From positions 2,872,001-2,936,000 of the forward strand of contig NC_010718.1 of NCBI RefSeq assembly GCF_000020005.1: a DNA stretch of 64,000 bases, in the 5' to 3' direction. Source of the DNA: Natranaerobius thermophilus JW/NM-WN-LF. Its GTDB lineage: Bacteria > Bacillota > Natranaerobiia > Natranaerobiales > Natranaerobiaceae. A model generated the notes under the pieces. That model made no database searches and had not been told where the DNA came from. It saw nothing but the letters and a program-made list of their open reading frames with translations. The translations under genes were made by a program, and so were the position numbers. This document shows, piece after piece, positions 1 through 64,000 of the stretch (the stretch's first letter is position 1; each line of letters begins with the position of its first letter).

Positions 1-202
1 ATCGATATACAGTTGAGCAAGCACCGCAAAAGCCTGCCCTACAACCACAACCTCTTAACAAGGTATAACCTGCATATTCGAATGCTTTCATAATGGTTAA
101 TGAACTTGGTACAGTGTACTTTTTACCCATAATGTAAATATCTACAAATTCTTGATCCTGACTATACTCTTGAAGATTATTGTTTGTTTTACTTTGTGCC
201 AC
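1..202 (-). CDS. 2Fe-2S ferredoxin-type protein, N-terminal part (cut by window edge)
   Basis: The reading frame begins with GTG at 202, 10 bases after an AAAGGAGG site, and runs off the left edge, leaving 67 residues. After a short polar leader comes a beta-grasp-like stretch (FVDIYIMGKKYTVPSSLTIM) followed by GCGCRAGFCGAC, a cysteine cluster typical of plant-type 2Fe-2S ferredoxins or the N-terminal domain of larger iron-sulfur subunits. The missing part decides whether it is a small ferredoxin or a subunit of a reductase. It lies downstream of aspA on the same strand, separated by a palindromic repeat. Family level is fairly sure; the role is unknown. Confidence 0.7.
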   Translation of the reverse strand, partial: MAQSKTNNNLQEYSQDQEFVDIYIMGKKYTVPSSLTIMKAFEYAGYTLLRGCGCRAGFCGACSTVYR

Positions 203-225
203 CTTATTTACCTCCTTTAATTTAA

Positions 226-296
226 GCTGTATTAAAGCTGAATGTTGATAACTGTAAAATTTCAACTTCACAGTATCAACAGCTAAATATAACAGC
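226..296. repeat. Dispersed palindromic MITE-like repeat, copy 1
   Basis: The stretch begins GCTGTATTAAAGCTGAATG and ends CTAAATATAACAGC, so its ends are imperfect inverted repeats. The same sequence returns at 16964, 53926 and 61868, with half copies at 15556, 28511 and 47884. It lies between aspA and the iron-sulfur gene and may act as a transcript hairpin. Confidence 0.7.
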
Positions 297-331
297 GCCT
301 CAGTTTATAACATGGCTTGTCCTCTTAAGTT

Positions 332-1771
332 TTAAGCAGTAACGTCATTTTTCTTTTTTCCAGCAATACCTGGTTCAGTCATTTCCTTGGGATCTAGAAT
401 GTCTTCAATTTCTTCCTCTGTTAGGATTTCTCGTTCTAGAATGACATCTCGTACACTACGACCGGTTTCTAAAACTTCCTTGGCAATTTCGGAAGCCGTT
501 TCATATCCTATATGAGGATTTAAGGCTGTAATAATTCCAATACTATTTTCAACTAACTCATTACATCTATCATGATTGGGCTCAATGCCTTTAATACATT
601 TTTCAGACAGTATATGAGCTCCATTGGCTATTATCTCCATGGATTCAAACATATTCCTAAATAAAACCGGGCCCATCACATTAAGTTCCAATTGACCTGC
701 TTCTGAAGCCATTGAAATAGTATGGTCATTTCCTGCTACCTGGAAGCAGATTTGATTGATAACTTCTGGAATTACGGGATTCACCTTACCAGGCATAATT
801 GAAGAACCTGGCTGAACAGCTGGCAGCTTAATCTCCTTAAAGCCACATCTCGGACCTGAAGACATCAAGCGCAAATCATTGGCCATTTTGGACATGTTAA
901 GAGCTGCTGTTTTTAAAGCACCGGATACATGAACATAGGCATCTGTATTTTGTGTTGCATCAACTAGATGATCACTGATTTCTAGATCTATACCAGTGAT
1001 TTCCCTTAATTCTTCTATAGCAGTATTAATGTATTTAGAGTCGGCATTTAAACCAGTACCAACAGCTGTAGCACCTAAATTTACTGTTTTGAGAGCTTCT
1101 ATTGAATTAGAAATCCGTTCAATATCGCGTTTTACAAACCTGGCATAAGCTCCGAACTCTTGTCCAAGTCGGATGGGAACTGCATCCTGAAGATGGGTTC
1201 TACCCGTCTTGATAACTTTATCAAATTCTTGTTCTTTCTTGGACAATGTTTGATATAAATTTTCTAGCTTACTGATAAGATCTTCACGCATAGTAATAAC
1301 AGCCAATTTAAATGATGTAGGTACTACATCATTGGTGGATTGGGACATATTTACATGAGTGTTAGGTGAAACTACGTCGTAATCACCCTTTTCATGGCCT
1401 AATATTTCAATAGCGCGATTAGCGAGAATTTCGTTTACGTTCATATTTATTGATGTGCCAGCACCACCTTGAATTGCCTCAACCACAATAGCATCGAAAA
1501 ATTTACCTGAACTCATTTCTTCACAAGCCTGTTTAATAGCCTCTCCTGATTTGTTGGGCATTTTTCCTGTTTTCATATTGGCTACAACAGATGCATACTT
1601 CACTTTACCCATTGCTTTAATCAGTTCTGGATGTACTCTATATCCAGATAACGGAAAATTTTCTTGGGCTCTTTTTGACTGAATCCCATAGTAGGCATCT
1701 TTAGGTATTTCTTTTGACCCTAAAGAATCGCACTCTACTCTTGTTATTTCTTTCACATCTTCGCTATTCAT
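332..1771 (-). CDS. aspA: Aspartate ammonia-lyase (aspartase)
   Basis: This cytoplasmic enzyme splits L-aspartate into fumarate and ammonia. The 479 residues match the usual length of the aspartase/fumarase family. Visible landmarks are QGGAGTS (101-107), GRTHLQDA (190-197) and the family signature GSSIMPGKVNP (322-332) in the catalytic loop. The ATG at 1771 follows a GGAGGGGG site. Class II fumarase is the close alternative, but the sequence around residues 95-150 (EAIQGGAGTS, NMSQSTND) reads as aspartase. The next gene downstream on the same strand encodes an iron-sulfur protein. A long AT-rich spacer upstream holds a conserved block shared with the nhaC region. Confidence 0.92.
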   Translation of the reverse strand: MNSEDVKEITRVECDSLGSKEIPKDAYYGIQSKRAQENFPLSGYRVHPELIKAMGKVKYASVVANMKTGKMPNKSGEAIKQACEEMSSGKFFDAIVVEAIQGGAGTSINMNVNEILANRAIEILGHEKGDYDVVSPNTHVNMSQSTNDVVPTSFKLAVITMREDLISKLENLYQTLSKKEQEFDKVIKTGRTHLQDAVPIRLGQEFGAYARFVKRDIERISNSIEALKTVNLGATAVGTGLNADSKYINTAIEELREITGIDLEISDHLVDATQNTDAYVHVSGALKTAALNMSKMANDLRLMSSGPRCGFKEIKLPAVQPGSSIMPGKVNPVIPEVINQICFQVAGNDHTISMASEAGQLELNVMGPVLFRNMFESMEIIANGAHILSEKCIKGIEPNHDRCNELVENSIGIITALNPHIGYETASEIAKEVLETGRSVRDVILEREILTEEEIEDILDPKEMTEPGIAGKKKNDVTA

Positions 1772-2331
1772 TAAGGAACCCCCTCCTAAATTATATGTTA
1801 TAGCAATTACCTTTCAGGCGCTGCAAAAACAGTGTATTACGCCCTTCGTGCAAAATTTTGAGACATAGTTTTAACCTCTAAATAAGTTTTATTGATATTT
1901 GTTTTTATTACGAAAATAGTTATATTTTTCACATTTTCAATAGGATTATATCATCACTTACTGAATTGTACAAGGGTGTTTTTCGACAAAATAAAAAAAA
2001 TTTCAGGATCTTGTTATTTAATTCACAATATCCTGGAATTAAAATAACTAAAAACTGATAAAATCTAAGATTATGACCATCTAATAAATAAAAAGTTTAT
2101 TGCTATTAAATTTGCACCAAACTGACATATTTTTTTACTCTTTAATACTTTATTTTAATGTATCTTATGTTAATGGTTGCTCATCCTAGAGCATGATCAG
2201 CAAATAATATGTAATTTGACTTTAATTCTACTGTTTGATCGTTAAAATGTAATATCAACCTTACACAAAATTCGTTCAATCGAAGAGTTAATCTATCAAC
2301 AGCGGAGTATAAAAGAACCTAACAAAAAAGA
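1772..2331. other. AT-rich spacer upstream of aspA
   Basis: No coding region is visible. The stretch should hold the aspA promoter, but I found no convincing -35/-10 pair. Its one notable feature is a 63-bp block at 2101-2163 that recurs at 6143-6205. Confidence 0.5.
2101..2163. repeat. Conserved intergenic block, copy A
   Basis: The block runs TGCTATTAAATTTGCACCA, then CTGACATATTTTTTTACT, then an AT-rich tail. It matches 6143-6205 at roughly four of five positions. One copy lies upstream of aspA and the other between an IclR gene and nhaC, so a shared regulatory site is possible. Confidence 0.55.
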
Positions 2332-2378
2332 AAAATCCAAAAACCAATGAAATGAATTTTCATTGATTTTTGGATTTT
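2332..2378 (-). terminator. Hairpin downstream of the YfcC gene
   Basis: A long near-perfect inverted repeat (AAAATCCAAAAACCAATGAA with its complement) lies just beyond the end of the minus-strand transporter gene and is flanked by T runs. Confidence 0.7.
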
Positions 2379-2495
2379 AGTTCTCAAAAGTGTTTTCACA
2401 CAATTTTTTACTATAAAGTTATTTGATATCTATTTATAGCTTATGAGCTTATATGTTTAAATTTCTTTATATCTATTTAGGATAACTAATTACTA

Positions 2496-3878
2496 TTAAA
2501 TAGGTCCTAATTGGATCATATGAGCTAGTGTCACTGCTCCCAATCCAATAACACTTAGAATGCCAATCAGGGGTAAAATCCATTTGGCGTATTTTTCCCA
2601 ACTAACTCCGGCCAGTGCCAAGGCGGCGAGAAGTGGTCCCAGAGTAGGTGTAATCATATTGGTAAAACCATCACCCAATTGATAAGCTAAAACAGCAGTT
2701 TGTCTTGATACATCTATCAGATCAGATAATGGAGCCATAATAGGCATGGTTAGCGCAGCCTGTCCACCACCTGAAGGTACTAAAATATTTAGAAATGTTT
2801 GGAATACAAACATTCCCATGGCAGCAAAGACTCCCGGGAGGCCTTCAACAGCATTTGAAAGAGCAAATAAAATGGTATCGATAATTTGTCCAGCTGTTAG
2901 TACTTCCAAAATACCTCGAGCAAGACCAACTACCAAAGCACCCATTACCATAGCTTTAGCACCATCTATAAAATATTCTGCAATATCATCAGGTTTGATC
3001 TTGCCGATCAGACCGCCAACAATACCCATTCCTAAAAATAAAGCGGCTATTTCAACAATATACCAACCTTGCTGTATTACTCCGTATAGCAGAATCATAA
3101 ACCCTAATAACATTGTTGCTAACACAAGTTTATGATTTAGTGTTAGACTTTCTAAATCATCAAGGCTAATTCGTTCATCTTCGCCCCTTTTCTGATCGAT
3201 TTCATAAACAGGGCTTAACTCAGGGTTTTCTTTGATTTTACTTGCATATCTATACACATATAATATAGATACTGTAAGTACTAAAATAAATAATGGGATT
3301 CTAAATGCCATCCCTGAAAACATGGGTACATCTGCAATTCCCTGGGCCACCCCAAGAGTAAAAGGGTTGGCAAAGGCAGCTGCGAAACCGCTTCCAGCTC
3401 CCACCATAACAATAGCAACACCTGTTATGGAATCAAATCCCAAGGCCAAACAGAGCATAACTATTGGTACAATGAAAGGTAAAAACTCTTCTAATAATCC
3501 CATACTAGCAGCTAGCAAAGCAAATACAGTCATTAAAACAGGTATTAAAAGACCCTCTTTACCCTGGACTTTTTTTGCAACAGTACCGATGGCTGCATCA
3601 ATAGCACCCGTTCCTTTGAGAATACTAAAGGCACCACCAACAATGAAGATAAAAAATATGATTAACCCCATTTCTATCATACCATTAGGAATCGCCTTCA
3701 AAATTCCAAATAAACCTACAGGGGTGGATTCAACTGTTTCATAAGAACCAGGAACAACCATTTCTGTACCGTCTACAACTTCTCTCTCAAAATTTCCTGC
3801 CGGTACTATATAAGTAGCAATGGCAGAAAATATAATAATACAGAATATCAGCACGTATACGTGCGGTATTTTTTTCAA
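2496..3878 (-). CDS. YfcC-family transporter
   Basis: This 460-residue integral membrane protein has about 12 hydrophobic segments and the pattern of the YfcC / short-chain fatty acid and ArcD-like carrier group, which moves amino acids, peptides or related acids. Glycine- and proline-rich re-entrant stretches are visible (GGAFSILKGTGAID, NILVPSGGGQAAL). The start is TTG behind GGGGAGAG. The next upstream gene on the same strand is an M20 amidohydrolase, so the pair probably imports and cleaves an N-acyl amino acid or aminobenzoyl-glutamate-like compound. The exact substrate cannot be read from the sequence. Confidence 0.8.
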   Translation of the reverse strand: MKKIPHVYVLIFCIIIFSAIATYIVPAGNFEREVVDGTEMVVPGSYETVESTPVGLFGILKAIPNGMIEMGLIIFFIFIVGGAFSILKGTGAIDAAIGTVAKKVQGKEGLLIPVLMTVFALLAASMGLLEEFLPFIVPIVMLCLALGFDSITGVAIVMVGAGSGFAAAFANPFTLGVAQGIADVPMFSGMAFRIPLFILVLTVSILYVYRYASKIKENPELSPVYEIDQKRGEDERISLDDLESLTLNHKLVLATMLLGFMILLYGVIQQGWYIVEIAALFLGMGIVGGLIGKIKPDDIAEYFIDGAKAMVMGALVVGLARGILEVLTAGQIIDTILFALSNAVEGLPGVFAAMGMFVFQTFLNILVPSGGGQAALTMPIMAPLSDLIDVSRQTAVLAYQLGDGFTNMITPTLGPLLAALALAGVSWEKYAKWILPLIGILSVIGLGAVTLAHMIQLGPI

Positions 3879-3974
3879 TGGTCTCTCCCCTTTTCATTTT
3901 AATTTAATTTTCAAACAATTTTACTATACAAATACTTTTGATGGTTCCTAATACTTTCTAACACTTGGTCAGAC

Positions 3975-5153
3975 TTATTTATTCATGGTTTCATTAAACT
4001 CTTGCTTGGCCTGTTCAAGTAACTCATTATCAGTTATCATATCGAGGGCTGTACTAGCCATAGCTTTCACGGAATCCCTTAAAGTTTTTTCTCCTTGTTC
4101 ACTGACAGTAGTTGAAGCCATTTTTTTAGTATGCATAGCAACATCAGGGATTTGTAAAGAAAGATGACCCATGGTAGTAGGGCATTCCCAACTTACGTTC
4201 CCCACGTCTGTTGCATAGGGTGCTTCCGGTGGTTCAGCCAGATCATAGCCCATTTCTTTTAGGTTCTTTTCCATTTGTTTGGTCAAAACTCCATTAGAGA
4301 ACAGCTTTTTATAAGCTGGGCCTTTATTTATTTCAGCTCTCGCACCAGTTGCTAAAGCACCTGCTTGAGCACAGTTTTCAATTTTTTGGACTACTTCTTC
4401 TAGATAGTCGGATTCTATAGTAGTTACATGAACTCTCATCTGAGCAAAATCTGGGACAGTATTAGGAGCTCCCCCACCGTTTGTGATGGTCGCAGGTATG
4501 CGTGTGCCTCGCTTTAAGTATTGATGCATGGCATGTAAACCAGCAAAGGTTATATGAACAGCATTAAGGGCATTGATCCCTTCTGTAGGGTTGAAGGCAG
4601 TATGTGCAGATTTTCCGTGAAAATCGATAACCATAGTTTGATGAGGAGTTGAAGAACCACCTACATCATTTCTAACAGGTGAAGGGTGAATCTGTAGTGC
4701 AGCATCTATTCCTTGAAAAGCCCCTTCTTCAGCCATGAATATTTTTCCACCATCATATTCTTCATCAGGAGTTCCAAACACAATTATTTCCGCAGGAGTA
4801 TCAGGTTCCAATGTTTTTGCTAAGTTTACGGCTGATCCTACACAAGAGGCCGCAATAAGATTGTGACCACAACCATGGCCCACCTCCGGCAAAGCATCGT
4901 ATTCAGCTAAAAATCCTATTTTAGGTCCACCTTCACCTATTTTATACCTAGCGATAAAGGATGTATCTAAATTAGCAATTTTAGTTTCAACTTCGAATCC
5001 ATATTTTTCTAAGTATTCAATTAATCTTTCAACTGACTTATACTCTTGCATTGGTAATTCCGGATTGTCATATAACCATTTACTCATTTCCTGTAATTCA
5101 GAAAAATTGTCATCGATTCTTTGATAAAGCTTGTCCTTTAATTTGTCAGACAT
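3975..5153 (-). CDS. M20-family amidohydrolase (AbgB-like)
   Basis: This 392-residue metallohydrolase belongs to the M20D group, which cleaves N-acyl or aminobenzoyl amides of amino acids. Metal ligands are visible in GHGCGHN and in the PDEEYDGG stretch, and a dimerisation domain follows (DFHGKSAHTAFNPTEGIN). The ATG at 5153 has AAGGAGG upstream. It sits between an IclR regulator and a YfcC transporter, all on the minus strand, which suggests a small catabolic operon controlled by that regulator. AbgB-like aminobenzoyl-glutamate hydrolase is the closest named relative I recognise; a general aminoacylase is equally possible. Confidence 0.82.
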   Translation of the reverse strand: MSDKLKDKLYQRIDDNFSELQEMSKWLYDNPELPMQEYKSVERLIEYLEKYGFEVETKIANLDTSFIARYKIGEGGPKIGFLAEYDALPEVGHGCGHNLIAASCVGSAVNLAKTLEPDTPAEIIVFGTPDEEYDGGKIFMAEEGAFQGIDAALQIHPSPVRNDVGGSSTPHQTMVIDFHGKSAHTAFNPTEGINALNAVHITFAGLHAMHQYLKRGTRIPATITNGGGAPNTVPDFAQMRVHVTTIESDYLEEVVQKIENCAQAGALATGARAEINKGPAYKKLFSNGVLTKQMEKNLKEMGYDLAEPPEAPYATDVGNVSWECPTTMGHLSLQIPDVAMHTKKMASTTVSEQGEKTLRDSVKAMASTALDMITDNELLEQAKQEFNETMNK

Positions 5154-5221
5154 ACAATGCCTCCTTGTAATTTAGTATTTTAACTGCTAAATTCATAGAT
5201 TTCCCCGCAGATATCACCTCC

Positions 5222-5980
5222 TTATGGCATTAAATCAGAAATTTCTTCAGCTCCTTTCAAGATATTATTTTTGATTGTTTCTATCTTGTTAGTGGTCAGG
5301 CCAGTTTTTTGACATGCAACTGCCACGCTAGCAACAACATGTCCTTGACTGTTCCAAACTGGTGCAGCAATTCCGTATCTTCCAAGTACTTTATCTTCAT
5401 CACTGATTGCATAACCTTGCGCTCGTATCTGTTTGAATTCTTTCCTTAATTCCTCTTTATCAGTTATAGTATGAGAGGTATATTGCTCTAACTTAGTATT
5501 TTCTAATAATTCCTCGATTCTTTCTTCATCTAAAAAGGCTGTAATGCATTTACCTACAGAACCTGCATTGATAGGGTAAGTGCTGCCTGCCTTGTATCCC
5601 ATTTTCTGTAACTGAAAGCTTTCTGATTCATAAAGTGAAATGATCACATCTTCATCTTTGACATATAAACCCACTGATTCTTTTGTCTTAGTAGCAATCT
5701 CATTAACTATTCCAACAATATCATTATTAATATTTTTAACATTTAAATACGCGGCACCAATTTTAAAAGTTTCTGGCCCTAACTTGTACTTTTTAGTATA
5801 CCTATTCTGGGTGACTAGTTTCTCTTGCATATAATCATTTAAAATTCGATGTACTGAAGTTCTATTTATATTTAACTGTTCACTTATTTCCTTAGCAGAA
5901 AACTCATAAGGTTCTTGAGCTAAAGCCTTTAAAACCTTGATAGCTTTACGGTTACTTGATAACTTTTCTTGTTGAGTCAT
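5222..5980 (-). CDS. IclR-family transcriptional regulator
   Basis: The 252-residue protein has an N-terminal winged helix (KAIKVLKALAQ, then SAKEISEQLNINRTSVHRIL) and a C-terminal effector domain. The latter shows the IclR features INAGSVGKCITAF, ISDEDKVLGRYGIAAPV and SVAVACQKTG. ATG at 5980 follows GGAGG. It stands upstream of the M20 hydrolase and transporter genes and divergent from nhaC, so it probably senses a product of the hydrolase. Two 15-bp direct repeats in the divergent spacer are candidate binding sites. Confidence 0.88.
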   Translation of the reverse strand: MTQQEKLSSNRKAIKVLKALAQEPYEFSAKEISEQLNINRTSVHRILNDYMQEKLVTQNRYTKKYKLGPETFKIGAAYLNVKNINNDIVGIVNEIATKTKESVGLYVKDEDVIISLYESESFQLQKMGYKAGSTYPINAGSVGKCITAFLDEERIEELLENTKLEQYTSHTITDKEELRKEFKQIRAQGYAISDEDKVLGRYGIAAPVWNSQGHVVASVAVACQKTGLTTNKIETIKNNILKGAEEISDLMP

Positions 5981-6028
5981 TTTTGGGAGGGCACCTCCTT
6001 ATCGAAACTAATAAAAACCAATATTTTT

Positions 6029-6062
6029 GTTTTATATGTGAACATATGTTTTATATACGAAC
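6029..6062. promoter_or_regulatory. Pair of 15-bp direct repeats, candidate IclR site
   Basis: GTTTTATATGTGAAC (6029-6043) and GTTTTATATACGAAC (6048-6062) differ at two positions and lie 49-82 bases upstream of the IclR start. Spacing of 19 bases start to start puts them on nearly the same DNA face. Confidence 0.45.
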
Positions 6063-6142
6063 TTTCTGACAATATTCGTCACATTAAAAGAAAATCCTTC
6101 ATTTTTTAAAAATTATTATAAAATTTTTAAAAAATAAGAAGA

Positions 6143-6205
6143 TGCTATTATTTTTGCACCACATTGACATATTTTTTTACTTGTTAAAACTTTACTGTAA
6201 TATAC
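6143..6205. repeat. Conserved intergenic block, copy B
   Basis: Second copy of the block at 2101-2163. It includes TTGACATATTTTTTTACT, which could serve as a -35 region in this copy. It lies between the IclR gene and nhaC. Confidence 0.55.
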
Positions 6206-6324
6206 AAACCAAACATTACTAGAGTGGTTTAATTTTCAGTAAAATTCGAAAAGTCCTTCCATTCCGATTTTGATAAATATAAGCAGTTTACAATGCTGAT
6301 CTACTCTTTACTAATAGCTAAGGG

Positions 6325-6340
6325 TGGCATAATTTTTGCA
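6325..6340 (+). promoter_or_regulatory. Sigma-54 promoter upstream of nhaC
   Basis: TGGCATAATTTTTGCA has GG and GC separated by exactly ten bases, as in -24/-12 promoters. It lies 175 bases before the nhaC start. The -24 element is one base off the consensus TGGCAC. Confidence 0.6.
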
Positions 6341-6514
6341 ACTTTAATTTTGAAAATATTTAAAATATCAAAAAAAGGGGGAATCTCTATATATTAAAAA
6401 AATATAAATGACCAAAACAATTGACTTCTGATGCATTTTCATTATTACATTTTTTTAAAATTTAATTAAAAATTGAAAACCTAACATTAATATTATTATT
6501 TAGGAGGGTTAATC

Positions 6515-7939
6515 TTGTCTGATCAGCAAAATAATTATAATGAGCATCAGGAAACAATTAGGCCTACTACTGCTCAGGCCTTCACTCCAATGATAGCTTT
6601 GGTAGTGTTAATAGCTTTTAGTGCCATTGTTTTAGGAGTAGATATTCACATTCCATTGTTTCTGTCTACTGTCATTGCAGCTGTAGTAGCCGTTGCTTGG
6701 ATGGGACATAATTGGGAAACAGTAGAAGAAGGTATACTAAAAGGTATTAACTTTGCTTTAGGTGCGGTAATAATCTTAGCAATTGTAGGGATTTTAATTG
6801 GAAGCTGGATTGAAGGTGGAATAGTACCCACTATTGTTTATTACGGACTTCAGTTATTATCTCCACAAATTTTCTTAGTGGCGACCCTAGTTATAACAGC
6901 AGTAGTTTCTGTTTTCACCGGTAGTTCCTGGTCATCAATTGCTACAATTGGACTAGCTTTAGCTGGGATTGGCCAGGGACTTGGAATGCCCCCTGCCATG
7001 ACTGTAGGTGCTATTGTTTCCGGTGCTTACTTTGGGGACAAGTTATCTCCTTTATCTGATACAACCGTTGTTGCATCTGGTACTGCTGGAGTTAATATTT
7101 ATGACCATATTAAACACATGTTGTACGTGTCGGGTCCAGCTTTTGTAATATCAGCAGTTATTTTTGGCATCCTAGGATTTCAGTTTGCAGGAGAAGAACT
7201 GGACTATGGTGAGATAGGAGAGCTCACGGGTACAATTGCCGAGCATTTCAATGTAGGTCCACTGATGTTTTTACCGATAATTGCAGTACTTATCATGATC
7301 TTGTTTAGAGTACCACCTATCCCTGCTTTGACTGGTGGTTGCATCCTTGGTTTCATTTGGGCTGTAGTCTTTCAAGGAGCTGGTTTGGCAGACATATTTG
7401 GCTCTATGAATTATGGTTATGTCATGGATAGTGGAATAGAAACCATAGATGAATTATTTACAGCCGGTGGGTTGCAAAGCATGATGTGGACTATTTCATT
7501 GATTCTAGTGGCATTAGCCTTCGGTGGAATTGTAGAACATACCAAAATGATGGAAGTAATGCTGGAAAAAGTTTTAGCTGTAGCGACAACTCAAAAGAAA
7601 CTTGCTTTTGCAGCACATTTAACCACTCTATTTTTAATTCTGACAGTTAACTCTCATTACCTAACTCATGTATTGACTTGTAGATCTTATAAACATGCTT
7701 TCGAAGAATCCGGCTTACATGCTAAGAACATTTCTCGAATTTCTGAAGCATGGGGGACACTGCCTTCTTCCTTAATCCCTTGGAACCCTTGCGGAGCTTT
7801 TGTTTATGGTACTTTAGGCGTTTATCCCTTTGCTTATCTTCCTTTTGCTTTTTTCATTTTAATTGCTATGGTGATATCCTTGATCTATGGATTTACAGGA
7901 TTTTCTATGGAGCAGTTACATGAAAAAGAAGCATCCTAA
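6515..7939 (+). CDS. nhaC: NhaC-family Na+/H+ antiporter
   Basis: A 474-residue membrane carrier with about 11-12 hydrophobic helices. The family motif GDKLSPLSDTTVVASG is present, as are the conserved FTGSSWSSIAT and TVNSHYLTHVL stretches. NhaC proteins exchange Na+ for protons, and some members exchange organic substrates. The start is TTG, 8 bases after TAGGAGGG. It has its own sigma-54-type promoter and is followed by a strong terminator, so it is transcribed alone. Sigma-54 control would suit a catabolic substrate carrier better than a housekeeping antiporter. Confidence 0.85.
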   Translation: MSDQQNNYNEHQETIRPTTAQAFTPMIALVVLIAFSAIVLGVDIHIPLFLSTVIAAVVAVAWMGHNWETVEEGILKGINFALGAVIILAIVGILIGSWIEGGIVPTIVYYGLQLLSPQIFLVATLVITAVVSVFTGSSWSSIATIGLALAGIGQGLGMPPAMTVGAIVSGAYFGDKLSPLSDTTVVASGTAGVNIYDHIKHMLYVSGPAFVISAVIFGILGFQFAGEELDYGEIGELTGTIAEHFNVGPLMFLPIIAVLIMILFRVPPIPALTGGCILGFIWAVVFQGAGLADIFGSMNYGYVMDSGIETIDELFTAGGLQSMMWTISLILVALAFGGIVEHTKMMEVMLEKVLAVATTQKKLAFAAHLTTLFLILTVNSHYLTHVLTCRSYKHAFEESGLHAKNISRISEAWGTLPSSLIPWNPCGAFVYGTLGVYPFAYLPFAFFILIAMVISLIYGFTGFSMEQLHEKEAS

Positions 7940-7971
7940 AAGGTATTAGCAGTTATTTACAATTAAATTAA

Positions 7972-8040
7972 CCCCGGCTAGGAGGAGCTAGTGAAAAGTT
8001 ACGAATAGTAACTAGCTCTAAAACCGGCCGGGGTTTTTTA
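7972..8040 (+). terminator. Terminator of nhaC
   Basis: The outer arms CCCCGGC and GCCGGGG enclose a second stem (GAGCTAGT with ACTAGCTC), and the hairpin is followed by TTTTTT. Confidence 0.85.
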
Positions 8041-8150
8041 TTTACAAGAAGAAACTGTGAGACATCAATTTCATTAAAAATGCTTAAATTTAGTACATTT
8101 AAACTTTGGTCATAACAGGGTCTAAATACTAAACCTAAGAAAATTAGTCC

Positions 8151-8456
8151 TTAAGAAGAATTAGTAAATTCCTGAATAGTCCCTTTAATTGATTGTTCTA
8201 GGTCCCTGTCCAATTCTTCTCTATGTGCCTCTGCCTCTCCCGACAAATTAAAATCACCGGATGGCCAACTAGTTTTACTATATTCTTTGATTAATTGGAT
8301 TATTTCTTCCCTGGTAATTGAATCAGCCGACTCCATATCTTTTAAAATCAAATTTGTAATATAGGCAGATTGGTTTGCTTGTTTTTCCAAGTGATTGAGA
8401 GCTTGTTCGCTCTTAATATAGATAGTTTTTCTAACACCTTTAATTTTGTCTACCAT
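8151..8456 (-). CDS. ParR-like partner of the ParM protein
   Basis: A 101-residue basic-then-acidic protein. The N-terminal part (KGVRKTIYIKSEQALNHLEKQANQSAY) looks like a ribbon-helix-helix DNA-binding arm as in plasmid ParR/StbB adaptors; the C-terminal tail is acidic. It overlaps the ParM-like gene by 17 bases, typical of translational coupling in segregation operons. The assignment rests mainly on position, size and this N-terminal pattern. Confidence 0.6.
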   Translation of the reverse strand: MVDKIKGVRKTIYIKSEQALNHLEKQANQSAYITNLILKDMESADSITREEIIQLIKEYSKTSWPSGDFNLSGEAEAHREELDRDLEQSIKGTIQEFTNSS

Positions 8457-9414
8457 AAAATATCTCCCCCACTTTTCTTAGGCCCTTAGCATTATCCCAA
8501 AGTGGGTCTTGAGAAAATTCAACATGGGGAAACATTTCCTCCAAATACTCCCTTAACAGCAAACTTCCTCCCCCTGTAAACATAATAGGAATATTCTCCT
8601 CATTCCAATTATTAACCGTCATGGCGTTTTGAATTTCTTTAATATGGTCCCGAATAATTTCGTCGATAATTTCAAGAGATTTTTTAGTATTAACCCGGAG
8701 ACCGTTTTTAATAATTGTCGGCATTTCGTAGTCCTGGATATTGACAGTAAAGTATGAGTTAAGGGCTTTTCGAACTTTGTTGTACAAATTTAAACAGCCT
8801 AAATTTTCGGTAAAACGACTACTGGGAATTATATTAAAGGAATCCAAGATCACGCCTTGAGTAGTCATTCCACCAATATCAACTATACCCTTAATCTGAT
8901 TTTTAAAAGCTGACGGATTGGCATAGGAAACAGGAACTGTTTGGGGAAATACTGTACAATTTTTGAGCCAGAATAATTTGTGCTCTCGATTTACAAATAC
9001 ATGAATAAAATCACTGGTTTTTAAGAATTCTTCAAATTGTTCCTTTGTCTGACCGTTATAAATATTCAAAGGATAATTGGTGACCAGATTGATTATAGGA
9101 AATTCTTTATCCCTTTCCATTTGGTCTTTATTTTTTTCTATTGCCAAGGCTATTAAGCTATAAGCTAAGACTTTATAAGCTTTATCCCGAGTTTTATCCA
9201 GTTCTAAACTATGCTGACTCGCCCCTTCACCGACAACACCTTTGAGGTCGTCGTGTCTGAAGTGATATGTTCCTGCTCCCGAAATCAAAGCATCAGTTGT
9301 AAACTCCACTTTAGACCGCAATCTGATATTTTTTTCTCCCAAAATCTTTCTGGTTCTCAAATTTGAAAACCAGTATCCTAAATCAATTTCACAATTGAGT
9401 ATGTTATTTGACAT
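8440..9414 (-). CDS. parM: ParM/StbA-type actin-like protein
   Basis: The 324-residue protein has the layout of bacterial actin-like ATPases that push DNA apart. The phosphate-2 motif is visible in GIVDIGGMTTQGVI and the adenosine motif in IPIMFTGGGSLLLREYL. A TTG lies directly before the ATG at 9414; both fall within reach of AAGGGGG. The downstream overlapping gene is a ParR-like adaptor. The upstream spacer has short repeats that could be the centromere site. Such pairs are typical of plasmids and phages; here the surroundings are metabolic, so it may come from an integrated element or be a chromosomal version. Confidence 0.78.
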   Translation of the reverse strand: MSNNILNCEIDLGYWFSNLRTRKILGEKNIRLRSKVEFTTDALISGAGTYHFRHDDLKGVVGEGASQHSLELDKTRDKAYKVLAYSLIALAIEKNKDQMERDKEFPIINLVTNYPLNIYNGQTKEQFEEFLKTSDFIHVFVNREHKLFWLKNCTVFPQTVPVSYANPSAFKNQIKGIVDIGGMTTQGVILDSFNIIPSSRFTENLGCLNLYNKVRKALNSYFTVNIQDYEMPTIIKNGLRVNTKKSLEIIDEIIRDHIKEIQNAMTVNNWNEENIPIMFTGGGSLLLREYLEEMFPHVEFSQDPLWDNAKGLRKVGEIFYGRQN

Positions 9415-9417
9415 CAA

Positions 9418-9470
9418 AAGACATAACCCCCTTATAAAAAGATGACATAAGATTATGTTATTGTACGTTA
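9418..9470. promoter_or_regulatory. Candidate parC-like site
   Basis: GACATAA occurs at 9420-9426 and 9444-9450. The second copy is part of the palindrome ACATAAGATTATGT (9445-9458). Position directly upstream of parM matches the place of parC in plasmid operons. Confidence 0.35.
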
Positions 9471-9543
9471 AATATCTATTAAAAGCTTTTTAGAAATATG
9501 AATCAATGAACTAATGAACTAAAACTTGAAATTGATAAAAAAA

Positions 9544-9580
9544 TACAAAAAAAGCCCCGGGTAAATAACCCGGGGAATTT
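9544..9580 (-). terminator. Terminator downstream of the 9625 membrane protein gene
   Basis: GCCCCGGGTAAATAACCCGGGG forms a strong GC-rich stem; read on the minus strand it is followed by a T run of seven. Confidence 0.85.
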
Positions 9581-9624
9581 AGGAGAAAGGGGGGTATTAT
9601 GACAGATATAATTATTTTAGGATG

Positions 9625-10065
9625 TTATTTCACTAATATTTCAAGGGTCCAAGCAGTGACCAGACCGTATAATAAAGTTGGAAATAACAGCATAAATTGA
9701 TTCAAATCATCCAGGGTAGTAGGATTAAACTCACCAAATACAAATATACCATTATGAACCACGTGTAATAAGCCGCCAAAAAGCAAACCTTTTAATTTAA
9801 TATAGTTCATATCGGTATTTCTTATCAAAATATATAGGACTACACCTAAAAACCCGCCATAAAAAAAGTCAGCCAAAAGACTGTTAATTATTCCATAGAT
9901 ATTGTCTAGAGAGTCATGTTGAAAATAATTTCCGGCTATATCTAAATACGTTTTTGTCATTAATCCCAAATTATTTAAGATAAAAGCCAAAATTAGCTTA
10001 GCTGAATTACCTATCAGACCTGCTATAACTCCTAAAATAATAATATCCTTTTTAAATAACTTCAT
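9625..10065 (-). CDS. Small integral membrane protein of unknown function
   Basis: Not recognised beyond being a membrane protein. The 146-residue product starts at the ATG at 10065, seven bases after a GGGGG site; a longer frame to 10113 lacks a ribosome site. It has about four hydrophobic segments (IILGVIAGLIGNSAKLILAF, FFYGGFLGVVLYILI, GLLFGGLLHVVHNGIFVFG and LLFPTLLYGLVTAWTL). Histidines in the third segment are notable. It stands alone between the parM operon and glpK with its own terminator. Confidence 0.6.
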   Translation of the reverse strand: MKLFKKDIIILGVIAGLIGNSAKLILAFILNNLGLMTKTYLDIAGNYFQHDSLDNIYGIINSLLADFFYGGFLGVVLYILIRNTDMNYIKLKGLLFGGLLHVVHNGIFVFGEFNPTTLDDLNQFMLLFPTLLYGLVTAWTLEILVK

Positions 10066-10263
10066 TTTGTACCCCCAACCCTTGATTTGATAAAACCAAG
10101 ATATGCGAGTCAAGATATGCGAATTTATGTAGGTGAATCTGTCTTAGTTTGAACATTAATTTATTTTTTATGTAATCTCAAACATAAATAATGGTAGTTT
10201 TAGGCATAAATAATACGGAGCTTGACAGTACATGATCGTTGATCCATACATTAAGGCATTAAA

Positions 10264-11963
<1,700 letters not shown>

Positions 11964-12109
11964 ATAATTTCACCTCATTTTAGATTTATTGAACTAGATT
12001 ATACGGTTAAAAACTAGGTTTCACGATTAAATCAATTAACTTAATTATTAGTTTATTCCTGCTTGGGATGTTAGTACTTAGCTTAACTTATTCACCTGAG
12101 ATTATTCCT

Positions 12110-13408
12110 TCAATATTTTCCTTCTGCCATTAACTTGGCTTGTTTGATTCTTCTGAGGACTACAGCAGACAGTGGTGCTAAAAGAGCTCCACTTCCCAAA
12201 ACGATAAAGGGAAGAGCCCAGTTTTCAGCATACATGGGATCATCTACACCTGTATTCCGGTAATTGACAATCAATCCAAAAATGTAAGGTGAAATTACCG
12301 TCATCAAATAACCCGCTGCTGATTGAATACCCAAAGCTGTCCCGCGAATCTTATAAGTAACCATTTCGGTGAGACCAGCTTTATAGATGCCCGAGTCAGC
12401 AATTACCCAGAATCCAATCCAAAATCCTACTATTGTTACAAGAGTAAGAGAGTGACCGTAGAGAAAACCGAAGAGAAACTGTCCCAGAAGACTTAATATT
12501 GAACAAATAAATATTGTAATTGACCTCCCCCATTTATCTGCTGCTATACCCATTAAATAAACGGCGGGAGCACCACTGACTATAATTAGAGCAGCCAATC
12601 TCCCTCCAATGGTTAGTGCTTCACCACCTTCATAGCCCGCTTGTAAAGCACAAGCACTCATGAAGGGGCCTATCCAGCCCCAAAAAGCATACAATTCCCA
12701 CATATGACCCATATATCCGCATGAAATCACTACTGGTCCTGTGTAACCTCCATCGGGAGCTGGTTTTGGCCTGTCTCTATCAGTTTTTACTTGGCCATCA
12801 GTTAATTCAATACCTTGATCCTTTGCCCTGTTGTCATCTAGATACGGTTCTTGCGGCTCTTCAACTAGCCTAAATACCAAATAGCTAGCTAAAAAAGCTG
12901 GAAGTGATGTTGCTAAGATGCCAATTTCCCAAGAATAAGCTGCTGCTAGAGGAGCAGCAATGAAATATCCACCCCCGTATGCCAAAGTGAGAGCACCGGT
13001 ATAAGCCCCGATAACCTTTCCACGTTCTCCGGGTGGAAACCATTTGGATAAAAATGCCATTCCGGGTACATAAATAGCCCCTGCTGACAAACCTGTCAAC
13101 AACCTTAAGATTAATATAGACCAGAACCCTTTGCTTAAGAATGCAAATAAAGTTGAGAATATTGCAGTACTAAGGGTTGCCCAAGCTACCACCTTCTTTT
13201 CTCCAATTTTATCGGCCAACCAACCCGTTAATATTACAACAACTACGTAACCGCCTTGAAATGCAGATAAAATAATACCCGTCTGATCAGAGGTTAACCC
13301 AAAATCCTGAACTATATAACTCATGACAGCAGAAAAGTTATACCAGGGTAAATACCCCAATATCATTGAAACAACCATGACAAGAAAAATCTTGTATTTT
13401 TGAGTCAT
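12110..13408 (-). CDS. Major facilitator superfamily transporter
   Basis: A 432-residue carrier with 12 predicted helices in two halves and a polar central loop near residues 185-225. The loop-2/3 motif GWLADKIGEKKV and its second-half counterpart GIAADKWGRS are clear MFS markers. WFPPGERGK between helices 4 and 5 resembles oxalate/formate and hexuronate type carriers. It could export or import organic anions; nothing nearby fixes the substrate. It is divergent from the methionine gamma-lyase gene. Confidence 0.85.
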   Translation of the reverse strand: MTQKYKIFLVMVVSMILGYLPWYNFSAVMSYIVQDFGLTSDQTGIILSAFQGGYVVVVILTGWLADKIGEKKVVAWATLSTAIFSTLFAFLSKGFWSILILRLLTGLSAGAIYVPGMAFLSKWFPPGERGKVIGAYTGALTLAYGGGYFIAAPLAAAYSWEIGILATSLPAFLASYLVFRLVEEPQEPYLDDNRAKDQGIELTDGQVKTDRDRPKPAPDGGYTGPVVISCGYMGHMWELYAFWGWIGPFMSACALQAGYEGGEALTIGGRLAALIIVSGAPAVYLMGIAADKWGRSITIFICSILSLLGQFLFGFLYGHSLTLVTIVGFWIGFWVIADSGIYKAGLTEMVTYKIRGTALGIQSAAGYLMTVISPYIFGLIVNYRNTGVDDPMYAENWALPFIVLGSGALLAPLSAVVLRRIKQAKLMAEGKY

Positions 13409-13552
13409 TTTGTATCACCAAGCTTTAAAAGTTGATTTTTTAGGACAAAACTGTTATATTAGAGTACATATCTCCACTATTAAAATAATTGATTTCTCTA
13501 AATCTGTAAAGTCGTAATTCTGTCTGTTTTGTTGATCCTTGCGTAAATCAAA

Positions 13553-13635
13553 TGGAAACTTATTTTTACAGTGGAATGATAGGTTTCCGAAATTAAGCCC
13601 CTATTGGAAAGTTATATTTCCGATAGGGGCTTTTT
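13553..13635 (+). ncRNA. Possible small RNA or leader with orphan terminator
   Basis: A first hairpin (GGAAAC at 13553 with GGTTTCC near 13588) is followed by a textbook terminator (AAGCCCCTATTGGAAA with TTTCCGATAGGGGCTT, then TTTTT). No gene lies upstream on the plus strand, so the terminator ends either a short non-coding transcript or a leader started before the sigma-54 promoter. No clear promoter was found. Confidence 0.4.
13595..13635 (+). terminator. Orphan rho-independent terminator
   Basis: A 16-bp stem with one mismatch and a T5 tail lies between two divergent genes, where no protein-coding transcript should end. Confidence 0.75.
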
Positions 13636-13822
13636 AAATGATTCACTAACTAGCTGTAAGCTAATTGCAGTTAGGATTATATCATATTATCACAAAATTC
13701 AAGTTCAGATACTAAATGGAAATAAATCCCCGCCATCAGGGGACAATATAGTTAAGAATTTATCGGATTTTTATAAATCCATTGGCTAAATATTTTAAAT
13801 ATTTGCGCAATAATTGTTAATC

Positions 13823-13838
13823 TGGCACGGCAGTTGCA
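13823..13838 (+). promoter_or_regulatory. Consensus sigma-54 promoter of methionine gamma-lyase
   Basis: TGGCACGGCAGTTGCA matches the -24/-12 consensus with exact spacing (GG, ten bases, GC). It lies 55 bases before the TTG start. This is one of the clearest regulatory sites in the window. An enhancer-binding activator is required; none is encoded here. Confidence 0.88.
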
Positions 13839-13892
13839 ACTAAGGTATAATTAGAAAATTCTAAAACTTATCGAAAAATAGGAGGTGTTAAT

Positions 13893-15077
13893 TTGGCTAG
13901 AGAGTACAAGCATAAATTTGAGACTCGTGCCGTTCACGCTGATGAAGGTCACAAAAATGAGGTCGGTGCTCTAAGAACTCCTATATACCAAAGCTCAACC
14001 TTCGTATTTGACAACGTGGAACAAGGTGCCAATAGATTTTGTGGAGAAGAAGCAGGATATATTTATACCAGGCTAGGTAATCCCACACAAAGAGATTTGG
14101 AAAAGCAAATGGCCAATTTAGAAGGAGCTGAGGACGCTATTGCTGTTGGGTCTGGAATGGCGGCTGTTTCCGCTGTTGTGATGAATTTATTAAATAGTGG
14201 AGACCATATGGTAGCATCTGACACACTTTACGGTTGCACACATTCACTATTTGACGAATTATTGCCCAACTGGAATGTGGACGTAACTTTTGTCGATATG
14301 ACAGATCCCGATAATGTCCGAAATGCCATCAGGAACAGTACCAAAGTAATTTATACAGAAACCCCTGCAAATCCTACCCTTTCAATCATTGACCTAAACG
14401 AAATTGTTAATATAGCCAAGGATAAAAATATCACTACTATTACTGATAATACTTTTATGACCCCCTATTTACAAAGACCTATTGAAATGGGAATAGATGT
14501 GGTAATTCACAGTGCCACCAAGTATCTAGGTGGTCACGGAGATACTATTGGTGGTGTGATTGTGGGCTCCCAGGAACTTATGAACGAACTTAGAATGACT
14601 ACAGTCAAAGATTTTGGCGGCATTATTGGTCCTTTTGATGCCTTTCTACTCTTACGGGGTATTAAAACCTTGACAGTTCGAATGGATAAGATTTGTGAGA
14701 ATGCCAAAAAGATAGCCAAGTTTTTAGAAGAACATTCAGAAGTAGAAAGAGTTTACTATCCAGGCTTAGAAAGCCATCCTCAACACTCCCTTGCTAAAAA
14801 ACAAATGGGAGATTTCGGTGGCATGATCACCTTTGAACTAAAAGGTGGCTATGAAGCAGGTAAAAAACTGATGAACAGTGTAGAACTTTGTGTACTGGCC
14901 GTTAGCTTGGGCGATGTGGATACCTTAATTCAGCATCCCGCTTCCATGACTCACTATGTAGTACCTCCAGAAGAAAGAGAAAAAGCAGGCATCACCGACG
15001 GCCTAGTCAGGCTGTCGGTAGGAATTGAAGATCCGGAAGATGTCATGAATGATTTAAAACAAGGCATGGAAAGTTAA
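13893..15077 (+). CDS. mgl: Methionine gamma-lyase
   Basis: A 394-residue PLP enzyme of the Cys/Met metabolism family that splits methionine into methanethiol, ammonia and 2-oxobutyrate. PLP lysine is K210 in SATKYLGGHGD. Cys115 in TLYGCTHSLF is the residue that separates methionine gamma-lyases from cystathionine enzymes, which carry other residues there. YTRLGNPTQ near 58-66 is the phosphate-binding loop of the partner subunit. The start is TTG, 7 bases after AGGAGG. Sigma-54 control and isolation suit a catabolic role. Nearby genes include a SAM-riboswitch transporter of the opposite strand, probably for methionine. Confidence 0.88.
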   Translation: MAREYKHKFETRAVHADEGHKNEVGALRTPIYQSSTFVFDNVEQGANRFCGEEAGYIYTRLGNPTQRDLEKQMANLEGAEDAIAVGSGMAAVSAVVMNLLNSGDHMVASDTLYGCTHSLFDELLPNWNVDVTFVDMTDPDNVRNAIRNSTKVIYTETPANPTLSIIDLNEIVNIAKDKNITTITDNTFMTPYLQRPIEMGIDVVIHSATKYLGGHGDTIGGVIVGSQELMNELRMTTVKDFGGIIGPFDAFLLLRGIKTLTVRMDKICENAKKIAKFLEEHSEVERVYYPGLESHPQHSLAKKQMGDFGGMITFELKGGYEAGKKLMNSVELCVLAVSLGDVDTLIQHPASMTHYVVPPEEREKAGITDGLVRLSVGIEDPEDVMNDLKQGMES

Positions 15078-15144
15078 AATTAAATAAACAGCAGATAAGT
15101 GAATTTAGTGAATAATACTTTGAGAATTGATGGGACAATCATCT

Positions 15145-15462
15145 TTAATCTTCAACTATCTCCAATGCCCCCGATTGTTCCATCAATTCTCTGATTCTAT
15201 GACGGTCGTTTTTGGAAACTTCTACTGCGACTACAATACCATCTTGACCCTTCAAACCTTCGATACCACTACTAAAGTCTTCCATCTCCCCTAAACCTTC
15301 CCTTTCGGATTGAAGATAGGGCACATCATGTTCTTCTTCATTAAAGTTTTTAGTATTTACCTGACTAACAATCATATCTTTCCGGTCAAGACCCGTTTCT
15401 CGCAAACTTTTTATGGCAAAACTCGCCTGCTGTCTGTCGGGAAATCGTCCTACTACTCGCAT
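15145..15462 (-). CDS. Small general-stress-17M-like protein
   Basis: A 105-residue acidic protein. The start MRVVGRFPDRQQASFAIKSL followed by ETGLDRKDMIVS resembles the beta-alpha-beta opening of the general stress protein 17M / YflT-type domain. The function of that domain is unknown. ATG at 15462 follows AGGAGG. It ends close to the end of the convergent methionine lyase gene. Confidence 0.6.
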   Translation of the reverse strand: MRVVGRFPDRQQASFAIKSLRETGLDRKDMIVSQVNTKNFNEEEHDVPYLQSEREGLGEMEDFSSGIEGLKGQDGIVVAVEVSKNDRHRIRELMEQSGALEIVED

Positions 15463-15555
15463 TTAAACCACCTCCTGATAAATTTTTATTTGTATCTGTT
15501 ATTAACATGGTTTTTATCAAAAGGTGTTATTCGTAAAAATTTAATTAAAAGGTTG

Positions 15556-15580
15556 TCTTAAAGTTAAATGTTGATAATTT
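15556..15580. repeat. Half copy of the dispersed repeat
   Basis: TCTTAAAGTTAAATGTTGAT matches the left arm of the full copies at 61868 and 226. No right arm is recognisable, so this may be a remnant. Confidence 0.45.
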
Positions 15581-15602
15581 AAATTCCAATTTCACTTAAA
15601 TG

Positions 15603-16931
15603 TTAGTTGTCTGTTGTTTTTTCAGTAGCTAGTTTTGGTATCCCTAAATAGATTGCTATCAGGACACAGGCCAGCATTAAGAAGTTATAGTGAAGATTTG
15701 GAATAATACTTAGTGGTGAAATTCCAGCCAAAGAACCAGCCAATAGAATTTGGGCACCATAGGGAAGCATCCCCTGGAAACTGGCTGCGAATATATCTAA
15801 AAGACTGGCACTCCTTCTCATATCTACGCCATTTTCCTGAGCTATATTTTGGGCCAAAGGACCGCTGACGATAATGGCTACAGTATTATTCGCCGTGCAT
15901 ATATCAGCAGCACTGGCCAAAGCTCCTATACCCAGCTCTGCACCTTTTTTGGTTTTAATTCGCCGAGAAATTTGCTCAACTAAATAGGCAAGTCCACCTT
16001 CTTTGCGTATCATGGCCGCCAGACCACCGGCAAACATGGATAAAAAGAATACTTCACTCATTCCTGTAAAGCCTTCATAGGACACTTGAGTAAGTTCTAA
16101 AGGTGTGAAATCACCATAAGCGATTCCTATAAGACCTGCCAAAACTAGGCCTGTAAATAAAACTATAAAGACATTTGTACCTAATAAAGCAAAAACAAGA
16201 ACAAAGATATAAGGCAGCACTTTAATTAATTGGAAGTTATAATCTTCTTCAATGATTCCTCCATCTCCCACAAATAATAAGATAATTATTGTGATTAGGG
16301 CTGCAGGAAGCACAATCATAAAGTTCATTTTAAACTTGTCCCTCATTTTAACTCCTTGAGTTTGAGTTGCAGCAATAGTAGTATCAGAAATAATGGACAA
16401 ATTATCTCCAAACATGGCGCCTCCAATTACAATTCCCATAATTAGAGGTAGAGAAAATCCTACTTCTTCTGAAAGACCAATGGCAATAGGAGCCACAGCT
16501 CCAATAGTACCCATGGAAGTACCCATTGCCAGTGATATAAAAGCACTAATGATAAAAAGTCCAGGTAAGATTAATCTGGGTGGAACCAGAGTGAGCCCAA
16601 GATTGACTGTAGATTCTACACCTCCCATACCTTCAACCACAGCAGAAAAAGCACCGGCTAGTAGATAGATCATACACATTACTATTATTCCTTCTTCACC
16701 GGCTCCCTTGATAAAAGTTTGCAATCTTTCCTCGATAGTTCCTTTTGCCATTATAACAGCTACTACCACTCCTATTAGAGCAGCAATGGGCGCAGGAAAT
16801 TCGTAAAATGCCATTTCTACGCCTAAGTAAGTCAGCCACAGACCAACACCTAAATAGAGAAATAAAAACACAAATAAAGGTATTAGTGCTTTTCCTTTTG
16901 GTTCTACTTGATTCAGTGAATTGTTCTTCAT
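15603..16931 (-). CDS. metT: NhaC-family transporter under SAM riboswitch, probable methionine transporter MetT
   Basis: A 442-residue membrane carrier with about 11-12 helices. GDNLSIISDTTIAATQTQG is the family signature and differs from the NhaC at 6.5 kb. ATG at 16931 follows AAAGGAGGAAG; an in-frame extension to 17012 has no ribosome site and overlaps a repeat. A SAM-I riboswitch and terminator lie upstream on the same strand. NhaC-type proteins in S-box regulons are proposed methionine transporters (MetT), which fits better here than pH regulation. A MITE-like repeat is inserted between the riboswitch terminator and the gene. Confidence 0.82.
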   Translation of the reverse strand: MKNNSLNQVEPKGKALIPLFVFLFLYLGVGLWLTYLGVEMAFYEFPAPIAALIGVVVAVIMAKGTIEERLQTFIKGAGEEGIIVMCMIYLLAGAFSAVVEGMGGVESTVNLGLTLVPPRLILPGLFIISAFISLAMGTSMGTIGAVAPIAIGLSEEVGFSLPLIMGIVIGGAMFGDNLSIISDTTIAATQTQGVKMRDKFKMNFMIVLPAALITIIILLFVGDGGIIEEDYNFQLIKVLPYIFVLVFALLGTNVFIVLFTGLVLAGLIGIAYGDFTPLELTQVSYEGFTGMSEVFFLSMFAGGLAAMIRKEGGLAYLVEQISRRIKTKKGAELGIGALASAADICTANNTVAIIVSGPLAQNIAQENGVDMRRSASLLDIFAASFQGMLPYGAQILLAGSLAGISPLSIIPNLHYNFLMLACVLIAIYLGIPKLATEKTTDN

Positions 16932-16963
16932 TTTTTCTTCCTCCTTTCGATTTTTAATAGTTG

Positions 16964-17066
16964 GCCGTATTAAACTATAATTTGATAACTGTAATATTTC
17001 AATTTCAAACACGCATAATAATGTTTAATTGAAAATTTTACATTATCACCAACTAAATGTAACAGC
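16964..17066. repeat. Dispersed palindromic MITE-like repeat, copy 2 (longest)
   Basis: The 103-bp element begins GCCGTATTAAACTATAA and ends CCAACTAAATGTAACAGC. It is the longest and most divergent copy and lies in the leader between the SAM riboswitch terminator and the metT start. Confidence 0.65.
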
Positions 17067-17069
17067 CTA

Positions 17070-17108
17070 AAAAAAAGACCCCTCCTGACAAATTCAGAAG
17101 AGGTCTTG
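17070..17108 (-). terminator. Riboswitch-linked terminator of metT
   Basis: On the minus strand AAGACCTCTTCTGAATTTG and CAGGAGGGGTCTTTTTTTT form a stem with a T run directly after the SAM aptamer, as in transcription-attenuating S-box leaders. Confidence 0.85.
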
Positions 17109-17134
17109 TTAGCTTGATGTAAGCTAGAAGACAA

Positions 17135-17250
17135 CTCCTTATCTGTCAGAAGTAATACACTTCTGCAGGATTTGGCACCTTTACAGCAGGATTAGCTGCT
17201 GCCGGTTGCCGGGCTTCATAGGGCCAGTCCCTCCACCACTCTTGATAAGG
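17135..17250 (-). ncRNA. SAM-I riboswitch (S-box)
   Basis: Read on the minus strand: CTTATCAAGAGTGGTGGAGG, then GGCCCTATGAAGCCCGGCAA, then GGTGCCAAATCCTGCAG and the closing GATAAGGAG. These are the conserved P1, kink-turn and core stretches of SAM-I aptamers. SAM binding is expected to favour the terminator and switch off the downstream NhaC-type gene. Confidence 0.95.
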
Positions 17251-17304
17251 ATTCGATTAAGTTTTAAAGATAATCCTATTACTTTTAAGTAATATTTATA
17301 TTCA

Positions 17305-17333
17305 ATTGTACTTAGAATAAATCCAGCTGTCAA
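17305..17333 (-). promoter_or_regulatory. Sigma-A promoter of the SAM riboswitch and metT
   Basis: On the minus strand TTGACA (17333-17328), a 17-base spacer and TACAAT (17310-17305). It lies about 55 bases upstream of the aptamer. Confidence 0.85.
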
Positions 17334-17521
17334 TAAAAAAACTAATAATGATTTAATGCTCTTAAAATGAACTTAGTTATCCTAAATTTTATTTTCTGGT
17401 TTACATCTTTCGACAGATTAATACTTAAGAAAATTGTTAATATTATTTTGATGCTTTTCAAAATAATTTTTTATGGTAAAATCAGTGAAACAAATTTTAT
17501 CACTTTAAGGAGGTGCAGTTA

Positions 17522-18724
17522 ATGAGTAAGTTAGGACTAATTCCCAGGTTAATTATTGCAATCATTCTGGGTACTCTTATTGGTCTTTATTTCCCAGAAT
17601 GGGTAGGGAACTTGTTGTTTACTGTTTCCAGCATTTTTGGTGAATTGCTATTTTACATTGTTCCTCTTATTATTTTGGCCTTTATTATCCCAGGTATCGC
17701 AGAATTAGCAGAGAGTCCAGGTAAAATGCTGGGTGCCACCGCAGGTGTAGCTTATTTATCGACTATCATTGCAGGTACAATAGCCTTTTTCGTGGCAATG
17801 ATGATTATTCCGGCTATTGCACCCGAAATCGTGGAAGTTGAAGAGGATGCAGGACTTTCCCAGTTTATTGAAATTGAAATAGCACCTATGATGGAAATCA
17901 TGACAGCTCTTGTAACGGCCTTTATCTTTGGTGTTGGTGTAAATTACTTAAAAAATATCCGCGGTAATAAAACTCTGTATAATTTCATGATGGAATTTCG
18001 AGAGGTTGTGCGCTTGGTAATTCAAAAAATAATCATTCCTTTACTACCACTTTACATAGCAGGTATCTTTGCAGATATGGCTGCTGAGGGTACTGTGTTT
18101 AGAACTATAGGTCTGTTTGCGCCTCTCTTCGCCTTGGTAATCGGATTACAAATACTATACTTAATTTTACATTTCACTGTTGCAAACAGATTGCGACCTG
18201 AAAACCCTATTTTCGGTAGCTTAAAGCAAATGATTCCAGCTTATACAACTGCCTTGGGGACAGTTTCTAGTGCAGCTACCTTACCAGTAACTTTAAGAAG
18301 TGCCAAGAAATTAAAAGTGCCAGATAATATAGTAGATTTAGTAGTACCTTTAGGAGCTACAATTCATCTAGCTGGTAGTACTATTGCCATAACCATCAGT
18401 GCCGTAACTGTGTATTTGCTTCATCTCGGTACACCAGAATTCACCAGCTTTTTCCCTTTTATTTTGATGCTTGGAATAGTAATGATAGGAGCTCCAGGAG
18501 TTCCAGGAGGGGCGGTAATGGCCGCTCTAGGCTTATTGAGCACTATGTTAGGATTTGGAGAAACAGAACAAGCATTGATGATTGCAATTTACATGGGACA
18601 GGATCCCTTTGGAACTGCTTGTAACGTAACAGGAGACGGTGCCAATTCCATTATTGTGAGTTCTATAGCCAAAAGAGTGGAAGGTAATAAAGGCAAGAAC
18701 TCAGAAACAGAAGAAGAAGCTTAA
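17522..18724 (+). CDS. Dicarboxylate/amino acid:cation symporter (DAACS family)
   Basis: A 400-residue sodium or proton symporter of the GltP/DctA fold, for glutamate, aspartate, serine or C4-dicarboxylates. Hallmarks are the serine-rich hairpin in AYTTALGTVSSAATLPVTLR, then VVPLGATIHLAGSTIAI, then PGVPGGAVMAAL and the DPFGTACNVTGDGAN stretch. The ATG at 17522 is eight bases after AGGAGG; the upstream GTG at 17513 overlaps that site. It has its own promoter region (an extended -10 TGGTAAAAT near 17475) and is followed by a terminator. Confidence 0.88.
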   Translation: MSKLGLIPRLIIAIILGTLIGLYFPEWVGNLLFTVSSIFGELLFYIVPLIILAFIIPGIAELAESPGKMLGATAGVAYLSTIIAGTIAFFVAMMIIPAIAPEIVEVEEDAGLSQFIEIEIAPMMEIMTALVTAFIFGVGVNYLKNIRGNKTLYNFMMEFREVVRLVIQKIIIPLLPLYIAGIFADMAAEGTVFRTIGLFAPLFALVIGLQILYLILHFTVANRLRPENPIFGSLKQMIPAYTTALGTVSSAATLPVTLRSAKKLKVPDNIVDLVVPLGATIHLAGSTIAITISAVTVYLLHLGTPEFTSFFPFILMLGIVMIGAPGVPGGAVMAALGLLSTMLGFGETEQALMIAIYMGQDPFGTACNVTGDGANSIIVSSIAKRVEGNKGKNSETEEEA

Positions 18725-18781
18725 TAAAAGAAGAATTTTCGTACTGTACAAGGTTCGCAGAAGTTTTGCAAACTTGATTCA

Positions 18782-18815
18782 ACCCCCTCCGGTTATTGAT
18801 AGCCGAGAGGGGGTG
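18782..18815 (+). terminator. Terminator after the symporter
   Basis: ACCCCCTCCGG and its near complement CCGAGAGGGGGT form a GC-rich stem. The T tail is weak on both sides, so efficiency is uncertain; it may serve both convergent genes. Confidence 0.6.
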
Positions 18816-18831
18816 GGTTATTTAGAGGTTT

Positions 18832-19188
18832 TTAATCTCTTGTATGGTATCTCCCCTTGTTATCCTTTTTTTTATTGGCTTCAGTCTGCTCCCTGCTTTT
18901 CTCTTCTGTAACCATCTTATCGTAATCGCGTTTAAAGTTTTCCAGCTTTTTACTTCTCTCCTCTTCTTCACGAGATTTATACTGGATGCGGCCTGCTCGT
19001 ATCCACTTTTTTATGTACTTTTTAGCTACTCCTGTCTCTTCTACTACTTTGTCTAAAGAGTTTTCAGGATTTTCACCAATATAGTCTTTTACAATGTCAA
19101 AAAACCGTTCTGCACACTGCTCACATAAAATGGGATTGGCGGCATTAAATAATTCTTGCTCACACTTTTCGCAAAATCTTTCGTCCAT
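18832..19188 (-). CDS. Zinc-ribbon/helix-turn-helix protein, YvyF-like
   Basis: A 118-residue protein. Two CxxC pairs at the N-terminus (CEKCEQ and CEQCAE) should bind zinc. NSLDKVVEETGVAKKYIKKWIRAGRI looks like a helix-turn-helix, and the C-terminal third is a charged coiled region. This layout matches the flagellar operon protein YvyF/TIGR03826, which in Bacillus lies beside flgM. No flagellar genes lie nearby, so the link to motility is only by family. ATG at 19188 follows AAAGGGG. Confidence 0.7.
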   Translation of the reverse strand: MDERFCEKCEQELFNAANPILCEQCAERFFDIVKDYIGENPENSLDKVVEETGVAKKYIKKWIRAGRIQYKSREEEERSKKLENFKRDYDKMVTEEKSREQTEANKKKDNKGRYHTRD

Positions 19189-19256
19189 ATTATTAACCCC
19201 TTTACATAGAGAATAATTTCTTCTTACTTATTAGTATAAATGAAATTTGCAATTAA

Positions 19257-19300
19257 AAAAACTTGCCGGTAGACCCATTTTGGGTTACCGGCAAGTTTGT
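19257..19300 (-). terminator. Terminator of the FMN-binding protein gene
   Basis: ACTTGCCGGTAGACCC and GGGTTACCGGCAAGT pair; on the minus strand a run of seven T follows. It lies 50 bases beyond the gene end. Confidence 0.85.
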
Positions 19301-19353
19301 CTTTGTTATTTCAATTCATACAACCGAGATTGTTTCTACTATACCTATTAGTT

Positions 19354-21531
19354 TTAGTATCTTCCGGATTTCCTCAAGGCATCTTGTACGGCGTCCATCC
19401 ATCGCTCCGCGCTACCGGTAGCTTCAGTGTAGGTATCAACTTCTGCTGAATCCTTTTCTTCAAACCATTCTGGCATAATTTCCTTGGCTTCATGGAATTC
19501 TTCCCAGTCATAATCCTCATCTTTGATGGAGTATTCTCCGTCATCTTTTTGAACTTCTTCTAAGGTAACATCTTGAATATCATCACCAATAATTTCTACC
19601 CAGGCCAAGTTCCAGCCACCTCGAGCACTCACAGGGGACATTCCCATGAAAGTGCCATCATAAGGACCTTCGGATAGAGCTTTATCAACTGCATCTATAG
19701 CTTTTTCTGAAGTTCCAGTTGCACCTGAGATAGTATCGACTTCATCTAAGTCATCTGCAGCTTTAATTCTCTCAATCATTTCATCTAGCATAGCCTGTAA
19801 ACTATCGTATTCTTCAGGATAATTATCTCTTATATCAGCCCAATTTTCTACATCGTATTCATAATCTCGATCTTTTCGCAGTCCTTTGTTATCGTATTCG
19901 GTTAAGCTTATGTCTATAATTTCATCTCCGTCTTTAACTATATCTGCTTTCACAAATCCATTTTCATTGGCTTCAGAATAACCAATTTCTCGATCGTAAA
20001 CTCCTGCGTTAGCTAGAGCGCGATCCACTGCCTGCTTCCAGGATTCAACACTACCAGTTGCTTCAGTAACCCCGTCTACATCTGTTGAGTCTGCTTCTGC
20101 AAACCTTTCAGGCATAACTTCTTTTGCTTCATGGAACTCATCCCATGGATATTCATCATCTTTGAGCTCAGCTTCTTCGATTGGGGTATAAGCATCGTCA
20201 CGTCCAGCTTCTTCTAGCTCAACTTCTTTAATTTCGCCGTCTTCAACAGTTACAATAGCAATTCCCCAGCTGCGAGCTCCAATGTCGGATACTCCCATGA
20301 ATGTACCGTCAAAGGGCCCTGTTTCTCCTTTAGCAATGTCAATTGCTCTGTCAACTGCTTCAATAGCTTTTTCTGCAGTTCCAGTAGCTCCTGTAATAAT
20401 ATCTACATCAGCTGAGTTAGTTGCTTTCATGTCTTCAGCTAAGTCGTCAAGCATTGCCTGCAAGCTGTCATACTCTTCAGGATAATTATCTCTGACTTCG
20501 GCCCAATTATCTACATCGTACCAATAATCTAGTTCTTTTCTAAGACCCATATCATCATGCTCTACCAAGTCAATATCAACTATATAGCCATCTTCGAAAG
20601 TCACTTCCGCGGTTGTGAAACCACGACCTTCTTCTGATGCAGCTCTATAAGTACCATCTTCTACATCCAAAGGTTCAGCTTCCGGTTCTTCGGAAACCTC
20701 GGGTTCCTCTGCTTCCTCGGGAACTTCTGGTTCTTCCGCTACTGGCTCCAAGGTATCATATAAGTTTATTTCACCAGCTTCCCATGTCACATAATACTTT
20801 AATTCTTCAAATACTGCTCTTACCGGAGTATAATTGGTTCCGTCGATATTTTTAACATCTACCGGCATAGTTACAGCTTCGCCATCAACGTAAAGTTGAT
20901 CACTGTCAGCTTCTAGCTCTAAAGTAGGTCTATTTTCGTAAGTAATTACAACCTTTTGTTCTTGAGCATCCCATTCTACACTACCTTCAGTCACTTTTTC
21001 CACAGTGTTGACAGGCATTAAGCTATTACCTTCTTCAATTAGGCCTGTAACTGTTTCGGTAGTTTTCCCTGAAATAGTTAGCTCTACATCAGGAGTAGGC
21101 TCAGAAGGTGCAGGTTCTTCCTCTACTACTTCCTCTTCAGCTTCATCTTCTTCAGGCTGTGCATCCTCTTCCGGCTGTTCTTCTACTTCCTCACCAGCCA
21201 AAGCATTTTTCACAGCTTCCAAAATACCTTCACTTGATGCTGTAGCACCAGATACAACATCGACTTGGGTGCTTTGGGCTTCAACAATCCTGTCTAGCAC
21301 CTCTTCCGCATCCTCAAAGTAATCTGGAGTATCATCGTGTTCAACAACTTCTACACTTGTAATTTGACCATCAGAAACTACCACATCTACTGTGATGTCA
21401 TCATTGAATCCGCTGCCAGTCCCCCTGTAATCACCATCTGGAATGTTTTCGACATTAATGTCTTCAGACGCCATAGTCCATGAAAAACTAAATAACATAA
21501 CTAGGACTGTTAAGATAGCAAGTTTCTTCAC
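19354..21531 (-). CDS. Secreted multi-domain FMN-binding protein
   Basis: A very acidic 725-residue secreted protein. Order: signal peptide (1-21), FMN-binding domain 1 (about 28-113, SGATAS at 94), an acidic linker, a copper-amine-oxidase-N-like stalk domain (about 150-258), a second acidic linker, then four more FMN-type domains (about 288-402, 405-510, 511-622, 623-725). The flavinylation motif is intact in domains 1, 2 (TGATGT at 380) and 4 (SGATGT at 602), but domains 3 and 5 read TEATGS, with glutamate in place of glycine. Domains 2-3 and 4-5 are a clear tandem duplication, sharing RDNYPEEYDSLQAMLD. It probably carries electrons outside the membrane to an unknown acceptor, with flavin attached by an ApbE-type enzyme not seen here. 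GTG start follows AAAGGAGG. Confidence 0.82.
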   Translation of the reverse strand: MKKLAILTVLVMLFSFSWTMASEDINVENIPDGDYRGTGSGFNDDITVDVVVSDGQITSVEVVEHDDTPDYFEDAEEVLDRIVEAQSTQVDVVSGATASSEGILEAVKNALAGEEVEEQPEEDAQPEEDEAEEEVVEEEPAPSEPTPDVELTISGKTTETVTGLIEEGNSLMPVNTVEKVTEGSVEWDAQEQKVVITYENRPTLELEADSDQLYVDGEAVTMPVDVKNIDGTNYTPVRAVFEELKYYVTWEAGEINLYDTLEPVAEEPEVPEEAEEPEVSEEPEAEPLDVEDGTYRAASEEGRGFTTAEVTFEDGYIVDIDLVEHDDMGLRKELDYWYDVDNWAEVRDNYPEEYDSLQAMLDDLAEDMKATNSADVDIITGATGTAEKAIEAVDRAIDIAKGETGPFDGTFMGVSDIGARSWGIAIVTVEDGEIKEVELEEAGRDDAYTPIEEAELKDDEYPWDEFHEAKEVMPERFAEADSTDVDGVTEATGSVESWKQAVDRALANAGVYDREIGYSEANENGFVKADIVKDGDEIIDISLTEYDNKGLRKDRDYEYDVENWADIRDNYPEEYDSLQAMLDEMIERIKAADDLDEVDTISGATGTSEKAIDAVDKALSEGPYDGTFMGMSPVSARGGWNLAWVEIIGDDIQDVTLEEVQKDDGEYSIKDEDYDWEEFHEAKEIMPEWFEEKDSAEVDTYTEATGSAERWMDAVQDALRKSGRY

Positions 21532-21739
21532 CGTTACAACCTCCTTTTATATTTTAAATATTATTTTAAAAAGTGAATCAAATCACCCTATATATATTAT
21601 TTATATTTCAATCAAAAAAATCCTTCCATTATATGAATATTTTTCTAGTTAAAGAGTAAAATTAAATTTGGTGAAAGGTGTCAAAAATAGTATGATAGGG
21701 ACATTAAAATGCAAAAATAAAAATGTACTACTGCCGATA

Positions 21740-21768
21740 TTGACATGGGAAGGATATTGTTTTATGAT
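21740..21768 (+). promoter_or_regulatory. Sigma-A promoter of ferritin
   Basis: TTGACA (21740-21745), a 17-base spacer, and TATGAT (21763-21768), 43 bases before the start codon. Confidence 0.85.
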
Positions 21769-21810
21769 ATTAATAATAATTATTATTTAAATATTTGGAG
21801 GTGTAAATTA

Positions 21811-22317
21811 ATGATCCCTGAAAACGTATTACAAAAGTTAAATGAACAGATTAAACATGAGTTCTTTTCTGCTCAATATTATCTGGCTATGGCTGCTTAC
21901 TGTAAAGAACAAGACCTTGATGGTTTTGCCAACTTTTTTATAGTGCAGGCTGAAGAAGAACGATACCATGCGATGAAGTTTTTTAATTTTATTGATGAAT
22001 TGGGAGAAACTCCTATCATTACAGGATTTGAAGATCCTAAAAGAGATTTTAAATCCCTAGAAGAAGTATTTGAATTATCTCTAGAACACGAACAACACGT
22101 TACCCATTTGATAAATTCAATTATGGAAATAGCACAACAGGAAAAACATTACCCAACTGTTAGCTTTTTAAACTGGTTTATTGATGAACAGGTTGAAGAA
22201 GAAACGACTATGGATAATTTATTGAGTAAAGTCAAGAGAATTGGTGAAAGTGGACCAGGAATTATCATGCTAGACAAAGAACTTGCGGAAAGAAGTTTTA
22301 CACCTGAAGAAGAGTAG
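21811..22317 (+). CDS. ftnA: Ferritin
   Basis: A 168-residue non-haem ferritin that stores iron. The four-helix pattern is complete, with ferroxidase-centre ligands visible in NEQIKHEFFSAQYY, in EEERYHAMKFF and in FIDEQVEEE. The ATG at 21811 follows GGAGG by seven bases; a longer frame from 21745 contains the promoter -10 region and is not real. A strong sigma-A promoter and a downstream terminator make it a single-gene unit. Confidence 0.93.
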   Translation: MIPENVLQKLNEQIKHEFFSAQYYLAMAAYCKEQDLDGFANFFIVQAEEERYHAMKFFNFIDELGETPIITGFEDPKRDFKSLEEVFELSLEHEQHVTHLINSIMEIAQQEKHYPTVSFLNWFIDEQVEEETTMDNLLSKVKRIGESGPGIIMLDKELAERSFTPEEE

Positions 22318-22344
22318 CTCAGAAAATTAATATTCTACATAAAG

Positions 22345-22404
22345 GGACCACCCCTAGCCTATATTACAAGTCTTTGACGGCACAGGTTAGGGTGGTCCTG
22401 TTTT
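22345..22404 (+). terminator. Terminator of ferritin
   Basis: GGACCACCCCTAGCCT pairs with AGGTTAGGGTGGTCC around a large loop, followed by TGTTTT. It may also work for the convergent gene. Confidence 0.75.
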
Positions 22405-22419
22405 CGCATTAATCTGAGA

Positions 22420-23250
22420 TTATAAGTTTTTAGCAAATTCTACCAATTTATTTGACATTGTTTCTATGTTTTTAATTTCTTCAGTAATGGATTGTAGCTC
22501 GTGAGCTTGCTGATTTGAAATATTTTCTATGTTTTGAACTCCTGTGCTTACATTCTGTTCATTTTCTTTTAAAGTACTTAAGATCTCTTCAATTTTCTTT
22601 AAAGATTCTTTGCTGTTATCTGCTAGTTTTCTAATTTCTTCTGCTACTACCATAAAGCCACGGCCTTTTTCTCCTAATCGAGTAGCTTCTATGGCTGCAT
22701 TGAGTCCTAAAAGGTTAGTTTGATTAGTAACTCCTTGTACGGTATTTAAAATTTCATCAGTTTCACTTACTTTGGTATTCAACACTTGAACTTGATCGGA
22801 TAATTCATTTCCTGTAGAAGCAAGCTCTTCTGATTCACCAGAGATAGTTTCTGCTGATTCCATAATTTTACTAACAGCTTCAGACAAGTGATTGGCCATC
22901 TCGTAAACTTGATTCTGTCTTTCTAGGCTTTTAGTAAATGCTAAACTACCTACTACATTGGAGTTTTCATCCTTCAAAGGTACTGCAGAGCTAACATAGG
23001 GAAACCCAAATTTCTCACTATCAAAGTGTTGAACCACATGCTTCCCTTGTTTCATGGCCTGATATAGTCCAGTCTTTTCCGGAACAGGATCACCTTTTGC
23101 ACAACCGTGATCAATACTTTCACCAGGATAATAAGCTAAAAAAGTATTATTCTCAGCTTCCACCAGGCTCACTGCCATATCATCTACCATAGCTTGTTTA
23201 ATGTAGGGGGCAGCATGTTCCATGTATTCTAAAATATTGTTCCCTTGCAT
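22420..23250 (-). CDS. Soluble chemotaxis-type signalling protein
   Basis: A 276-residue protein without membrane segments. The N-terminal 125 residues form a small sensor-like domain ([17 protein letters not shown], then [20 protein letters not shown]) of a type I cannot name. The C-terminal part is a short MCP signalling coiled coil with the hairpin tip [24 protein letters not shown], which normally contacts CheW and CheA. It resembles short soluble receptors such as YfmS of Bacillus. ATG follows GGAGGAG. No other chemotaxis gene lies nearby. Confidence 0.82.
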
Positions 23251-23393
23251 ATTATTACTCCTCCTTTATTTTAATGTGTATTATTGGTTTCATTTGGTTT
23301 CATTGGCAAAATAGTCCATTAACGTATAATAGTTCTATTTTAAAATTTAAAATCCTTCAAATCATTAATATTTAAAATATCTAAATTAAAAAA

Positions 23394-23421
23394 GATGAGC
23401 CGTGAAATACTACGGCTCATC
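23394..23421 (-). terminator. Terminator of the ribose operon
   Basis: GATGAGCCGT and ACGGCTCATC form a perfect ten-base stem; the minus strand continues with TTTTTT. It lies just beyond rbsB. Confidence 0.88.
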
Positions 23422-23442
23422 CAAACAACATATCTATTAAAT

Positions 23443-24363
23443 TTATTCAGTTACTAGTTCAAGGTCAACTGGAATATATTCTTCTATCTCTTCATCTTCC
23501 AAATAATCAGCAGCACTTTCTACTCCCAAGGAACCGATCAGTGCTGGCTGCTGGGCTACAGTGGCTGCCATACTACCTTCAGATACTGCTTCTCGAGCAT
23601 CGTCAGTAGCATCAAAACCGACTACCATTATATCTCTGCCAGAACTTTCAATGGCCTGAAGTGCACCAAGAGCCATTTCATCGTTATGGGCAAAAACAGC
23701 GTCAATTTCCTCTTCAGCTTCTAAGATGTTTTCCATAACACTTAGTCCTTCTTGGCGGTCAAAGTTAGCCGTTTGGGAAGCGATCACGTCGATATCAGTA
23801 CCTTCTACTGCATTATGGAAACCTTCTCCTCTGTCTCTGGCAGCGGAGGCACCAGGAACTCCTTCAAGTTCTACTACTTTTCCTTCTCCACCTAGCTCGT
23901 CTACAATAAATTCACCGGCCATTTCTCCACCTGCTACATTATCGGAAGCTACGTGAGATAAAACTTCGCCACCTTCTGCACTTCTGTCAAGAGTGATTAC
24001 AGGAATATCTGCATCATTAGCCATTGAAACAGCGCTTTCTACTGCATCACTATCCACAGGATTAATAAGAATCACGGAGACTTCTTGCTGTACCAAGTCT
24101 TCCACATTGGAAAGTTCTTGAGAAGAGTCATCTTGTGAATCAAGTACTACCAAGTCGTAACCTAAATCTTCAGCTGCTTCCTTAGCACCTTCTTCTAAGG
24201 TAACAAAGAAAGGATTGTTCAGTGTGGAAATTGCCAGTCCAATAGTTCCACCTTCTGCTTCACCTTCTTCGTCTGTAGGAGCTTCTTCACCACATCCTGC
24301 CATTACACCCAAAAGCAGAACTAGAATACCTCCTACTGCTAACAGTTTTTTAAGACTACTCAT
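23443..24363 (-). CDS. rbsB: Ribose ABC transporter substrate-binding lipoprotein
   Basis: A 306-residue periplasmic-binding-protein-like lipoprotein. The lipobox ends at VMAGC (Cys24). The type 1 sugar-binding fold shows IGLAISTLNNPFFVTL, then SQDDSSQELSNVEDL, then FAHNDEMALGALQAI and VGFDATDD, the ribose-binding landmarks. It is the last gene of rbsK-D-A-C-B. The protein is acidic, suiting exposure to salt. ATG follows GAGGGGG. Confidence 0.92.
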   Translation of the reverse strand: MSSLKKLLAVGGILVLLLGVMAGCGEEAPTDEEGEAEGGTIGLAISTLNNPFFVTLEEGAKEAAEDLGYDLVVLDSQDDSSQELSNVEDLVQQEVSVILINPVDSDAVESAVSMANDADIPVITLDRSAEGGEVLSHVASDNVAGGEMAGEFIVDELGGEGKVVELEGVPGASAARDRGEGFHNAVEGTDIDVIASQTANFDRQEGLSVMENILEAEEEIDAVFAHNDEMALGALQAIESSGRDIMVVGFDATDDAREAVSEGSMAATVAQQPALIGSLGVESAADYLEDEEIEEYIPVDLELVTE

Positions 24364-24452
24364 TTAAACATACCCCCTCAAATATTTTAATTTTTTTATA
24401 AAGAAGCTGATTAGATTTGATTGGATTGAATTAATGGATTGAATTGATTGGA

Positions 24453-25430
24453 TTAATCAGCTTTCTTCCTATCTAAGAGCACTGCTACCAAGATAACAGC
24501 ACCTCTTACAACTAGCTGGTAATAAGAAGAAACATTTAATAGGTTTAGTCCATTGTTTAAAACACCGATTATGGTAGCACCTATAAAAGTGCCAAAAACG
24601 CTTCCTATACCGCCGGCAAGACTGGTACCGCCAATGACAACAGCGGCAATGGCATCCAGTTCAGCTCCGTCTCCGGCTGTAGGAGGAGCAGAGCCCAACC
24701 TGGAAATGATAATCATGGCGCTGAGGGCGGCAGTAAAACCAGACAAGGTATAGGCAAATAATTTAATTCTATCGGTGTTAATTCCAGTCAGTTTAGCTGC
24801 TTCTTCGTTACTACCAGTAGCGTAAATATATCTTCCAGTCCTGGTCTGAGTCAGGATATAATATGCTACAATAAATATGATAAGGGTTAATATCACGGGT
24901 ACCGGTACTGCTCCCACCATACCACGGCCTATAAAATGAAAACCTTCTCCTAGACCGCTAAGAGGACGACCATCGCTGACTACCAGTGCCCCACCCCTGG
25001 CCATAGTCATCATGGCAAGGGTTGCAATAAAGGGCGGCACTTTACCTTTGGTGATTACTATACCGTTAAAAAAGCCTAGGGCACTTCCTGCTACCAAGCC
25101 AACAAAGATGGCCATAGGAGCCGGTAGTCCCATTTCGGCCGCAGTAGCTGCACTCACCCCTGAAAAGGCCAGGACTGAGCCTACAGATAGATCAATGCCC
25201 CCTGTTAAAATAACAAAAGTCAAACCTACAGCCATGATGGCATTTAATGAAGTTTGTCTTAGGACATTAAATAAGTTACTAACGGTTAGAAATCTGGGAG
25301 TCAGTATTGCCAGGACCACACATATTAATATAAGTCCAATAACTGATTGAAGTTTTAATAAGTTCTTTTTCCAATCGTCTTTTTTAAAATTCTCTATCAT
25401 CTCAGAGACTTTTGCATTAATGGCATTCAC
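24453..25430 (-). CDS. rbsC: Ribose ABC transporter permease
   Basis: A 325-residue permease with about 8-10 helices. The family stretch VGLTFVILTGGIDLSVGSV and the later LDAIAAVVIGGTSLAGG are diagnostic for RbsC/XylH-type permeases. GTG start at 25430 behind AGGAGGG. It lies between rbsA and rbsB on the minus strand; the 85-base gap before it contains short repeats but no clear terminator. Confidence 0.93.
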   Translation of the reverse strand: MNAINAKVSEMIENFKKDDWKKNLLKLQSVIGLILICVVLAILTPRFLTVSNLFNVLRQTSLNAIMAVGLTFVILTGGIDLSVGSVLAFSGVSAATAAEMGLPAPMAIFVGLVAGSALGFFNGIVITKGKVPPFIATLAMMTMARGGALVVSDGRPLSGLGEGFHFIGRGMVGAVPVPVILTLIIFIVAYYILTQTRTGRYIYATGSNEEAAKLTGINTDRIKLFAYTLSGFTAALSAMIIISRLGSAPPTAGDGAELDAIAAVVIGGTSLAGGIGSVFGTFIGATIIGVLNNGLNLLNVSSYYQLVVRGAVILVAVLLDRKKAD

Positions 25431-25515
25431 ATAATCCCTCCTAGATGCTTCGCTGCAGTTGTTACAAGCAGGGACTTGCTTATAAACACTTCACTGCAGG
25501 TGGTTAGTTTTGCTA

Positions 25516-27003
25516 CTAACTGTTTACTGCCCGTTCCATAATTTGCTCCTGATTCACATTTTCATGGCTAAACTCTCCCGTTATTCTACCTTTGTGCATT
25601 ACCATAACTCTATCGCTAATCCCCATTATTTCAGGAAGTTCAGAAGAAACCATGATAATGGCCACATTTTTCTGTTTTAGTTCGTTAATTAGATTATAAA
25701 GTTCCACTTTTGCCCCTACATCTACACCTCGGGTGGGTTCGTCCAAAATTAGTACTCTGGGATTGGTCATTAGCCACTTGGCGAAGACAAGTTTCTGCTG
25801 ATTACCTCCGCTCAAATTCTTAACCTTTTGAGCAATATGAGGAGTTTTGACAGTCAACCTATCGATATATTCCTCAACTTTTTCTTTTTCACGACCTTTG
25901 TTGATTCTTCCTAAATTTGAGGTGAAAGAGTTTAATGATGCCAGGGTCATATTTTTGTAGACTTCGTGTTCTAAGAACAATCCTTCGGATTTTCTGTTTT
26001 CCGACAGATAAACGATCCCCTTTTCAATGGCATCCTTGGGGGAATTTATCTTAATAGGTTGGCCGTCTAGCAAAATTTCACCCTGAATGGGATGAGCACC
26101 AAAGATAGTTTTGCAGAGTTCAGTACGTCCTGCTCCCATTAGACCAAAAATCCCCAACACTTCACCCTGTTTTGCCATCAAATCCACATTGTAAATTAGT
26201 CCTGGTGAACTGACATCTTTAAGTTCCAAGACCACATCACCGGTTTGAGGTGCAACCCAGGGGAATTTTTCTTTTAAATCCCGGCCGACCATCATTTTGA
26301 TTAGATCTTCCGTATTAGTCTCTGTTATATCTTTGGTACCGACATGAGTTCCGTCCCTTAATACCTGAACTCTATCGGAAATCTGAAATATTTCTTCCAG
26401 TTTATGGCTGATATATATGATTCCTTTCCCGGACTCTCTTAAAGAGTTGATAACTTGAAAAAGAACCTCTATTTCTTGAGGTGTGAGAGCATCTGTAGGC
26501 TCGTCCATAATGATGATCTTGCAGTTCATTGATAGTATTCGGGCTATTTCTACCATCTGTTGAATACCGATGCTAAAGTCTTTGACAGGACGAGTCAGGT
26601 CTATATCTTCAACTCCCAGTTGGACAAGGAGTTTTCTACTCTCTTCATTCATATAGTGCCAGTCAATTTTTCCGGTTATGGGATGGGTTTTTTCCCTGCC
26701 TAAAAAAATATTTTCTCTCACTGATAAGTTGGGAACCAAACTTAATTCCTGATGAATGATCCCAATTCCGTGATCAGTGGCTTTTTGAGGGGACTCTATG
26801 GCAACTTGCTTACCTTCTACTTCCAGCATTCCTTCATCTTCACCGTAAACACCACTGAGAATTTTCATTAAGGTAGATTTACCGGCACCGTTTTCTCCTA
26901 AGAGGGCCAGGACTTCTCCAGCTTCAAGGTCCAGGTCAACATCATCAAGGGCCCTAACACCTGGAAAAGTTTTGGTTATTCCCTTCATTTTTAGTAATGT
27001 CAT
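25516..27003 (-). CDS. rbsA: Ribose ABC transporter ATP-binding protein
   Basis: A 495-residue double ATPase subunit. Domain 1 has Walker A GENGAGKST near residue 36 and DEPTDALT. Domain 2 has the degenerate loop GLMGAGRTE, as is normal for the second half of RbsA-type proteins, then LSGGNQQK and DEPTRGVDVGAK. The ATG overlaps the rbsD stop codon in TAATG, so the two are translationally coupled. Confidence 0.94.
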   Translation of the reverse strand: MTLLKMKGITKTFPGVRALDDVDLDLEAGEVLALLGENGAGKSTLMKILSGVYGEDEGMLEVEGKQVAIESPQKATDHGIGIIHQELSLVPNLSVRENIFLGREKTHPITGKIDWHYMNEESRKLLVQLGVEDIDLTRPVKDFSIGIQQMVEIARILSMNCKIIIMDEPTDALTPQEIEVLFQVINSLRESGKGIIYISHKLEEIFQISDRVQVLRDGTHVGTKDITETNTEDLIKMMVGRDLKEKFPWVAPQTGDVVLELKDVSSPGLIYNVDLMAKQGEVLGIFGLMGAGRTELCKTIFGAHPIQGEILLDGQPIKINSPKDAIEKGIVYLSENRKSEGLFLEHEVYKNMTLASLNSFTSNLGRINKGREKEKVEEYIDRLTVKTPHIAQKVKNLSGGNQQKLVFAKWLMTNPRVLILDEPTRGVDVGAKVELYNLINELKQKNVAIIMVSSELPEIMGISDRVMVMHKGRITGEFSHENVNQEQIMERAVNS

Positions 27004-27410
27004 TAAAACACCACTCCGGATTTTAAAATAATATTAGAAAAAGGTGTACATTCACCGGTTCTGACAACTGCTTTTGTGTTTGAAACCTCTTTTTTAAAGC
27101 TTTCATGGTCAATTTCTGTTATTTGAATATCAGGATTGTACTGTTTTAATAAGTCCACAATTTTATGATAAGTTTGTGGGCTCACTTCTCTCGTTTCAGT
27201 AGTCAGTACCACTGCTTCAACCTGTAACTCGGAAAGTACCGTTTCTAGTGTTTCCATAAAAGCTGGTACCCCTTCCTTAAGGGCCAGGTCTATCCGTTCT
27301 GATTCTTGGGGGATGGGAGGTCCAGCATCGGAAATAGTCAATCCGTCAGTATGGCCCATTTGAGAAGTAACTCGGGAAATTTCGCTATTCAGCAAAGTTG
27401 TTTTTTTCAT
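27003..27410 (-). CDS. rbsD: D-ribose pyranase
   Basis: The 135-residue enzyme converts beta-pyranose to furanose ribose ahead of the kinase. The N-terminus [21 protein letters not shown] contains the conserved His20-type residue, followed by DAGPPIP. It starts right after rbsK (AAGGGGAACTGTAA then ATG) and its stop overlaps the rbsA start. Confidence 0.93.
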
Positions 27411-28454
27411 TTACAGTTCCCCTTTCTTCAGGAAGGTATCTACCTGATGAGAATAGGGTAATGAGCTTTGTGCTCCTTCTTTGGTCACTGTGATAGCCGC
27501 TACGGCTGAAGCATATTTGAGGGCGTTTTCTATGCTTTGTCCCTGTCCCAAAGCAATTGCCAAGGCTGCTGTAAAGCTATCACCTGCTGCTGTGGTATCT
27601 ACAGCTTTAACCGAAAAGCTGTCAACAAAGGTGGCCTCTTGAGGGTTTTGAGAGTCTTGAGTGCCGTGAGTACCGCGAGTTCCGTAAGTACCGCGAGTAC
27701 CGTGATTGCAGTGTGTGTTATGATGTCCATGAGTGCCTTGTTGACCCATGTTCTTGTCCACATGAAAGGCCCCTTCTGAGCCCAGAGTGACAACTACCTG
27801 ATCCACACCCAAGTCAGTCAGATGCCTGGCGGCAGCTATCTGTTCCTCCCTAGTTTCTGTGGTCATACCTGATATGACAGATAGTTCAGTTTCATTGGGA
27901 GTTAACAAGTGGACACGTTTTAATAGGTTTTGGGACAGTTCCTGGCCAGGTGCTGGATTTAAGATAACCTTGGTCCCTAAACTGTCAGCTAACTCAGCCG
28001 TGGCCTCTACTACTTCTAGGGGAGTCTCCAACTGCATCAGCAAATATTCTGAATTTTGGATCAATTCCTTATGCTGTGGCACCCAAGATGTTTTCAGTTC
28101 ACCATTGGCGCCTGGATATACAAGAATGGTGTTTTTACCCTGTTGATCGACTGTGATAAAGGCATTTCCTGTAGGAGTGTCAGCTAGGCACTGAACTCCT
28201 GTTGTATCAATCTGTTCTTGTTCCAAGTTTCTTAGTAGATTATTACCCAAATCATCGTCTCCTACTGCACCGATCATGTTCACCTGGCCTCCCAACCGTG
28301 CCAGGGCAACAGCTTGATTGGCGCCTTTTCCGCCGGGAAAAGTAGAAAAATTTTGGGCTAGGAGTGTTTCGCCTTCCTGGGGAAGCCTGGGGACAGACAA
28401 TACGAAGTCCATATTTAAGCTTCCCATAACTGTAAATTTTACAGACAATAGCAT
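27411..28454 (-). CDS. rbsK: Ribokinase with a repetitive His/Gly/Thr insertion
   Basis: A 347-residue PfkB-family kinase making ribose 5-phosphate. [37 protein letters not shown] and the catalytic DTTAAGDSF are intact. Between [14 protein letters not shown] and [15 protein letters not shown] lies an unusual stretch of about 40 residues (about 233-274), with five 9-base repeats coding HGT/RGT/YGT units. In ordinary ribokinases this loop is much shorter. The start is unclear: ATG at 28454 is too close to the GGGGGG site, and the TTG two codons later is better spaced. Confidence 0.9.
27635..27757 (-). repeat. In-frame tandem repeat inside rbsK
   Basis: Between 27661 and 27705 five consecutive 9-base units follow the pattern GT(A/G/T)CCG(T/C)(G/A)A on the plus strand. 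Flanking sequence continues with weaker, related units rich in His, Gly, Thr and Asn codons. The frame of the kinase is kept. Confidence 0.8.
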
Positions 28455-28510
28455 TACCCCCCTGCCTTACTATATTCAAAACCCTTGCTTAATTTGTTTA
28501 TTTTTTGGAT

Positions 28511-28535
28511 GTATAAAAGTTGAATGTTGATAACT
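28511..28535. repeat. Half copy of the dispersed repeat
   Basis: GTATAAAAGTTGAATGTTGA matches the left arm of the full copies. It lies between rbsR and rbsK and has no right arm. Confidence 0.5.
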
Positions 28536-28596
28536 TATTTCCAGATTTCTGGGCCTCACTGGCCGAAGTCTATTCCTTATTTAATCTTAATCCATA

Positions 28597-29664
28597 CTAT
28601 TTAACTGAATTTCTGATGATTAATTCGGGCTCTAGCTTGACTTCTTGGATTTTAAGTGATTCGAAATCCTGTGAAGTTTGATTAGTTTCGGGATGAGTGC
28701 TTTTCCCAGTAATATTAGTGGTCTTTTCGATCATGTCGATCAAAATATCAGTCGCCATTTGTCCCATTTGATAAGAAGGTTGTGCCACCGTAGTCAGGGG
28801 TGGATCTACTAGTCGTGAGGTTTGAATGTTGTCAAATCCGATAATTGATATATCCTCCGGAATTTTTAGGCCGCGATTTTTAATAGTTCGCATAGCTCCC
28901 ACCGCCATGAGATCATTAGCTGCTACTACTGCTGTGATATGCGGATTTGTATCCAACAGCTCGGCTATTCCTTGCTCTCCCGAGAGGGCCTTGTAATCAC
29001 CATAATAGATCAATTGTGACTCTGATTCGGGAGTGAGACCGGCTTCACTCAAGGCTTGTCTGTATCCCTCGAGGCGGTCTTTGGCCGTTTGGGATGTTTC
29101 AGGACCTGAAAGAAAAGCAATGTCTCTATGGCCTCTTGTAATCAGGTGATTCATGGCTAGTTTAATACCTTTATAACCGTCAGTATAAACTTTGGGAAAG
29201 TCCAAAGGACCTGAAAAACTCCTGTCTAAAAGGACAAAGGGTGTATCATTGTTCTCCAGGTGGTCCAGATAACTTTTGGAAGATTTAGTTGAACTTGTAA
29301 AAATAATTCCGTCTACGCATTTTTCTTCAAGAACTCTGAGGTATAATTTCTCCTTGTCCACATCATCATCGGTATTGCAAAGTATCATATTGTATCCTTG
29401 GTAATTGGCCGTATCCTCAATGGCCCTGACCACCTGGGGGAAAAAAGGGTTGGTAATGTCTGGAATGATAAGTCCCAAGGTATTGGTCTTTTTAGTAATT
29501 AAGCCCCGAGCGAGGTAATTAGGCTTATAGTCCAGCTCCCGGGCTGCTGCAAGGATCTTTTCTTTGGTCTCTTCTTTGATGCCCATATCCTTGTTGTTTA
29601 GCACCTGGGAAACAGAGGTGATTGAAACCCCAGCTTTCTTGGCAATATCTTTAATCGTGGCCAT
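28597..29664 (-). CDS. rbsR: LacI-family repressor of the ribose operon
   Basis: A 355-residue regulator. The helix-turn-helix IKDIAKKAGVSITSVSQVLNN is canonical LacI type, followed by the hinge and a ribose-binding-protein-like core (LGLIIPDITNPFFPQVVRAI, then IIGFDNIQTSRLVDPPLTTV). A C-terminal tail near residues 320-345 is longer and polar. It lies directly upstream of rbsK in the same direction. An 11-base inverted repeat upstream of the gene is a likely operator. Confidence 0.9.
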   Translation of the reverse strand: MATIKDIAKKAGVSITSVSQVLNNKDMGIKEETKEKILAAARELDYKPNYLARGLITKKTNTLGLIIPDITNPFFPQVVRAIEDTANYQGYNMILCNTDDDVDKEKLYLRVLEEKCVDGIIFTSSTKSSKSYLDHLENNDTPFVLLDRSFSGPLDFPKVYTDGYKGIKLAMNHLITRGHRDIAFLSGPETSQTAKDRLEGYRQALSEAGLTPESESQLIYYGDYKALSGEQGIAELLDTNPHITAVVAANDLMAVGAMRTIKNRGLKIPEDISIIGFDNIQTSRLVDPPLTTVAQPSYQMGQMATDILIDMIEKTTNITGKSTHPETNQTSQDFESLKIQEVKLEPELIIRNSVK

Positions 29665-29730
29665 TGGGGACGTCCTTTCATAAGAAAATATTAATATCGT
29701 AACTTACTTAAATAATCTCGATTGGATCAT

Positions 29731-29766
29731 AAAAGGTTTTACTAAATCGTTTTACTAAAACCTTTT
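29731..29766. promoter_or_regulatory. Palindrome upstream of rbsR, candidate operator
   Basis: AAAAGGTTTTA (29731-29741) and its exact complement TAAAACCTTTT (29756-29766) flank a direct repeat of TTTTACTAAA. A LacI-like CG centre is present in TAAATCGTTTTA. Confidence 0.5.
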
Positions 29767-29921
29767 ACGACTTAAGTTTAATACAAAAAATTATGGGAGT
29801 CAATTGAAAAAACCATAAAAAAAAGTCATTATAAAACCTCGAGAACATCAAGTAGATACATATTTAAACAGCTGTTTTCAAAAAATATAGTTGACCCTAC
29901 GCAATAGGAGGTATCTCAATT

Positions 29922-30794
29922 ATGAAACTTCGAATTCCTATAATTTTGTTAGTGATTACATTAATGCTAGGTCAAGCATTTACCATGACAGGATGTCAAT
30001 TAATTGAAGATGAACAACAAGAAATCAGGATAGCTTTTGGGGAATGAGCATGTGCCATTGCCAAATCCCATTTGGTTGCTGCTATTTTGGAAGATGAAAT
30101 GGGTTATGACGTAAATCTCACCACGGCAGAACTGGGCATGGTTTACACCAGCTTAGCTAGCGGAGAAGAAGATTTATACATGGCGGGTTGGCTTCCAATC
30201 ACCCATGAGGACTATATGGAAGAACACGGTGACGACATTGAACAGTTAGGCACAGTCTACGATGATGCCAGAATCGGTTTAGTTGTCCCGGAATACGTGG
30301 AAGTTGAAAGTATCGACGAAATGGATGAATACTATAATGAGTTTGAAGGACAAATTGTTGGAATAGACTCCGGTGCGGGAATAATGCAAAATACAAATGA
30401 AGCCATGGACTTATATGATTCCCTGGCAGATTACTAACTGGTTTCTAGTAGTGCGGCTTCCATGACAGCAGAATTAAGCAGTGCTATAAATAATGAAGAA
30501 TGGATCGTGGTTACCGGTTGGACTCCCCATTGGAAGTTTGCCGAGTGGGATCTGGAATTTTTGGAGGATCCCGAACTGGTTTACGGTGAGGCAGAACGCA
30601 TTGAAGCCTTATCAAGGCGAGGTTTTTCAGAAGATGCCCCGGAAGTGGCAGAGTTAGTGGCAAATATGTACTTAACCGATGAACAACTGGGCGAGCTCAT
30701 GGGAATGATTGACGAAACAGGCGATGAAGAAGGTTCTGCAAGGGAATGGATCGAGGATAATCGGGATGTTGTTGAGGAGTGGATACCAGAGTAG
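29922..30794 (+). pseudogene. Glycine betaine-binding lipoprotein gene with two in-frame stops
   Basis: One uninterrupted phase from ATG 29922 to TAG 30794 encodes an OpuAC/ProX-type binding protein of 290 codons. A signal peptide with lipobox (TMTGC), then IRIAFGE, then a TGA at 30045, then ACAIAKSHLVAAIL; family members usually carry Trp at the TGA position, which helps form the aromatic cage for betaine. A second stop, TAA, falls at 30435 before LVSSSAASMTAEL. The rest, including WIVVTGWTPHWKFAEWDLEFL, is well preserved. No permease or ATPase gene lies alongside. Two point changes without frame loss suggest recent decay; a sequencing error or readthrough is less likely with two different stops. 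Confidence 0.85.
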
Positions 30795-30846
30795 ATAAGA
30801 AGTGAGTTTTACAACATAATAATGGATATATACACCAAGCTGCTCA

Positions 30847-30881
30847 AGCTGCTCTAGGATTATAGACCTGGAGCAGCTTTT
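30847..30881 (+). terminator. Terminator after the betaine-binding pseudogene
   Basis: AAGCTGCTCTAGG pairs with CCTGGAGCAGCTT and is followed by TTCT, a moderate T tail. Confidence 0.7.
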
Positions 30882-30997
30882 CTAAGTTTGTCGAAAACTG
30901 AAGATTTTTCTTCTTTATTCCAGTTTTTTGCAGGTAGTTTTATTTATAAAGAGAATATATTACTGTGTGTTAATCTTATATAGATAGGGGGATTTAA

Positions 30998-32542
30998 ATG
31001 TCGATATTTCAAAGAACTGTGTTTTTATCTTTAATTATTATTCTATTACTTTCGTGTCTTTCGTCTTTGGCCTTTGCTTCAAGTGATCTTACAACAAAAG
31101 AGGACAAGTTAGTAGAAACCGATAGAGGTGATTATCGTGTAAACTATATTAAAATACCTCTAGCCGGTGATTATGGTTTTACAACTTCATATGATGAAGT
31201 GGGCACTGTTGATTCCCTATCTTCCCATGCCCAAAGGGAAGACGGTATAGCTGCCATCAACGGTACCTTCTTCGATGCTTACACTTCTGAAGATGATGAA
31301 AGGTATCCTTCTGGTGCAATTATGAAAGATGGACAATTGCTTCATCTTATGGGTTTTGGCTCTACCTTTGCTGTTAAAAGTGATGATGGTATCAAAAATA
31401 TTAAAGATCTAGACGTTTCTCGAATGAGATTTGGTCTAAACCTGGTTATTGAAGACCGTGATATCAGAATTGGTAGGATAAACCATCCTTCTGATAATTC
31501 TAACATGATCATTGCATATACTCCTGAATTTTCTAAAGATGTGATAGATGAACAAGGAACAAAATTAGTTGTAGAAAATAACAGAATTGTAGAATTCACT
31601 GATGGACCAGCAGAGATACCGGAAAACGGTTTTGTCGTCGAACTTGGTACACAACAGGCGGTTTCACAACTCCCAGAAAACTATTCCCCAGGAGATAAAG
31701 CAAAACTCAAACCATCTGTTAGTGACGAAGATAGAGAGGAGCCAATTGAAATAGAAGATTTTATTCATATGGTTGGAGCCGGACCAAAACTTGTCAATAA
31801 TGGTAGAGAAGATGTTGATCTAGAAAAAGACCAGATGACCGGTGAGAGGCATACTATCAAGGCTCGAAGAAGCTTCATTGGTTACAATGACAATGAAGTG
31901 ATCATGGGAACTGTTGACGGTGCTAACCATGAAGATACGGCTGCTATATGTGTTGAATTAGGACTGACAGAAGCTATGGCTCTAGACGGTGGTGCAAGTT
32001 CAGGTCTTTATTATGAAGGTGATTACATAACAAGGCCCGGTAGAGAAATTAGTAATGCTTTGGTTGTAAACAATATAAGTGAACCGGAAGATCCAGGAAT
32101 GAGCCCATCAGATGGAGGACCAGGTTCAGGTGTAGGTAGAAGCAGTATCCTTGAACTTGAACCGGGAAACTATACAGTAAAGAAATTTGACTCTAATAGA
32201 TCAGAACAAAGTAAGAAAGGTAGTTGGGAACTAGATAGTGCGCCCATTATTAGAGATGGCCGTACATTAATGCCACTGCGAGGGGTTATAGATAAATTAG
32301 GTGCTTCCCTTGATTGGGATAACAGCTCCCAAGAAGTAACGATTAAAGATGATGGAGTGGAAGTGAAGCTTACTATTGGTGAAACAACTGCTAAGGTTAA
32401 TGGAGAATCCAAAATAATGGAGATTTCACCTATAATAGAAGACAGCCGGACGTTAATTCCGCTTAGATATGCAAATGAGCTTTTAGGCCATAATGTAGAT
32501 TGGATAAGTGGAGAAGAGGTTATTGAGATTAGAACAAAGTAG
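30998..32542 (+). CDS. Secreted phosphodiester glycosidase-like (NAGPA) protein with stalk domain
   Basis: A 514-residue exported protein. A signal peptide (1-28) is followed by a NAGPA/exopolysaccharide-type phosphodiester glycosidase domain (about 45-355) with INGTFFDA, MVGAGPKLVNNG and the diagnostic MALDGGASSGLYYEGD. A Gly/Ser/Pro linker leads to a copper-amine-oxidase-N-like domain (about 400-514: DGRTLMPLRGVIDKLGASLDW). This tail is commonly used for cell-surface display and resembles the stalk domain of the FMN protein at 19.3 kb. It may remodel surface polysaccharide. ATG follows GGGGGA. Confidence 0.8.
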   Translation: MSIFQRTVFLSLIIILLLSCLSSLAFASSDLTTKEDKLVETDRGDYRVNYIKIPLAGDYGFTTSYDEVGTVDSLSSHAQREDGIAAINGTFFDAYTSEDDERYPSGAIMKDGQLLHLMGFGSTFAVKSDDGIKNIKDLDVSRMRFGLNLVIEDRDIRIGRINHPSDNSNMIIAYTPEFSKDVIDEQGTKLVVENNRIVEFTDGPAEIPENGFVVELGTQQAVSQLPENYSPGDKAKLKPSVSDEDREEPIEIEDFIHMVGAGPKLVNNGREDVDLEKDQMTGERHTIKARRSFIGYNDNEVIMGTVDGANHEDTAAICVELGLTEAMALDGGASSGLYYEGDYITRPGREISNALVVNNISEPEDPGMSPSDGGPGSGVGRSSILELEPGNYTVKKFDSNRSEQSKKGSWELDSAPIIRDGRTLMPLRGVIDKLGASLDWDNSSQEVTIKDDGVEVKLTIGETTAKVNGESKIMEISPIIEDSRTLIPLRYANELLGHNVDWISGEEVIEIRTK

Positions 32543-32552
32543 TAAGAATTCT

Positions 32553-32586
32553 AAACCATCCTCTATTATAAGTAGAGGATGGTTTT
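32553..32586. terminator. Bidirectional terminator
   Basis: AACCATCCTCT pairs with AGAGGATGGTT, with T runs on both strands. It separates the convergent NAGPA and SLH genes. Confidence 0.8.
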
Positions 32587-33154
32587 AGTTTCTGGAAAGA
32601 TTTGTTACTACTCCCCCTTCGTTTAATGCCGGATCTAGAGCTACATAGTCTTTGGCCCAGCTAGACACTTGATCAAGGTCATTAATATTCGGTTTATCAG
32701 TTAATTTCTTGGCGTCTTCTTCTAAATCGAAAGCTCTCACGAAAAACACTGCCAACTCTTCTCTGGTTACAGGGTCATCTGGAGAAAATGTGGTTTCTGT
32801 TGTCCCTGTAGTTATTCCAGCATCAACCAGCGCACCTACATACCCGGCATACCAATCTCTTTCATGAACATCTTCAAAGCCTGTTCCCTTTTCTGGGAGC
32901 TCGTCCAATTCTAAAGCCCTAGTTATAACAGCAGCAAATTCAGCACGGTTAATACTGTCACTTGGCCTGAAAGTACCCTCGGGGTCACCGGTAATTATTC
33001 CTTCATCTGATAATGCCTCAATTTCATCAACTGCGTATGAATCGGCAATGTCAATATAATCATCGGCGCCGAGTGTTTTACTTACCAAAGGAATACTTGC
33101 TAATAAAACAATTACTAGTGCTATAGTTAATTTTTGTTGGACTTTAAATACCAT
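32585..33154 (-). CDS. S-layer homology (SLH) domain protein
   Basis: The product of about 189 residues starts at ATG 33154 behind AGGAGG. A signal peptide (VQQKLTIALVIVLLASIPL) is followed by SLH repeats: ADSYAVDEIEALSDEGIITG, then SINRAEFAAVITRALEL, then WYAGYVGALVDAGITTG and PVTREELAVFFVRAF. It has nothing else, so it would be a small protein bound to secondary cell-wall polymer. A longer frame to 33205 lacks a ribosome site. It could cover the wall or cooperate with a partner not seen here. Confidence 0.8.
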   Translation of the reverse strand: MVFKVQQKLTIALVIVLLASIPLVSKTLGADDYIDIADSYAVDEIEALSDEGIITGDPEGTFRPSDSINRAEFAAVITRALELDELPEKGTGFEDVHERDWYAGYVGALVDAGITTGTTETTFSPDDPVTREELAVFFVRAFDLEEDAKKLTDKPNINDLDQVSSWAKDYVALDPALNEGGVVTNLSRN

Positions 33155-33347
33155 ATCTAACCAACTCCTCCTTTGTAGATTCCTATTAACAATTCTTAAT
33201 ATCACCTCCTATAGTTAACTTTGAATTGTCAGCAATTTTAATAGTAGCATTTGACTTTGATAATTCATTAACAATTGACATATAAGTGAATTATTTTTTG
33301 ATAATATACCTCTGTTAATTCACTGTTATCTCACTGATAAAAAATAA

Positions 33348-33369
33348 AACCGCAGCTAAAACTGCGGTT
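33348..33369 (-). terminator. Terminator of the BTAD regulator gene
   Basis: AACCGCAG and CTGCGGTT pair around CTAAAA; the minus strand continues TTTATTTTTT. Confidence 0.8.
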
Positions 33370-33406
33370 AAAGGCTAAAGTAATATACTCTTTTTTCTAT
33401 TTTTTA

Positions 33407-34714
33407 TTATTCCGGTAGTTTTGTTAGGGGTATTCCCACTAATGAAACATTGTATTCGTAACATTCACAATTAAATTCAGTTTGAATTCGCTTAATAAAG
33501 TTATACGCATTTTCTGCTTTTGTATTAGATAATAATACTAAAAATCGTTTATCACTCCAGCGACAAATTGCATCCCCCTTACGTAAATTTGTTACTAAAA
33601 CTTCCTCAATTTTAGCACTATACTTTTCAATAGAAGATAAATCATTGTCATTTTCTATTTCGACTACAGTCAGATCTACTAATACAGGAGGTTTCTCAGT
33701 TCTTTCACTTCTTAATTTTTCTAACTTATACAGCTTAATAAAAAAGTCTTTATTGCAGTAAAAACCACCTTGGGATTCGTTGGTATTTTTAATTTGAACT
33801 CCTTTCTTTACCTTTAAGCCTTTCAAATCAAAGTAGTTATTTTGCGCTTCACCTTTAATATATTCTGAGCCATTTCCGTTTTTTATTTCCTTATAAAAAT
33901 TTTGCAATTTAGTAGGAAGAGAGCTTTCAAATTCTTGTTTATACATGGTATTAATGTATTCATAATATGATAAAGCTTCACCTAGTTTTCCTTCTTGAAC
34001 TAAGGACTCCATAAAATATAAATGAAGTTGTTCTTCCTCTAAAAAAGGTTCGATTAATAATGCCTGTTCGCAAACCTTGCTAACTTCAGAAAAGTTGGAT
34101 TCATCTCTAAGCATAGCCAAGTACTCCGTAAGAGTTTTCATATAAATTCTGCGGTAATAATATCTAGCAGGCATGGGCCAATACTTATGATAGTATTCAG
34201 GCAGATAGGCACCTTTATAAAGTGAAAGCGCCTCACGATATAATTGTTTGGCTGTTTCCGGATTAGAGTAGCAAAGTTTAGTTGCCTTTATCGATAGTGT
34301 GATAAATTCATCGACATCTAACCAGCTATGTTGATTTAACCTAAACAAATAGCCCTCTTGAGAATAGTCTAAATTTATATGAGAATTATTAACAGCATTA
34401 TTATCATTTTTACCATTGATACTTCCGTTAATATCCAGTAATTTTCTCAACCGATAGACCAAAGAATGTACCGCTGTTTTGGGATCTGCATAATCCTGTT
34501 CAGGCCATAAGGTATCTACAATTTTTTCAGGTGGTAAACGCTTATTACGGTTTGTGAGCAAGTACTTAAAAAGTTCCCAGAGCTTATTTGAGTTTTTTCT
34601 TACATTTGCCAAGCAATTGCCCTGATACTCTACCCTAAAATCGCCCAAGGTATAGATTTTCAAATAATTGGATTCTTTTGTTTTCTCTTGTTCTAAAAGC
34701 ACCTCTCCCTCCAT
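33407..34714 (-). CDS. BTAD-type transcriptional regulator with degenerate GGDEF-like tail
   Basis: A 435-residue protein. Residues about 15-105 form an OmpR-type winged helix (IYTLGDFRVEYQGN, LWPEQDYADPKTAVHSLVYRLR). Residues about 130-280 are the BTAD helical repeats (DVDEFITLS, YKGAYLPEYY, EEEQLHLYFMESLVQEGK). The last 100 residues (LVDLTVVEIENDND, then RKGDAICRWSDKRFLVLLS) resemble a GGDEF nucleotidyl-cyclase fold, but the active motif reads SDKRF. It would thus bind DNA and perhaps sense a nucleotide, without making one. Its targets are unknown; a subtilisin-type protease gene lies upstream. Confidence 0.75.
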   Translation of the reverse strand: MEGEVLLEQEKTKESNYLKIYTLGDFRVEYQGNCLANVRKNSNKLWELFKYLLTNRNKRLPPEKIVDTLWPEQDYADPKTAVHSLVYRLRKLLDINGSINGKNDNNAVNNSHINLDYSQEGYLFRLNQHSWLDVDEFITLSIKATKLCYSNPETAKQLYREALSLYKGAYLPEYYHKYWPMPARYYYRRIYMKTLTEYLAMLRDESNFSEVSKVCEQALLIEPFLEEEQLHLYFMESLVQEGKLGEALSYYEYINTMYKQEFESSLPTKLQNFYKEIKNGNGSEYIKGEAQNNYFDLKGLKVKKGVQIKNTNESQGGFYCNKDFFIKLYKLEKLRSERTEKPPVLVDLTVVEIENDNDLSSIEKYSAKIEEVLVTNLRKGDAICRWSDKRFLVLLSNTKAENAYNFIKRIQTEFNCECYEYNVSLVGIPLTKLPE

Positions 34715-34881
34715 TTACCACCCTCCCATCCAAGTTTCAATAATACTTTTGTATGTTACAAGGAATTTTTAGGTTCCCTAATAAATATATTAACATTGTA
34801 CCTCCATAAAATTTGTCCTCCAAAGTCGATATTGAGAGTCTCAAATTGTCGAAATTCAAAAAGTTTAACATTTTGACATAA

Positions 34882-34930
34882 AAATCCCCTCCTAATTCAT
34901 CCTGGAAGAAGGACGAATTAAGAGGGGATA
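34882..34930 (-). terminator. Terminator of the subtilisin gene
   Basis: ATCCCCTCCTAATTC pairs with GAATTAAGAGGGGAT; the minus strand continues TTTT. Confidence 0.8.
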
Positions 34931-34999
34931 AATAATCACTTTTATCTGGGAATCAATTATTTATTTTAAATTAAATATCAATTGAATGTTAATCACATG

Positions 35000-36316
35000 T
35001 TATTCAAGGTCTTTTAACGCCTCATAAGAATTTACCAGACCGTGACCAAAGTTCCGTCTGCTGTCTGATGGATGATCAATAGTCTCTGCAGTTTCTTTTA
35101 GTTGGGTAATAACTTCATCATGAGAGAGTCCTGGATTTTCACTGATAATCAATCCTGCCACAGCAGCAGCTTTGGGTGAGGCCATACTGGTACCTGCCAT
35201 CCATGCATATCCTTCTCCCGGATATGTGCTAAGACACAATGTAGTTGGATCTTCAGGGTCTTCCGGATTAAAGTCTCCTCCTGGAGCACCCAAGTCAACT
35301 CTGGCCTGGCCGTAATTTGAATAGCTTGCTAAATTATCTTGGATATCACTGGCGGAAACAGCAATAGTGTCAGGGAAATAAGAATATACATCAAATAATG
35401 GTCCTGTTTCATCAAAATCTATTTCGTCATCAAATTCACCCATAGGTTTTCTTAAATCCCTGGAATCATTACCTGCAGAAACTGCCATTATCATCCCCTG
35501 GTCATCGGCGTATTCCACTACTCTTCTTGTCATATGGTATAACTCTCTCGATTCTTCATCTGTAATATCCCGTAAAGCACCCAAGCTGATATTCACCACA
35601 TCTACACCCTTATCGGCAGCCGTTGCAATAGCATCGGCAGTGGCAACAGAAGGAATTACACCTTCATCATTCATAACCCTGAAAGAAGCCAATCCCAGAT
35701 CAGGGCCGACACCTTTCACTTCACCATCTGCAGCGATGGAACCTGCTACATGAGTTCCGTGACCATTGGGGTCTACATAAGCGTCCTCTTCTTCGGCATC
35801 TTCATAGTGAACCGTAGCAAATTCTAAGTTTTCCTTCAAATCCGGATGATCAGCATCAATACCAGTATCAATAACACCTACCGTAACTGAATCATCTCCC
35901 CGGGTAATGTCCCAGGCCTTTTCATTCTGAGTAACTCTTTTGATATCCCACTGGAATACCTCATATAAACTAGATTCTTCACTAGCCTCTTCCTGATCAA
36001 AAGTCTCTTTTTCAATTTCCGGGGGTTCCCAAAATACTTCTCTAGTGACATGTTCGATGCCGTCTATCTGGGAAGCTTTCTCTAAAAAGTCTTTTTCATC
36101 AGCTTCAACAGCAATTACACCAATCTGAGGAATTTGAGTATTAACCTCTACTTCTAATTCTTTTAGTTCTTCCAGAGCTTCTTGGTCGATCTCTTCTTTT
36201 TCAAAAGTAACTACAAATTCACTGTCCCCGCTTGCCTCGGTTTGGGCCGGCACCATCATTAAAAGAAACGCCAGTACAAACAGACTCATTTTAAAACCAG
36301 CGAGCTTAGGCCGCAA
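35000..36316 (-). CDS. Secreted subtilisin-like serine protease (S8)
   Basis: A 438-residue pre-pro-protease. Signal peptide (about 1-28), an inhibitor-I9-like propeptide (about 32-100, FVVTFEKEEIDQEALEELKE), then the catalytic domain. Triad: Asp150 in VGVIDTGID, His186 in NGHGTHVAGS, and Ser in AGTSMASPKAAA near residue 382; the oxyanion Asn is in MAVSAGNDS. The protein is strongly acidic, suiting high salt. The start is TTG at 36316, 12 bases after AGGAGG; an ATG ten codons later is possible. It lacks a sorting anchor, so it should be released. Confidence 0.9.
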   Translation of the reverse strand: MRPKLAGFKMSLFVLAFLLMMVPAQTEASGDSEFVVTFEKEEIDQEALEELKELEVEVNTQIPQIGVIAVEADEKDFLEKASQIDGIEHVTREVFWEPPEIEKETFDQEEASEESSLYEVFQWDIKRVTQNEKAWDITRGDDSVTVGVIDTGIDADHPDLKENLEFATVHYEDAEEEDAYVDPNGHGTHVAGSIAADGEVKGVGPDLGLASFRVMNDEGVIPSVATADAIATAADKGVDVVNISLGALRDITDEESRELYHMTRRVVEYADDQGMIMAVSAGNDSRDLRKPMGEFDDEIDFDETGPLFDVYSYFPDTIAVSASDIQDNLASYSNYGQARVDLGAPGGDFNPEDPEDPTTLCLSTYPGEGYAWMAGTSMASPKAAAVAGLIISENPGLSHDEVITQLKETAETIDHPSDSRRNFGHGLVNSYEALKDLE

Positions 36317-36463
36317 AATAACTCTTCACCTCCTAAAAGTGTTTGAATTTCTTCATTGTTTAACCCTATAATTTCTGGGTGCTTTTATTGTATCAACTGC
36401 GTAATCAGAACTTTGTTGATTCTTGATTGTCAATTCAGGTAATCTTTTGTCAATCTGTTATTG

Positions 36464-37606
36464 CTATTGATTAATAATTTGATCCAAAGCTTGTATGAGC
36501 TGGTCTATTTCATCTTCTCGGGTGAAGGGGCCAATACTCACTCTTACTCCTCCAAAGTCTATACTGCCAGCAGTTCGATGGGCCAGGGGAGAACAGTGAA
36601 GTCCCGTTCGGGTTATTATTTCATACTCGCTGTCCAAAATTTGTCCCACTTTATCTGCAGCAATGTTTTTCAAATTAAAGGTTACCAGTCCAACTCGTTC
36701 CGAAATAGAAGAAGAGGGAGGTCCGTAAACATCAATTTCAGATTTATCTAGAAGATAATCCATAAGTTTTTCCATCAAATGTTGTTTTGATGAAATAATA
36801 TCTGTCAGGTTATCACGACTATATTTGACACCCTCTTTCAAGCCGGCAATTCCAGGCATATTAACAGTTCCGCTTTCAAAATCATCGGGAAACATCCCAT
36901 CCTGTTTCAATGATCTGGAATTGCTTCCTGTTCCTCCATGAATCAAGGGTTCCAGTTCAATTCCTTCCCTGACAAATAGTCCTCCAGTACCTTGCGGCCC
37001 TAAAAGGCCTTTGTGACCGGTAAAAGCAAAAAAATCTGCCTTCAAAGCTTTTACATCCACTTCCATATTCCCTGCACTTTGCGCTCCATCTATTAATGTG
37101 TATAAGCCATGGCTTTTTGCGATTTGCACTAATTGACGAGCAGGCAAGACTGTCCCCAAAACATTAGAAGCATGGGTAAAAACTAATAATTTAGTATTTT
37201 CCGTTATCAAGGATTCAATCTCGCTTATATTTAACCTTCCTTGAGAGTCGGACGGAATCAGATCGTAACTAATCCCTCTATTCTCCTTTAAATATTCTAG
37301 GGGTCTTACTACAGAGTTGTGTTCCATAGGACTTATCAAAACATGATCACCTGTCTCCAATATTCCCTTTAACACCATATTTATAGCTTCTGTTACATTT
37401 TTGGTAAAAATCAATCTATCTTCATTTGGGATATTTAAAAAATTCGCCAGTTCGTACCTAGCCTCAAAAATAATTCGACTCATTTCCAGAGAACTCTGGT
37501 TGACACCCCTGCCTGGGTTCCCGCCTGAGCGTAGGCACTCATCTACTGCTCGATAAACTTGTTCCGGTTTGGGCCAGCTGGTGGCACCGTTATCTAGATA
37601 GACCAT
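36464..37606 (-). CDS. Class V aminotransferase, cysteine desulfurase-like
   Basis: A 380-residue PLP enzyme. MVYLDNGATSWPKP is the usual start for this group, the PLP lysine lies in FTGHKGLLGPQG, and the C-terminal RTGLHCSPLAHRT loop carries the catalytic-type cysteine. The match is to the EF2568-like subgroup of class V enzymes, related to SufS/CsdA. ATG at 37606 follows GGGGTGAA; the frame extends upstream without a ribosome site. No suf or isc genes are adjacent, so it may serve selenium or sulfur mobilisation or another pathway. Confidence 0.82.
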   Translation of the reverse strand: MVYLDNGATSWPKPEQVYRAVDECLRSGGNPGRGVNQSSLEMSRIIFEARYELANFLNIPNEDRLIFTKNVTEAINMVLKGILETGDHVLISPMEHNSVVRPLEYLKENRGISYDLIPSDSQGRLNISEIESLITENTKLLVFTHASNVLGTVLPARQLVQIAKSHGLYTLIDGAQSAGNMEVDVKALKADFFAFTGHKGLLGPQGTGGLFVREGIELEPLIHGGTGSNSRSLKQDGMFPDDFESGTVNMPGIAGLKEGVKYSRDNLTDIISSKQHLMEKLMDYLLDKSEIDVYGPPSSSISERVGLVTFNLKNIAADKVGQILDSEYEIITRTGLHCSPLAHRTAGSIDFGGVRVSIGPFTREDEIDQLIQALDQIINQ

Positions 37607-37888
37607 TAAATTCACCCCTAGTTTTGTAAAGATAATTACATCCCGATACAAATGCTCACTTAAATTATACAGGGATTGGAATTAATGTAACAAATAGTTT
37701 TTATTGATACTTTTGATATAATCCATTATATCTATCTATATTTTAGCTTAAACACACAAATTATAATTGACCTACCTCTACTCTGTTGTTAGCTAAGATG
37801 TCTTACCGGTTTAATGAATACTGGTCTAATAAATAAATTTTATCGGATATATAATTAAACTTTCCATAGATATATCAATTAGTGCACA

Positions 37889-37937
37889 AAAAAGGAGCTG
37901 ACCCAAAAGTGGTAGCTTTTGGGGTACAGCCCCTTTT
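37889..37937. terminator. Terminator-like hairpin
   Basis: AAAGGAGCTG and CAGCCCCTTT with an inner stem of ACCCAAAAG and CTTTTGGGGT; A and T runs on both sides allow either direction. It lies beyond the ior genes in the minus direction. Confidence 0.65.
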
Positions 37938-38006
37938 TACCTTACCTCATTTAGTTTTATAGCTTTATTTGTCTACTTTGTTTGTCTACTTTAAATTATC
38001 CACTTA

Positions 38007-38582
38007 TTAACTGTTTTTTCCTAAGTCAAAGGCTTTTAAGTTGGCTTCTAAAGTCTTGGGAGGAACACGTTTTTTGATAATTTCTTTCCAATGATCTTCA
38101 GGTATATCAATATATTTGGACAGTGCCCCTACAAGGATTACATTTACAGTCTTAATATTACCAGCTTCTTTGGCAACCTCAAGGGCATTAAATGCATTAA
38201 CTTTTTCTGTAACTTCTTTTAAGTTCCCAATTGCATTTTTGGGATAACTGCCCTGTCCAATAGCCACTGGCATGGGGACAATTTGTTGTTCGTTAACAAT
38301 TATTCTAGTATCACTGTGAATATAATCTAACCATCTTAAAGTTTCCATTTGTTCAAAGGATAGGAGAAAATCTGCTTCTCCTTCTGTAATTAGTGGTGAA
38401 TAAACTTTATCACCAAATCTAACATTAGTGACTACACTGCCACCTCTTTGGGCCATTCCATGGACTTCAGATTTTTTCACATCATAATCTTTTGCAAGTA
38501 AGGCCTCACAGATCAGTTCACTTGCTAATAAAACACCTTGACCGCCTACGCCAACAATCATAATATTGGTTGTTTTATTCAT
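38007..38582 (-). CDS. iorB: Indolepyruvate ferredoxin oxidoreductase, beta subunit
   Basis: The 191-residue gamma-domain subunit of the 2-oxoacid:ferredoxin oxidoreductase. IMIVGVGGQGVLLASELICEA is the diagnostic N-terminus, with SEVHGMAQRGGSVVTNVR following. It overlaps the end of iorA by eight bases, so the two are co-translated. With IorA it oxidises aryl or branched 2-oxoacids to acyl-CoA with reduction of ferredoxin. Confidence 0.92.
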   Translation of the reverse strand: MNKTTNIMIVGVGGQGVLLASELICEALLAKDYDVKKSEVHGMAQRGGSVVTNVRFGDKVYSPLITEGEADFLLSFEQMETLRWLDYIHSDTRIIVNEQQIVPMPVAIGQGSYPKNAIGNLKEVTEKVNAFNALEVAKEAGNIKTVNVILVGALSKYIDIPEDHWKEIIKKRVPPKTLEANLKAFDLGKNS

Positions 38583-40338
38583 TTAAGTCACCTGCCTTTA
38601 CAATAGCATCAAACTTACAGACCTGTTGACAAACTCCACAACCGGTACAGAAAGTTGAATCTATTTTTGCCTTGCCATCTTCGCCTTTATAAACAGCGGA
38701 ACAACCTACTTTATAACACATTCCACATGCCTTACATTTTTCACTGTCTATTGTCAAACCTTCCCATCTTGAATCCTTATCAATTAATACACAAGGATTT
38801 TTGGTGATTATGATTGAAGGTTCATCCTTGGCGAGTTCCTCTTTAACAGCTTGTTCTACTTCATCAAGATTATAAGCATCTACTGTCCGAACATTATCAT
38901 TGCTAACACCGACAGCTTTACTTATCTCTTCAACATCAAGGGTTTTTGTACTTTCTCCCATGAGGGTTCTACCGGTACCAGGGTTCTCTTGATGTCCTGT
39001 CATACCTGTTGTTCTGTTATCTAAAACCATGATAGTTGAAGCGCCTTTATTATAGACAATGTCTATTAACCCAGTAATTCCAGTGTGAATAAATGTGGAG
39101 TCGCCTATTACACCAATTAGTTTGTCTTTTCCTTCCCCTTTTAGTGCCAGTTCGGCACCAAAGGTCATGCTGACGCTTGCTCCCATACATACTGTGGTAT
39201 CAATAGCCGATAATGGTGGTACAACTCCCAGGGTGTAACAACCGATATCACCCATGACAGCAAGATTAAGTTTATTAAGAGTATAGAAAACTCCTCGATG
39301 TGGACAGCCTGGACACAAGGCAGGAGGACGTGGTGGCAGGTCAACATCAGGATAAGAAACTTGTTCTGGTTTTTCACCCACAAGATTTTCTTTTAATATC
39401 TTTTGGTTTAATTCATATATCATTGGTAGTTCTTCTTTGCCGATAATTTCTATACCCATTGCTTTAATCTGTTCTTCCAAGAAAGGATCCAACTCTTCAA
39501 CAGCGTAAAGTTTATCTACTTTAGCACTAAATTCTTCAATCACTTTCTTAGGCAATGGATAAGAAAAGCCGAGCTTTAAAATTGAAGCCTGGGGCAATGC
39601 CTCTTTCACATAGTGATAAGAAATACCTCCAGTGATGACACCGATTTTGCTATCTCCCCATTCAATTTTGTTTAGTTCCGTCTGATTTGAAAACTCCTCC
39701 AGTTGTTTCATCCTGTCTTCTACTACTACATGACGTTTTCTAGCATTTCCCGGAACCATGACAAATTTTTCAGGATCTTTTTCAAATTCTTCTAGTGACT
39801 GAACCTGCTCACGTTCTCCAAGGGTAGCTACTGTTTTAGAATGGGATATTCTTGTAGTTACTCTAAAAAGCACAGGAGTGTCAAACTTTTCACTGATTTC
39901 GAAAGCATGTTTGACAAACTCTCGGGCTTCTTCACTATCTGATGGCTCTAACATGGGAACTTTGGCGAACCTGGCAAAATGGCGATTATCTTGTTCGTTT
40001 TGTGAACTATGCATGCTGGGATCATCTGCTGATACTACTACCAATCCACCTTTCACCCCTGTATAGGACAGGGTCATAAAGGGATCAGCCGCCACATTCA
40101 AACCCACATGTTTCATAGCAACCAAGGATCGGGAACCTCCGAAACAGGCGCCAATGGCCACCTCCATAGCCACCTTCTCATTTGGAGCCCATTCACAATA
40201 AACTTCATCTTTAAATTTTGATACATTTTCTAAAATCTCTGTGCTCGGAGTGCCAGGATAAGCTGTTGCAACTGTAGCGCCGGCTTCATAGGCGCCTCTG
40301 GCAATTGCTTCATTTCCAGATAATAAAACTTTACTCAC
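38575..40338 (-). CDS. iorA: Indolepyruvate ferredoxin oxidoreductase, alpha subunit
   Basis: A 587-residue TPP enzyme. AYPGTPSTEILE and CEWAPNEKVAMEVAIGA mark the pyrimidine-binding half. CPGCPHRG and GDIGCYTLG, then MGASVSMTFGAELA with GDSTFIHTGITGL, mark the TPP/Mg half. The C-terminus carries ferredoxin-like clusters (CKACGMCYKVGC and CTGCGVCQQVC). GTG start at 40338 after GGGGAGAGG. In this operon it would act on the keto acids made by the amino acid dehydrogenase, feeding acyl-CoA to Ptb. Confidence 0.94.
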   Translation of the reverse strand: MSKVLLSGNEAIARGAYEAGATVATAYPGTPSTEILENVSKFKDEVYCEWAPNEKVAMEVAIGACFGGSRSLVAMKHVGLNVAADPFMTLSYTGVKGGLVVVSADDPSMHSSQNEQDNRHFARFAKVPMLEPSDSEEAREFVKHAFEISEKFDTPVLFRVTTRISHSKTVATLGEREQVQSLEEFEKDPEKFVMVPGNARKRHVVVEDRMKQLEEFSNQTELNKIEWGDSKIGVITGGISYHYVKEALPQASILKLGFSYPLPKKVIEEFSAKVDKLYAVEELDPFLEEQIKAMGIEIIGKEELPMIYELNQKILKENLVGEKPEQVSYPDVDLPPRPPALCPGCPHRGVFYTLNKLNLAVMGDIGCYTLGVVPPLSAIDTTVCMGASVSMTFGAELALKGEGKDKLIGVIGDSTFIHTGITGLIDIVYNKGASTIMVLDNRTTGMTGHQENPGTGRTLMGESTKTLDVEEISKAVGVSNDNVRTVDAYNLDEVEQAVKEELAKDEPSIIITKNPCVLIDKDSRWEGLTIDSEKCKACGMCYKVGCSAVYKGEDGKAKIDSTFCTGCGVCQQVCKFDAIVKAGDLNE

Positions 40339-40358
40339 AGTCCTCTCCCCTTTCGTTA

Positions 40359-41273
40359 TTAATTATTAATAGATAATGCCCCTAGGGCCATTGAAGTCAT
40401 TTTTGTTTCTAAATTATCAGATCTAGAAGTTAAGACTATGGGAGTTTTTGCCCCCACAACAAGGCCTGCCATGGTAGCGCCCCCTAAGAAAGTCAGGGAC
40501 TTGGCTAGTTGATTACCTTCTTCTATATCTGAAACAAATAAAATATCTGCTTCACCGGCTACTGGACTACTAATCCCTTTATGTTCAGCAGCTTCTTTAC
40601 TAACTGCATTATCTAGAGCAAAGGGACCATCCACTACTGCGTTCTTAATCTGACCTCTGTCAGCCATTTTAGATAAGATTGCTCCATCCACAGTGGCCTT
40701 CATTTTCGGGTTTACCTGCTCCACAGCCGCCAATGCAGCTACTTTAGGAGGTGAAACCCCAATGCTATTAACAAAGTCTGCTGCATTTTGAATAATCACC
40801 TGTTTTTCTTCAAGTTCTGGTGATATATTGATACCACCATCTGTTATGAAGAGTAATCTATCAAGATTAGCTACATCGATACAGGCTAAGTGACTTAAAA
40901 TTCTGCCAGTCCTGAGTCCATAATCTGAGTTCAAAACTTCTTTTAGAAAAGATGAGGTGCCAATTAGCCCCTTCATCAAATAATCAGCTTCACCTGAAGA
41001 TACTAACTTTACAGCTGTAGTGGCAGCGCTTTTTTCATCTGATTCTTCAATTATTTCAAGATAGTCGGTATCGAGATCTAAACCAATATTCTGTGAAAGG
41101 TTCTTTATCTCTTGTCCATTACCGACCAATTTAAATTTAATTTGTAACTCTTTCTCTATAGATAATTTAACGGCTTCTAGAATGGTTTGATCAGCTGCCT
41201 GTCCAATAGCCAATGTGACGGGTTTGATATTTCTTACCTGTTCAGTTAAGTCCGAAAAACTTTGAATTCTCAT
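40359..41273 (-). CDS. ptb: Phosphate butyryltransferase (phosphotransacylase)
   Basis: A 304-residue phosphate acyltransferase that swaps CoA for phosphate on butyryl-, isobutyryl- or isovaleryl-CoA. The pattern MKGLIGTSSFLKEVLN, then FITDGGINISP and VDGPFALDNAVSKEAA, and the end FLGGATMAGLVVGAKTPIVLTSRSD are typical of Ptb rather than acetate Pta. It lies between buk and iorA on one strand. ATG behind AGGAGGGGG. Confidence 0.93.
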   Translation of the reverse strand: MRIQSFSDLTEQVRNIKPVTLAIGQAADQTILEAVKLSIEKELQIKFKLVGNGQEIKNLSQNIGLDLDTDYLEIIEESDEKSAATTAVKLVSSGEADYLMKGLIGTSSFLKEVLNSDYGLRTGRILSHLACIDVANLDRLLFITDGGINISPELEEKQVIIQNAADFVNSIGVSPPKVAALAAVEQVNPKMKATVDGAILSKMADRGQIKNAVVDGPFALDNAVSKEAAEHKGISSPVAGEADILFVSDIEEGNQLAKSLTFLGGATMAGLVVGAKTPIVLTSRSDNLETKMTSMALGALSINN

Positions 41274-41329
41274 TTTTAAGTTCCCCCTCCTAAATACAGA
41301 CTTTTAACTTTACTTAAATACTGTTTATT

Positions 41330-42388
41330 TTAATAAATCTTGGCAGTTTCTTCTCCGTTGAGTACCCTTAAAGCCCCCAGGGCTAGTGCCTCCAACTCTT
41401 CTTCCCCAGCTTCAACTTTTACAGGTCCTAAAAAGGAAACCCTTTCTTTTATTTGGTCAACTATATATTGAGAGTTTGCCATACCACCAGTTATGACAAT
41501 GGCATCCAGTTCACCATTTAGGACAGTAGCCATAGCACCAATTTCCTTGGCTATTTGATAGGTCATGGCTTTTAATACCATATCTGCCTGTTCGTCACCT
41601 GATTTAGCCTTTTCTTCTACTTCTTGGATATCTTTTGTTCCCATATAGGCATAGACTCCACCTTTTTTGAGAACTCTTTCAACCATTTCTTTTTCTGTGT
41701 ATTTACCTGAATAGCACAATTGAATTAACTGGTATACGGGGAGAGTCCCTGTTCTTTCTGTAGCAAAAGGGCCTTCGTTGTTGGCATTGTTTACATCAAT
41801 CATCTGGCCTTTATAATGAGGAGCTACCGAAATACCGCTTCCTAAATGAGCCACAATTAGTTTTAAATCTTCATAGGAGCGATCCATTTCCCTTGCTACT
41901 TTACGGGCCACGGCTTTCATATTTAAAGCATGGGATTGGCTTAATCTTTCTAATTCTGGTAAACCTGAATATCTGGCGATATCTTCAAACTCGTCAACAG
42001 CTACAGGGTCCACAATATAAGCTGGAATATCCAGTTCTTTTGATAGGATATCAGCCATAATAGCCCCTAGATTTGAGGCGTGTTCTCCATATTTAGCTTG
42101 TTTCAAATCATTTATCATGGTTTCTGTTACTTTGTAAGTTCCACCTGGAATTGGTCTTAACAATCCTCCTCGAGCTACGACTGCATCAAGTTCTTCTAAT
42201 TCCACATTAATTTCTTCCAGGGTCTCCTTTATATGCTTAAGCCGATATTCATCTTGATCTGCCACATCTTGATACTCAGCCAATTCATCGGCACTATGTC
42301 GAACTGTTTTTTCAGTTGTTGCCGTCTCATTTTCATATAAAGCAATTTTTGTGGATGTGGAACCTGGATTTATAACAAGTATCTTCAA
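41330..42388 (-). CDS. buk: Butyrate/branched-chain fatty acid kinase
   Basis: A 352-residue acetokinase-family enzyme that makes ATP from butyryl- or branched acyl phosphate. INPGSTSTKIALYENE is the phosphate 1 loop, then VARGGLLRPIPGGTYKV, then LIVAHLGSGISVAPH and VITGGMANSQYIVD, all as in Buk. The start is TTG behind AAGGAGG. With Ptb it completes substrate-level phosphorylation from amino-acid-derived acyl-CoA. Confidence 0.93.
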   Translation of the reverse strand: MKILVINPGSTSTKIALYENETATTEKTVRHSADELAEYQDVADQDEYRLKHIKETLEEINVELEELDAVVARGGLLRPIPGGTYKVTETMINDLKQAKYGEHASNLGAIMADILSKELDIPAYIVDPVAVDEFEDIARYSGLPELERLSQSHALNMKAVARKVAREMDRSYEDLKLIVAHLGSGISVAPHYKGQMIDVNNANNEGPFATERTGTLPVYQLIQLCYSGKYTEKEMVERVLKKGGVYAYMGTKDIQEVEEKAKSGDEQADMVLKAMTYQIAKEIGAMATVLNGELDAIVITGGMANSQYIVDQIKERVSFLGPVKVEAGEEELEALALGALRVLNGEETAKIY

Positions 42389-42420
42389 TTATAATCCTCC
42401 TTCCTTGGTTTTAACATGCC

Positions 42421-42457
42421 TATAGGTTCCTGGACCTGGACTGATCCAGGAACCTAT
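42421..42457. other. Intercistronic 12-bp perfect hairpin
   Basis: ATAGGTTCCTGG and its exact complement CCAGGAACCTAT lie between the dehydrogenase and buk genes. There is no T run on the minus strand, so it may be an mRNA stabilising or processing stem rather than a terminator. Confidence 0.5.
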
Positions 42458-42514
42458 AATAAGATTTTTAAAGTTCGAACATTTTATATTAATATTTTCG
42501 TTAAAGTATTTTCG

Positions 42515-43603
42515 TTATTTCTTTTCTTCAACTAAAAAGTTTTTTCTGACCTCTGCTACTGTATCTAATCGATCTTCTACTAATATATTGGCTGCTTGAT
42601 AAGTAGGTACTCGCTTTTCTTCAGATATTTTGAAAATGTCTAACAATATTTCATATATTCTAGCCGTAGTTTTCATAACTCTGTCATGATTGAATTCTTT
42701 GACTTCATCAGCTGCTTGAATTAGCCCTCCGGCATTAATTACATAATCCGGTGCATATAAAATTCCCTTTTCAAATAAAATATCACCGTGTTTATCCTCT
42801 TGTAACTGATTATTTGCTGAACCCGCTACAATATCACATTTTAATTTTTCAATAGTGAAGTCATTGATAACTGCACCTAATGCATTGGGACTGAAAATAT
42901 CGCAATCCACTTCATAAATCTGATCCGGTTCACACGTTTCAATCTGTGAATATTTCGATTTCAATTCTTCAATGGCATCTTTACTAATATCAGTTGCCAC
43001 TACCTCAGCCCCTTCATCTTCAATTAAATGTTTAACAAGTAATTGCCCAACTTTTCCTAAACCTTGGACGGCAACTTTTTTTCCTGATAGCGAATCAGTT
43101 CCGTATTTTGCTTTAGCAGAAGCCTTCAATCCCTGCCAGACACCATAGGCCGTGGTAATAGCAGTACTTCCGCCACCACCGAATTCTACAGGACGTCCTA
43201 CTATACAATCTGTTTCTCTCATAGAGTGAATAAAATCGTCTGGGGATGTTCCCACGTCAGTACCAGTGTAATAACGTCCTCGCATAGTTTGAACAAAACG
43301 TCCCAGGGCTCTGAACATTCCTTCATTTTTTTGTTCTGGATCTCCAATCATAACTGTCTTTCCACCACCATAATCCACACCTGAAACTCCACATTTGTAG
43401 GTCATACCTTTAGATAAGCGAAGGACATCGGTTAAAGCATCATCATCGCTTTCGTAGTCCATCATCCGGCAACCACCAAGAGCCGGGCCCAAAGTAGTGT
43501 CGTGGATTGCAATAATAGCTTTTAAACCAGTTTTTTTGTCATAATTAAAAATCACCTGTTCATGACCCTGTTGCTCCATTTCCCTAAAAACCTGTTCAGA
43601 CAT
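42515..43603 (-). CDS. Leucine/valine/phenylalanine-type amino acid dehydrogenase
   Basis: A 362-residue NAD-dependent enzyme that deaminates branched-chain or aromatic amino acids to 2-oxoacids. The catalytic lysines lie in LSKGMTYKCGVSGVDYGGGK; the glycine-rich NAD motif is VAVQGLGKVGQLLVKHL; GTDVGTSPDDF and VAGSANNQL are family landmarks. Length and layout match Bacillus leucine dehydrogenase. ATG at 43603 follows AAGGAGG. A triple half-site operator lies 60-86 bases upstream. Leucine versus phenylalanine preference cannot be told by eye, but the Ior partner hints at aromatic substrates too. Confidence 0.9.
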   Translation of the reverse strand: MSEQVFREMEQQGHEQVIFNYDKKTGLKAIIAIHDTTLGPALGGCRMMDYESDDDALTDVLRLSKGMTYKCGVSGVDYGGGKTVMIGDPEQKNEGMFRALGRFVQTMRGRYYTGTDVGTSPDDFIHSMRETDCIVGRPVEFGGGGSTAITTAYGVWQGLKASAKAKYGTDSLSGKKVAVQGLGKVGQLLVKHLIEDEGAEVVATDISKDAIEELKSKYSQIETCEPDQIYEVDCDIFSPNALGAVINDFTIEKLKCDIVAGSANNQLQEDKHGDILFEKGILYAPDYVINAGGLIQAADEVKEFNHDRVMKTTARIYEILLDIFKISEEKRVPTYQAANILVEDRLDTVAEVRKNFLVEEKK

Positions 43604-43662
43604 CTTAAAAACCTCCTTGAAAAGATTTTTTAAAATATTAACTCTTCATAATTTATTTATAG

Positions 43663-43689
43663 TTCCATTGTATGGAACGGTGTTCCATA
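43663..43689. promoter_or_regulatory. Triple half-site operator before the dehydrogenase gene
   Basis: GTTCCAT-TGT-ATGGAAC-GGT-GTTCCAT forms two overlapping palindromes sharing the centre, i.e. GTTC-N9-GAAC-N3-GTTC. The same order and spacing occurs before brnQ at 45967. A -10-like TATAAA lies next to it on the minus strand, so the site overlaps the promoter. Confidence 0.75.
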
Positions 43690-43716
43690 AAAAGATAAAA
43701 ATTTTTAGACTTTCAA

Positions 43717-44481
43717 TCAGAGAAATTTGGAAATCTGAGCCGATGTTAGTTTTAATTGTTTAATTATTTCCGGAAAACGATTATAAATTCTATTTACTGG
43801 ACCTGAAACACTAACTGCCGCTACAGCATGACCTTCTTGATCAAATATAGGAGTTGCCAAACAACTCAAGCCAATCTCTATTTCTTCATAGTCGATAGCA
43901 TAACCTTTTTCTCTTACCTCTTCTAAAATTCTATATAACTCTTTAAAGTCGGCAATTGTATTTGAAGTAAATTCTTCTAATGGTTTTTGTTTAAGCTGTT
44001 CTAGTACGCCTTCATCACTGTATGCCAATAAAACTTTTCCAACACCGGAACAATGAGCTGGTGTTCGTGACCCTACTGGAGGTGAAATAGTCAACATATG
44101 TTCAGTCTGAATCTTCTCAACAACAATAACTTCTGGATCATCTATCTCATCAAGTATTGCAAGATTGACTGTTTCATTTACATCCTCTGACAATTTTTTT
44201 AGATACGGATAGGCCACATCTTTTAATACAAATTTGTCTTGATATAACATGCCTAAGGAGAAATTTTTAACTCCTAACCAGTATTTATTTGTAATGGGAT
44301 TTTTGTAAATAAAGCCACGGCTACTTAAAGTTGATAGTATCCTATGTACAGTACTTTTATAATAACCTAAAGAATGACTGATCTCACTCACACCTAGTTC
44401 TCGTTTTTTTTCTAAAAATAGTAGTAGTACATCCAGGGCTCTTTCAATGGCTTGAATATTTTTAGATTCGCTATCGCTCAT
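43717..44481 (-). CDS. IclR-family regulator of the amino acid fermentation cluster
   Basis: About 254 residues. N-terminal helix-turn-helix (IQAIERALDVLLLFLE, then GVSEISHSLGYYKSTVHRILS) and effector domain (RTPAHCSGVGKVLLAY, then IGLSCLATPIFDQEGH, then AVSVSGPVNRI). The ATG at 44481 is better spaced from AAAGGATGGGA than the upstream one at 44493. It lies between brnQ and the dehydrogenase, all on the minus strand. Two matching triple half-sites, one before each flanking transcription unit, make it the obvious candidate to bind them. Confidence 0.88.
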   Translation of the reverse strand: MSDSESKNIQAIERALDVLLLFLEKKRELGVSEISHSLGYYKSTVHRILSTLSSRGFIYKNPITNKYWLGVKNFSLGMLYQDKFVLKDVAYPYLKKLSEDVNETVNLAILDEIDDPEVIVVEKIQTEHMLTISPPVGSRTPAHCSGVGKVLLAYSDEGVLEQLKQKPLEEFTSNTIADFKELYRILEEVREKGYAIDYEEIEIGLSCLATPIFDQEGHAVAAVSVSGPVNRIYNRFPEIIKQLKLTSAQISKFL

Positions 44482-44571
44482 TTTGGATCCCATCCTTTAC
44501 ATAAAAGTTATCTAAACTGAGTTTCATTTTATATTGTGTTAATTATAACAGATTGTTGATTTTTGGTAAAT

Positions 44572-45887
44572 TTAAGCTGTGTCTGTACTCTCCTTAGTCC
44601 GTAGAGAAATCCCTCTTTTGAGTAACTTAGAAATCAAGGCAAACAAGATGGCAGGTACTATCCATTGAACACCGTATTCTGCAAATGGTAAATTCCCCAT
44701 AATACTTTCGAGTCCGTAAAGTTCTAAATCTAATAACATGGCTGAGTCAAATAAACCAACTATAAATGCTCCAAAAACAGCTCCCCGATAAACCACTTTA
44801 TCTTTTATGTAATTATTAAAGATTGTCATAATTATCAGAACAATGGCGACAGGATATATTGCTACCAAAATTGGCTCAGCTATCCTTACAATAGATTCTA
44901 CTCCAGCATTGGCAAAAAAAGCACTAAATAAAACAGTTACCCAAACTACTAGTTTATAATTTAATTTACCATTTGTAATTCCACTAAAGAATTTGCCAGC
45001 TGTGGTTGTTAGGCCTATTGAGGTAGTTAGGCAAGCTAAAAATACACTCATCCCCAAGGCATAAGTACCAATAGAGCCTAATATTTTATCGCTCACTCCA
45101 ATTAATAATTCTGTTCGATGGATCCCCTCAGAAAAAACTGCACTGGAAGTTGCTCCTAGAAACAGCAATCCACCATAAATTAATCCTAAACCTGTAGCAG
45201 CAATCATTCCTGCTCTAATTGTTATTGAAACTTGATCTGATGTGGTACTATAACCTTTTTCATTCAAACTGCTAATTATGATGGTCGCTAGAATAACCGA
45301 ACCTAATGCATCCATAGTTTGATAACCTTCTGTTAAACCAGTTTTAAAGGGTGTAGCAGCCTCCATATCTACGGGATTACCTATGGGGTTTAAAATCCCA
45401 CCTATAACTATTGCTCCCAGAATTGCAACTAAGATTGAAGTCAAGTATTTTCCAATCCTATCTATAACTGAAGAAGGATTGAGAACAAAATATAATGTAA
45501 GTCCAAAAAAGATAGTTGTAGTAATTATTGAAGCAATAAGTGAATCACTGAAAAATGGTACAACTCCTAGCTCAAAAGCCGTTGCTCCAGTTCTGGGAAT
45601 AGCTAATAAAGGTCCAATTGCCAAAACAATCACTATTCCGAAAATTTTTCCGAAATTGGGGCTGACATTTTTTCCAAAATCATCAACAGTGCCGCCGGCT
45701 ACCGAAGCTGCAATAACCCCTAACAGAGGAAGCCCTACTCCTGTTAACAAAAATCCAACTGCAGCGGGCAACCAGTCACTTCCAGAAGAATGACCTAAAA
45801 ATGGCGGAAAAATCACTTACCTGCTCCTAAAAACATGGCAAAAAGAGCGAAACCGATAATGATTGTGTCAGAACTTTTCTTACTCAT
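44572..45887 (-). pseudogene. brnQ: Branched-chain amino acid:cation symporter gene with a one-base frameshift
   Basis: The gene begins at ATG 45887 behind AGGAGGG and reads SDTIIIGFALFAMFLGAGK, then stops. The family continues this segment as GAGNLIFPPFLG. Shifting by one base near 45816-45818 restores exactly IFPPFLGHSSGSDW and 414 further residues of a complete LIVCS-family carrier with about 12 helices. A single missing base explains the break. A GTG at 45816 could start the truncated protein, but it lacks most of the first helix and any ribosome site. Possible explanations are recent decay, sequencing error, or slippage at no obvious slippery run. The cluster's uptake step depends on this gene. 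Confidence 0.82.
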
Positions 45888-45966
45888 TATTACCCTCCTA
45901 AATGACGATTTTTAAACAATTGATCTTTAACAGTTTTAGAATTTATTAATACCCCCTTTCGTTTCT

Positions 45967-45990
45967 GTTCCTTTGTTCAGAACACTGTTC
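45967..45990. promoter_or_regulatory. Triple half-site operator before brnQ
   Basis: GTTC (45967), nine bases, GAAC (45980), three bases, GTTC (45987): the same layout as at 43663. It lies 80-103 bases upstream of the brnQ start. Confidence 0.7.
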
Positions 45991-46009
45991 CTGCTAGCGA
46001 TATAAAATA

Positions 46010-46036
46010 ATTCACAGATCCTAAAATCTGTGAATT
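46010..46036. other. Hairpin in the brnQ leader
   Basis: ATTCACAGAT and ATCTGTGAAT are perfect arms around CCTAAA. No T run follows on the minus strand. It lies between the distal promoter and the operator. Confidence 0.5.
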
Positions 46037-46080
46037 GATTTAATTGTTTGATAATTTTTTCACTTTTGAATTTCAAATAA

Positions 46081-46109
46081 ATTATAACTCATCTTTTGTT
46101 TTTTATCAA
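46081..46109 (-). promoter_or_regulatory. Sigma-A promoter driving brnQ
   Basis: On the minus strand TTGATA (46109-46104), 17 bases, TATAAT (46086-46081). The insertion sequence's target duplication starts at the very next base, 46110. Confidence 0.75.
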
Positions 46110-46126
46110 GCTAAAATTTTAATAAA
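46110..46126. repeat. Target site duplication, left copy
   Basis: GCTAAAATTTTAATAAA, identical to 47608-47624, directly abuts the left inverted repeat of the insertion sequence. Confidence 0.9.
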
Positions 46127-47607
46127 TGTAATTGTTCTGTGATATTGTCACCCCTAGAATGTTCTGTGAAAATGTCACTATGACTAAAAAGGTGACATAT
46201 CAAATGACCCAAGAAGAAATTAAAAAACTAAATATTATCAATCAAACAATTGATGGCTACTTAACCATTAGAGATGCAGCACGAGCTTTGAACCTCAGTG
46301 ATCGACAAATTAAACGACTGAAGAAAGGAGTGCAACTAGAAGGACCCAGTTTTGTCATACATAAAAGCCGAGGTAAAAAGCCTGATCATTCTGTTCCTGA
46401 AAGTACTGAAAAACATATCATTTCTCTAAAGTTAGAAAAATACCCAAATGCAAATTTCACTCATTTTACAGAACTTTTAAACGAGCGAGAAAAAATCTCT
46501 ATCAGTAGGCCAGTTGTTCATAGAATTCTTAGTAAAGCTGGAATTTCTAGTCCTAAAAAACATAAAAAGAGTAAGAGTCACCACAGACGCAAACGCAAGG
46601 ACAGAATGGGACTTTTAGTACAAATAGACGCCTCACCTTATGACTGGTTTGACACTGGCTTTGATTGTGATTTACACGCTGCTATCGATGATGCCACAGG
46701 AGCTTTGCTAGGATTATTTTTTGTTGAAAATGAATGTCTTGAGGGATACTTTCAGATTATGCATCAGTTAATTTCAAACTATGGTATTCCTGCAAGTCTT
46801 TATAGCGATAAGCACACTATTTTTAGATCACCTAAATCGGACAAGCTTTCGATTGATGAACAGCTCGCAGGTAAACAAGTTAAGCCTACTCAATTTGGTG
46901 CAGCTATGGAAGAGTTAGGAGTCACTATTATACCTGCTAACTCTCCACAAGCAAAAGGACGAGTTGAAAGGCTTTTTGATACTTTACAAAGCAGACTGCC
47001 CACACTTTTTAAGCTACACAATATAACTACCATGGAGAAAGCTAATGAATTTTTACAAAAAGATTTCTTGCCTGATTTTAATAAAAGATTTGCCCTAAAG
47101 CCCGAAAATGAGCTATCGGCTTTTACCTGTTTAAATCAAGATATTAATCTTGATCATATACTTTGTTCTAAATTCAAAAGAACTGTGGACAACAGTGCCA
47201 CTTTCTCTTTTGAAGGAAGTTACTATCAAATTTTAGATAAAAATAGTCAACTGGTTCCTAAATCTAAAGTTACTGTCCTATCTAATCCTAAATTTGGAGT
47301 TAAAGTAAAATATAAAGATATGGTGTTTGAAACTCAAATTGTGGACAAGCCTTCAACTACTAAAATGACCAAAAAAGTTAAAACAACGCAATCACCTAAA
47401 AATAGAATAGTCCCAGATGAAAATCACCCTTGGAGAAAACAAAGTGAAAGAACAAATCTTAACTACGACCTGACTGATCAAGAACTTTTAGATACTATAC
47501 TAAATACCAGGGACCGAGTTTAAAACTCGGTCTACCTTCCTGGGGGGTGACATTTTCTCTGAACAAATTTATGCGTTTTTAGGTGACATTTTCAAAGAAC
47601 ATTGACA
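46127..47607 (+). mobile_element. Complete insertion sequence, IS1202/ISTde1-like (ISNCY)
   Basis: A 1481-bp element with 25-bp imperfect inverted repeats beginning TGTAATTGTTC (left) and TGTCAATGTTC (right end, complement), a single intact transposase gene, and a perfect 17-bp target duplication. Each end has a second inner copy of the core (TGTTCTGTGAAAATGTCAC at 46160; complement at 47547), suggesting two transposase binding sites per end. A long duplication of this size is what I recall for the ISTde1 branch of the IS1202 family. The intact gene and perfect duplication indicate a recent insertion. Confidence 0.88.
46180..47523 (+). CDS. Transposase with DDE integrase core
   Basis: A 447-residue protein from ATG 46180; an in-frame upstream start at 46132 would sit inside the terminal repeat. 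The N-terminus has a helix-turn-helix (YLTIRDAARALNLSDRQIKRL), then a second HTH-like stretch. The integrase core shows LLVQIDASPYDWF (first Asp), then LYSDKHTIF (second Asp) and SPQAKGRVERLFDTL (Glu), the DDE set. The C-terminus is basic. This is the only protein of the insertion element. A terminal-repeat copy ends two bases before the start codon, so the transposase may repress itself. Confidence 0.9.
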   Translation: MTKKVTYQMTQEEIKKLNIINQTIDGYLTIRDAARALNLSDRQIKRLKKGVQLEGPSFVIHKSRGKKPDHSVPESTEKHIISLKLEKYPNANFTHFTELLNEREKISISRPVVHRILSKAGISSPKKHKKSKSHHRRKRKDRMGLLVQIDASPYDWFDTGFDCDLHAAIDDATGALLGLFFVENECLEGYFQIMHQLISNYGIPASLYSDKHTIFRSPKSDKLSIDEQLAGKQVKPTQFGAAMEELGVTIIPANSPQAKGRVERLFDTLQSRLPTLFKLHNITTMEKANEFLQKDFLPDFNKRFALKPENELSAFTCLNQDINLDHILCSKFKRTVDNSATFSFEGSYYQILDKNSQLVPKSKVTVLSNPKFGVKVKYKDMVFETQIVDKPSTTKMTKKVKTTQSPKNRIVPDENHPWRKQSERTNLNYDLTDQELLDTILNTRDRV

Positions 47608-47624
47608 GCTAAAATTTTAATAAA
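47608..47624. repeat. Target site duplication, right copy
   Basis: Exact repeat of 46110-46126, directly after the right inverted repeat. Confidence 0.9.
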
Positions 47625-47940
47625 CCAATAGCAAATTTTGCATCCAAAACTAAGCCGGAAAAACAACTGAATTTAATGAGTTGATTTGATCTTTGTATAT
47701 TTTCTAATTGTATTAAATAATCACAACCATGGTCATAAAGGAATTTGTTATTTTTTGTAGAAAAATAGTTAAGCAAGTGGAAAAATCTTAATTAAGAGCT
47801 ACATTTCACCATGAACCATAAAAAATTTCTTTATCCCATAAAAAAATCTTTTCGAATAGGCTGGATGTGAAATTAAAGAGTTCAACTATCAACATTCAAC
47901 TTTAACACAACCTTCAAATAAAGATAGAGGTGATCTAATA
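47625..47940. other. AT-rich spacer beyond the insertion sequence
   Basis: No gene seen. It includes an inverted half copy of the dispersed repeat at 47884-47911 and must hold the promoter of the next gene. Before the insertion this stretch joined the brnQ promoter region. Confidence 0.5.
47884..47911. repeat. Half copy of the dispersed repeat, inverted
   Basis: AACTATCAACATTCAACTTT is the complement of the left arm found at 61868 and 226. Confidence 0.5.
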
Positions 47941-49914
47941 ATGAAGACTAGTTTAGTTAGAATAGCCGGTACGGGAATATTATCTTTGACGATATTAATT
48001 GGTGCTAATTTTTCTAATGATATTATGGCACATGATTCTGAGGAATCGCCCCGAGAAGATAATGAAATCAGCACTCAAAATGATAACAGATTCTATCTGC
48101 ACGGAGACCATTTTAGCTGGGAAATGAAAAATGGTTTACAGATAGATTATAGCTTTCCTGAAACTGAAACTAGAATCAGCGTTGAAAAAGAGACTGATAA
48201 TGATGAGCTGATCAATGAAAGAAAATTTATTTTAAACATTTTTAATCCGGAAAATAATAACAAACTAGGTCAGATGGAGTTTACTGAACGAAGTTTTGAA
48301 AAAAACCATTTACAAGATAGCAGTGTAATATTCTTAGATAGTGAATTCAGAGAAGATGTTGTTTTGGAGAAAAACACCACTGTTTCAGGACAGAATAATT
48401 CTGGTTCCCAATTCAAAACTCATGAAGCATTGAATAAACTAAAAGAAATAAACGGACATGTCGCCTTTGTTGGGGATATCATTCACTTTGAAAGTTGGGA
48501 AAATTATCGCGGCTTAATTGATAAAGAGCATCCCCAGTGGAATAGACAAAGATTCACCCTCAGCCAAGGAGAGGGATTAAATACTTTTATAATCGATGCT
48601 GGTAAAATGGAGTTAGAGGAATTATCTGGTACATGTATAGAAGCTCTTAAGACATCTTATAATTATCACGGCCACCTGGAATGGCAAACAGCCCAGGGTT
48701 CATACAGACAAACCCCTCAAAGTTATTATGAGGATGAAGATCCAGAAGAGCTACCAAAAAACTTACATAATCTAAATCTTCAGGTCACTACTCCTCTTTT
48801 GATTATGGATTATACCAACTTTAGCAGTAATCCCTTGTTTGACGTCATCTTACTCAATAGTGCCCACACTATTATGGGGATGATGGGTGAAGATGGATTT
48901 TTCAGAACTGATGTAGAGGCCAATTACCTAAACAGGGCCTTCGGTATCACTGATGGATTTATCGATACCAGAATGTCCGCCGATGCTTCAATATTTTTAT
49001 TAGATGCGGGAAAAGAATTTCAAAGGGAAGATTGGGTCCAAGCAGGTACAAATTATGTGGATTACTTTAATAAAGTCTTACAAAAAGATCTGGTTTATGA
49101 ATTAGATGGAGGAACTTTATTCCCAGACTATTTTCACGAAGATCAGCACCAGAATAAAATCCCGGTAGCATCGCTAAATCACACTATTCACAATATCAAT
49201 TACTTATTTCACTTACTGCATCACCAGAAAACATACAATCAGACTATTTTATCCCATGAAGAATACAATCAAACTGTAGATTTACTGAAGAAAATGCTTA
49301 ATGGCCTCAGGGTTACAAGTGATGACTGGTTGAAAGATTCAGGTGATTTGTATTATGGGTATTCGGAAAGTCAGGGTTTTTACGGAGATGATTATCCTTT
49401 TATTACTTACCGGGATTTAAAAGTACTAAAAAGTCATTTAAAGTCAGAACTTCCGGGTGAGATTAGCTCGGAGGGATTCAAATGGGCAGTTACAAATTTA
49501 TTCGAAAGTAAGCACAGTTATCTTCAGGAAAGTGATGAGTACAATTACGGAAAGATTTACGAAGACAATCTGACAGGAAGTCATATAAAAACACTACTGG
49601 GCCAGGAAGTTACCGAACAGGGATCTAAACCAATACCACGTTATGGCAGAAGCCTGGCCAGTATTCCGGTTGATATTGACTGGGAATCGGAACCTGAATT
49701 CTATTCACTGGGACGGTATCTATGGATAACGGGAGCTAATAGTATCCACGTTGAAAATTCCAGTTCAACGGGAGCAAAACAAAACCTTTCCCCTAAAACT
49801 GTTTATAAATTGTTAATTCATGATGATGAAATCACGATCAAACTAGATCAACCCAAAACTCCTGCCCCGGGAAACACTTTACTTTTACCCTCGTACAGTC
49901 CTGATCAAAGGTAA
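47941..49914 (+). CDS. Large secreted protein of unknown function
   Basis: A 657-residue protein I do not recognise. It has a signal peptide (TSLVRIAGTGILSLTILIGA), a beta-rich-looking N-terminal third (to about 230), and a helical C-terminal two thirds. Paired-helix stretches such as DASIFLLDAGKEFQREDWVQ, then AGTNYVDYFNKVLQ and VDLLKKMLNGLRV look like an alpha/alpha-barrel as in glycan-acting enzymes. Aromatic and acidic residues cluster in YYGYSESQGFYGDDYPF. A polysaccharide lyase, hydrolase or epimerase would fit, but no motif is diagnostic. ATG follows AGAGGTGA. It is a single-gene unit with a strong terminator. Confidence 0.6.
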   Translation: MKTSLVRIAGTGILSLTILIGANFSNDIMAHDSEESPREDNEISTQNDNRFYLHGDHFSWEMKNGLQIDYSFPETETRISVEKETDNDELINERKFILNIFNPENNNKLGQMEFTERSFEKNHLQDSSVIFLDSEFREDVVLEKNTTVSGQNNSGSQFKTHEALNKLKEINGHVAFVGDIIHFESWENYRGLIDKEHPQWNRQRFTLSQGEGLNTFIIDAGKMELEELSGTCIEALKTSYNYHGHLEWQTAQGSYRQTPQSYYEDEDPEELPKNLHNLNLQVTTPLLIMDYTNFSSNPLFDVILLNSAHTIMGMMGEDGFFRTDVEANYLNRAFGITDGFIDTRMSADASIFLLDAGKEFQREDWVQAGTNYVDYFNKVLQKDLVYELDGGTLFPDYFHEDQHQNKIPVASLNHTIHNINYLFHLLHHQKTYNQTILSHEEYNQTVDLLKKMLNGLRVTSDDWLKDSGDLYYGYSESQGFYGDDYPFITYRDLKVLKSHLKSELPGEISSEGFKWAVTNLFESKHSYLQESDEYNYGKIYEDNLTGSHIKTLLGQEVTEQGSKPIPRYGRSLASIPVDIDWESEPEFYSLGRYLWITGANSIHVENSSSTGAKQNLSPKTVYKLLIHDDEITIKLDQPKTPAPGNTLLLPSYSPDQR

Positions 49915-49934
49915 AGACTAAAAACTTATTAAAC

Positions 49935-49982
49935 AAAGACAGGGCAGGAATAGTCGGTTAACTATTCCTGCCCTGTCTTTTT
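49935..49982. terminator. Strong terminator between convergent genes
   Basis: AAAGACAGGGCAGGAATAGT and ACTATTCCTGCCCTGTCTTT form a perfect 20-bp stem with a T tail on the plus strand and an A run allowing some minus-strand use. Confidence 0.9.
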
Positions 49983-50001
49983 GCCTGATTAATTATACTA
50001 A

Positions 50002-51102
50002 TTAATCAATATATATATCTACCTCTTCTCCCAGGCCATTCACTGTTAGTAAGGCATCTTTAACCATTTCGGGAGTGACTTCAAAGGGCATGTTGTGAAT
50101 CATGCTACCTTCCGCACAGCTAGCCTCACCTACTTTCAACAATCGCTGTTCATCTACCGTCTCTATACCAATTTCCTTGAGTGTAGTGGGAAGGCCAACA
50201 GAATAACACAATTTTAGAACTTGATCTAATTCTTCAGTAGCCCCTTCTAAAACTAACTGAGCCAGAGTGCCAATGGCCACCTTTTCTCCGTGATAGGCTT
50301 CTTTAGTTTCTTCTAGAACTGTCAATCCATCATGAATCCCATGTGCTGCTGCCACCCCGGTACTTTCAAAACCTAAGCCACTCAATAAGATATTGGCTTC
50401 TGTCACTTGTTCTACTGCCGGGGTAAGGGCATTATTATTCAAAGCTGTCACAGAGTTTTCTCCGTGTTCTTCTAAAATTTCATAACAAAGTTCTGACAGG
50501 GCCAGAGCTGTTCTGGTCGCTTTTTTACCAGCTACACTATCAGCGTTGTTCTGATAGCAGGCCCGGGCTTCGAAATAGGTTGCCAGGGCATCGCCAATTC
50601 CGGCTACAAAGAGTCTCACTGGTGCTTGTTTGATTATATCCGTATCTACCATAACAACATCGGGATTTTGTTTTAAAAATAGATACTCATCCACAGCCCC
50701 TTCCTCGGTATAAACGACTGATAATGCACTACAAGGGGCATCAGTAGCTGCAATGGTGGGAACGATGATCATGGGGACATCCTTGTAGTGGGCCACTGCT
50801 TTAGCAGTGTCAATTACTTTTCCTCCACCCACTCCAATAATAAAATCCGCTCCAACCTCTGCAAATTTGTCTTGAAGATCATCTATTTCCTTTTCCGTAC
50901 ACTTTCCACTAAAAGTAACCACTTCACTGTCAACATGATGTTCTTTTAGGCTGTCAGTTATATTAGTTTGAGATGCTTTCAAAGCTGTATTACCGCCGAT
51001 AATCAAGGCTTTTTGACCGTAATTTTCAGCGTATTCACCCAGGGTTTTAGTTACCCCAGGACCTTGAACGTATTTAGATGGAGCAATTAATAATTTTTCC
51101 AC
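50002..51102 (-). CDS. gldA: Glycerol dehydrogenase
   Basis: A 366-residue iron-containing alcohol dehydrogenase of the GldA type, oxidising glycerol to dihydroxyacetone with NAD. FIIGVGGGKVIDTAKAVAHY is the nucleotide motif; TIAATDAPCSALSVVY and the metal ligands in GLGFESTGVAAAHGIHDGL with FHGEKVAIGT-like YHGEKVAIGT are diagnostic. The GTG at 51102 is eight bases after GGGAGG; the one at 51111 overlaps that site. Together with glpK it gives two glycerol entry routes. Confidence 0.92.
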   Translation of the reverse strand: MEKLLIAPSKYVQGPGVTKTLGEYAENYGQKALIIGGNTALKASQTNITDSLKEHHVDSEVVTFSGKCTEKEIDDLQDKFAEVGADFIIGVGGGKVIDTAKAVAHYKDVPMIIVPTIAATDAPCSALSVVYTEEGAVDEYLFLKQNPDVVMVDTDIIKQAPVRLFVAGIGDALATYFEARACYQNNADSVAGKKATRTALALSELCYEILEEHGENSVTALNNNALTPAVEQVTEANILLSGLGFESTGVAAAHGIHDGLTVLEETKEAYHGEKVAIGTLAQLVLEGATEELDQVLKLCYSVGLPTTLKEIGIETVDEQRLLKVGEASCAEGSMIHNMPFEVTPEMVKDALLTVNGLGEEVDIYID

Positions 51103-51216
51103 AGTCTTCACCTCCCTAGTTTATAAATTTTACTAATACCCTTGTGAATATAATAACAAAACACGTTAATTATATCAAAGTTACACTTTCTTTTTCTCTC
51201 TACTATGGTTACTAGT

Positions 51217-51834
51217 TTAAGCCCTGAGCCTGGCAGTCACTCCGTAGTAATCAGGACTGATCGCCTGTGAAATCTCTTCTGGTTTCCAGGTTTTAATTGC
51301 TTTAAATCCTTGGCTTTCTAGTATATCTACAGTTTGCTGCCATGATACTCTGTGCTCCAAGGGTGGGCCGCTTTCAGTAGGTTCTTTTCGCCATTCTATG
51401 ATAGCCAAGGTCCCTTCTGATGATAATATCCTCTTGACTTCTGCTATAAATTTGTGAAGGTTTTCCGCTTCATGCAATACAAAACTTAATAAGGCAAAGT
51501 TCACAGATCCCCGGGATAATTTAAGATCATCTTCTTCTGTAAGCCGAGTTTCAATGTTTGTCAAGTTCTGAGTGGCAATTTTATCCTCTACAGTCTGTAA
51601 CATTTCAGAAGAAATATCTAGAGCAAATACTTTTCCCTGTTCACCAACCAGTTCACCTGCTGGAATAGTGAAAAAACCTGAACCACAGCCTATATCAGCT
51701 ACTATATCTCCCTTTTTTAGTCCTAACTGTTTTAAAATGGTTTTGGGAGGAAGCTTTTCCCTGCGTTCCTTAGAATCAAGCTTTTCTTTATTTTCAGGTT
51801 CAAATTTATGTACCAAAATCTCACCTTCTTTCAC
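51217..51834 (-). CDS. Class I SAM-dependent methyltransferase
   Basis: About 205 residues. Motif I is VADIGCGSGFFTIPAGELVG; FALDISSEML is motif II; LLSFVLHEAENLHKFIAEV and GTLAIIEWRK follow. The pattern is that of UbiE/MenG- or arsenite-type methyltransferases. Start codon is GTG at 51834, or a TTG seven codons later behind AAGGTGAG. The substrate is not evident; the cysteine set of arsenite methyltransferases is absent. Confidence 0.82.
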   Translation of the reverse strand: MKEGEILVHKFEPENKEKLDSKERREKLPPKTILKQLGLKKGDIVADIGCGSGFFTIPAGELVGEQGKVFALDISSEMLQTVEDKIATQNLTNIETRLTEEDDLKLSRGSVNFALLSFVLHEAENLHKFIAEVKRILSSEGTLAIIEWRKEPTESGPPLEHRVSWQQTVDILESQGFKAIKTWKPEEISQAISPDYYGVTARLRA

Positions 51835-51999
51835 CAGTTTGATTATATAATAGTGCTAATTATAAAACTGAGTTCGGTTAAAATTTTTATATTCCTGCTT
51901 GTTTCTGCATCATATCAAAAGTTAAAATAAATATAATAGCGCTTATAACAAAAGAAGGTGCACTTTTAAAGTCTGTTATTATGACAGGAGGTAGTTGGA

Positions 52000-53256
52000 G
52001 TGAGTGAGATGAGTGAAAAAAAGGGTGAAATGATACAAACACAAGAAATTTGGGAGCAAGGGCAAAAATTACAGAACTGGTTGGTTCAAGTGAGACGAGA
52101 TTTCCATAGATATCCTGAACTCAGCACCCAAGAGTTTCAAACAAGAGATAGAATTATTAACTATCTACAAGAAATGGGATTAGAAGTCCAGACAGATTTC
52201 CCGAATTTAGGAGTAGTGGGGATTATCAACGGAACGGCTAAAAGCCAAAGTAATGATGATCAAGTTAAGGAGGCCGAGGCGGTAGCTCTTAGGGCCGATA
52301 TGGATGCCCTTCCCCTTGAAGATGCGAAGTCCGTCCCCTACAAATCTCAAAACCCTGGTGTAACCCATGCTTGTGGCCACGATGCTCATATAACTATTTT
52401 ATTAGGAGCAGCTAGCATATTAACTCAAATTCGACATAAATTTTCCGGTCAGATAAAATTAATATTTCAACCAGCTGAGGAAACAGTAGGTGGAGCCAAG
52501 CCCATGATTGATGCTGGAGTTTTAGAAAAACCGAAAGTAAAATCAATTTTTGGACTGCATGTTGCCCCCGATTTACCCTTAGGAACAATAGGAGTAAAAT
52601 ACGATCAAATGAACGCCTCATCCGATACTATAAGCATTAAGATAAAAGGAAAAAGAGGTCATGGAGCCTACCCTCACGAATCAAGAGATGCCATTACAGC
52701 ATCGGCCCAAGTCATATCTGCTTTGCAAACAATTACTAGCCGGAATGTAAATCCCCTTAAATCGGCAGTCATCAGTTTGGGGACAATTCAGGGAGGAACC
52801 CAGCATAACGTAATTGCTGGTGAAGTGGCCATGACAGGCACAGTGAGAACTTTAGACCCGGAAACCAGACAATATGTGTTGTCTAGGGTCAAAACAACTG
52901 TAGAAGCTATTACCCAAGGATTAGATACCAAGGGAGAAGTGTTTATAGAAGAAGGATATCCACCTTTAATAAATGACGAAATCATGACCAATCTAGTTCT
53001 CTCCAAGGGCAAAGAACTATTAGGAGATGAAAATGTTCGAGTGGAAACTTCACCTACTATGGGGGTAGAGGACTTTTCCTACTTCTTAGAACAAAGCAGT
53101 GGTACTTTTTACAAGCTAGGATGTGCCAATAAAGATCAAAATGAAGTTTATCCCATTCACAATGAGTTTTTTGATATTAATGAAGATTGCCTATCAGTTG
53201 GCACAGTTCTTCAAGCCCTTAATGCCATTACAGCCTTACAAAGCAGTCAAAACTAA
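52000..53256 (+). CDS. M20-family amidohydrolase / N-acyl amino acid carboxypeptidase
   Basis: A 418-residue zinc hydrolase of the HipO/IAA-amidohydrolase group. Metal ligands appear in ALRADMDALPLED, THACGHDAHI, IFQPAEETVGGAKPMID and near the end in HNEFFDINEDC. Substrate-site stretch TMGVEDFSYFLEQ is conserved. GTG at 52000 is eight bases after AGGAGG. The following genes are an ECF S component, an SSS symporter, an amidohydrolase and the proline-reductase-like selenoprotein, all on the plus strand, so it may release amino acids for that pathway. Confidence 0.88.
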   Translation: MSEMSEKKGEMIQTQEIWEQGQKLQNWLVQVRRDFHRYPELSTQEFQTRDRIINYLQEMGLEVQTDFPNLGVVGIINGTAKSQSNDDQVKEAEAVALRADMDALPLEDAKSVPYKSQNPGVTHACGHDAHITILLGAASILTQIRHKFSGQIKLIFQPAEETVGGAKPMIDAGVLEKPKVKSIFGLHVAPDLPLGTIGVKYDQMNASSDTISIKIKGKRGHGAYPHESRDAITASAQVISALQTITSRNVNPLKSAVISLGTIQGGTQHNVIAGEVAMTGTVRTLDPETRQYVLSRVKTTVEAITQGLDTKGEVFIEEGYPPLINDEIMTNLVLSKGKELLGDENVRVETSPTMGVEDFSYFLEQSSGTFYKLGCANKDQNEVYPIHNEFFDINEDCLSVGTVLQALNAITALQSSQN

Positions 53257-53319
53257 TTGCTCAAACAGGAGCTAGAAGGAGCTAGATTCTATCGACTTAC
53301 TTAACAAAGGAGTGATCAG

Positions 53320-53832
53320 ATGAAAACTGCTAATGTTTCAGTGTCGATGTTGACTAAAACTGCATTGTTTTTAGGGATTACCCTGGCTTTTCAAATGCTG
53401 GCTTTACCTCAATACCTAACAGGACCTGCTATTAACGCTATGCTATTAATATCAACCATCATCCTAGGGTATAAAAGTGCTATGGTTATTGGAGCTCTTA
53501 CTCCAGTAATTGCTTTCGTTAGAGGAATTCTAGCTCCGCCTTTAGGACCTGCCATTCCCTTTATTGTTTTGGGTAATTGGCTATATGTAATACTGTTTAA
53601 TTATTTATCCAAGATTAACAATATTTTAGCTATTGCAGTAGCTTCTATAGCCAAGTTTGCTGCCCTGGCCATTGCTGTTAGATTAGTCATTGAAGTACCT
53701 CCACAAGTAGCCCAAATGCTACAATTTCCCCAGTTAATTACTGCTTTAGTCGGTGGTTTCATTGCGTTAATCTTATCTCCGTATTTACGAAAGGCCTTAG
53801 ACAAAATAGATACAAAGGCCAGAGGCCAGTAA
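53320..53832 (+). CDS. ECF-type transporter S component (substrate-binding membrane subunit)
   Basis: A 170-residue, very hydrophobic protein with about five to six helices, the size of ECF S subunits. AFQMLALPQYLTGPAINAML resembles the N-terminal part of the HMP/thiamine and related S proteins. It needs an EcfAAT module, which is not in the window, so it would share one encoded elsewhere. The ligand is unknown; S components bind vitamins or metals. ATG follows AAAGGAGTG, 63 bases after the peptidase gene. Confidence 0.65.
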   Translation: MKTANVSVSMLTKTALFLGITLAFQMLALPQYLTGPAINAMLLISTIILGYKSAMVIGALTPVIAFVRGILAPPLGPAIPFIVLGNWLYVILFNYLSKINNILAIAVASIAKFAALAIAVRLVIEVPPQVAQMLQFPQLITALVGGFIALILSPYLRKALDKIDTKARGQ

Positions 53833-53858
53833 AGAAGCATAATGAAAATAAATTTGTA

Positions 53859-53896
53859 ACTCCCTTCAGTTGACCTGATTCTGAAGGGAGTTTTTT
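53859..53896 (+). terminator. Terminator after the ECF S gene
   Basis: AACTCCCTTCAG pairs with CTGAAGGGAGTT, followed by TTTT. Confidence 0.88.
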
Positions 53897-53925
53897 AATG
53901 GGCTAAGTTAAAAACTTGACCGAAT

Positions 53926-53981
53926 TAAGTTGAATGTTGGTAACTGTAAAATTTTACAGCTCTACAACTAAGTATAACCGC
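53926..53981. repeat. Dispersed palindromic MITE-like repeat, short copy
   Basis: TTAAGTTGAATGTTGGTAAC then TACAGCTCTACAACTAAG and ATAACCGCG: both arms present with a shortened centre. It sits in the 320-base spacer between the ECF S gene and the SSS gene, which otherwise holds only AT-rich sequence. Confidence 0.6.
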
Positions 53982-54152
53982 GTGTAAAATTTAGAGTAAT
54001 AGTTCTTGTAATAGTTCTTTCAATAACTTAATAAATATATTCATATAAAAATTTCGAAAACAAGTTTTAGGAAGGAAAATATCAAGTTTACTAGAATATT
54101 AATCAGTTAAACAGTTTTGTTTTAACAAATTAAAGCATAAGGAGGTATGAAG

Positions 54153-55541
54153 ATGGAATTAACACATCAACCTGAACTATTATTTTTCTTAATAATCTAT
54201 TTCGTTCTCATGATAGGTATTGGTTTGTATTATTCCAGAAGAATTAAAAACAGTGAGGATTTTATGTTGGCCGGAAGGGGTTTGGGACCAATTGTCTTAA
54301 TGGGTACACTCCTGGCTACATGGGTAGGAAGTGGTACGGTTACAGGAGGTAGTACGTCCATAGGGTATTCTTATGGTCTTTGGCCCGCGATACTATTCGG
54401 ACTATCTAGCTTACTCGGTGTTAGCATTTTGTACATCATTGCACCAAAAATCAGAGCTTCAGGTAAGTACACAATTGCGGAAGCTTTAGAAACAAAATAC
54501 GGTGAAACAGCCAAAATCATTGCCAGTATTATAATTATCCTGGCTTTTGTCGGGATAGTTTCTTATCAGTATACTGGCCTAGGAATGGTATTGAACGTAA
54601 CTACAGGTGTTTCCGTTGATGCAGGTACAGCAATAGCAGCTGTAATTGTAATCTTCTTGGCTACCGTTGGAGGATTAATGTCAGTTGCACCTACTGATGC
54701 TCTCAGTGCTTTTATCATAGTCATTGGATTGATAGTAGCTATCCCATCTGCTTTGATTCAGGCTGGAGGATGGGAAAATGTTGTAACCCAGGTTCCAGAA
54801 ACTAGTTTATCAGCTTTGGGAGAGCTAGATTTCATTGGATTTTTAGGATATTTTTTACCAACTTTATTTTTACTACTGGGTGATCAAAACATGTATCAGA
54901 GATTAGCTTCATCAAAGGGTGATAGTGAAACTAAGATGGGAACAATTGGCTGGGCCGTTGGACTATTGGTCATTTATCCCGCTATTTCACTAATAGCTTT
55001 TTCAGCTAGAGTTAACTTCCCTGACATTGATCCTGGGCAGGCACTAATAGCTACTACGACAATTATGCCGACTTTTATTGGTGGATTAATGCTGGCTTCA
55101 ATCACCGCCTTTATTATCACTACTGGTAGTTCCTATTTGTTATCATCTGCAACTAATATAACTATGGATATCTACAGAAACTACGTCAACAAAAATGCCA
55201 GCAGTAAAGAACAGCTATTGTTAACCCGGGGACTGATAGTAGTCTTAGGAATTCTAGCCTATATCCTGATACAGTATTTCCCTTCAATATTAGAGGCTCA
55301 GATGTACGCTTATACAGTCTATGCGGCAGGAATCACCCCTGCTATTTTAGGTGTTTATCTATGGGGCAATAAGGTTACGAAAATAGGCGGTATTGCCTCC
55401 ATGTTAAGTGGAGTTATTGTGACTCTGGGAATTGAATTTTTTGACATTGTAGGCTATGACCCGGCCCTGATATCCGTTCCTGTGGCTATTATAGTCTTGG
55501 TAGTAGTTAGTTTGATGACCCAAAGTTCAAGGAGGGAGTAA
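54153..55541 (+). CDS. Sodium:solute symporter (SSS family)
   Basis: About 462 residues with 12-13 helices. YYSRRIKNSEDFMLAGRGLG, then ATWVGSGTVTGGSTSIGYSY and the Na+-site stretch ITTGSSYLLSSATNI belong to the PutP/SSS family for proline, pantothenate and similar solutes. The ATG at 54153 is seven bases after AGGAGG; the one at 54147 is too close. The stop TAA is followed after one base by the TTG start of the amidohydrolase, so the two are co-translated and probably import and hydrolyse the same compound. Confidence 0.88.
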   Translation: MELTHQPELLFFLIIYFVLMIGIGLYYSRRIKNSEDFMLAGRGLGPIVLMGTLLATWVGSGTVTGGSTSIGYSYGLWPAILFGLSSLLGVSILYIIAPKIRASGKYTIAEALETKYGETAKIIASIIIILAFVGIVSYQYTGLGMVLNVTTGVSVDAGTAIAAVIVIFLATVGGLMSVAPTDALSAFIIVIGLIVAIPSALIQAGGWENVVTQVPETSLSALGELDFIGFLGYFLPTLFLLLGDQNMYQRLASSKGDSETKMGTIGWAVGLLVIYPAISLIAFSARVNFPDIDPGQALIATTTIMPTFIGGLMLASITAFIITTGSSYLLSSATNITMDIYRNYVNKNASSKEQLLLTRGLIVVLGILAYILIQYFPSILEAQMYAYTVYAAGITPAILGVYLWGNKVTKIGGIASMLSGVIVTLGIEFFDIVGYDPALISVPVAIIVLVVVSLMTQSSRRE

Positions 55542-55542
55542 C

Positions 55543-56745
55543 TTGAATCGAACTGGACAGGAACCTTTGTTAATTAGATCTGTCAATGTAATCACCGGAC
55601 AGAATGACGAAATATTAGAACAGTACGATGTTTATATAGAGCAGGGAAGTATCGCTAAGATAGGCAAAAACTTAGCAAATGAGGCCAAGTTAGCTGATTG
55701 GAATGTCATTGAAGGAACGGGCAAGTATTTAATCCCAGGCCTAATTGACACCCATGTTCATTTAGTTTGGGACGGAAGTGGTGATCCCCAGGCAGAAATT
55801 GAAGGCAAAAGCGAGTCTTACATGGCCTTGATGGCTGCTCGACAAGCTCAAGATTGTCTTAAAAACGGCATCACTACTGTAAGAGACGTAGGAAGCCCGG
55901 GAGAAACTGTTTTAAATTTAAGGGATGCCATTAAAGGTGGAAAGCTTGAGGGTGCAAACATTGTCAGTTCTGGTTCTGCCCTTGTAATGATCGGTGGCCA
56001 TGGCTGGTTTTTAGGAACAGAAATTTCCGGCCCTGAAGAAGCACGCAGAGCAGCTAGAGAAGTTTTAAAACAAGGGGCTGACCTGATAAAAGTTATGGCT
56101 ACAGGCGGTATTTATACCCAAGGTGAAGAGCCGGGAGCTCCCCAACTCTCAGAAGAAGAGATGAGAGCTGCTGTGGTAGAAGCTCATAACCAAGGGAAAA
56201 AAGTGGCTTCTCACGCCCAGGGATCAACTGGTATCCACAACTCTATCCAAGCCGGTGTAGATTCAGTAGAACACTGCATATTTGCCGATGAGAAAGCATT
56301 AACTAATATGCAAGATAGAAATATCTTTATGGTACCTACCCTGGCGGTTATGAAGCGAATGGCTGATATCGGGGTTGGTGGAGGACTACCAGAATATGCT
56401 GCGGAAAAAGCCAAAAGAGTTGTCAAAATTCACAAGGAAACATTCAAAACTGCAGTTGATTTAAATGTCAAAATTGCAGTAGGTACAGATTTGTTTGCAC
56501 CTTATCTGCCTGTTGAGCAATATTTTACCGAATTAAAAATTATGAATGATTACGGTATGTCTCTGTCTGATGTGTTGAAGTCAGCAACATCAGTAGCTGC
56601 TGAACTCCTCCAGTTAGAAGATAGAGGTGTTATTGCAGAAAATAAAGTGGCAGATTTAGTTTTATTAAATGAAAATCCTCTTAATGATGTTAAGGCCTAT
56701 CAGAATCAAGAAATGATTATTAAAGAAGGTAGAATAATTAAATAA
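55543..56745 (+). CDS. Metal-dependent amidohydrolase, prolidase/imidazolonepropionase-like
   Basis: A 400-residue TIM-barrel amidohydrolase. Metal ligands: HVH in LIDTHVHLVWDG, the likely carboxylated lysine in GADLIKVMATGG, His in VASHAQGS, His in SVEHCIF, and Asp in KIAVGTDLF. This set fits the subgroup containing Xaa-Pro dipeptidases and other N-acyl hydrolases. The TTG start lies one base after the SSS stop, with GGAGGG inside the end of that gene. A paralogue is at 60602. The nearby proline-reductase-like protein suggests a prolyl dipeptide or a cyclic proline derivative as substrate, which is inference. Confidence 0.82.
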   Translation: MNRTGQEPLLIRSVNVITGQNDEILEQYDVYIEQGSIAKIGKNLANEAKLADWNVIEGTGKYLIPGLIDTHVHLVWDGSGDPQAEIEGKSESYMALMAARQAQDCLKNGITTVRDVGSPGETVLNLRDAIKGGKLEGANIVSSGSALVMIGGHGWFLGTEISGPEEARRAAREVLKQGADLIKVMATGGIYTQGEEPGAPQLSEEEMRAAVVEAHNQGKKVASHAQGSTGIHNSIQAGVDSVEHCIFADEKALTNMQDRNIFMVPTLAVMKRMADIGVGGGLPEYAAEKAKRVVKIHKETFKTAVDLNVKIAVGTDLFAPYLPVEQYFTELKIMNDYGMSLSDVLKSATSVAAELLQLEDRGVIAENKVADLVLLNENPLNDVKAYQNQEMIIKEGRIIK

Positions 56746-56809
56746 GTTAGATAAATTCAACTACAGTTTTAGCAAGCAGAATTTAATAAGGGCTTGTCCA
56801 TTTAAAAGA

Positions 56810-56872
56810 GGCTTGTCCATTTGCTAGAGTAAATTTTGATATAACTCTACGCTTCAATGGGCAAGCCTTTTT
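56810..56872 (+). terminator. Terminator after the amidohydrolase gene
   Basis: GGCTTGTCCATT pairs with AATGGGCAAGCC and is followed by TTTTTT. A second copy of GGCTTGTCCATT lies just before it at 56790. Confidence 0.75.
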
Positions 56873-57017
56873 TGTTCTTAGGCTATATAACAGGATGTTA
56901 TTTGCTATTCATGGGATAAAATTTTTCCTGTAAAATTCTCATAATGGTTCAAGCAACAGTTAAAACTAGAAATGTTAAAACAGCTTCGCAACAGATCATC
57001 AAACAGGAGGATTTTAT

Positions 57018-58949
57018 ATGAATAGACATTTAGAGATACAAGGTTTTCAAATTTCCGAACTAAATTTGAATTCCCATGGTAGGACTGAAATTCAAGGTAA
57101 TAAATTATTAGTAAATAGTAATATTACTCAAGAAGTAGCAGCCAAATATCCCGAGCTAAAAGATATTAAAATGCGCGTATTCACTAGCAAAGATGAAGAT
57201 ATTGAAGTGAATACCATGATGGATGTTATTCCTGTAAAGACTAAAATGGAAGATAAAATGGGTACAGGTACCACTTTAGAGTTGAATGGCATCACAGTAT
57301 TACTGACAGGGAGAGAAGCCAGCGGCAAACAGGTAGCGGAATTCGGTAGCACTGCTGGAAAAGTTTCAGAAAAGATCGCCTTTAATATGCCTGGTTGTCC
57401 TGATGAAGAAGATTTAATATTAAACCTGGATATGATAATCGAAGACGGTATAGCCATGACTAGGGACGGTCCTACAGCCTGTCACAGGGCAGCTGATGAA
57501 ATAATACAAGAAATCAGAAATGCAATTAAAAGGGACATAAATAATACTCCCCCTCATACTACTACAACAGTCACTGAAGGAGATACTCCGTCCCATCAAG
57601 ATAAGCCGGAAGTTGTTCTAGTCAAAGAAATGATGGGTCAAGGGGGAATGCATGATAATTTATTGCTTCCTCTAGAACCTTGTGGAGTAACTGGTGGTAA
57701 GAGCGTAGTAGATTTGGGCAATGTCCCGGTGCTAATGTCACCCAATGAAGTTAAAGACGGTGGCATCCATGCCATGACCTGTGTAGGACCATCAACTAAA
57801 GAAACCACTAGACATTATTCTAGGGATCCGTTACTCCATAAATTATATGAAGACACAGATCTTTATTTCTCTGGAGTATTGGCCGTAGGCTCACCTCAAT
57901 CAAATCATGAAAAAGAGTATGTAGCTGAACGTGTGGGCATGGCTATGGAAAAACTTCAACCTGATGGTGTAATTGTTATGACTGAAGGTTTCGGGAATAA
58001 CCATATTGATTTTGCCAAACACATTGAAGAAGTGGGTAAAAGAGGTTTCCCGGTAGTTGGGGTTACTTATGCAGCTAAACAAGGAGCTTTAATTATCGGA
58101 AATGAATTTATGGATGCCATGGTGGAATTAAACAAAAGCGATAGTATGTTTGAAACGGAAGTATTAGCTGAAAACACATTGACCGATTGGGATGCTGACA
58201 GAGCAGTTACCATGCTAAAAAACAAATTAACCAATAATACTGAATTAATAAATTCGGAAGTTCCTGTCCCCCAACAGCCTCCCGCTGTTTGGACAGAAGC
58301 TCCTAAGGATCTATCTAATACGAAAGTAGCCCTGGTTTCAGCTGCAGGTATTCATTTAAAAGATCAAGAGCCCTTTAATAAGGCTGGAGATAACACTTAT
58401 CGAAAAATCCCTTGGGATGTGAGTTCTGAAAATTTAATGGTAACTCACGGAGGATATGACCACAAGGACGTCAGACAAGATATAAATTGCATGTTCCCCA
58501 TCGACAGATTAAACGAACTAGCGGATGAGGGAATGATTAAAGGAGGCAGTGCCAGCCATATAGGTTTTATGGGAGGTGGAGGCGATTTTGATGCCTTCAA
58601 TGATAGTGTAGGTCCAGAAATAGCACAGCAATTGAAAGAAGCTGAAGCAGGAGCAGCCATTTTCACTGCTGGATGAGGAACTTGTCATCGCTCTGCCGTG
58701 ATTGTGCAGAGAAGGGTTGAAGAAGCCGGTATACCAACAATAATGATTGCCGCTCTGCATCCTGTAGCTAAACAGCAAGGTTCACCTAGAGCTGTTCACG
58801 CTTTAGTTCCCATGGGTGCCAATGTAGGCCCTCCCAATGATGTAAAAGTGCAAAAGAATATTATACGAGAAGCCCTGCAAAACCTTATTGAAATAGATGA
58901 ACCAGGTAAGTTTATTAGTATACCTTATGAATACCAAGCAAAAATATAA
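57018..58949 (+). CDS. D-proline-reductase-like selenoprotein, PrdA-type and PrdB-type parts fused
   Basis: The frame runs through an in-frame TGA (58674-58676) to TAA at 58949, 643 residues with Sec553. Residues about 1-180 resemble the PrdD/PrdA beta region (VLLTGREASGKQVAEFGS, then PTACHRAADEIIQEIRN). Residues about 200-400 resemble the PrdA alpha region; Cys255 in GIHAMTCVGPSTKE is the probable self-cleavage site that becomes the pyruvoyl group. Residues about 425-643 are PrdB: VALVSAAGIHLKDQEPF, HGGYDH, INCMFPIDRL, SHIGFMGGGGD, then TAG-Sec-GTCHRSAVIVQR and PRAVHALVPMGAN. The sequence after the TGA continues PrdB without a gap, so this is decoding, not decay. In known systems PrdA and PrdB are separate proteins. 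The enzyme would reductively open a proline-like ring using thiol or thioredoxin-type electrons. ATG follows CAGGAGG. No prdC, prdE or racemase gene is adjacent. Confidence 0.85.
58691..58711 (+). promoter_or_regulatory. SECIS-like hairpin after the Sec codon
   Basis: CTCTGC (58691-58696) and GCAGAG (58706-58711) form a perfect 6-bp stem around CGTGATTGT. The loop starts 20 bases after the TGA and has G at its second position, in the range expected for bacterial SECIS elements. Confidence 0.6.
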
Positions 58950-58966
58950 AACTTGGTAACAAAAAA

Positions 58967-59035
58967 GCCCTCAAGGATACATAACATTGCCCACAACTGC
59001 TATCAGTATCAGTTGGTGACAATGTCCTTGAGGGC
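58967..59035 (-). terminator. Terminator between convergent genes
   Basis: GCCCTCAAGGA with TCCTTGAGGGC, plus inner pairing, forms a long hairpin; the minus strand continues TTTTTTG, so it ends the AIM24-family transcript and may also serve the selenoprotein gene. Confidence 0.85.
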
Positions 59036-59068
59036 AAATTCTTTAAGGACCAAACTATAAATATTTTA

Positions 59069-59761
59069 TTAATTTTTACTCGGTAAATAACTTGATAACT
59101 CACCTGACAAGCTTTGAATAGGCATAGTTTGAAGCCAGACTTTACCAGGGCCTGTCAGGCTTGTTAAGAAAAATCCTTCTCCACCTAAGAACATATTTTT
59201 GATACCCTTAACCCTTTCCACACTCATATTAACACTTTCCTCAAAAGCACCCACTGACCCAGTTTCCACTTTAATAGTCTCTCCTTGGGCCAGTTCTTTT
59301 TCAACACATTCCCCGTCTATCTCAATAAAGGCCATACCGGTTCCTGAAAGTTTCTGCAGTACTAGGCCTTCTCCACCAAAAAAGCCAGCCCGCAGTTTTT
59401 TGTGAAAGTACAGGCCGTACTCTACATCTTCAGTGGCACATTAAAAAGATCTTCGTTGACAGATCATAGTTCCCTTGGATATATCTAGAGGAATAATTTT
59501 ACCAGGATAGGTGTGGCCAAATGCTACCTTGGCATTATCTTGCAGTCCTGTAAAATATGTCAAGAACATACCTTCACCGGAAACACTTCGCTTAAGAGCT
59601 CCCATGACCCCACCTTTCATACCGGTATCCATTTTTACATTGGCATCCATCCACTGCATGGCACCTGCTTGACAGTATAGTCGTTGGTCCTTTTGTAGAC
59701 TAATTTCTAGCATAGGCATTACAGAACCTAAAATCTGATAATCAAAATAAGACATATACAC
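59069..59761 (-). pseudogene. AIM24-family (TIGR00266) protein gene with one in-frame stop
   Basis: Read in one phase, this encodes 230 residues of the AIM24/DUF124 family. The pattern is MLEISLQKDQRLYCQAGAM, then GGVMGALKRSVSGEGMFLTY, then GTMICQRRSF, a TAA at 59441-59443, then CATEDVEYGLYFHKKLRAG and FFGGEGLVLQKLSGTGMAF and the rest to the normal end. Both halves are intact and in frame, so a single base change made the stop. Start is GTG 59761 or ATG 59755 behind GAGGAG. AIM24-like proteins have no settled function in bacteria. The downstream half has no good start of its own. Confidence 0.85.
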
Positions 59762-59781
59762 TCACTCCTCAAGCTTAACGA

Positions 59782-60495
59782 TTAATTAACTTCCGTTAAA
59801 GATTCCTCCGTATCGATCCAATAATAATGGTCTAAAATCATTTTAATACGTGGTTCCATGCCATCACCAAACTCATGGGGATATTGAATAACGACCAGGA
59901 AATAAGTTCCAGATTGCTCTCCAGAAAATACATTTCCCGAAATGTTATTATCATAGTAAATACCTGCGTCCATGGCCCAAGGATGCTTTTCCAAGAGTTC
60001 TTCCTTTATTTCTGAATCTGATTTTTCCAATTCATAATCCATTTCACTTGAAAATTCTTGTAAATTTAGCTCCCCCTGAGAAGCTGGTTCCTTATCATTA
60101 TCGAAAATATAAAACTTGACAAAGGCATCTTTATTTACTTCACCTTGAAAATTGGAATAAAAAGCTTGAACCGAACCGTGATTCCAGGTTATCTCTTCAG
60201 TAATCATATCTTCAGGATAGTAAGTCAGGAATAAATCATCTGGATGTAAAAACCGCTGCAATTCAATTTCTTCTTCCATTCCTTCCATAGTCATAATATC
60301 AGTTTTGGTTTCAGGCCATTCCTCATAATTTTTGGGTTCTGAGGCATTTTCCTCTGATTCAGGTTCTGTGGCCGCATCACTGTTTTCTTTGGCCGCATCA
60401 TCACTGTTATTGAAACTACAAGCGGGCAGCACAATTAAAGTAGCAATTACTACAATTAAAACAAGTAAAGACATGAAAGCTCTAACTTTTGTCAT
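59782..60495 (-). CDS. Acidic lipoprotein of unknown function
   Basis: A 237-residue protein with a signal peptide and lipobox ending in VLPACS (Cys26), followed by an acidic, low-complexity tether (about 28-60). The body (ITWNHGSVQAFYSNFQGEV, then SGTYFLVVIQYPHEFGDGME) looks like a compact alpha/beta domain but matches no family I recognise. ATG follows AAAGAGGTAATG. It sits upstream of the AIM24-family gene on the same strand, 20 bases away, so the two were probably co-transcribed. Confidence 0.65.
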   Translation of the reverse strand: MTKVRAFMSLLVLIVVIATLIVLPACSFNNSDDAAKENSDAATEPESEENASEPKNYEEWPETKTDIMTMEGMEEEIELQRFLHPDDLFLTYYPEDMITEEITWNHGSVQAFYSNFQGEVNKDAFVKFYIFDNDKEPASQGELNLQEFSSEMDYELEKSDSEIKEELLEKHPWAMDAGIYYDNNISGNVFSGEQSGTYFLVVIQYPHEFGDGMEPRIKMILDHYYWIDTEESLTEVN

Positions 60496-60601
60496 AACGC
60501 CATTACCTCTTTCTTTTTGATTATTTTGTATTTATATATTAAGACGAAGATACTGGCAAAAAGTTACTGCCCGTTTAATTGCTGCCTGACAAAAATTAAT
60601 T

Positions 60602-61825
60602 CTAGACGGATTCGGCGATAGTTAATTCCTCAGGTTTGATCTCCCTACCCATTTTGTATATACTGTGGATTTTTTCAATATCTTCAATATCTGCTACAGG
60701 ATCTCCATCAATAATTAACAGATCAGCATACAATCCCGGTGCAATTTGACCAACTTTATCGGAAATTCCGAGAAGTTCTGCCCCCATGTAAGTGGCTGTT
60801 TTTATTGCTTCTAAAGGATCCATACCGTGTTTTACCATCAATTCCAGTTCAAAACTGTTTTTACCATGTTCGTTAAAAGGAGTACCAGCATCGGTTCCCA
60901 AGGCAATATTGACACCTGCTTCATAAGCTTTTTTAAAGTTGCTTACATGATCCTCAATAATAGCATCACTTTTTTTAACGGCATGTTCGGGAATACCAGC
61001 TTCTCTACCTTTTTCAGAAATCCAATACGGAGCAGATAAAGTTGGAACTAAGTACACTTCTTGTTCTACCATGGTTTCTATGATGTCATTATCGAGAAAA
61101 ATACCATGTTCTACTGAATCAATGCCAGCTTCAATGGCATTTTTTATACCCCTGATTCCCTGGGCATGAGTTGCTGTTTTTTTGCCACCCTTGTGAGCTT
61201 CTTCCACAGCAGCTTTGATTTCTTCTTTGGTAAGCTGGGGAGACCCTGGTTCTACTCCTTCTGTCATGACACCACCGGTGGCCATTATTTTCAATAAATC
61301 CGCACCCTTTTTCAGCTGTTTTCTAGCTCCTTTTCTGGCTTCACTTTCTCCATCAATCTCTTCACCAATGGCCCAACCATGGCCGCCTGTCATAGTAAGA
61401 ATTTTACCCGATGCGAACATCCTAGGGCCAAGATGTTTTCCTTCATGTATGCTATCTCTCAAGTCAAGATCAACGTAATTCTTTCCACCCATATCTCTTA
61501 CAGTAGTCACACCAGAGAGTAAAGTTTTCAAAGCATAGCTGGCAGCTTTCAATCCGGTCCGGGCATCGGATTCCTTAGTCAGGACAGAAAAAGGATCAGC
61601 ACAGGGCTCAAAGCAAAAATGTACATGGGTGTCCACTATGCCTGGCATAAGAGTTTTACCTTGATAGTCTCGAATTTCCGCATCTGAGGGGATATCTATC
61701 TCGTCCATCTCACCCCAAGAATGAATTTCACCTTGTTCATTTATGACCACCACTCCATTAGGTACCGGCTCCTTTCCTGTACCATCAATAATTGTAACAT
61801 TCGTCAAAGCCTTTATAGCCTTCAT
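60602..61825 (-). CDS. Metal-dependent amidohydrolase, paralogue of the 55.5-kb enzyme
   Basis: A 407-residue enzyme with the same ligands as its paralogue: HVH in IVDTHVHFCFEP, lysine in GADLLKIMATGG, His in TATHAQGI, His in SVEHGIF, Asp in IALGTDAGTPFNEHG. The last stretch matches imidazolonepropionase-like and Xaa-Pro dipeptidase relatives. ATG follows AAGGGGGTAG. Two related hydrolases flanking the proline-reductase-like gene suggest related but not identical substrates. It appears to be a single-gene unit, with a full dispersed repeat just upstream. Confidence 0.82.
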   Translation of the reverse strand: MKAIKALTNVTIIDGTGKEPVPNGVVVINEQGEIHSWGEMDEIDIPSDAEIRDYQGKTLMPGIVDTHVHFCFEPCADPFSVLTKESDARTGLKAASYALKTLLSGVTTVRDMGGKNYVDLDLRDSIHEGKHLGPRMFASGKILTMTGGHGWAIGEEIDGESEARKGARKQLKKGADLLKIMATGGVMTEGVEPGSPQLTKEEIKAAVEEAHKGGKKTATHAQGIRGIKNAIEAGIDSVEHGIFLDNDIIETMVEQEVYLVPTLSAPYWISEKGREAGIPEHAVKKSDAIIEDHVSNFKKAYEAGVNIALGTDAGTPFNEHGKNSFELELMVKHGMDPLEAIKTATYMGAELLGISDKVGQIAPGLYADLLIIDGDPVADIEDIEKIHSIYKMGREIKPEELTIAESV

Positions 61826-61867
61826 GATTCTAAGCTACCCCCTTTTAGTCAATAAGTAATTCAGTAA

Positions 61868-61953
61868 AGCTGTATTAAAGTTGAATGTTGATAACTGTAA
61901 AATTTCAATCCGTTCGTTTGAAAATTTCACAGTTCAACAGCTAAATATAACAG
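61868..61953. repeat. Dispersed palindromic MITE-like repeat, full copy
   Basis: GCTGTATTAAAGTTGAATG at the left and CTAAATATAACAGC at the right, with TGTAAAATTTCAAT and GAAAATTTCACAG pairing inside. It is the best copy for defining the element and lies between the divergently placed regions of the amidohydrolase and the recombinase-like gene. Confidence 0.75.
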
Positions 61954-61980
61954 CACTTTTCATAAAAGCTCTACACCAAT

Positions 61981-62012
61981 AAAAAAAGTTACCAAAGGCA
62001 GCCTTTGGTACA
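61981..62012 (-). terminator. Terminator embedded in the last codons of the recombinase-like gene
   Basis: On the minus strand TACCAAAGGC and GCCTTTGGTA are perfect arms, then CTTTTTTT. The stem covers the codons for the final residues TKGCLW and the stop. Confidence 0.85.
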
Positions 62013-62498
62013 ATAAAAGCAATAGTAAGTTTCATCGTAATACCCTATATATTTGAAAGTAAAGGTTTCTGGTTTCATATTCAAAGCCTGTTCAACTTTT
62101 CTGATATCCCTGGTTTTTTGAAAATAATGGTAGCCAAAAGTCTTGCGCATTGTTTCCTGGTCAAAATCTATCACTCCGTGGGTAACAGCTCTGTCTTTCA
62201 CAGCTTGAAATTCCTTATGGGAAAATAGTTCTTGATTTTCAGGCTGTGATTGCAAGAAATCATTGATTTCCCGGGGGAAACTTGGAGATAAGTAGAGCTT
62301 GACTTCATCTGATGTTAAATCTTTAACTCGTAATTTTAGTAGCTGTTCAAGCGTTAGTGGTGTAGATGTCCCCAGCTTAAATAACAAATAAGCCTTAAAC
62401 TCTCCCTTTTGGAGTAGATCATTTTTAATTGACCGCACGATATTTAGATCAAAAATGGGTTCAGATCCTTGACATTCATGTCTGTTAGAGGCACGCAT
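61989..62498 (-). CDS. Degenerate tyrosine-recombinase-like protein
   Basis: A 169-residue protein resembling only the catalytic domain of phage integrases. LTLEQLLKLRVKDL aligns with box I, but its arginine is missing. TMRKTFGYHYFQKTRDIRKV aligns with box II and keeps the second arginine but not the HxxR histidine. KYIGYYDETYY supplies the tyrosine region. Most of the active set is lost, so it probably no longer recombines DNA and may have become a DNA-binding or structural protein. Unusual is the C-terminal CFYCTKGC cluster. ATG at 62498 follows GGAGG, 23 bases after sppA, so they form an operon. Confidence 0.65.
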   Translation of the reverse strand: MRASNRHECQGSEPIFDLNIVRSIKNDLLQKGEFKAYLLFKLGTSTPLTLEQLLKLRVKDLTSDEVKLYLSPSFPREINDFLQSQPENQELFSHKEFQAVKDRAVTHGVIDFDQETMRKTFGYHYFQKTRDIRKVEQALNMKPETFTFKYIGYYDETYYCFYCTKGCLW

Positions 62499-62521
62499 TT
62501 TAACACCTCCATAGAAGAGGA

Positions 62522-63499
62522 TTAAAAATTACTTTGATAGCGAAATTCCACAGACGGAAGGTTTCTAGCCTTATCGATTTGCTCAGTTTCTTCCGAAAGG
62601 GAATCTAATTCTAATAAGTCACTTTCCTGAACCATGGGGAAAAACAGCTGATCAAACAAGCCTTCGGGTTCTAACCATCTGGTATTAGGGTCTTCAATGC
62701 CTGCCAGTTCACCAGCTTTGTCTACTGCCCTGTCTATACCGCCTAAACCATCAACAAGTCCCTGTTCATAAGCCGCTGTTCCAGTCATTATTTCGCCAGT
62801 AGCCACCTCATAAACATCTTCTTTATCCATATCTCTGTAATCCGAAACTTCTGCTACAAAGTGTTCATACATTTCATCAGATAGGTCTTGAATTATTTGA
62901 CGTTCCTCTTCTGTCATGGTTTCAAAACCCATATCTTTGTATTCACCTGTTTTTATTACCTCAACTTCAATTCCCAAATTGTCATATAATTCCTGGAAAT
63001 TATACATAACACTAATCACACCAATTGAACCGGTGGTGCTAGTATCCTGGGCTTTTATCCTGTCAGCTGCGGCAGAGATATAATAACCACCTGAAGTAGC
63101 CGAATCGGCCATAGATACTACTGTGGGCAGTTCAAAATCATCAATGATTGAAGCTATTTCCTGGGATGCTGCTACCGTTCCGCCGGGGGAATTAACTCTC
63201 AACACTACTGCTTCAGCGTTATCAGCTTTGGCTTTATCCAGACTTTCCTGGACAATTCTAGGAGAAATACCTAAACCTCCTGGACCGGGCCCTGCTGCTT
63301 CGGAAATTTCGCCTTCCAAATCAATCACATAAACCAGGTCATCTTCTTCCACAGGGTCAGCATCCAGCAGTGAAATAAAAGCTCCTCCCAAGAGAAAAAA
63401 AGACGAGAGAGCTATTATAAAAAAAGCTGCTATACCACCCACAACTATTAGAGCTTTCAACACAAATAACTTTAAAGAACTTTTCTCAGCTTCATTCAA
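62522..63499 (-). CDS. sppA: Signal peptide peptidase SppA (S49)
   Basis: A 325-residue membrane-anchored serine protease that degrades leftover signal peptides. One N-terminal membrane helix (about 10-43), then the S49 domain: VVLRVNSPGGTVAASQEI, the nucleophile serine in DSATSGGYYIS, and the lysine in IKTGEYKDMG. Length fits the short, single-domain Gram-positive form. ATG follows AAGGAGG. Downstream on the same strand is the recombinase-like gene. Confidence 0.92.
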   Translation of the reverse strand: MNEAEKSSLKLFVLKALIVVGGIAAFFIIALSSFFLLGGAFISLLDADPVEEDDLVYVIDLEGEISEAAGPGPGGLGISPRIVQESLDKAKADNAEAVVLRVNSPGGTVAASQEIASIIDDFELPTVVSMADSATSGGYYISAAADRIKAQDTSTTGSIGVISVMYNFQELYDNLGIEVEVIKTGEYKDMGFETMTEEERQIIQDLSDEMYEHFVAEVSDYRDMDKEDVYEVATGEIMTGTAAYEQGLVDGLGGIDRAVDKAGELAGIEDPNTRWLEPEGLFDQLFFPMVQESDLLELDSLSEETEQIDKARNLPSVEFRYQSNF

Positions 63500-63756
63500 T
63501 TCAAATACCTCCTTACCTTTAACAAATAGATTGATTTTTAAATGTTACTATAGAGAACAATTATAATCTCTATCATAAATTGTAACCCAACTAAATATTT
63601 ATATCAAAATTTATACAAATTAAGTGACATATTCCCAAAGCTAAAGCAGTGAACTTTCTGCTTATATTTATCGTAAAATTTGTTTTAAATTACCTAAAAG
63701 GTGTTAACTAATTTTTAAAGATTTGAGATAATTTTATGTGAGAGTGAGGTGAGATT

Positions 63757-64000
63757 ATGAAGCATTTACACATAACAATTAAAATAACAGCGATTATTAT
63801 AGTTTTGATTTTACTTCTTAATACAATTCAAATTATTAAAGGTAGTTATTATCCAGTTCCCATGCCTGAAGATAATTTTTTTGGCCAGGTAGAACAACCT
63901 GTCAATGTCGCTCACAGGGGTGCCTCCGGAAAAGCTCCTGAAAATACAATAATTGCCTTTGAAAAAGCTACCAAAAAAGGGGCTGATGCTTTAGAACTTG
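63757..64000 (+). CDS. Glycerophosphodiester phosphodiesterase, N-terminal part (cut by window edge)
   Basis: The first 81 residues are visible. A membrane helix ([17 protein letters not shown]) comes first, then a linker and [20 protein letters not shown]. The HRG...PENT motif is the hallmark of the GDPD catalytic barrel, which releases glycerol 3-phosphate from glycerophosphodiesters. ATG at 63757 follows GAGGTGAG. The helix suggests that it works at the outer face of the membrane. The remainder lies beyond the window. Confidence 0.85.

Follow-up and report, generated by a model that had tools for sequence, protein, structure and literature searches.

The window analysed here, a stretch of 64,000 nucleotides (C2:2872001-2936000) from a genome of 3,191,453 bases in three contigs (G000), carries a gene in which the two catalytic halves of D-proline reductase, PrdA and PrdB, are joined in one selenoprotein frame. 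Judged from its sequence, the gene is a new arrangement of known PrdA and PrdB parts, and its product is D-proline-reductase-like rather than a proven D-proline reductase. We lean towards the reading that it encodes a compact, PrdC-independent pyruvoyl and selenoenzyme of the D-proline-reductase type, most likely one that opens the proline ring. The observed part of this reading consists of the fusion, its conservation, its motifs, its selenocysteine signals and the missing partners.

One continuous frame for PrdA and PrdB

The frame has a single in-frame TGA, at codon 553, and is otherwise open; with the TGA read as selenocysteine (Sec) it gives 643 residues. The following elements were located within it and directly upstream.

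56810-56873, + strand: probable terminator at the boundary between the upstream operon and the fused gene; inverted repeat and T-run seen by eye, with a loop too large to be picked up by the terminator scan
57005-57010, + strand: Shine-Dalgarno sequence AGGAGG, 7 nt 5' of the ATG, read from the sequence; similar sites in G001 and G002
57018-58949, + strand: selenoprotein gene joining prdA and prdB (643 codons and a TAA stop), with its counterpart in both G001 and G002
57018-57779, + strand: PrdA-core residues 1-254 (TIGR04480), predicted to be the chain freed N-terminal to the cleavage site
57780-57782, + strand: codon of Cys255, predicted cleavage and pyruvoyl site (T254/C255), aligned with the invariant Cys in 18 PrdAs
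57780-58238, + strand: PrdA alpha-like region, residues 255-407 (TIGR04480), homologous to PrdE, whose start is this site
58233-58280, + strand: short variable linker, about residues 406-421, at the PrdA-PrdB join, from the alignment of the three fused proteins
58245-58943, + strand: PrdB domain over its full length, residues 410-642 (TIGR04483 at 332 bits, cut-off 300)
58674-58676, + strand: in-frame TGA, Sec553 in TAG-U-GTCHR (UxxC); same TGA in the fused genes of G001 and G002 and in nearly all separate PrdBs
58691-58711, + strand: putative bacterial SECIS hairpin (CUCUGC, CGUGAUUGU loop, GCAGAG), folding in most homologues and marked by synonymous-site conservation

Among the NCBIfam models, PrdA covers residues 3-407 (model positions 168-566 of 587, 515 bits) and PrdB covers residues 410-642 (model positions 5-237 of 238, 331.6 bits), while Pfam places Gly_reductase on 4-356 and GRDB on 373-551. 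The one-chain PrdA-PrdB protein of the original prediction is thus borne out, with the same layout in three genera. That prediction was to fall if similarity to PrdA were missing upstream of residue 400, or if a stop and a separate start lay between the halves; the similarity is strong instead, and no such stop or start is found in any of the three genera. The PrdB half scores above the curated cut-off along the model, with Sec in a UxxC motif and a SECIS signal. The PrdA half stays under the equivalog cut-off (514.9 bits against 700) because the N-terminal extension, model positions 1-167, is missing.

Is the N-terminal region closer to PrdA or to PrdD? It had been described as PrdD/PrdA-like, and only the PrdA part of that description stands, since the PrdD model TIGR04482 gives 238 bits, against 515 for PrdA and its own cut-off of 320, and its match stops at residue 254. 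PrdD corresponds by homology to residues 3-254 and PrdE to residues 255-405, but the two have neither the cleavage Cys nor a PrdB part and form a separate clade. In a tree of each half, the fused genes form one clade (100/100), nested in the PrdA or PrdB group and apart from PrdD/E. A PrdD/E origin of the N-terminal part was rejected by these scores and the tree, despite a VGPSTKETT motif shared with PrdE. The same homology bears on a second reading, in which the fused protein is non-catalytic or accessory like PrdD and PrdE, either uncleaved or without reductase activity. PrdD and PrdE match the two halves of the PrdA core, the fused protein and PrdE have VGPSTKETT in common, and the two proteins have been proposed to act indirectly as stabilising proteins (PMC3091704). 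This reading is improbable, because the fused protein keeps the T-C cleavage pair that PrdD and PrdE do not have, has a complete PrdB part, Sec and SECIS included, that is conserved in three genera, groups with PrdA and PrdB in both trees, and in G000 and G002 would find no other PrdA or PrdB to assist.

How widely does the fusion occur? Three genomes of the order, each of a different genus, were examined, and in a search of 101 related genomes the same continuous fusion with one internal TGA was found in G001 (same family, 72% identity) and G002 (same order, 69%). Other genomes with the fusion, which the original prediction proposed to look for, therefore exist. Elsewhere it is absent: prdA and prdB are only separate in a 398-genome sample of the phylum together with 26 genomes of the class of G038 (about 400 others), in keeping with the earlier statement that the pyruvoyl and Sec subunits of described enzymes are separate proteins. 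Two long frames, of 932 residues in G196 and 900 residues in G409, were considered as independent fusions and rejected, since in each a stop and a small gene separate prdA and prdB and the frame is a read-through of the stop. The viral contigs searched gave no match to the fused gene, and a scan of genome contigs gave one classical cluster in a MAG and nothing else. No report on this fusion or on Natranaerobius selenoproteins was found among open-licence papers; an earlier account in a subscription journal or an annotation in a database is possible.

Between the fused genes of the three genera, identity is about 87-88% at codon position 2 and 42-46% at position 3, therefore strong purifying selection acts along the whole gene. 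Could the frame still be an artefact of annotation or sequence, or could translation end at the TGA and yield a PrdA-like protein of 552 residues? In formal terms TGA is a stop codon, at which a simple gene finder would cut the frame in two. We consider this explanation hardly credible, however, because the identical arrangement occurs in three genomes of different genera, conservation of frame, motif and synonymous sites runs past the TGA to the last residue, and a tRNA-Sec is present.

The closest known system is the classical pair PrdA and PrdB (TIGR04480 and TIGR04483), for example in Clostridium sticklandii, C. difficile and the Terrisporobacter plasmid pTG1. The fused protein has in common with it both catalytic halves, the T-C site, Sec in UxxC, the SECIS-type hairpin and the order of A then B, with 45-52% identity over the PrdA core and 55-61% over PrdB. 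The D-proline reductase system has pyruvoyl and Sec on separate subunits, whereas here a single frame encodes both in three genomes. In the classical cases inspected, a small gene with a CBO2463/CBO2479 domain lies between the two genes; in the fusion one polypeptide is made, this gene and the PrdA tail are lost, and the linker takes up the place that they and the beginning of PrdB have in unfused clusters. The component B pairs of glycine, sarcosine and betaine reductase (GrdE-GrdB, GrdG-GrdF and GrdI-GrdH) belong to the same superfamily and use pyruvoyl and Sec chemistry, but they are separate subunits with 25-35% identity to the fused protein, which scores at most 95 bits with the NCBIfam models for component B, far under their equivalog or exception cut-offs of 602-800. 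As a side observation, the 21-kb plasmid pTG1 of Terrisporobacter glycolicus (NZ_CP117524.1) carries prdC-prdA-CBO2463-prdB, and prdA/prdB are also found on plasmids in Ligilactobacillus and other genera.

The stem of the fused clade is long (0.87-1.05), and the AU test does not reject a topology with this clade as sister to the classical PrdA and PrdB of G001 (p-AU 0.36). For PrdA, 110/152 classically conserved positions are kept in all fused proteins and 25/152 are changed in all; for PrdB the counts are 88/112 and 10/112. The consistent changes include E113A, E148T, A155C, N230V, N486R, T531V, A594H and P595A (classical residue, window protein position, fused residue). Cys155 is gained in all three fused proteins, GPTACH standing against GPxAAH with the classical Ala, and is possibly an extra redox thiol.

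Predicted pyruvoyl site and selenocysteine decoding

The Cys255 that had been proposed to form the pyruvoyl group is upheld by alignment. It lies in HAMTCVGPSTK and aligns with the Cys of HALTCIGPASK, invariant in 18/18 separate PrdAs aligned, and the context of the T-C site is conserved as well (HAMTCVGPSTKETTRHY aligned to HALTCIGPASKE(T/N)(T/S)RHY). The pyruvoyl peptide of C. difficile is PrdA aa421-427, with a reported m/z of 642.3457 (PMC9908766). By our own arithmetic this mass is that of pyruvoyl-IGPASK, which aligns at C255; therefore the C. difficile pyruvoyl site and C255 are the same residue. A cut between T254 and C255 would split the proprotein into chains of about 28 kDa and about 42 kDa, and the larger, residues 255-643, would then carry the N-terminal pyruvoyl group and Sec553 together. 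An AlphaFold model built on few sequences has a mean pLDDT of 57 and a pTM of 0.40, at which the Cys255-Sec553 distance and the geometry of the two cofactors are not readable and a fold search is meaningless.

A tRNA-Sec was found in G000, G001 and G002. The hairpin CUCUGC-N9-GCAGAG begins 15 nt 3' of the TGA, and over codons +6 to +12 past the TGA the synonymous identity among 17 non-redundant genes is 0.86-1.0, against a mean of 0.45 in the rest of the gene. Such frozen synonymous sites over the hairpin are the pattern expected of a conserved SECIS, while folding energy gives no significant SECIS signal (z about -0.1). Sec553-GTC556 matches the PrdB motif, and the catalytic Cys and UxxC motifs do not vary among the three fused proteins and 18 separate homologues, apart from the PrdB of G203, a separate protein with Cys in place of Sec. 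On these signals, with the TGA at the same place in G001 and G002, the decoding of the UGA as Sec553 foreseen by the original prediction is well supported.

Free-standing PrdB-like selenoproteins of about 250-268 aa were also seen in seven genomes (G234, G040, G381, G353, G190, G039 and G019; e.g. L012, L046-L049), with 31-38% identity to the PrdB half and UxxC-type motifs in a different context; the same search gave no PrdA partner for them. Separately, G000 has a second GrdE-like protein with no adjacent GrdB (L061:6402-7712, about C2:1106401-1107711), in which Ser stands at the position of the GrdE cleavage-site Cys (NGNSIIACDKNTTYHH, against SGNCVSACDKNTTYHH in L003). From its sequence it would be either a copy that has lost activity or one whose pyruvoyl group comes from Ser.

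Missing extension, missing partners and surroundings

Apart from that of G044, separate PrdAs carry 160-250 residues ahead of the core, an extension with a SAF domain (PF08666). The SAF-containing extension is absent from the fused genes and is found nowhere else in G000 or G002; the original prediction had remarked that the N-terminal extension of classical PrdA seems absent from the gene. The start codon and a Shine-Dalgarno-like site fall at the same aligned place in all three fused genes, therefore the absence is not a mis-called start.

The partners of the classical enzyme are missing too. For PrdC (TIGR04481) neither genome has a match above the cut-off of 490, the highest scores being 221 bits in G000 and 216 bits in G002, and no proline racemase (PF05544, PrdF) is found in either; G001 has two. 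No PrdD or PrdE was found in G000 with the fused protein as query, only GrdE/GrdB-like genes, and none in G002; neither genome has another PrdA or PrdB. The early remark that prdC, prdE and racemase genes are not adjacent thus extends to the whole G000 genome. G001 has two classical prdC-prdA-prdB-racemase sets alongside the fused gene, with PrdC above its cut-off. Four RnfC-like genes of G000 (C2 522804, 561616, 1140516 and 2783738) are weak PrdC matches, with 192-221 bits against 490, and are possible alternative electron donors.

Among 18 genomes, PrdC is present in 15/15 of those whose PrdA bears the extension and in 0/3 of those without it (G000, G002 and G044). By our simple count this has a chance of 1 in 816, a figure that ignores relatedness and rests on perhaps two independent losses. 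Since extension and PrdC are lost together, we propose that the SAF extension may be the docking site of PrdC. The short PrdA of G044 (L070:6069-7544) is like the fused protein in that its extension is cut to a remnant and its genome has no PrdC above the cut-off and no racemase; unlike it, PrdA and PrdB are separate genes and the PrdA clusters with classical PrdAs. This state looks intermediate.

The fused gene stands alone in the window, the inverted repeat and T-run lying between it and the upstream operon. No conserved operon partners are seen across the three genomes, and the neighbours differ in each. The suggestion of a compact reductase is accordingly supported: the gene lacks the SAF extension, PrdC, racemase and PrdD/E, and in G000 is a single-gene transcription unit. 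Its neighbours in the window include the following.

54147-55541, + strand: sodium:solute symporter of the SSF family (PF00474), with a weak match to PutP
55543-56745, + strand: Xaa-Pro-dipeptidase-like amidohydrolase (best match NF051886, 289 bits, under the cut-off of 500)
60602-61825, - strand: second Xaa-Pro-dipeptidase-like amidohydrolase (best match NF051886, 349 bits, under the cut-off of 500)

The two prolidase-like genes thus flank the fused gene on both sides. In G002 the fused gene lies beside glutaminase-proC-proB-proA. Farther off in the window, 38007-45816 (-) encodes the alpha and beta subunits of indolepyruvate:ferredoxin oxidoreductase (IOR), a phosphotransbutyrylase-like protein, butyrate kinase, an amino-acid dehydrogenase, a regulator and a branched-chain amino-acid transporter. 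By its gene content this module is an oxidative Stickland branch for branched-chain or aromatic amino acids, to which a reductive branch would fit. Two unrelated features were also noticed: an AIM24-family gene (59069-59761, -) that a lone in-frame TAA (59441-59443) interrupts and whose two parts match one Pfam family, and a SAM riboswitch (17136-17251, -; RF00162, 93 bits).

Proposed reaction and substrate

What would the enzyme do? The scheme put forward for the classical enzyme (PMC3091704) starts with the proline nitrogen bound to pyruvoyl and the alpha carbon under attack by Sec; a Cys then resolves the resulting selenoether, leaving a selenide-sulphide for PrdC to reduce. We infer cleavage, substrate, product, donor and role of the fused enzyme. 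By analogy with the classical scheme, its pyruvoyl group would hold the ring nitrogen of proline, Sec553 would attack the alpha carbon so that the ring opens and 5-aminovalerate is formed, and C556 would then resolve the selenoether, giving a selenide-sulphide, with these steps taking place within one chain or between chains of an oligomer. Because PrdC is absent, another dithiol donor would reduce the selenide-sulphide, and thioredoxin, by analogy with glycine reductase, is the simplest guess. The likely role would be that of an electron sink in Stickland-type amino-acid fermentation.

Several lines of evidence favour this compact, ring-opening reductase: matches to the PrdA core and PrdB over the whole length, invariant catalytic motifs, purifying selection, the tRNA-Sec, the conserved hairpin, the C. 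difficile pyruvoyl peptide aligned at C255, the proline-related neighbours (prolidase-like genes in the window, proC-proB-proA in G002) and the oxidative Stickland module. Against it stand the lack of a PF05544 racemase in G000 and G002, which leaves them without an evident source of D-proline, the changes at 25 PrdA and 10 PrdB conserved positions and the long stem; moreover, the prolidase-like genes are under their family cut-off and are not adjacent to the fused gene in G001 or G002.

Could the substrate have shifted? In a rival reading the same pyruvoyl/Sec chemistry acts on a substrate other than D-proline, which could be L-proline itself, some other cyclic imino acid or one of the compatible solutes that halophiles derive from proline. 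This is a serious though less probable alternative. The absence of PrdC and racemase from the two genomes, the long stem and the consistent changes at 35 conserved positions speak for it, and G001 has two complete classical prd clusters in addition to its fused gene, which argues against simple redundancy. On the other hand, the motifs around C255 and Sec553 are essentially unchanged, those neighbours that give any hint indicate proline (the prolidase-like genes, and proA, proB and proC by the gene in G002), and the residue changes could instead be a consequence of a different topology of the chains or of losing PrdC. Along the same line, a possible but less likely reading is a one-chain pyruvoyl/Sec reductase specific to Natranaerobiales, working without PrdC and racemase on a substrate other than D-proline and so a new activity of the Prd/Grd superfamily. 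We retain the compact proline-ring-opening reductase as the preferred reading.

D-proline reductase is a main electron sink in Stickland fermenters, including C. difficile, and the host of the fused gene is a salt-loving soda-lake bacterium. The copy of the Protein Data Bank searched holds no relatives of PrdA or PrdB. A natural single-chain version without PrdC, racemase and the SAF extension is a simple target for structural and mechanistic work; in it the ratio of pyruvoyl to Sec is fixed, and the need for PrdC and for the SAF extension can be put to a direct test. The fused enzyme may be a natural minimal proline reductase, or one whose substrate has changed.
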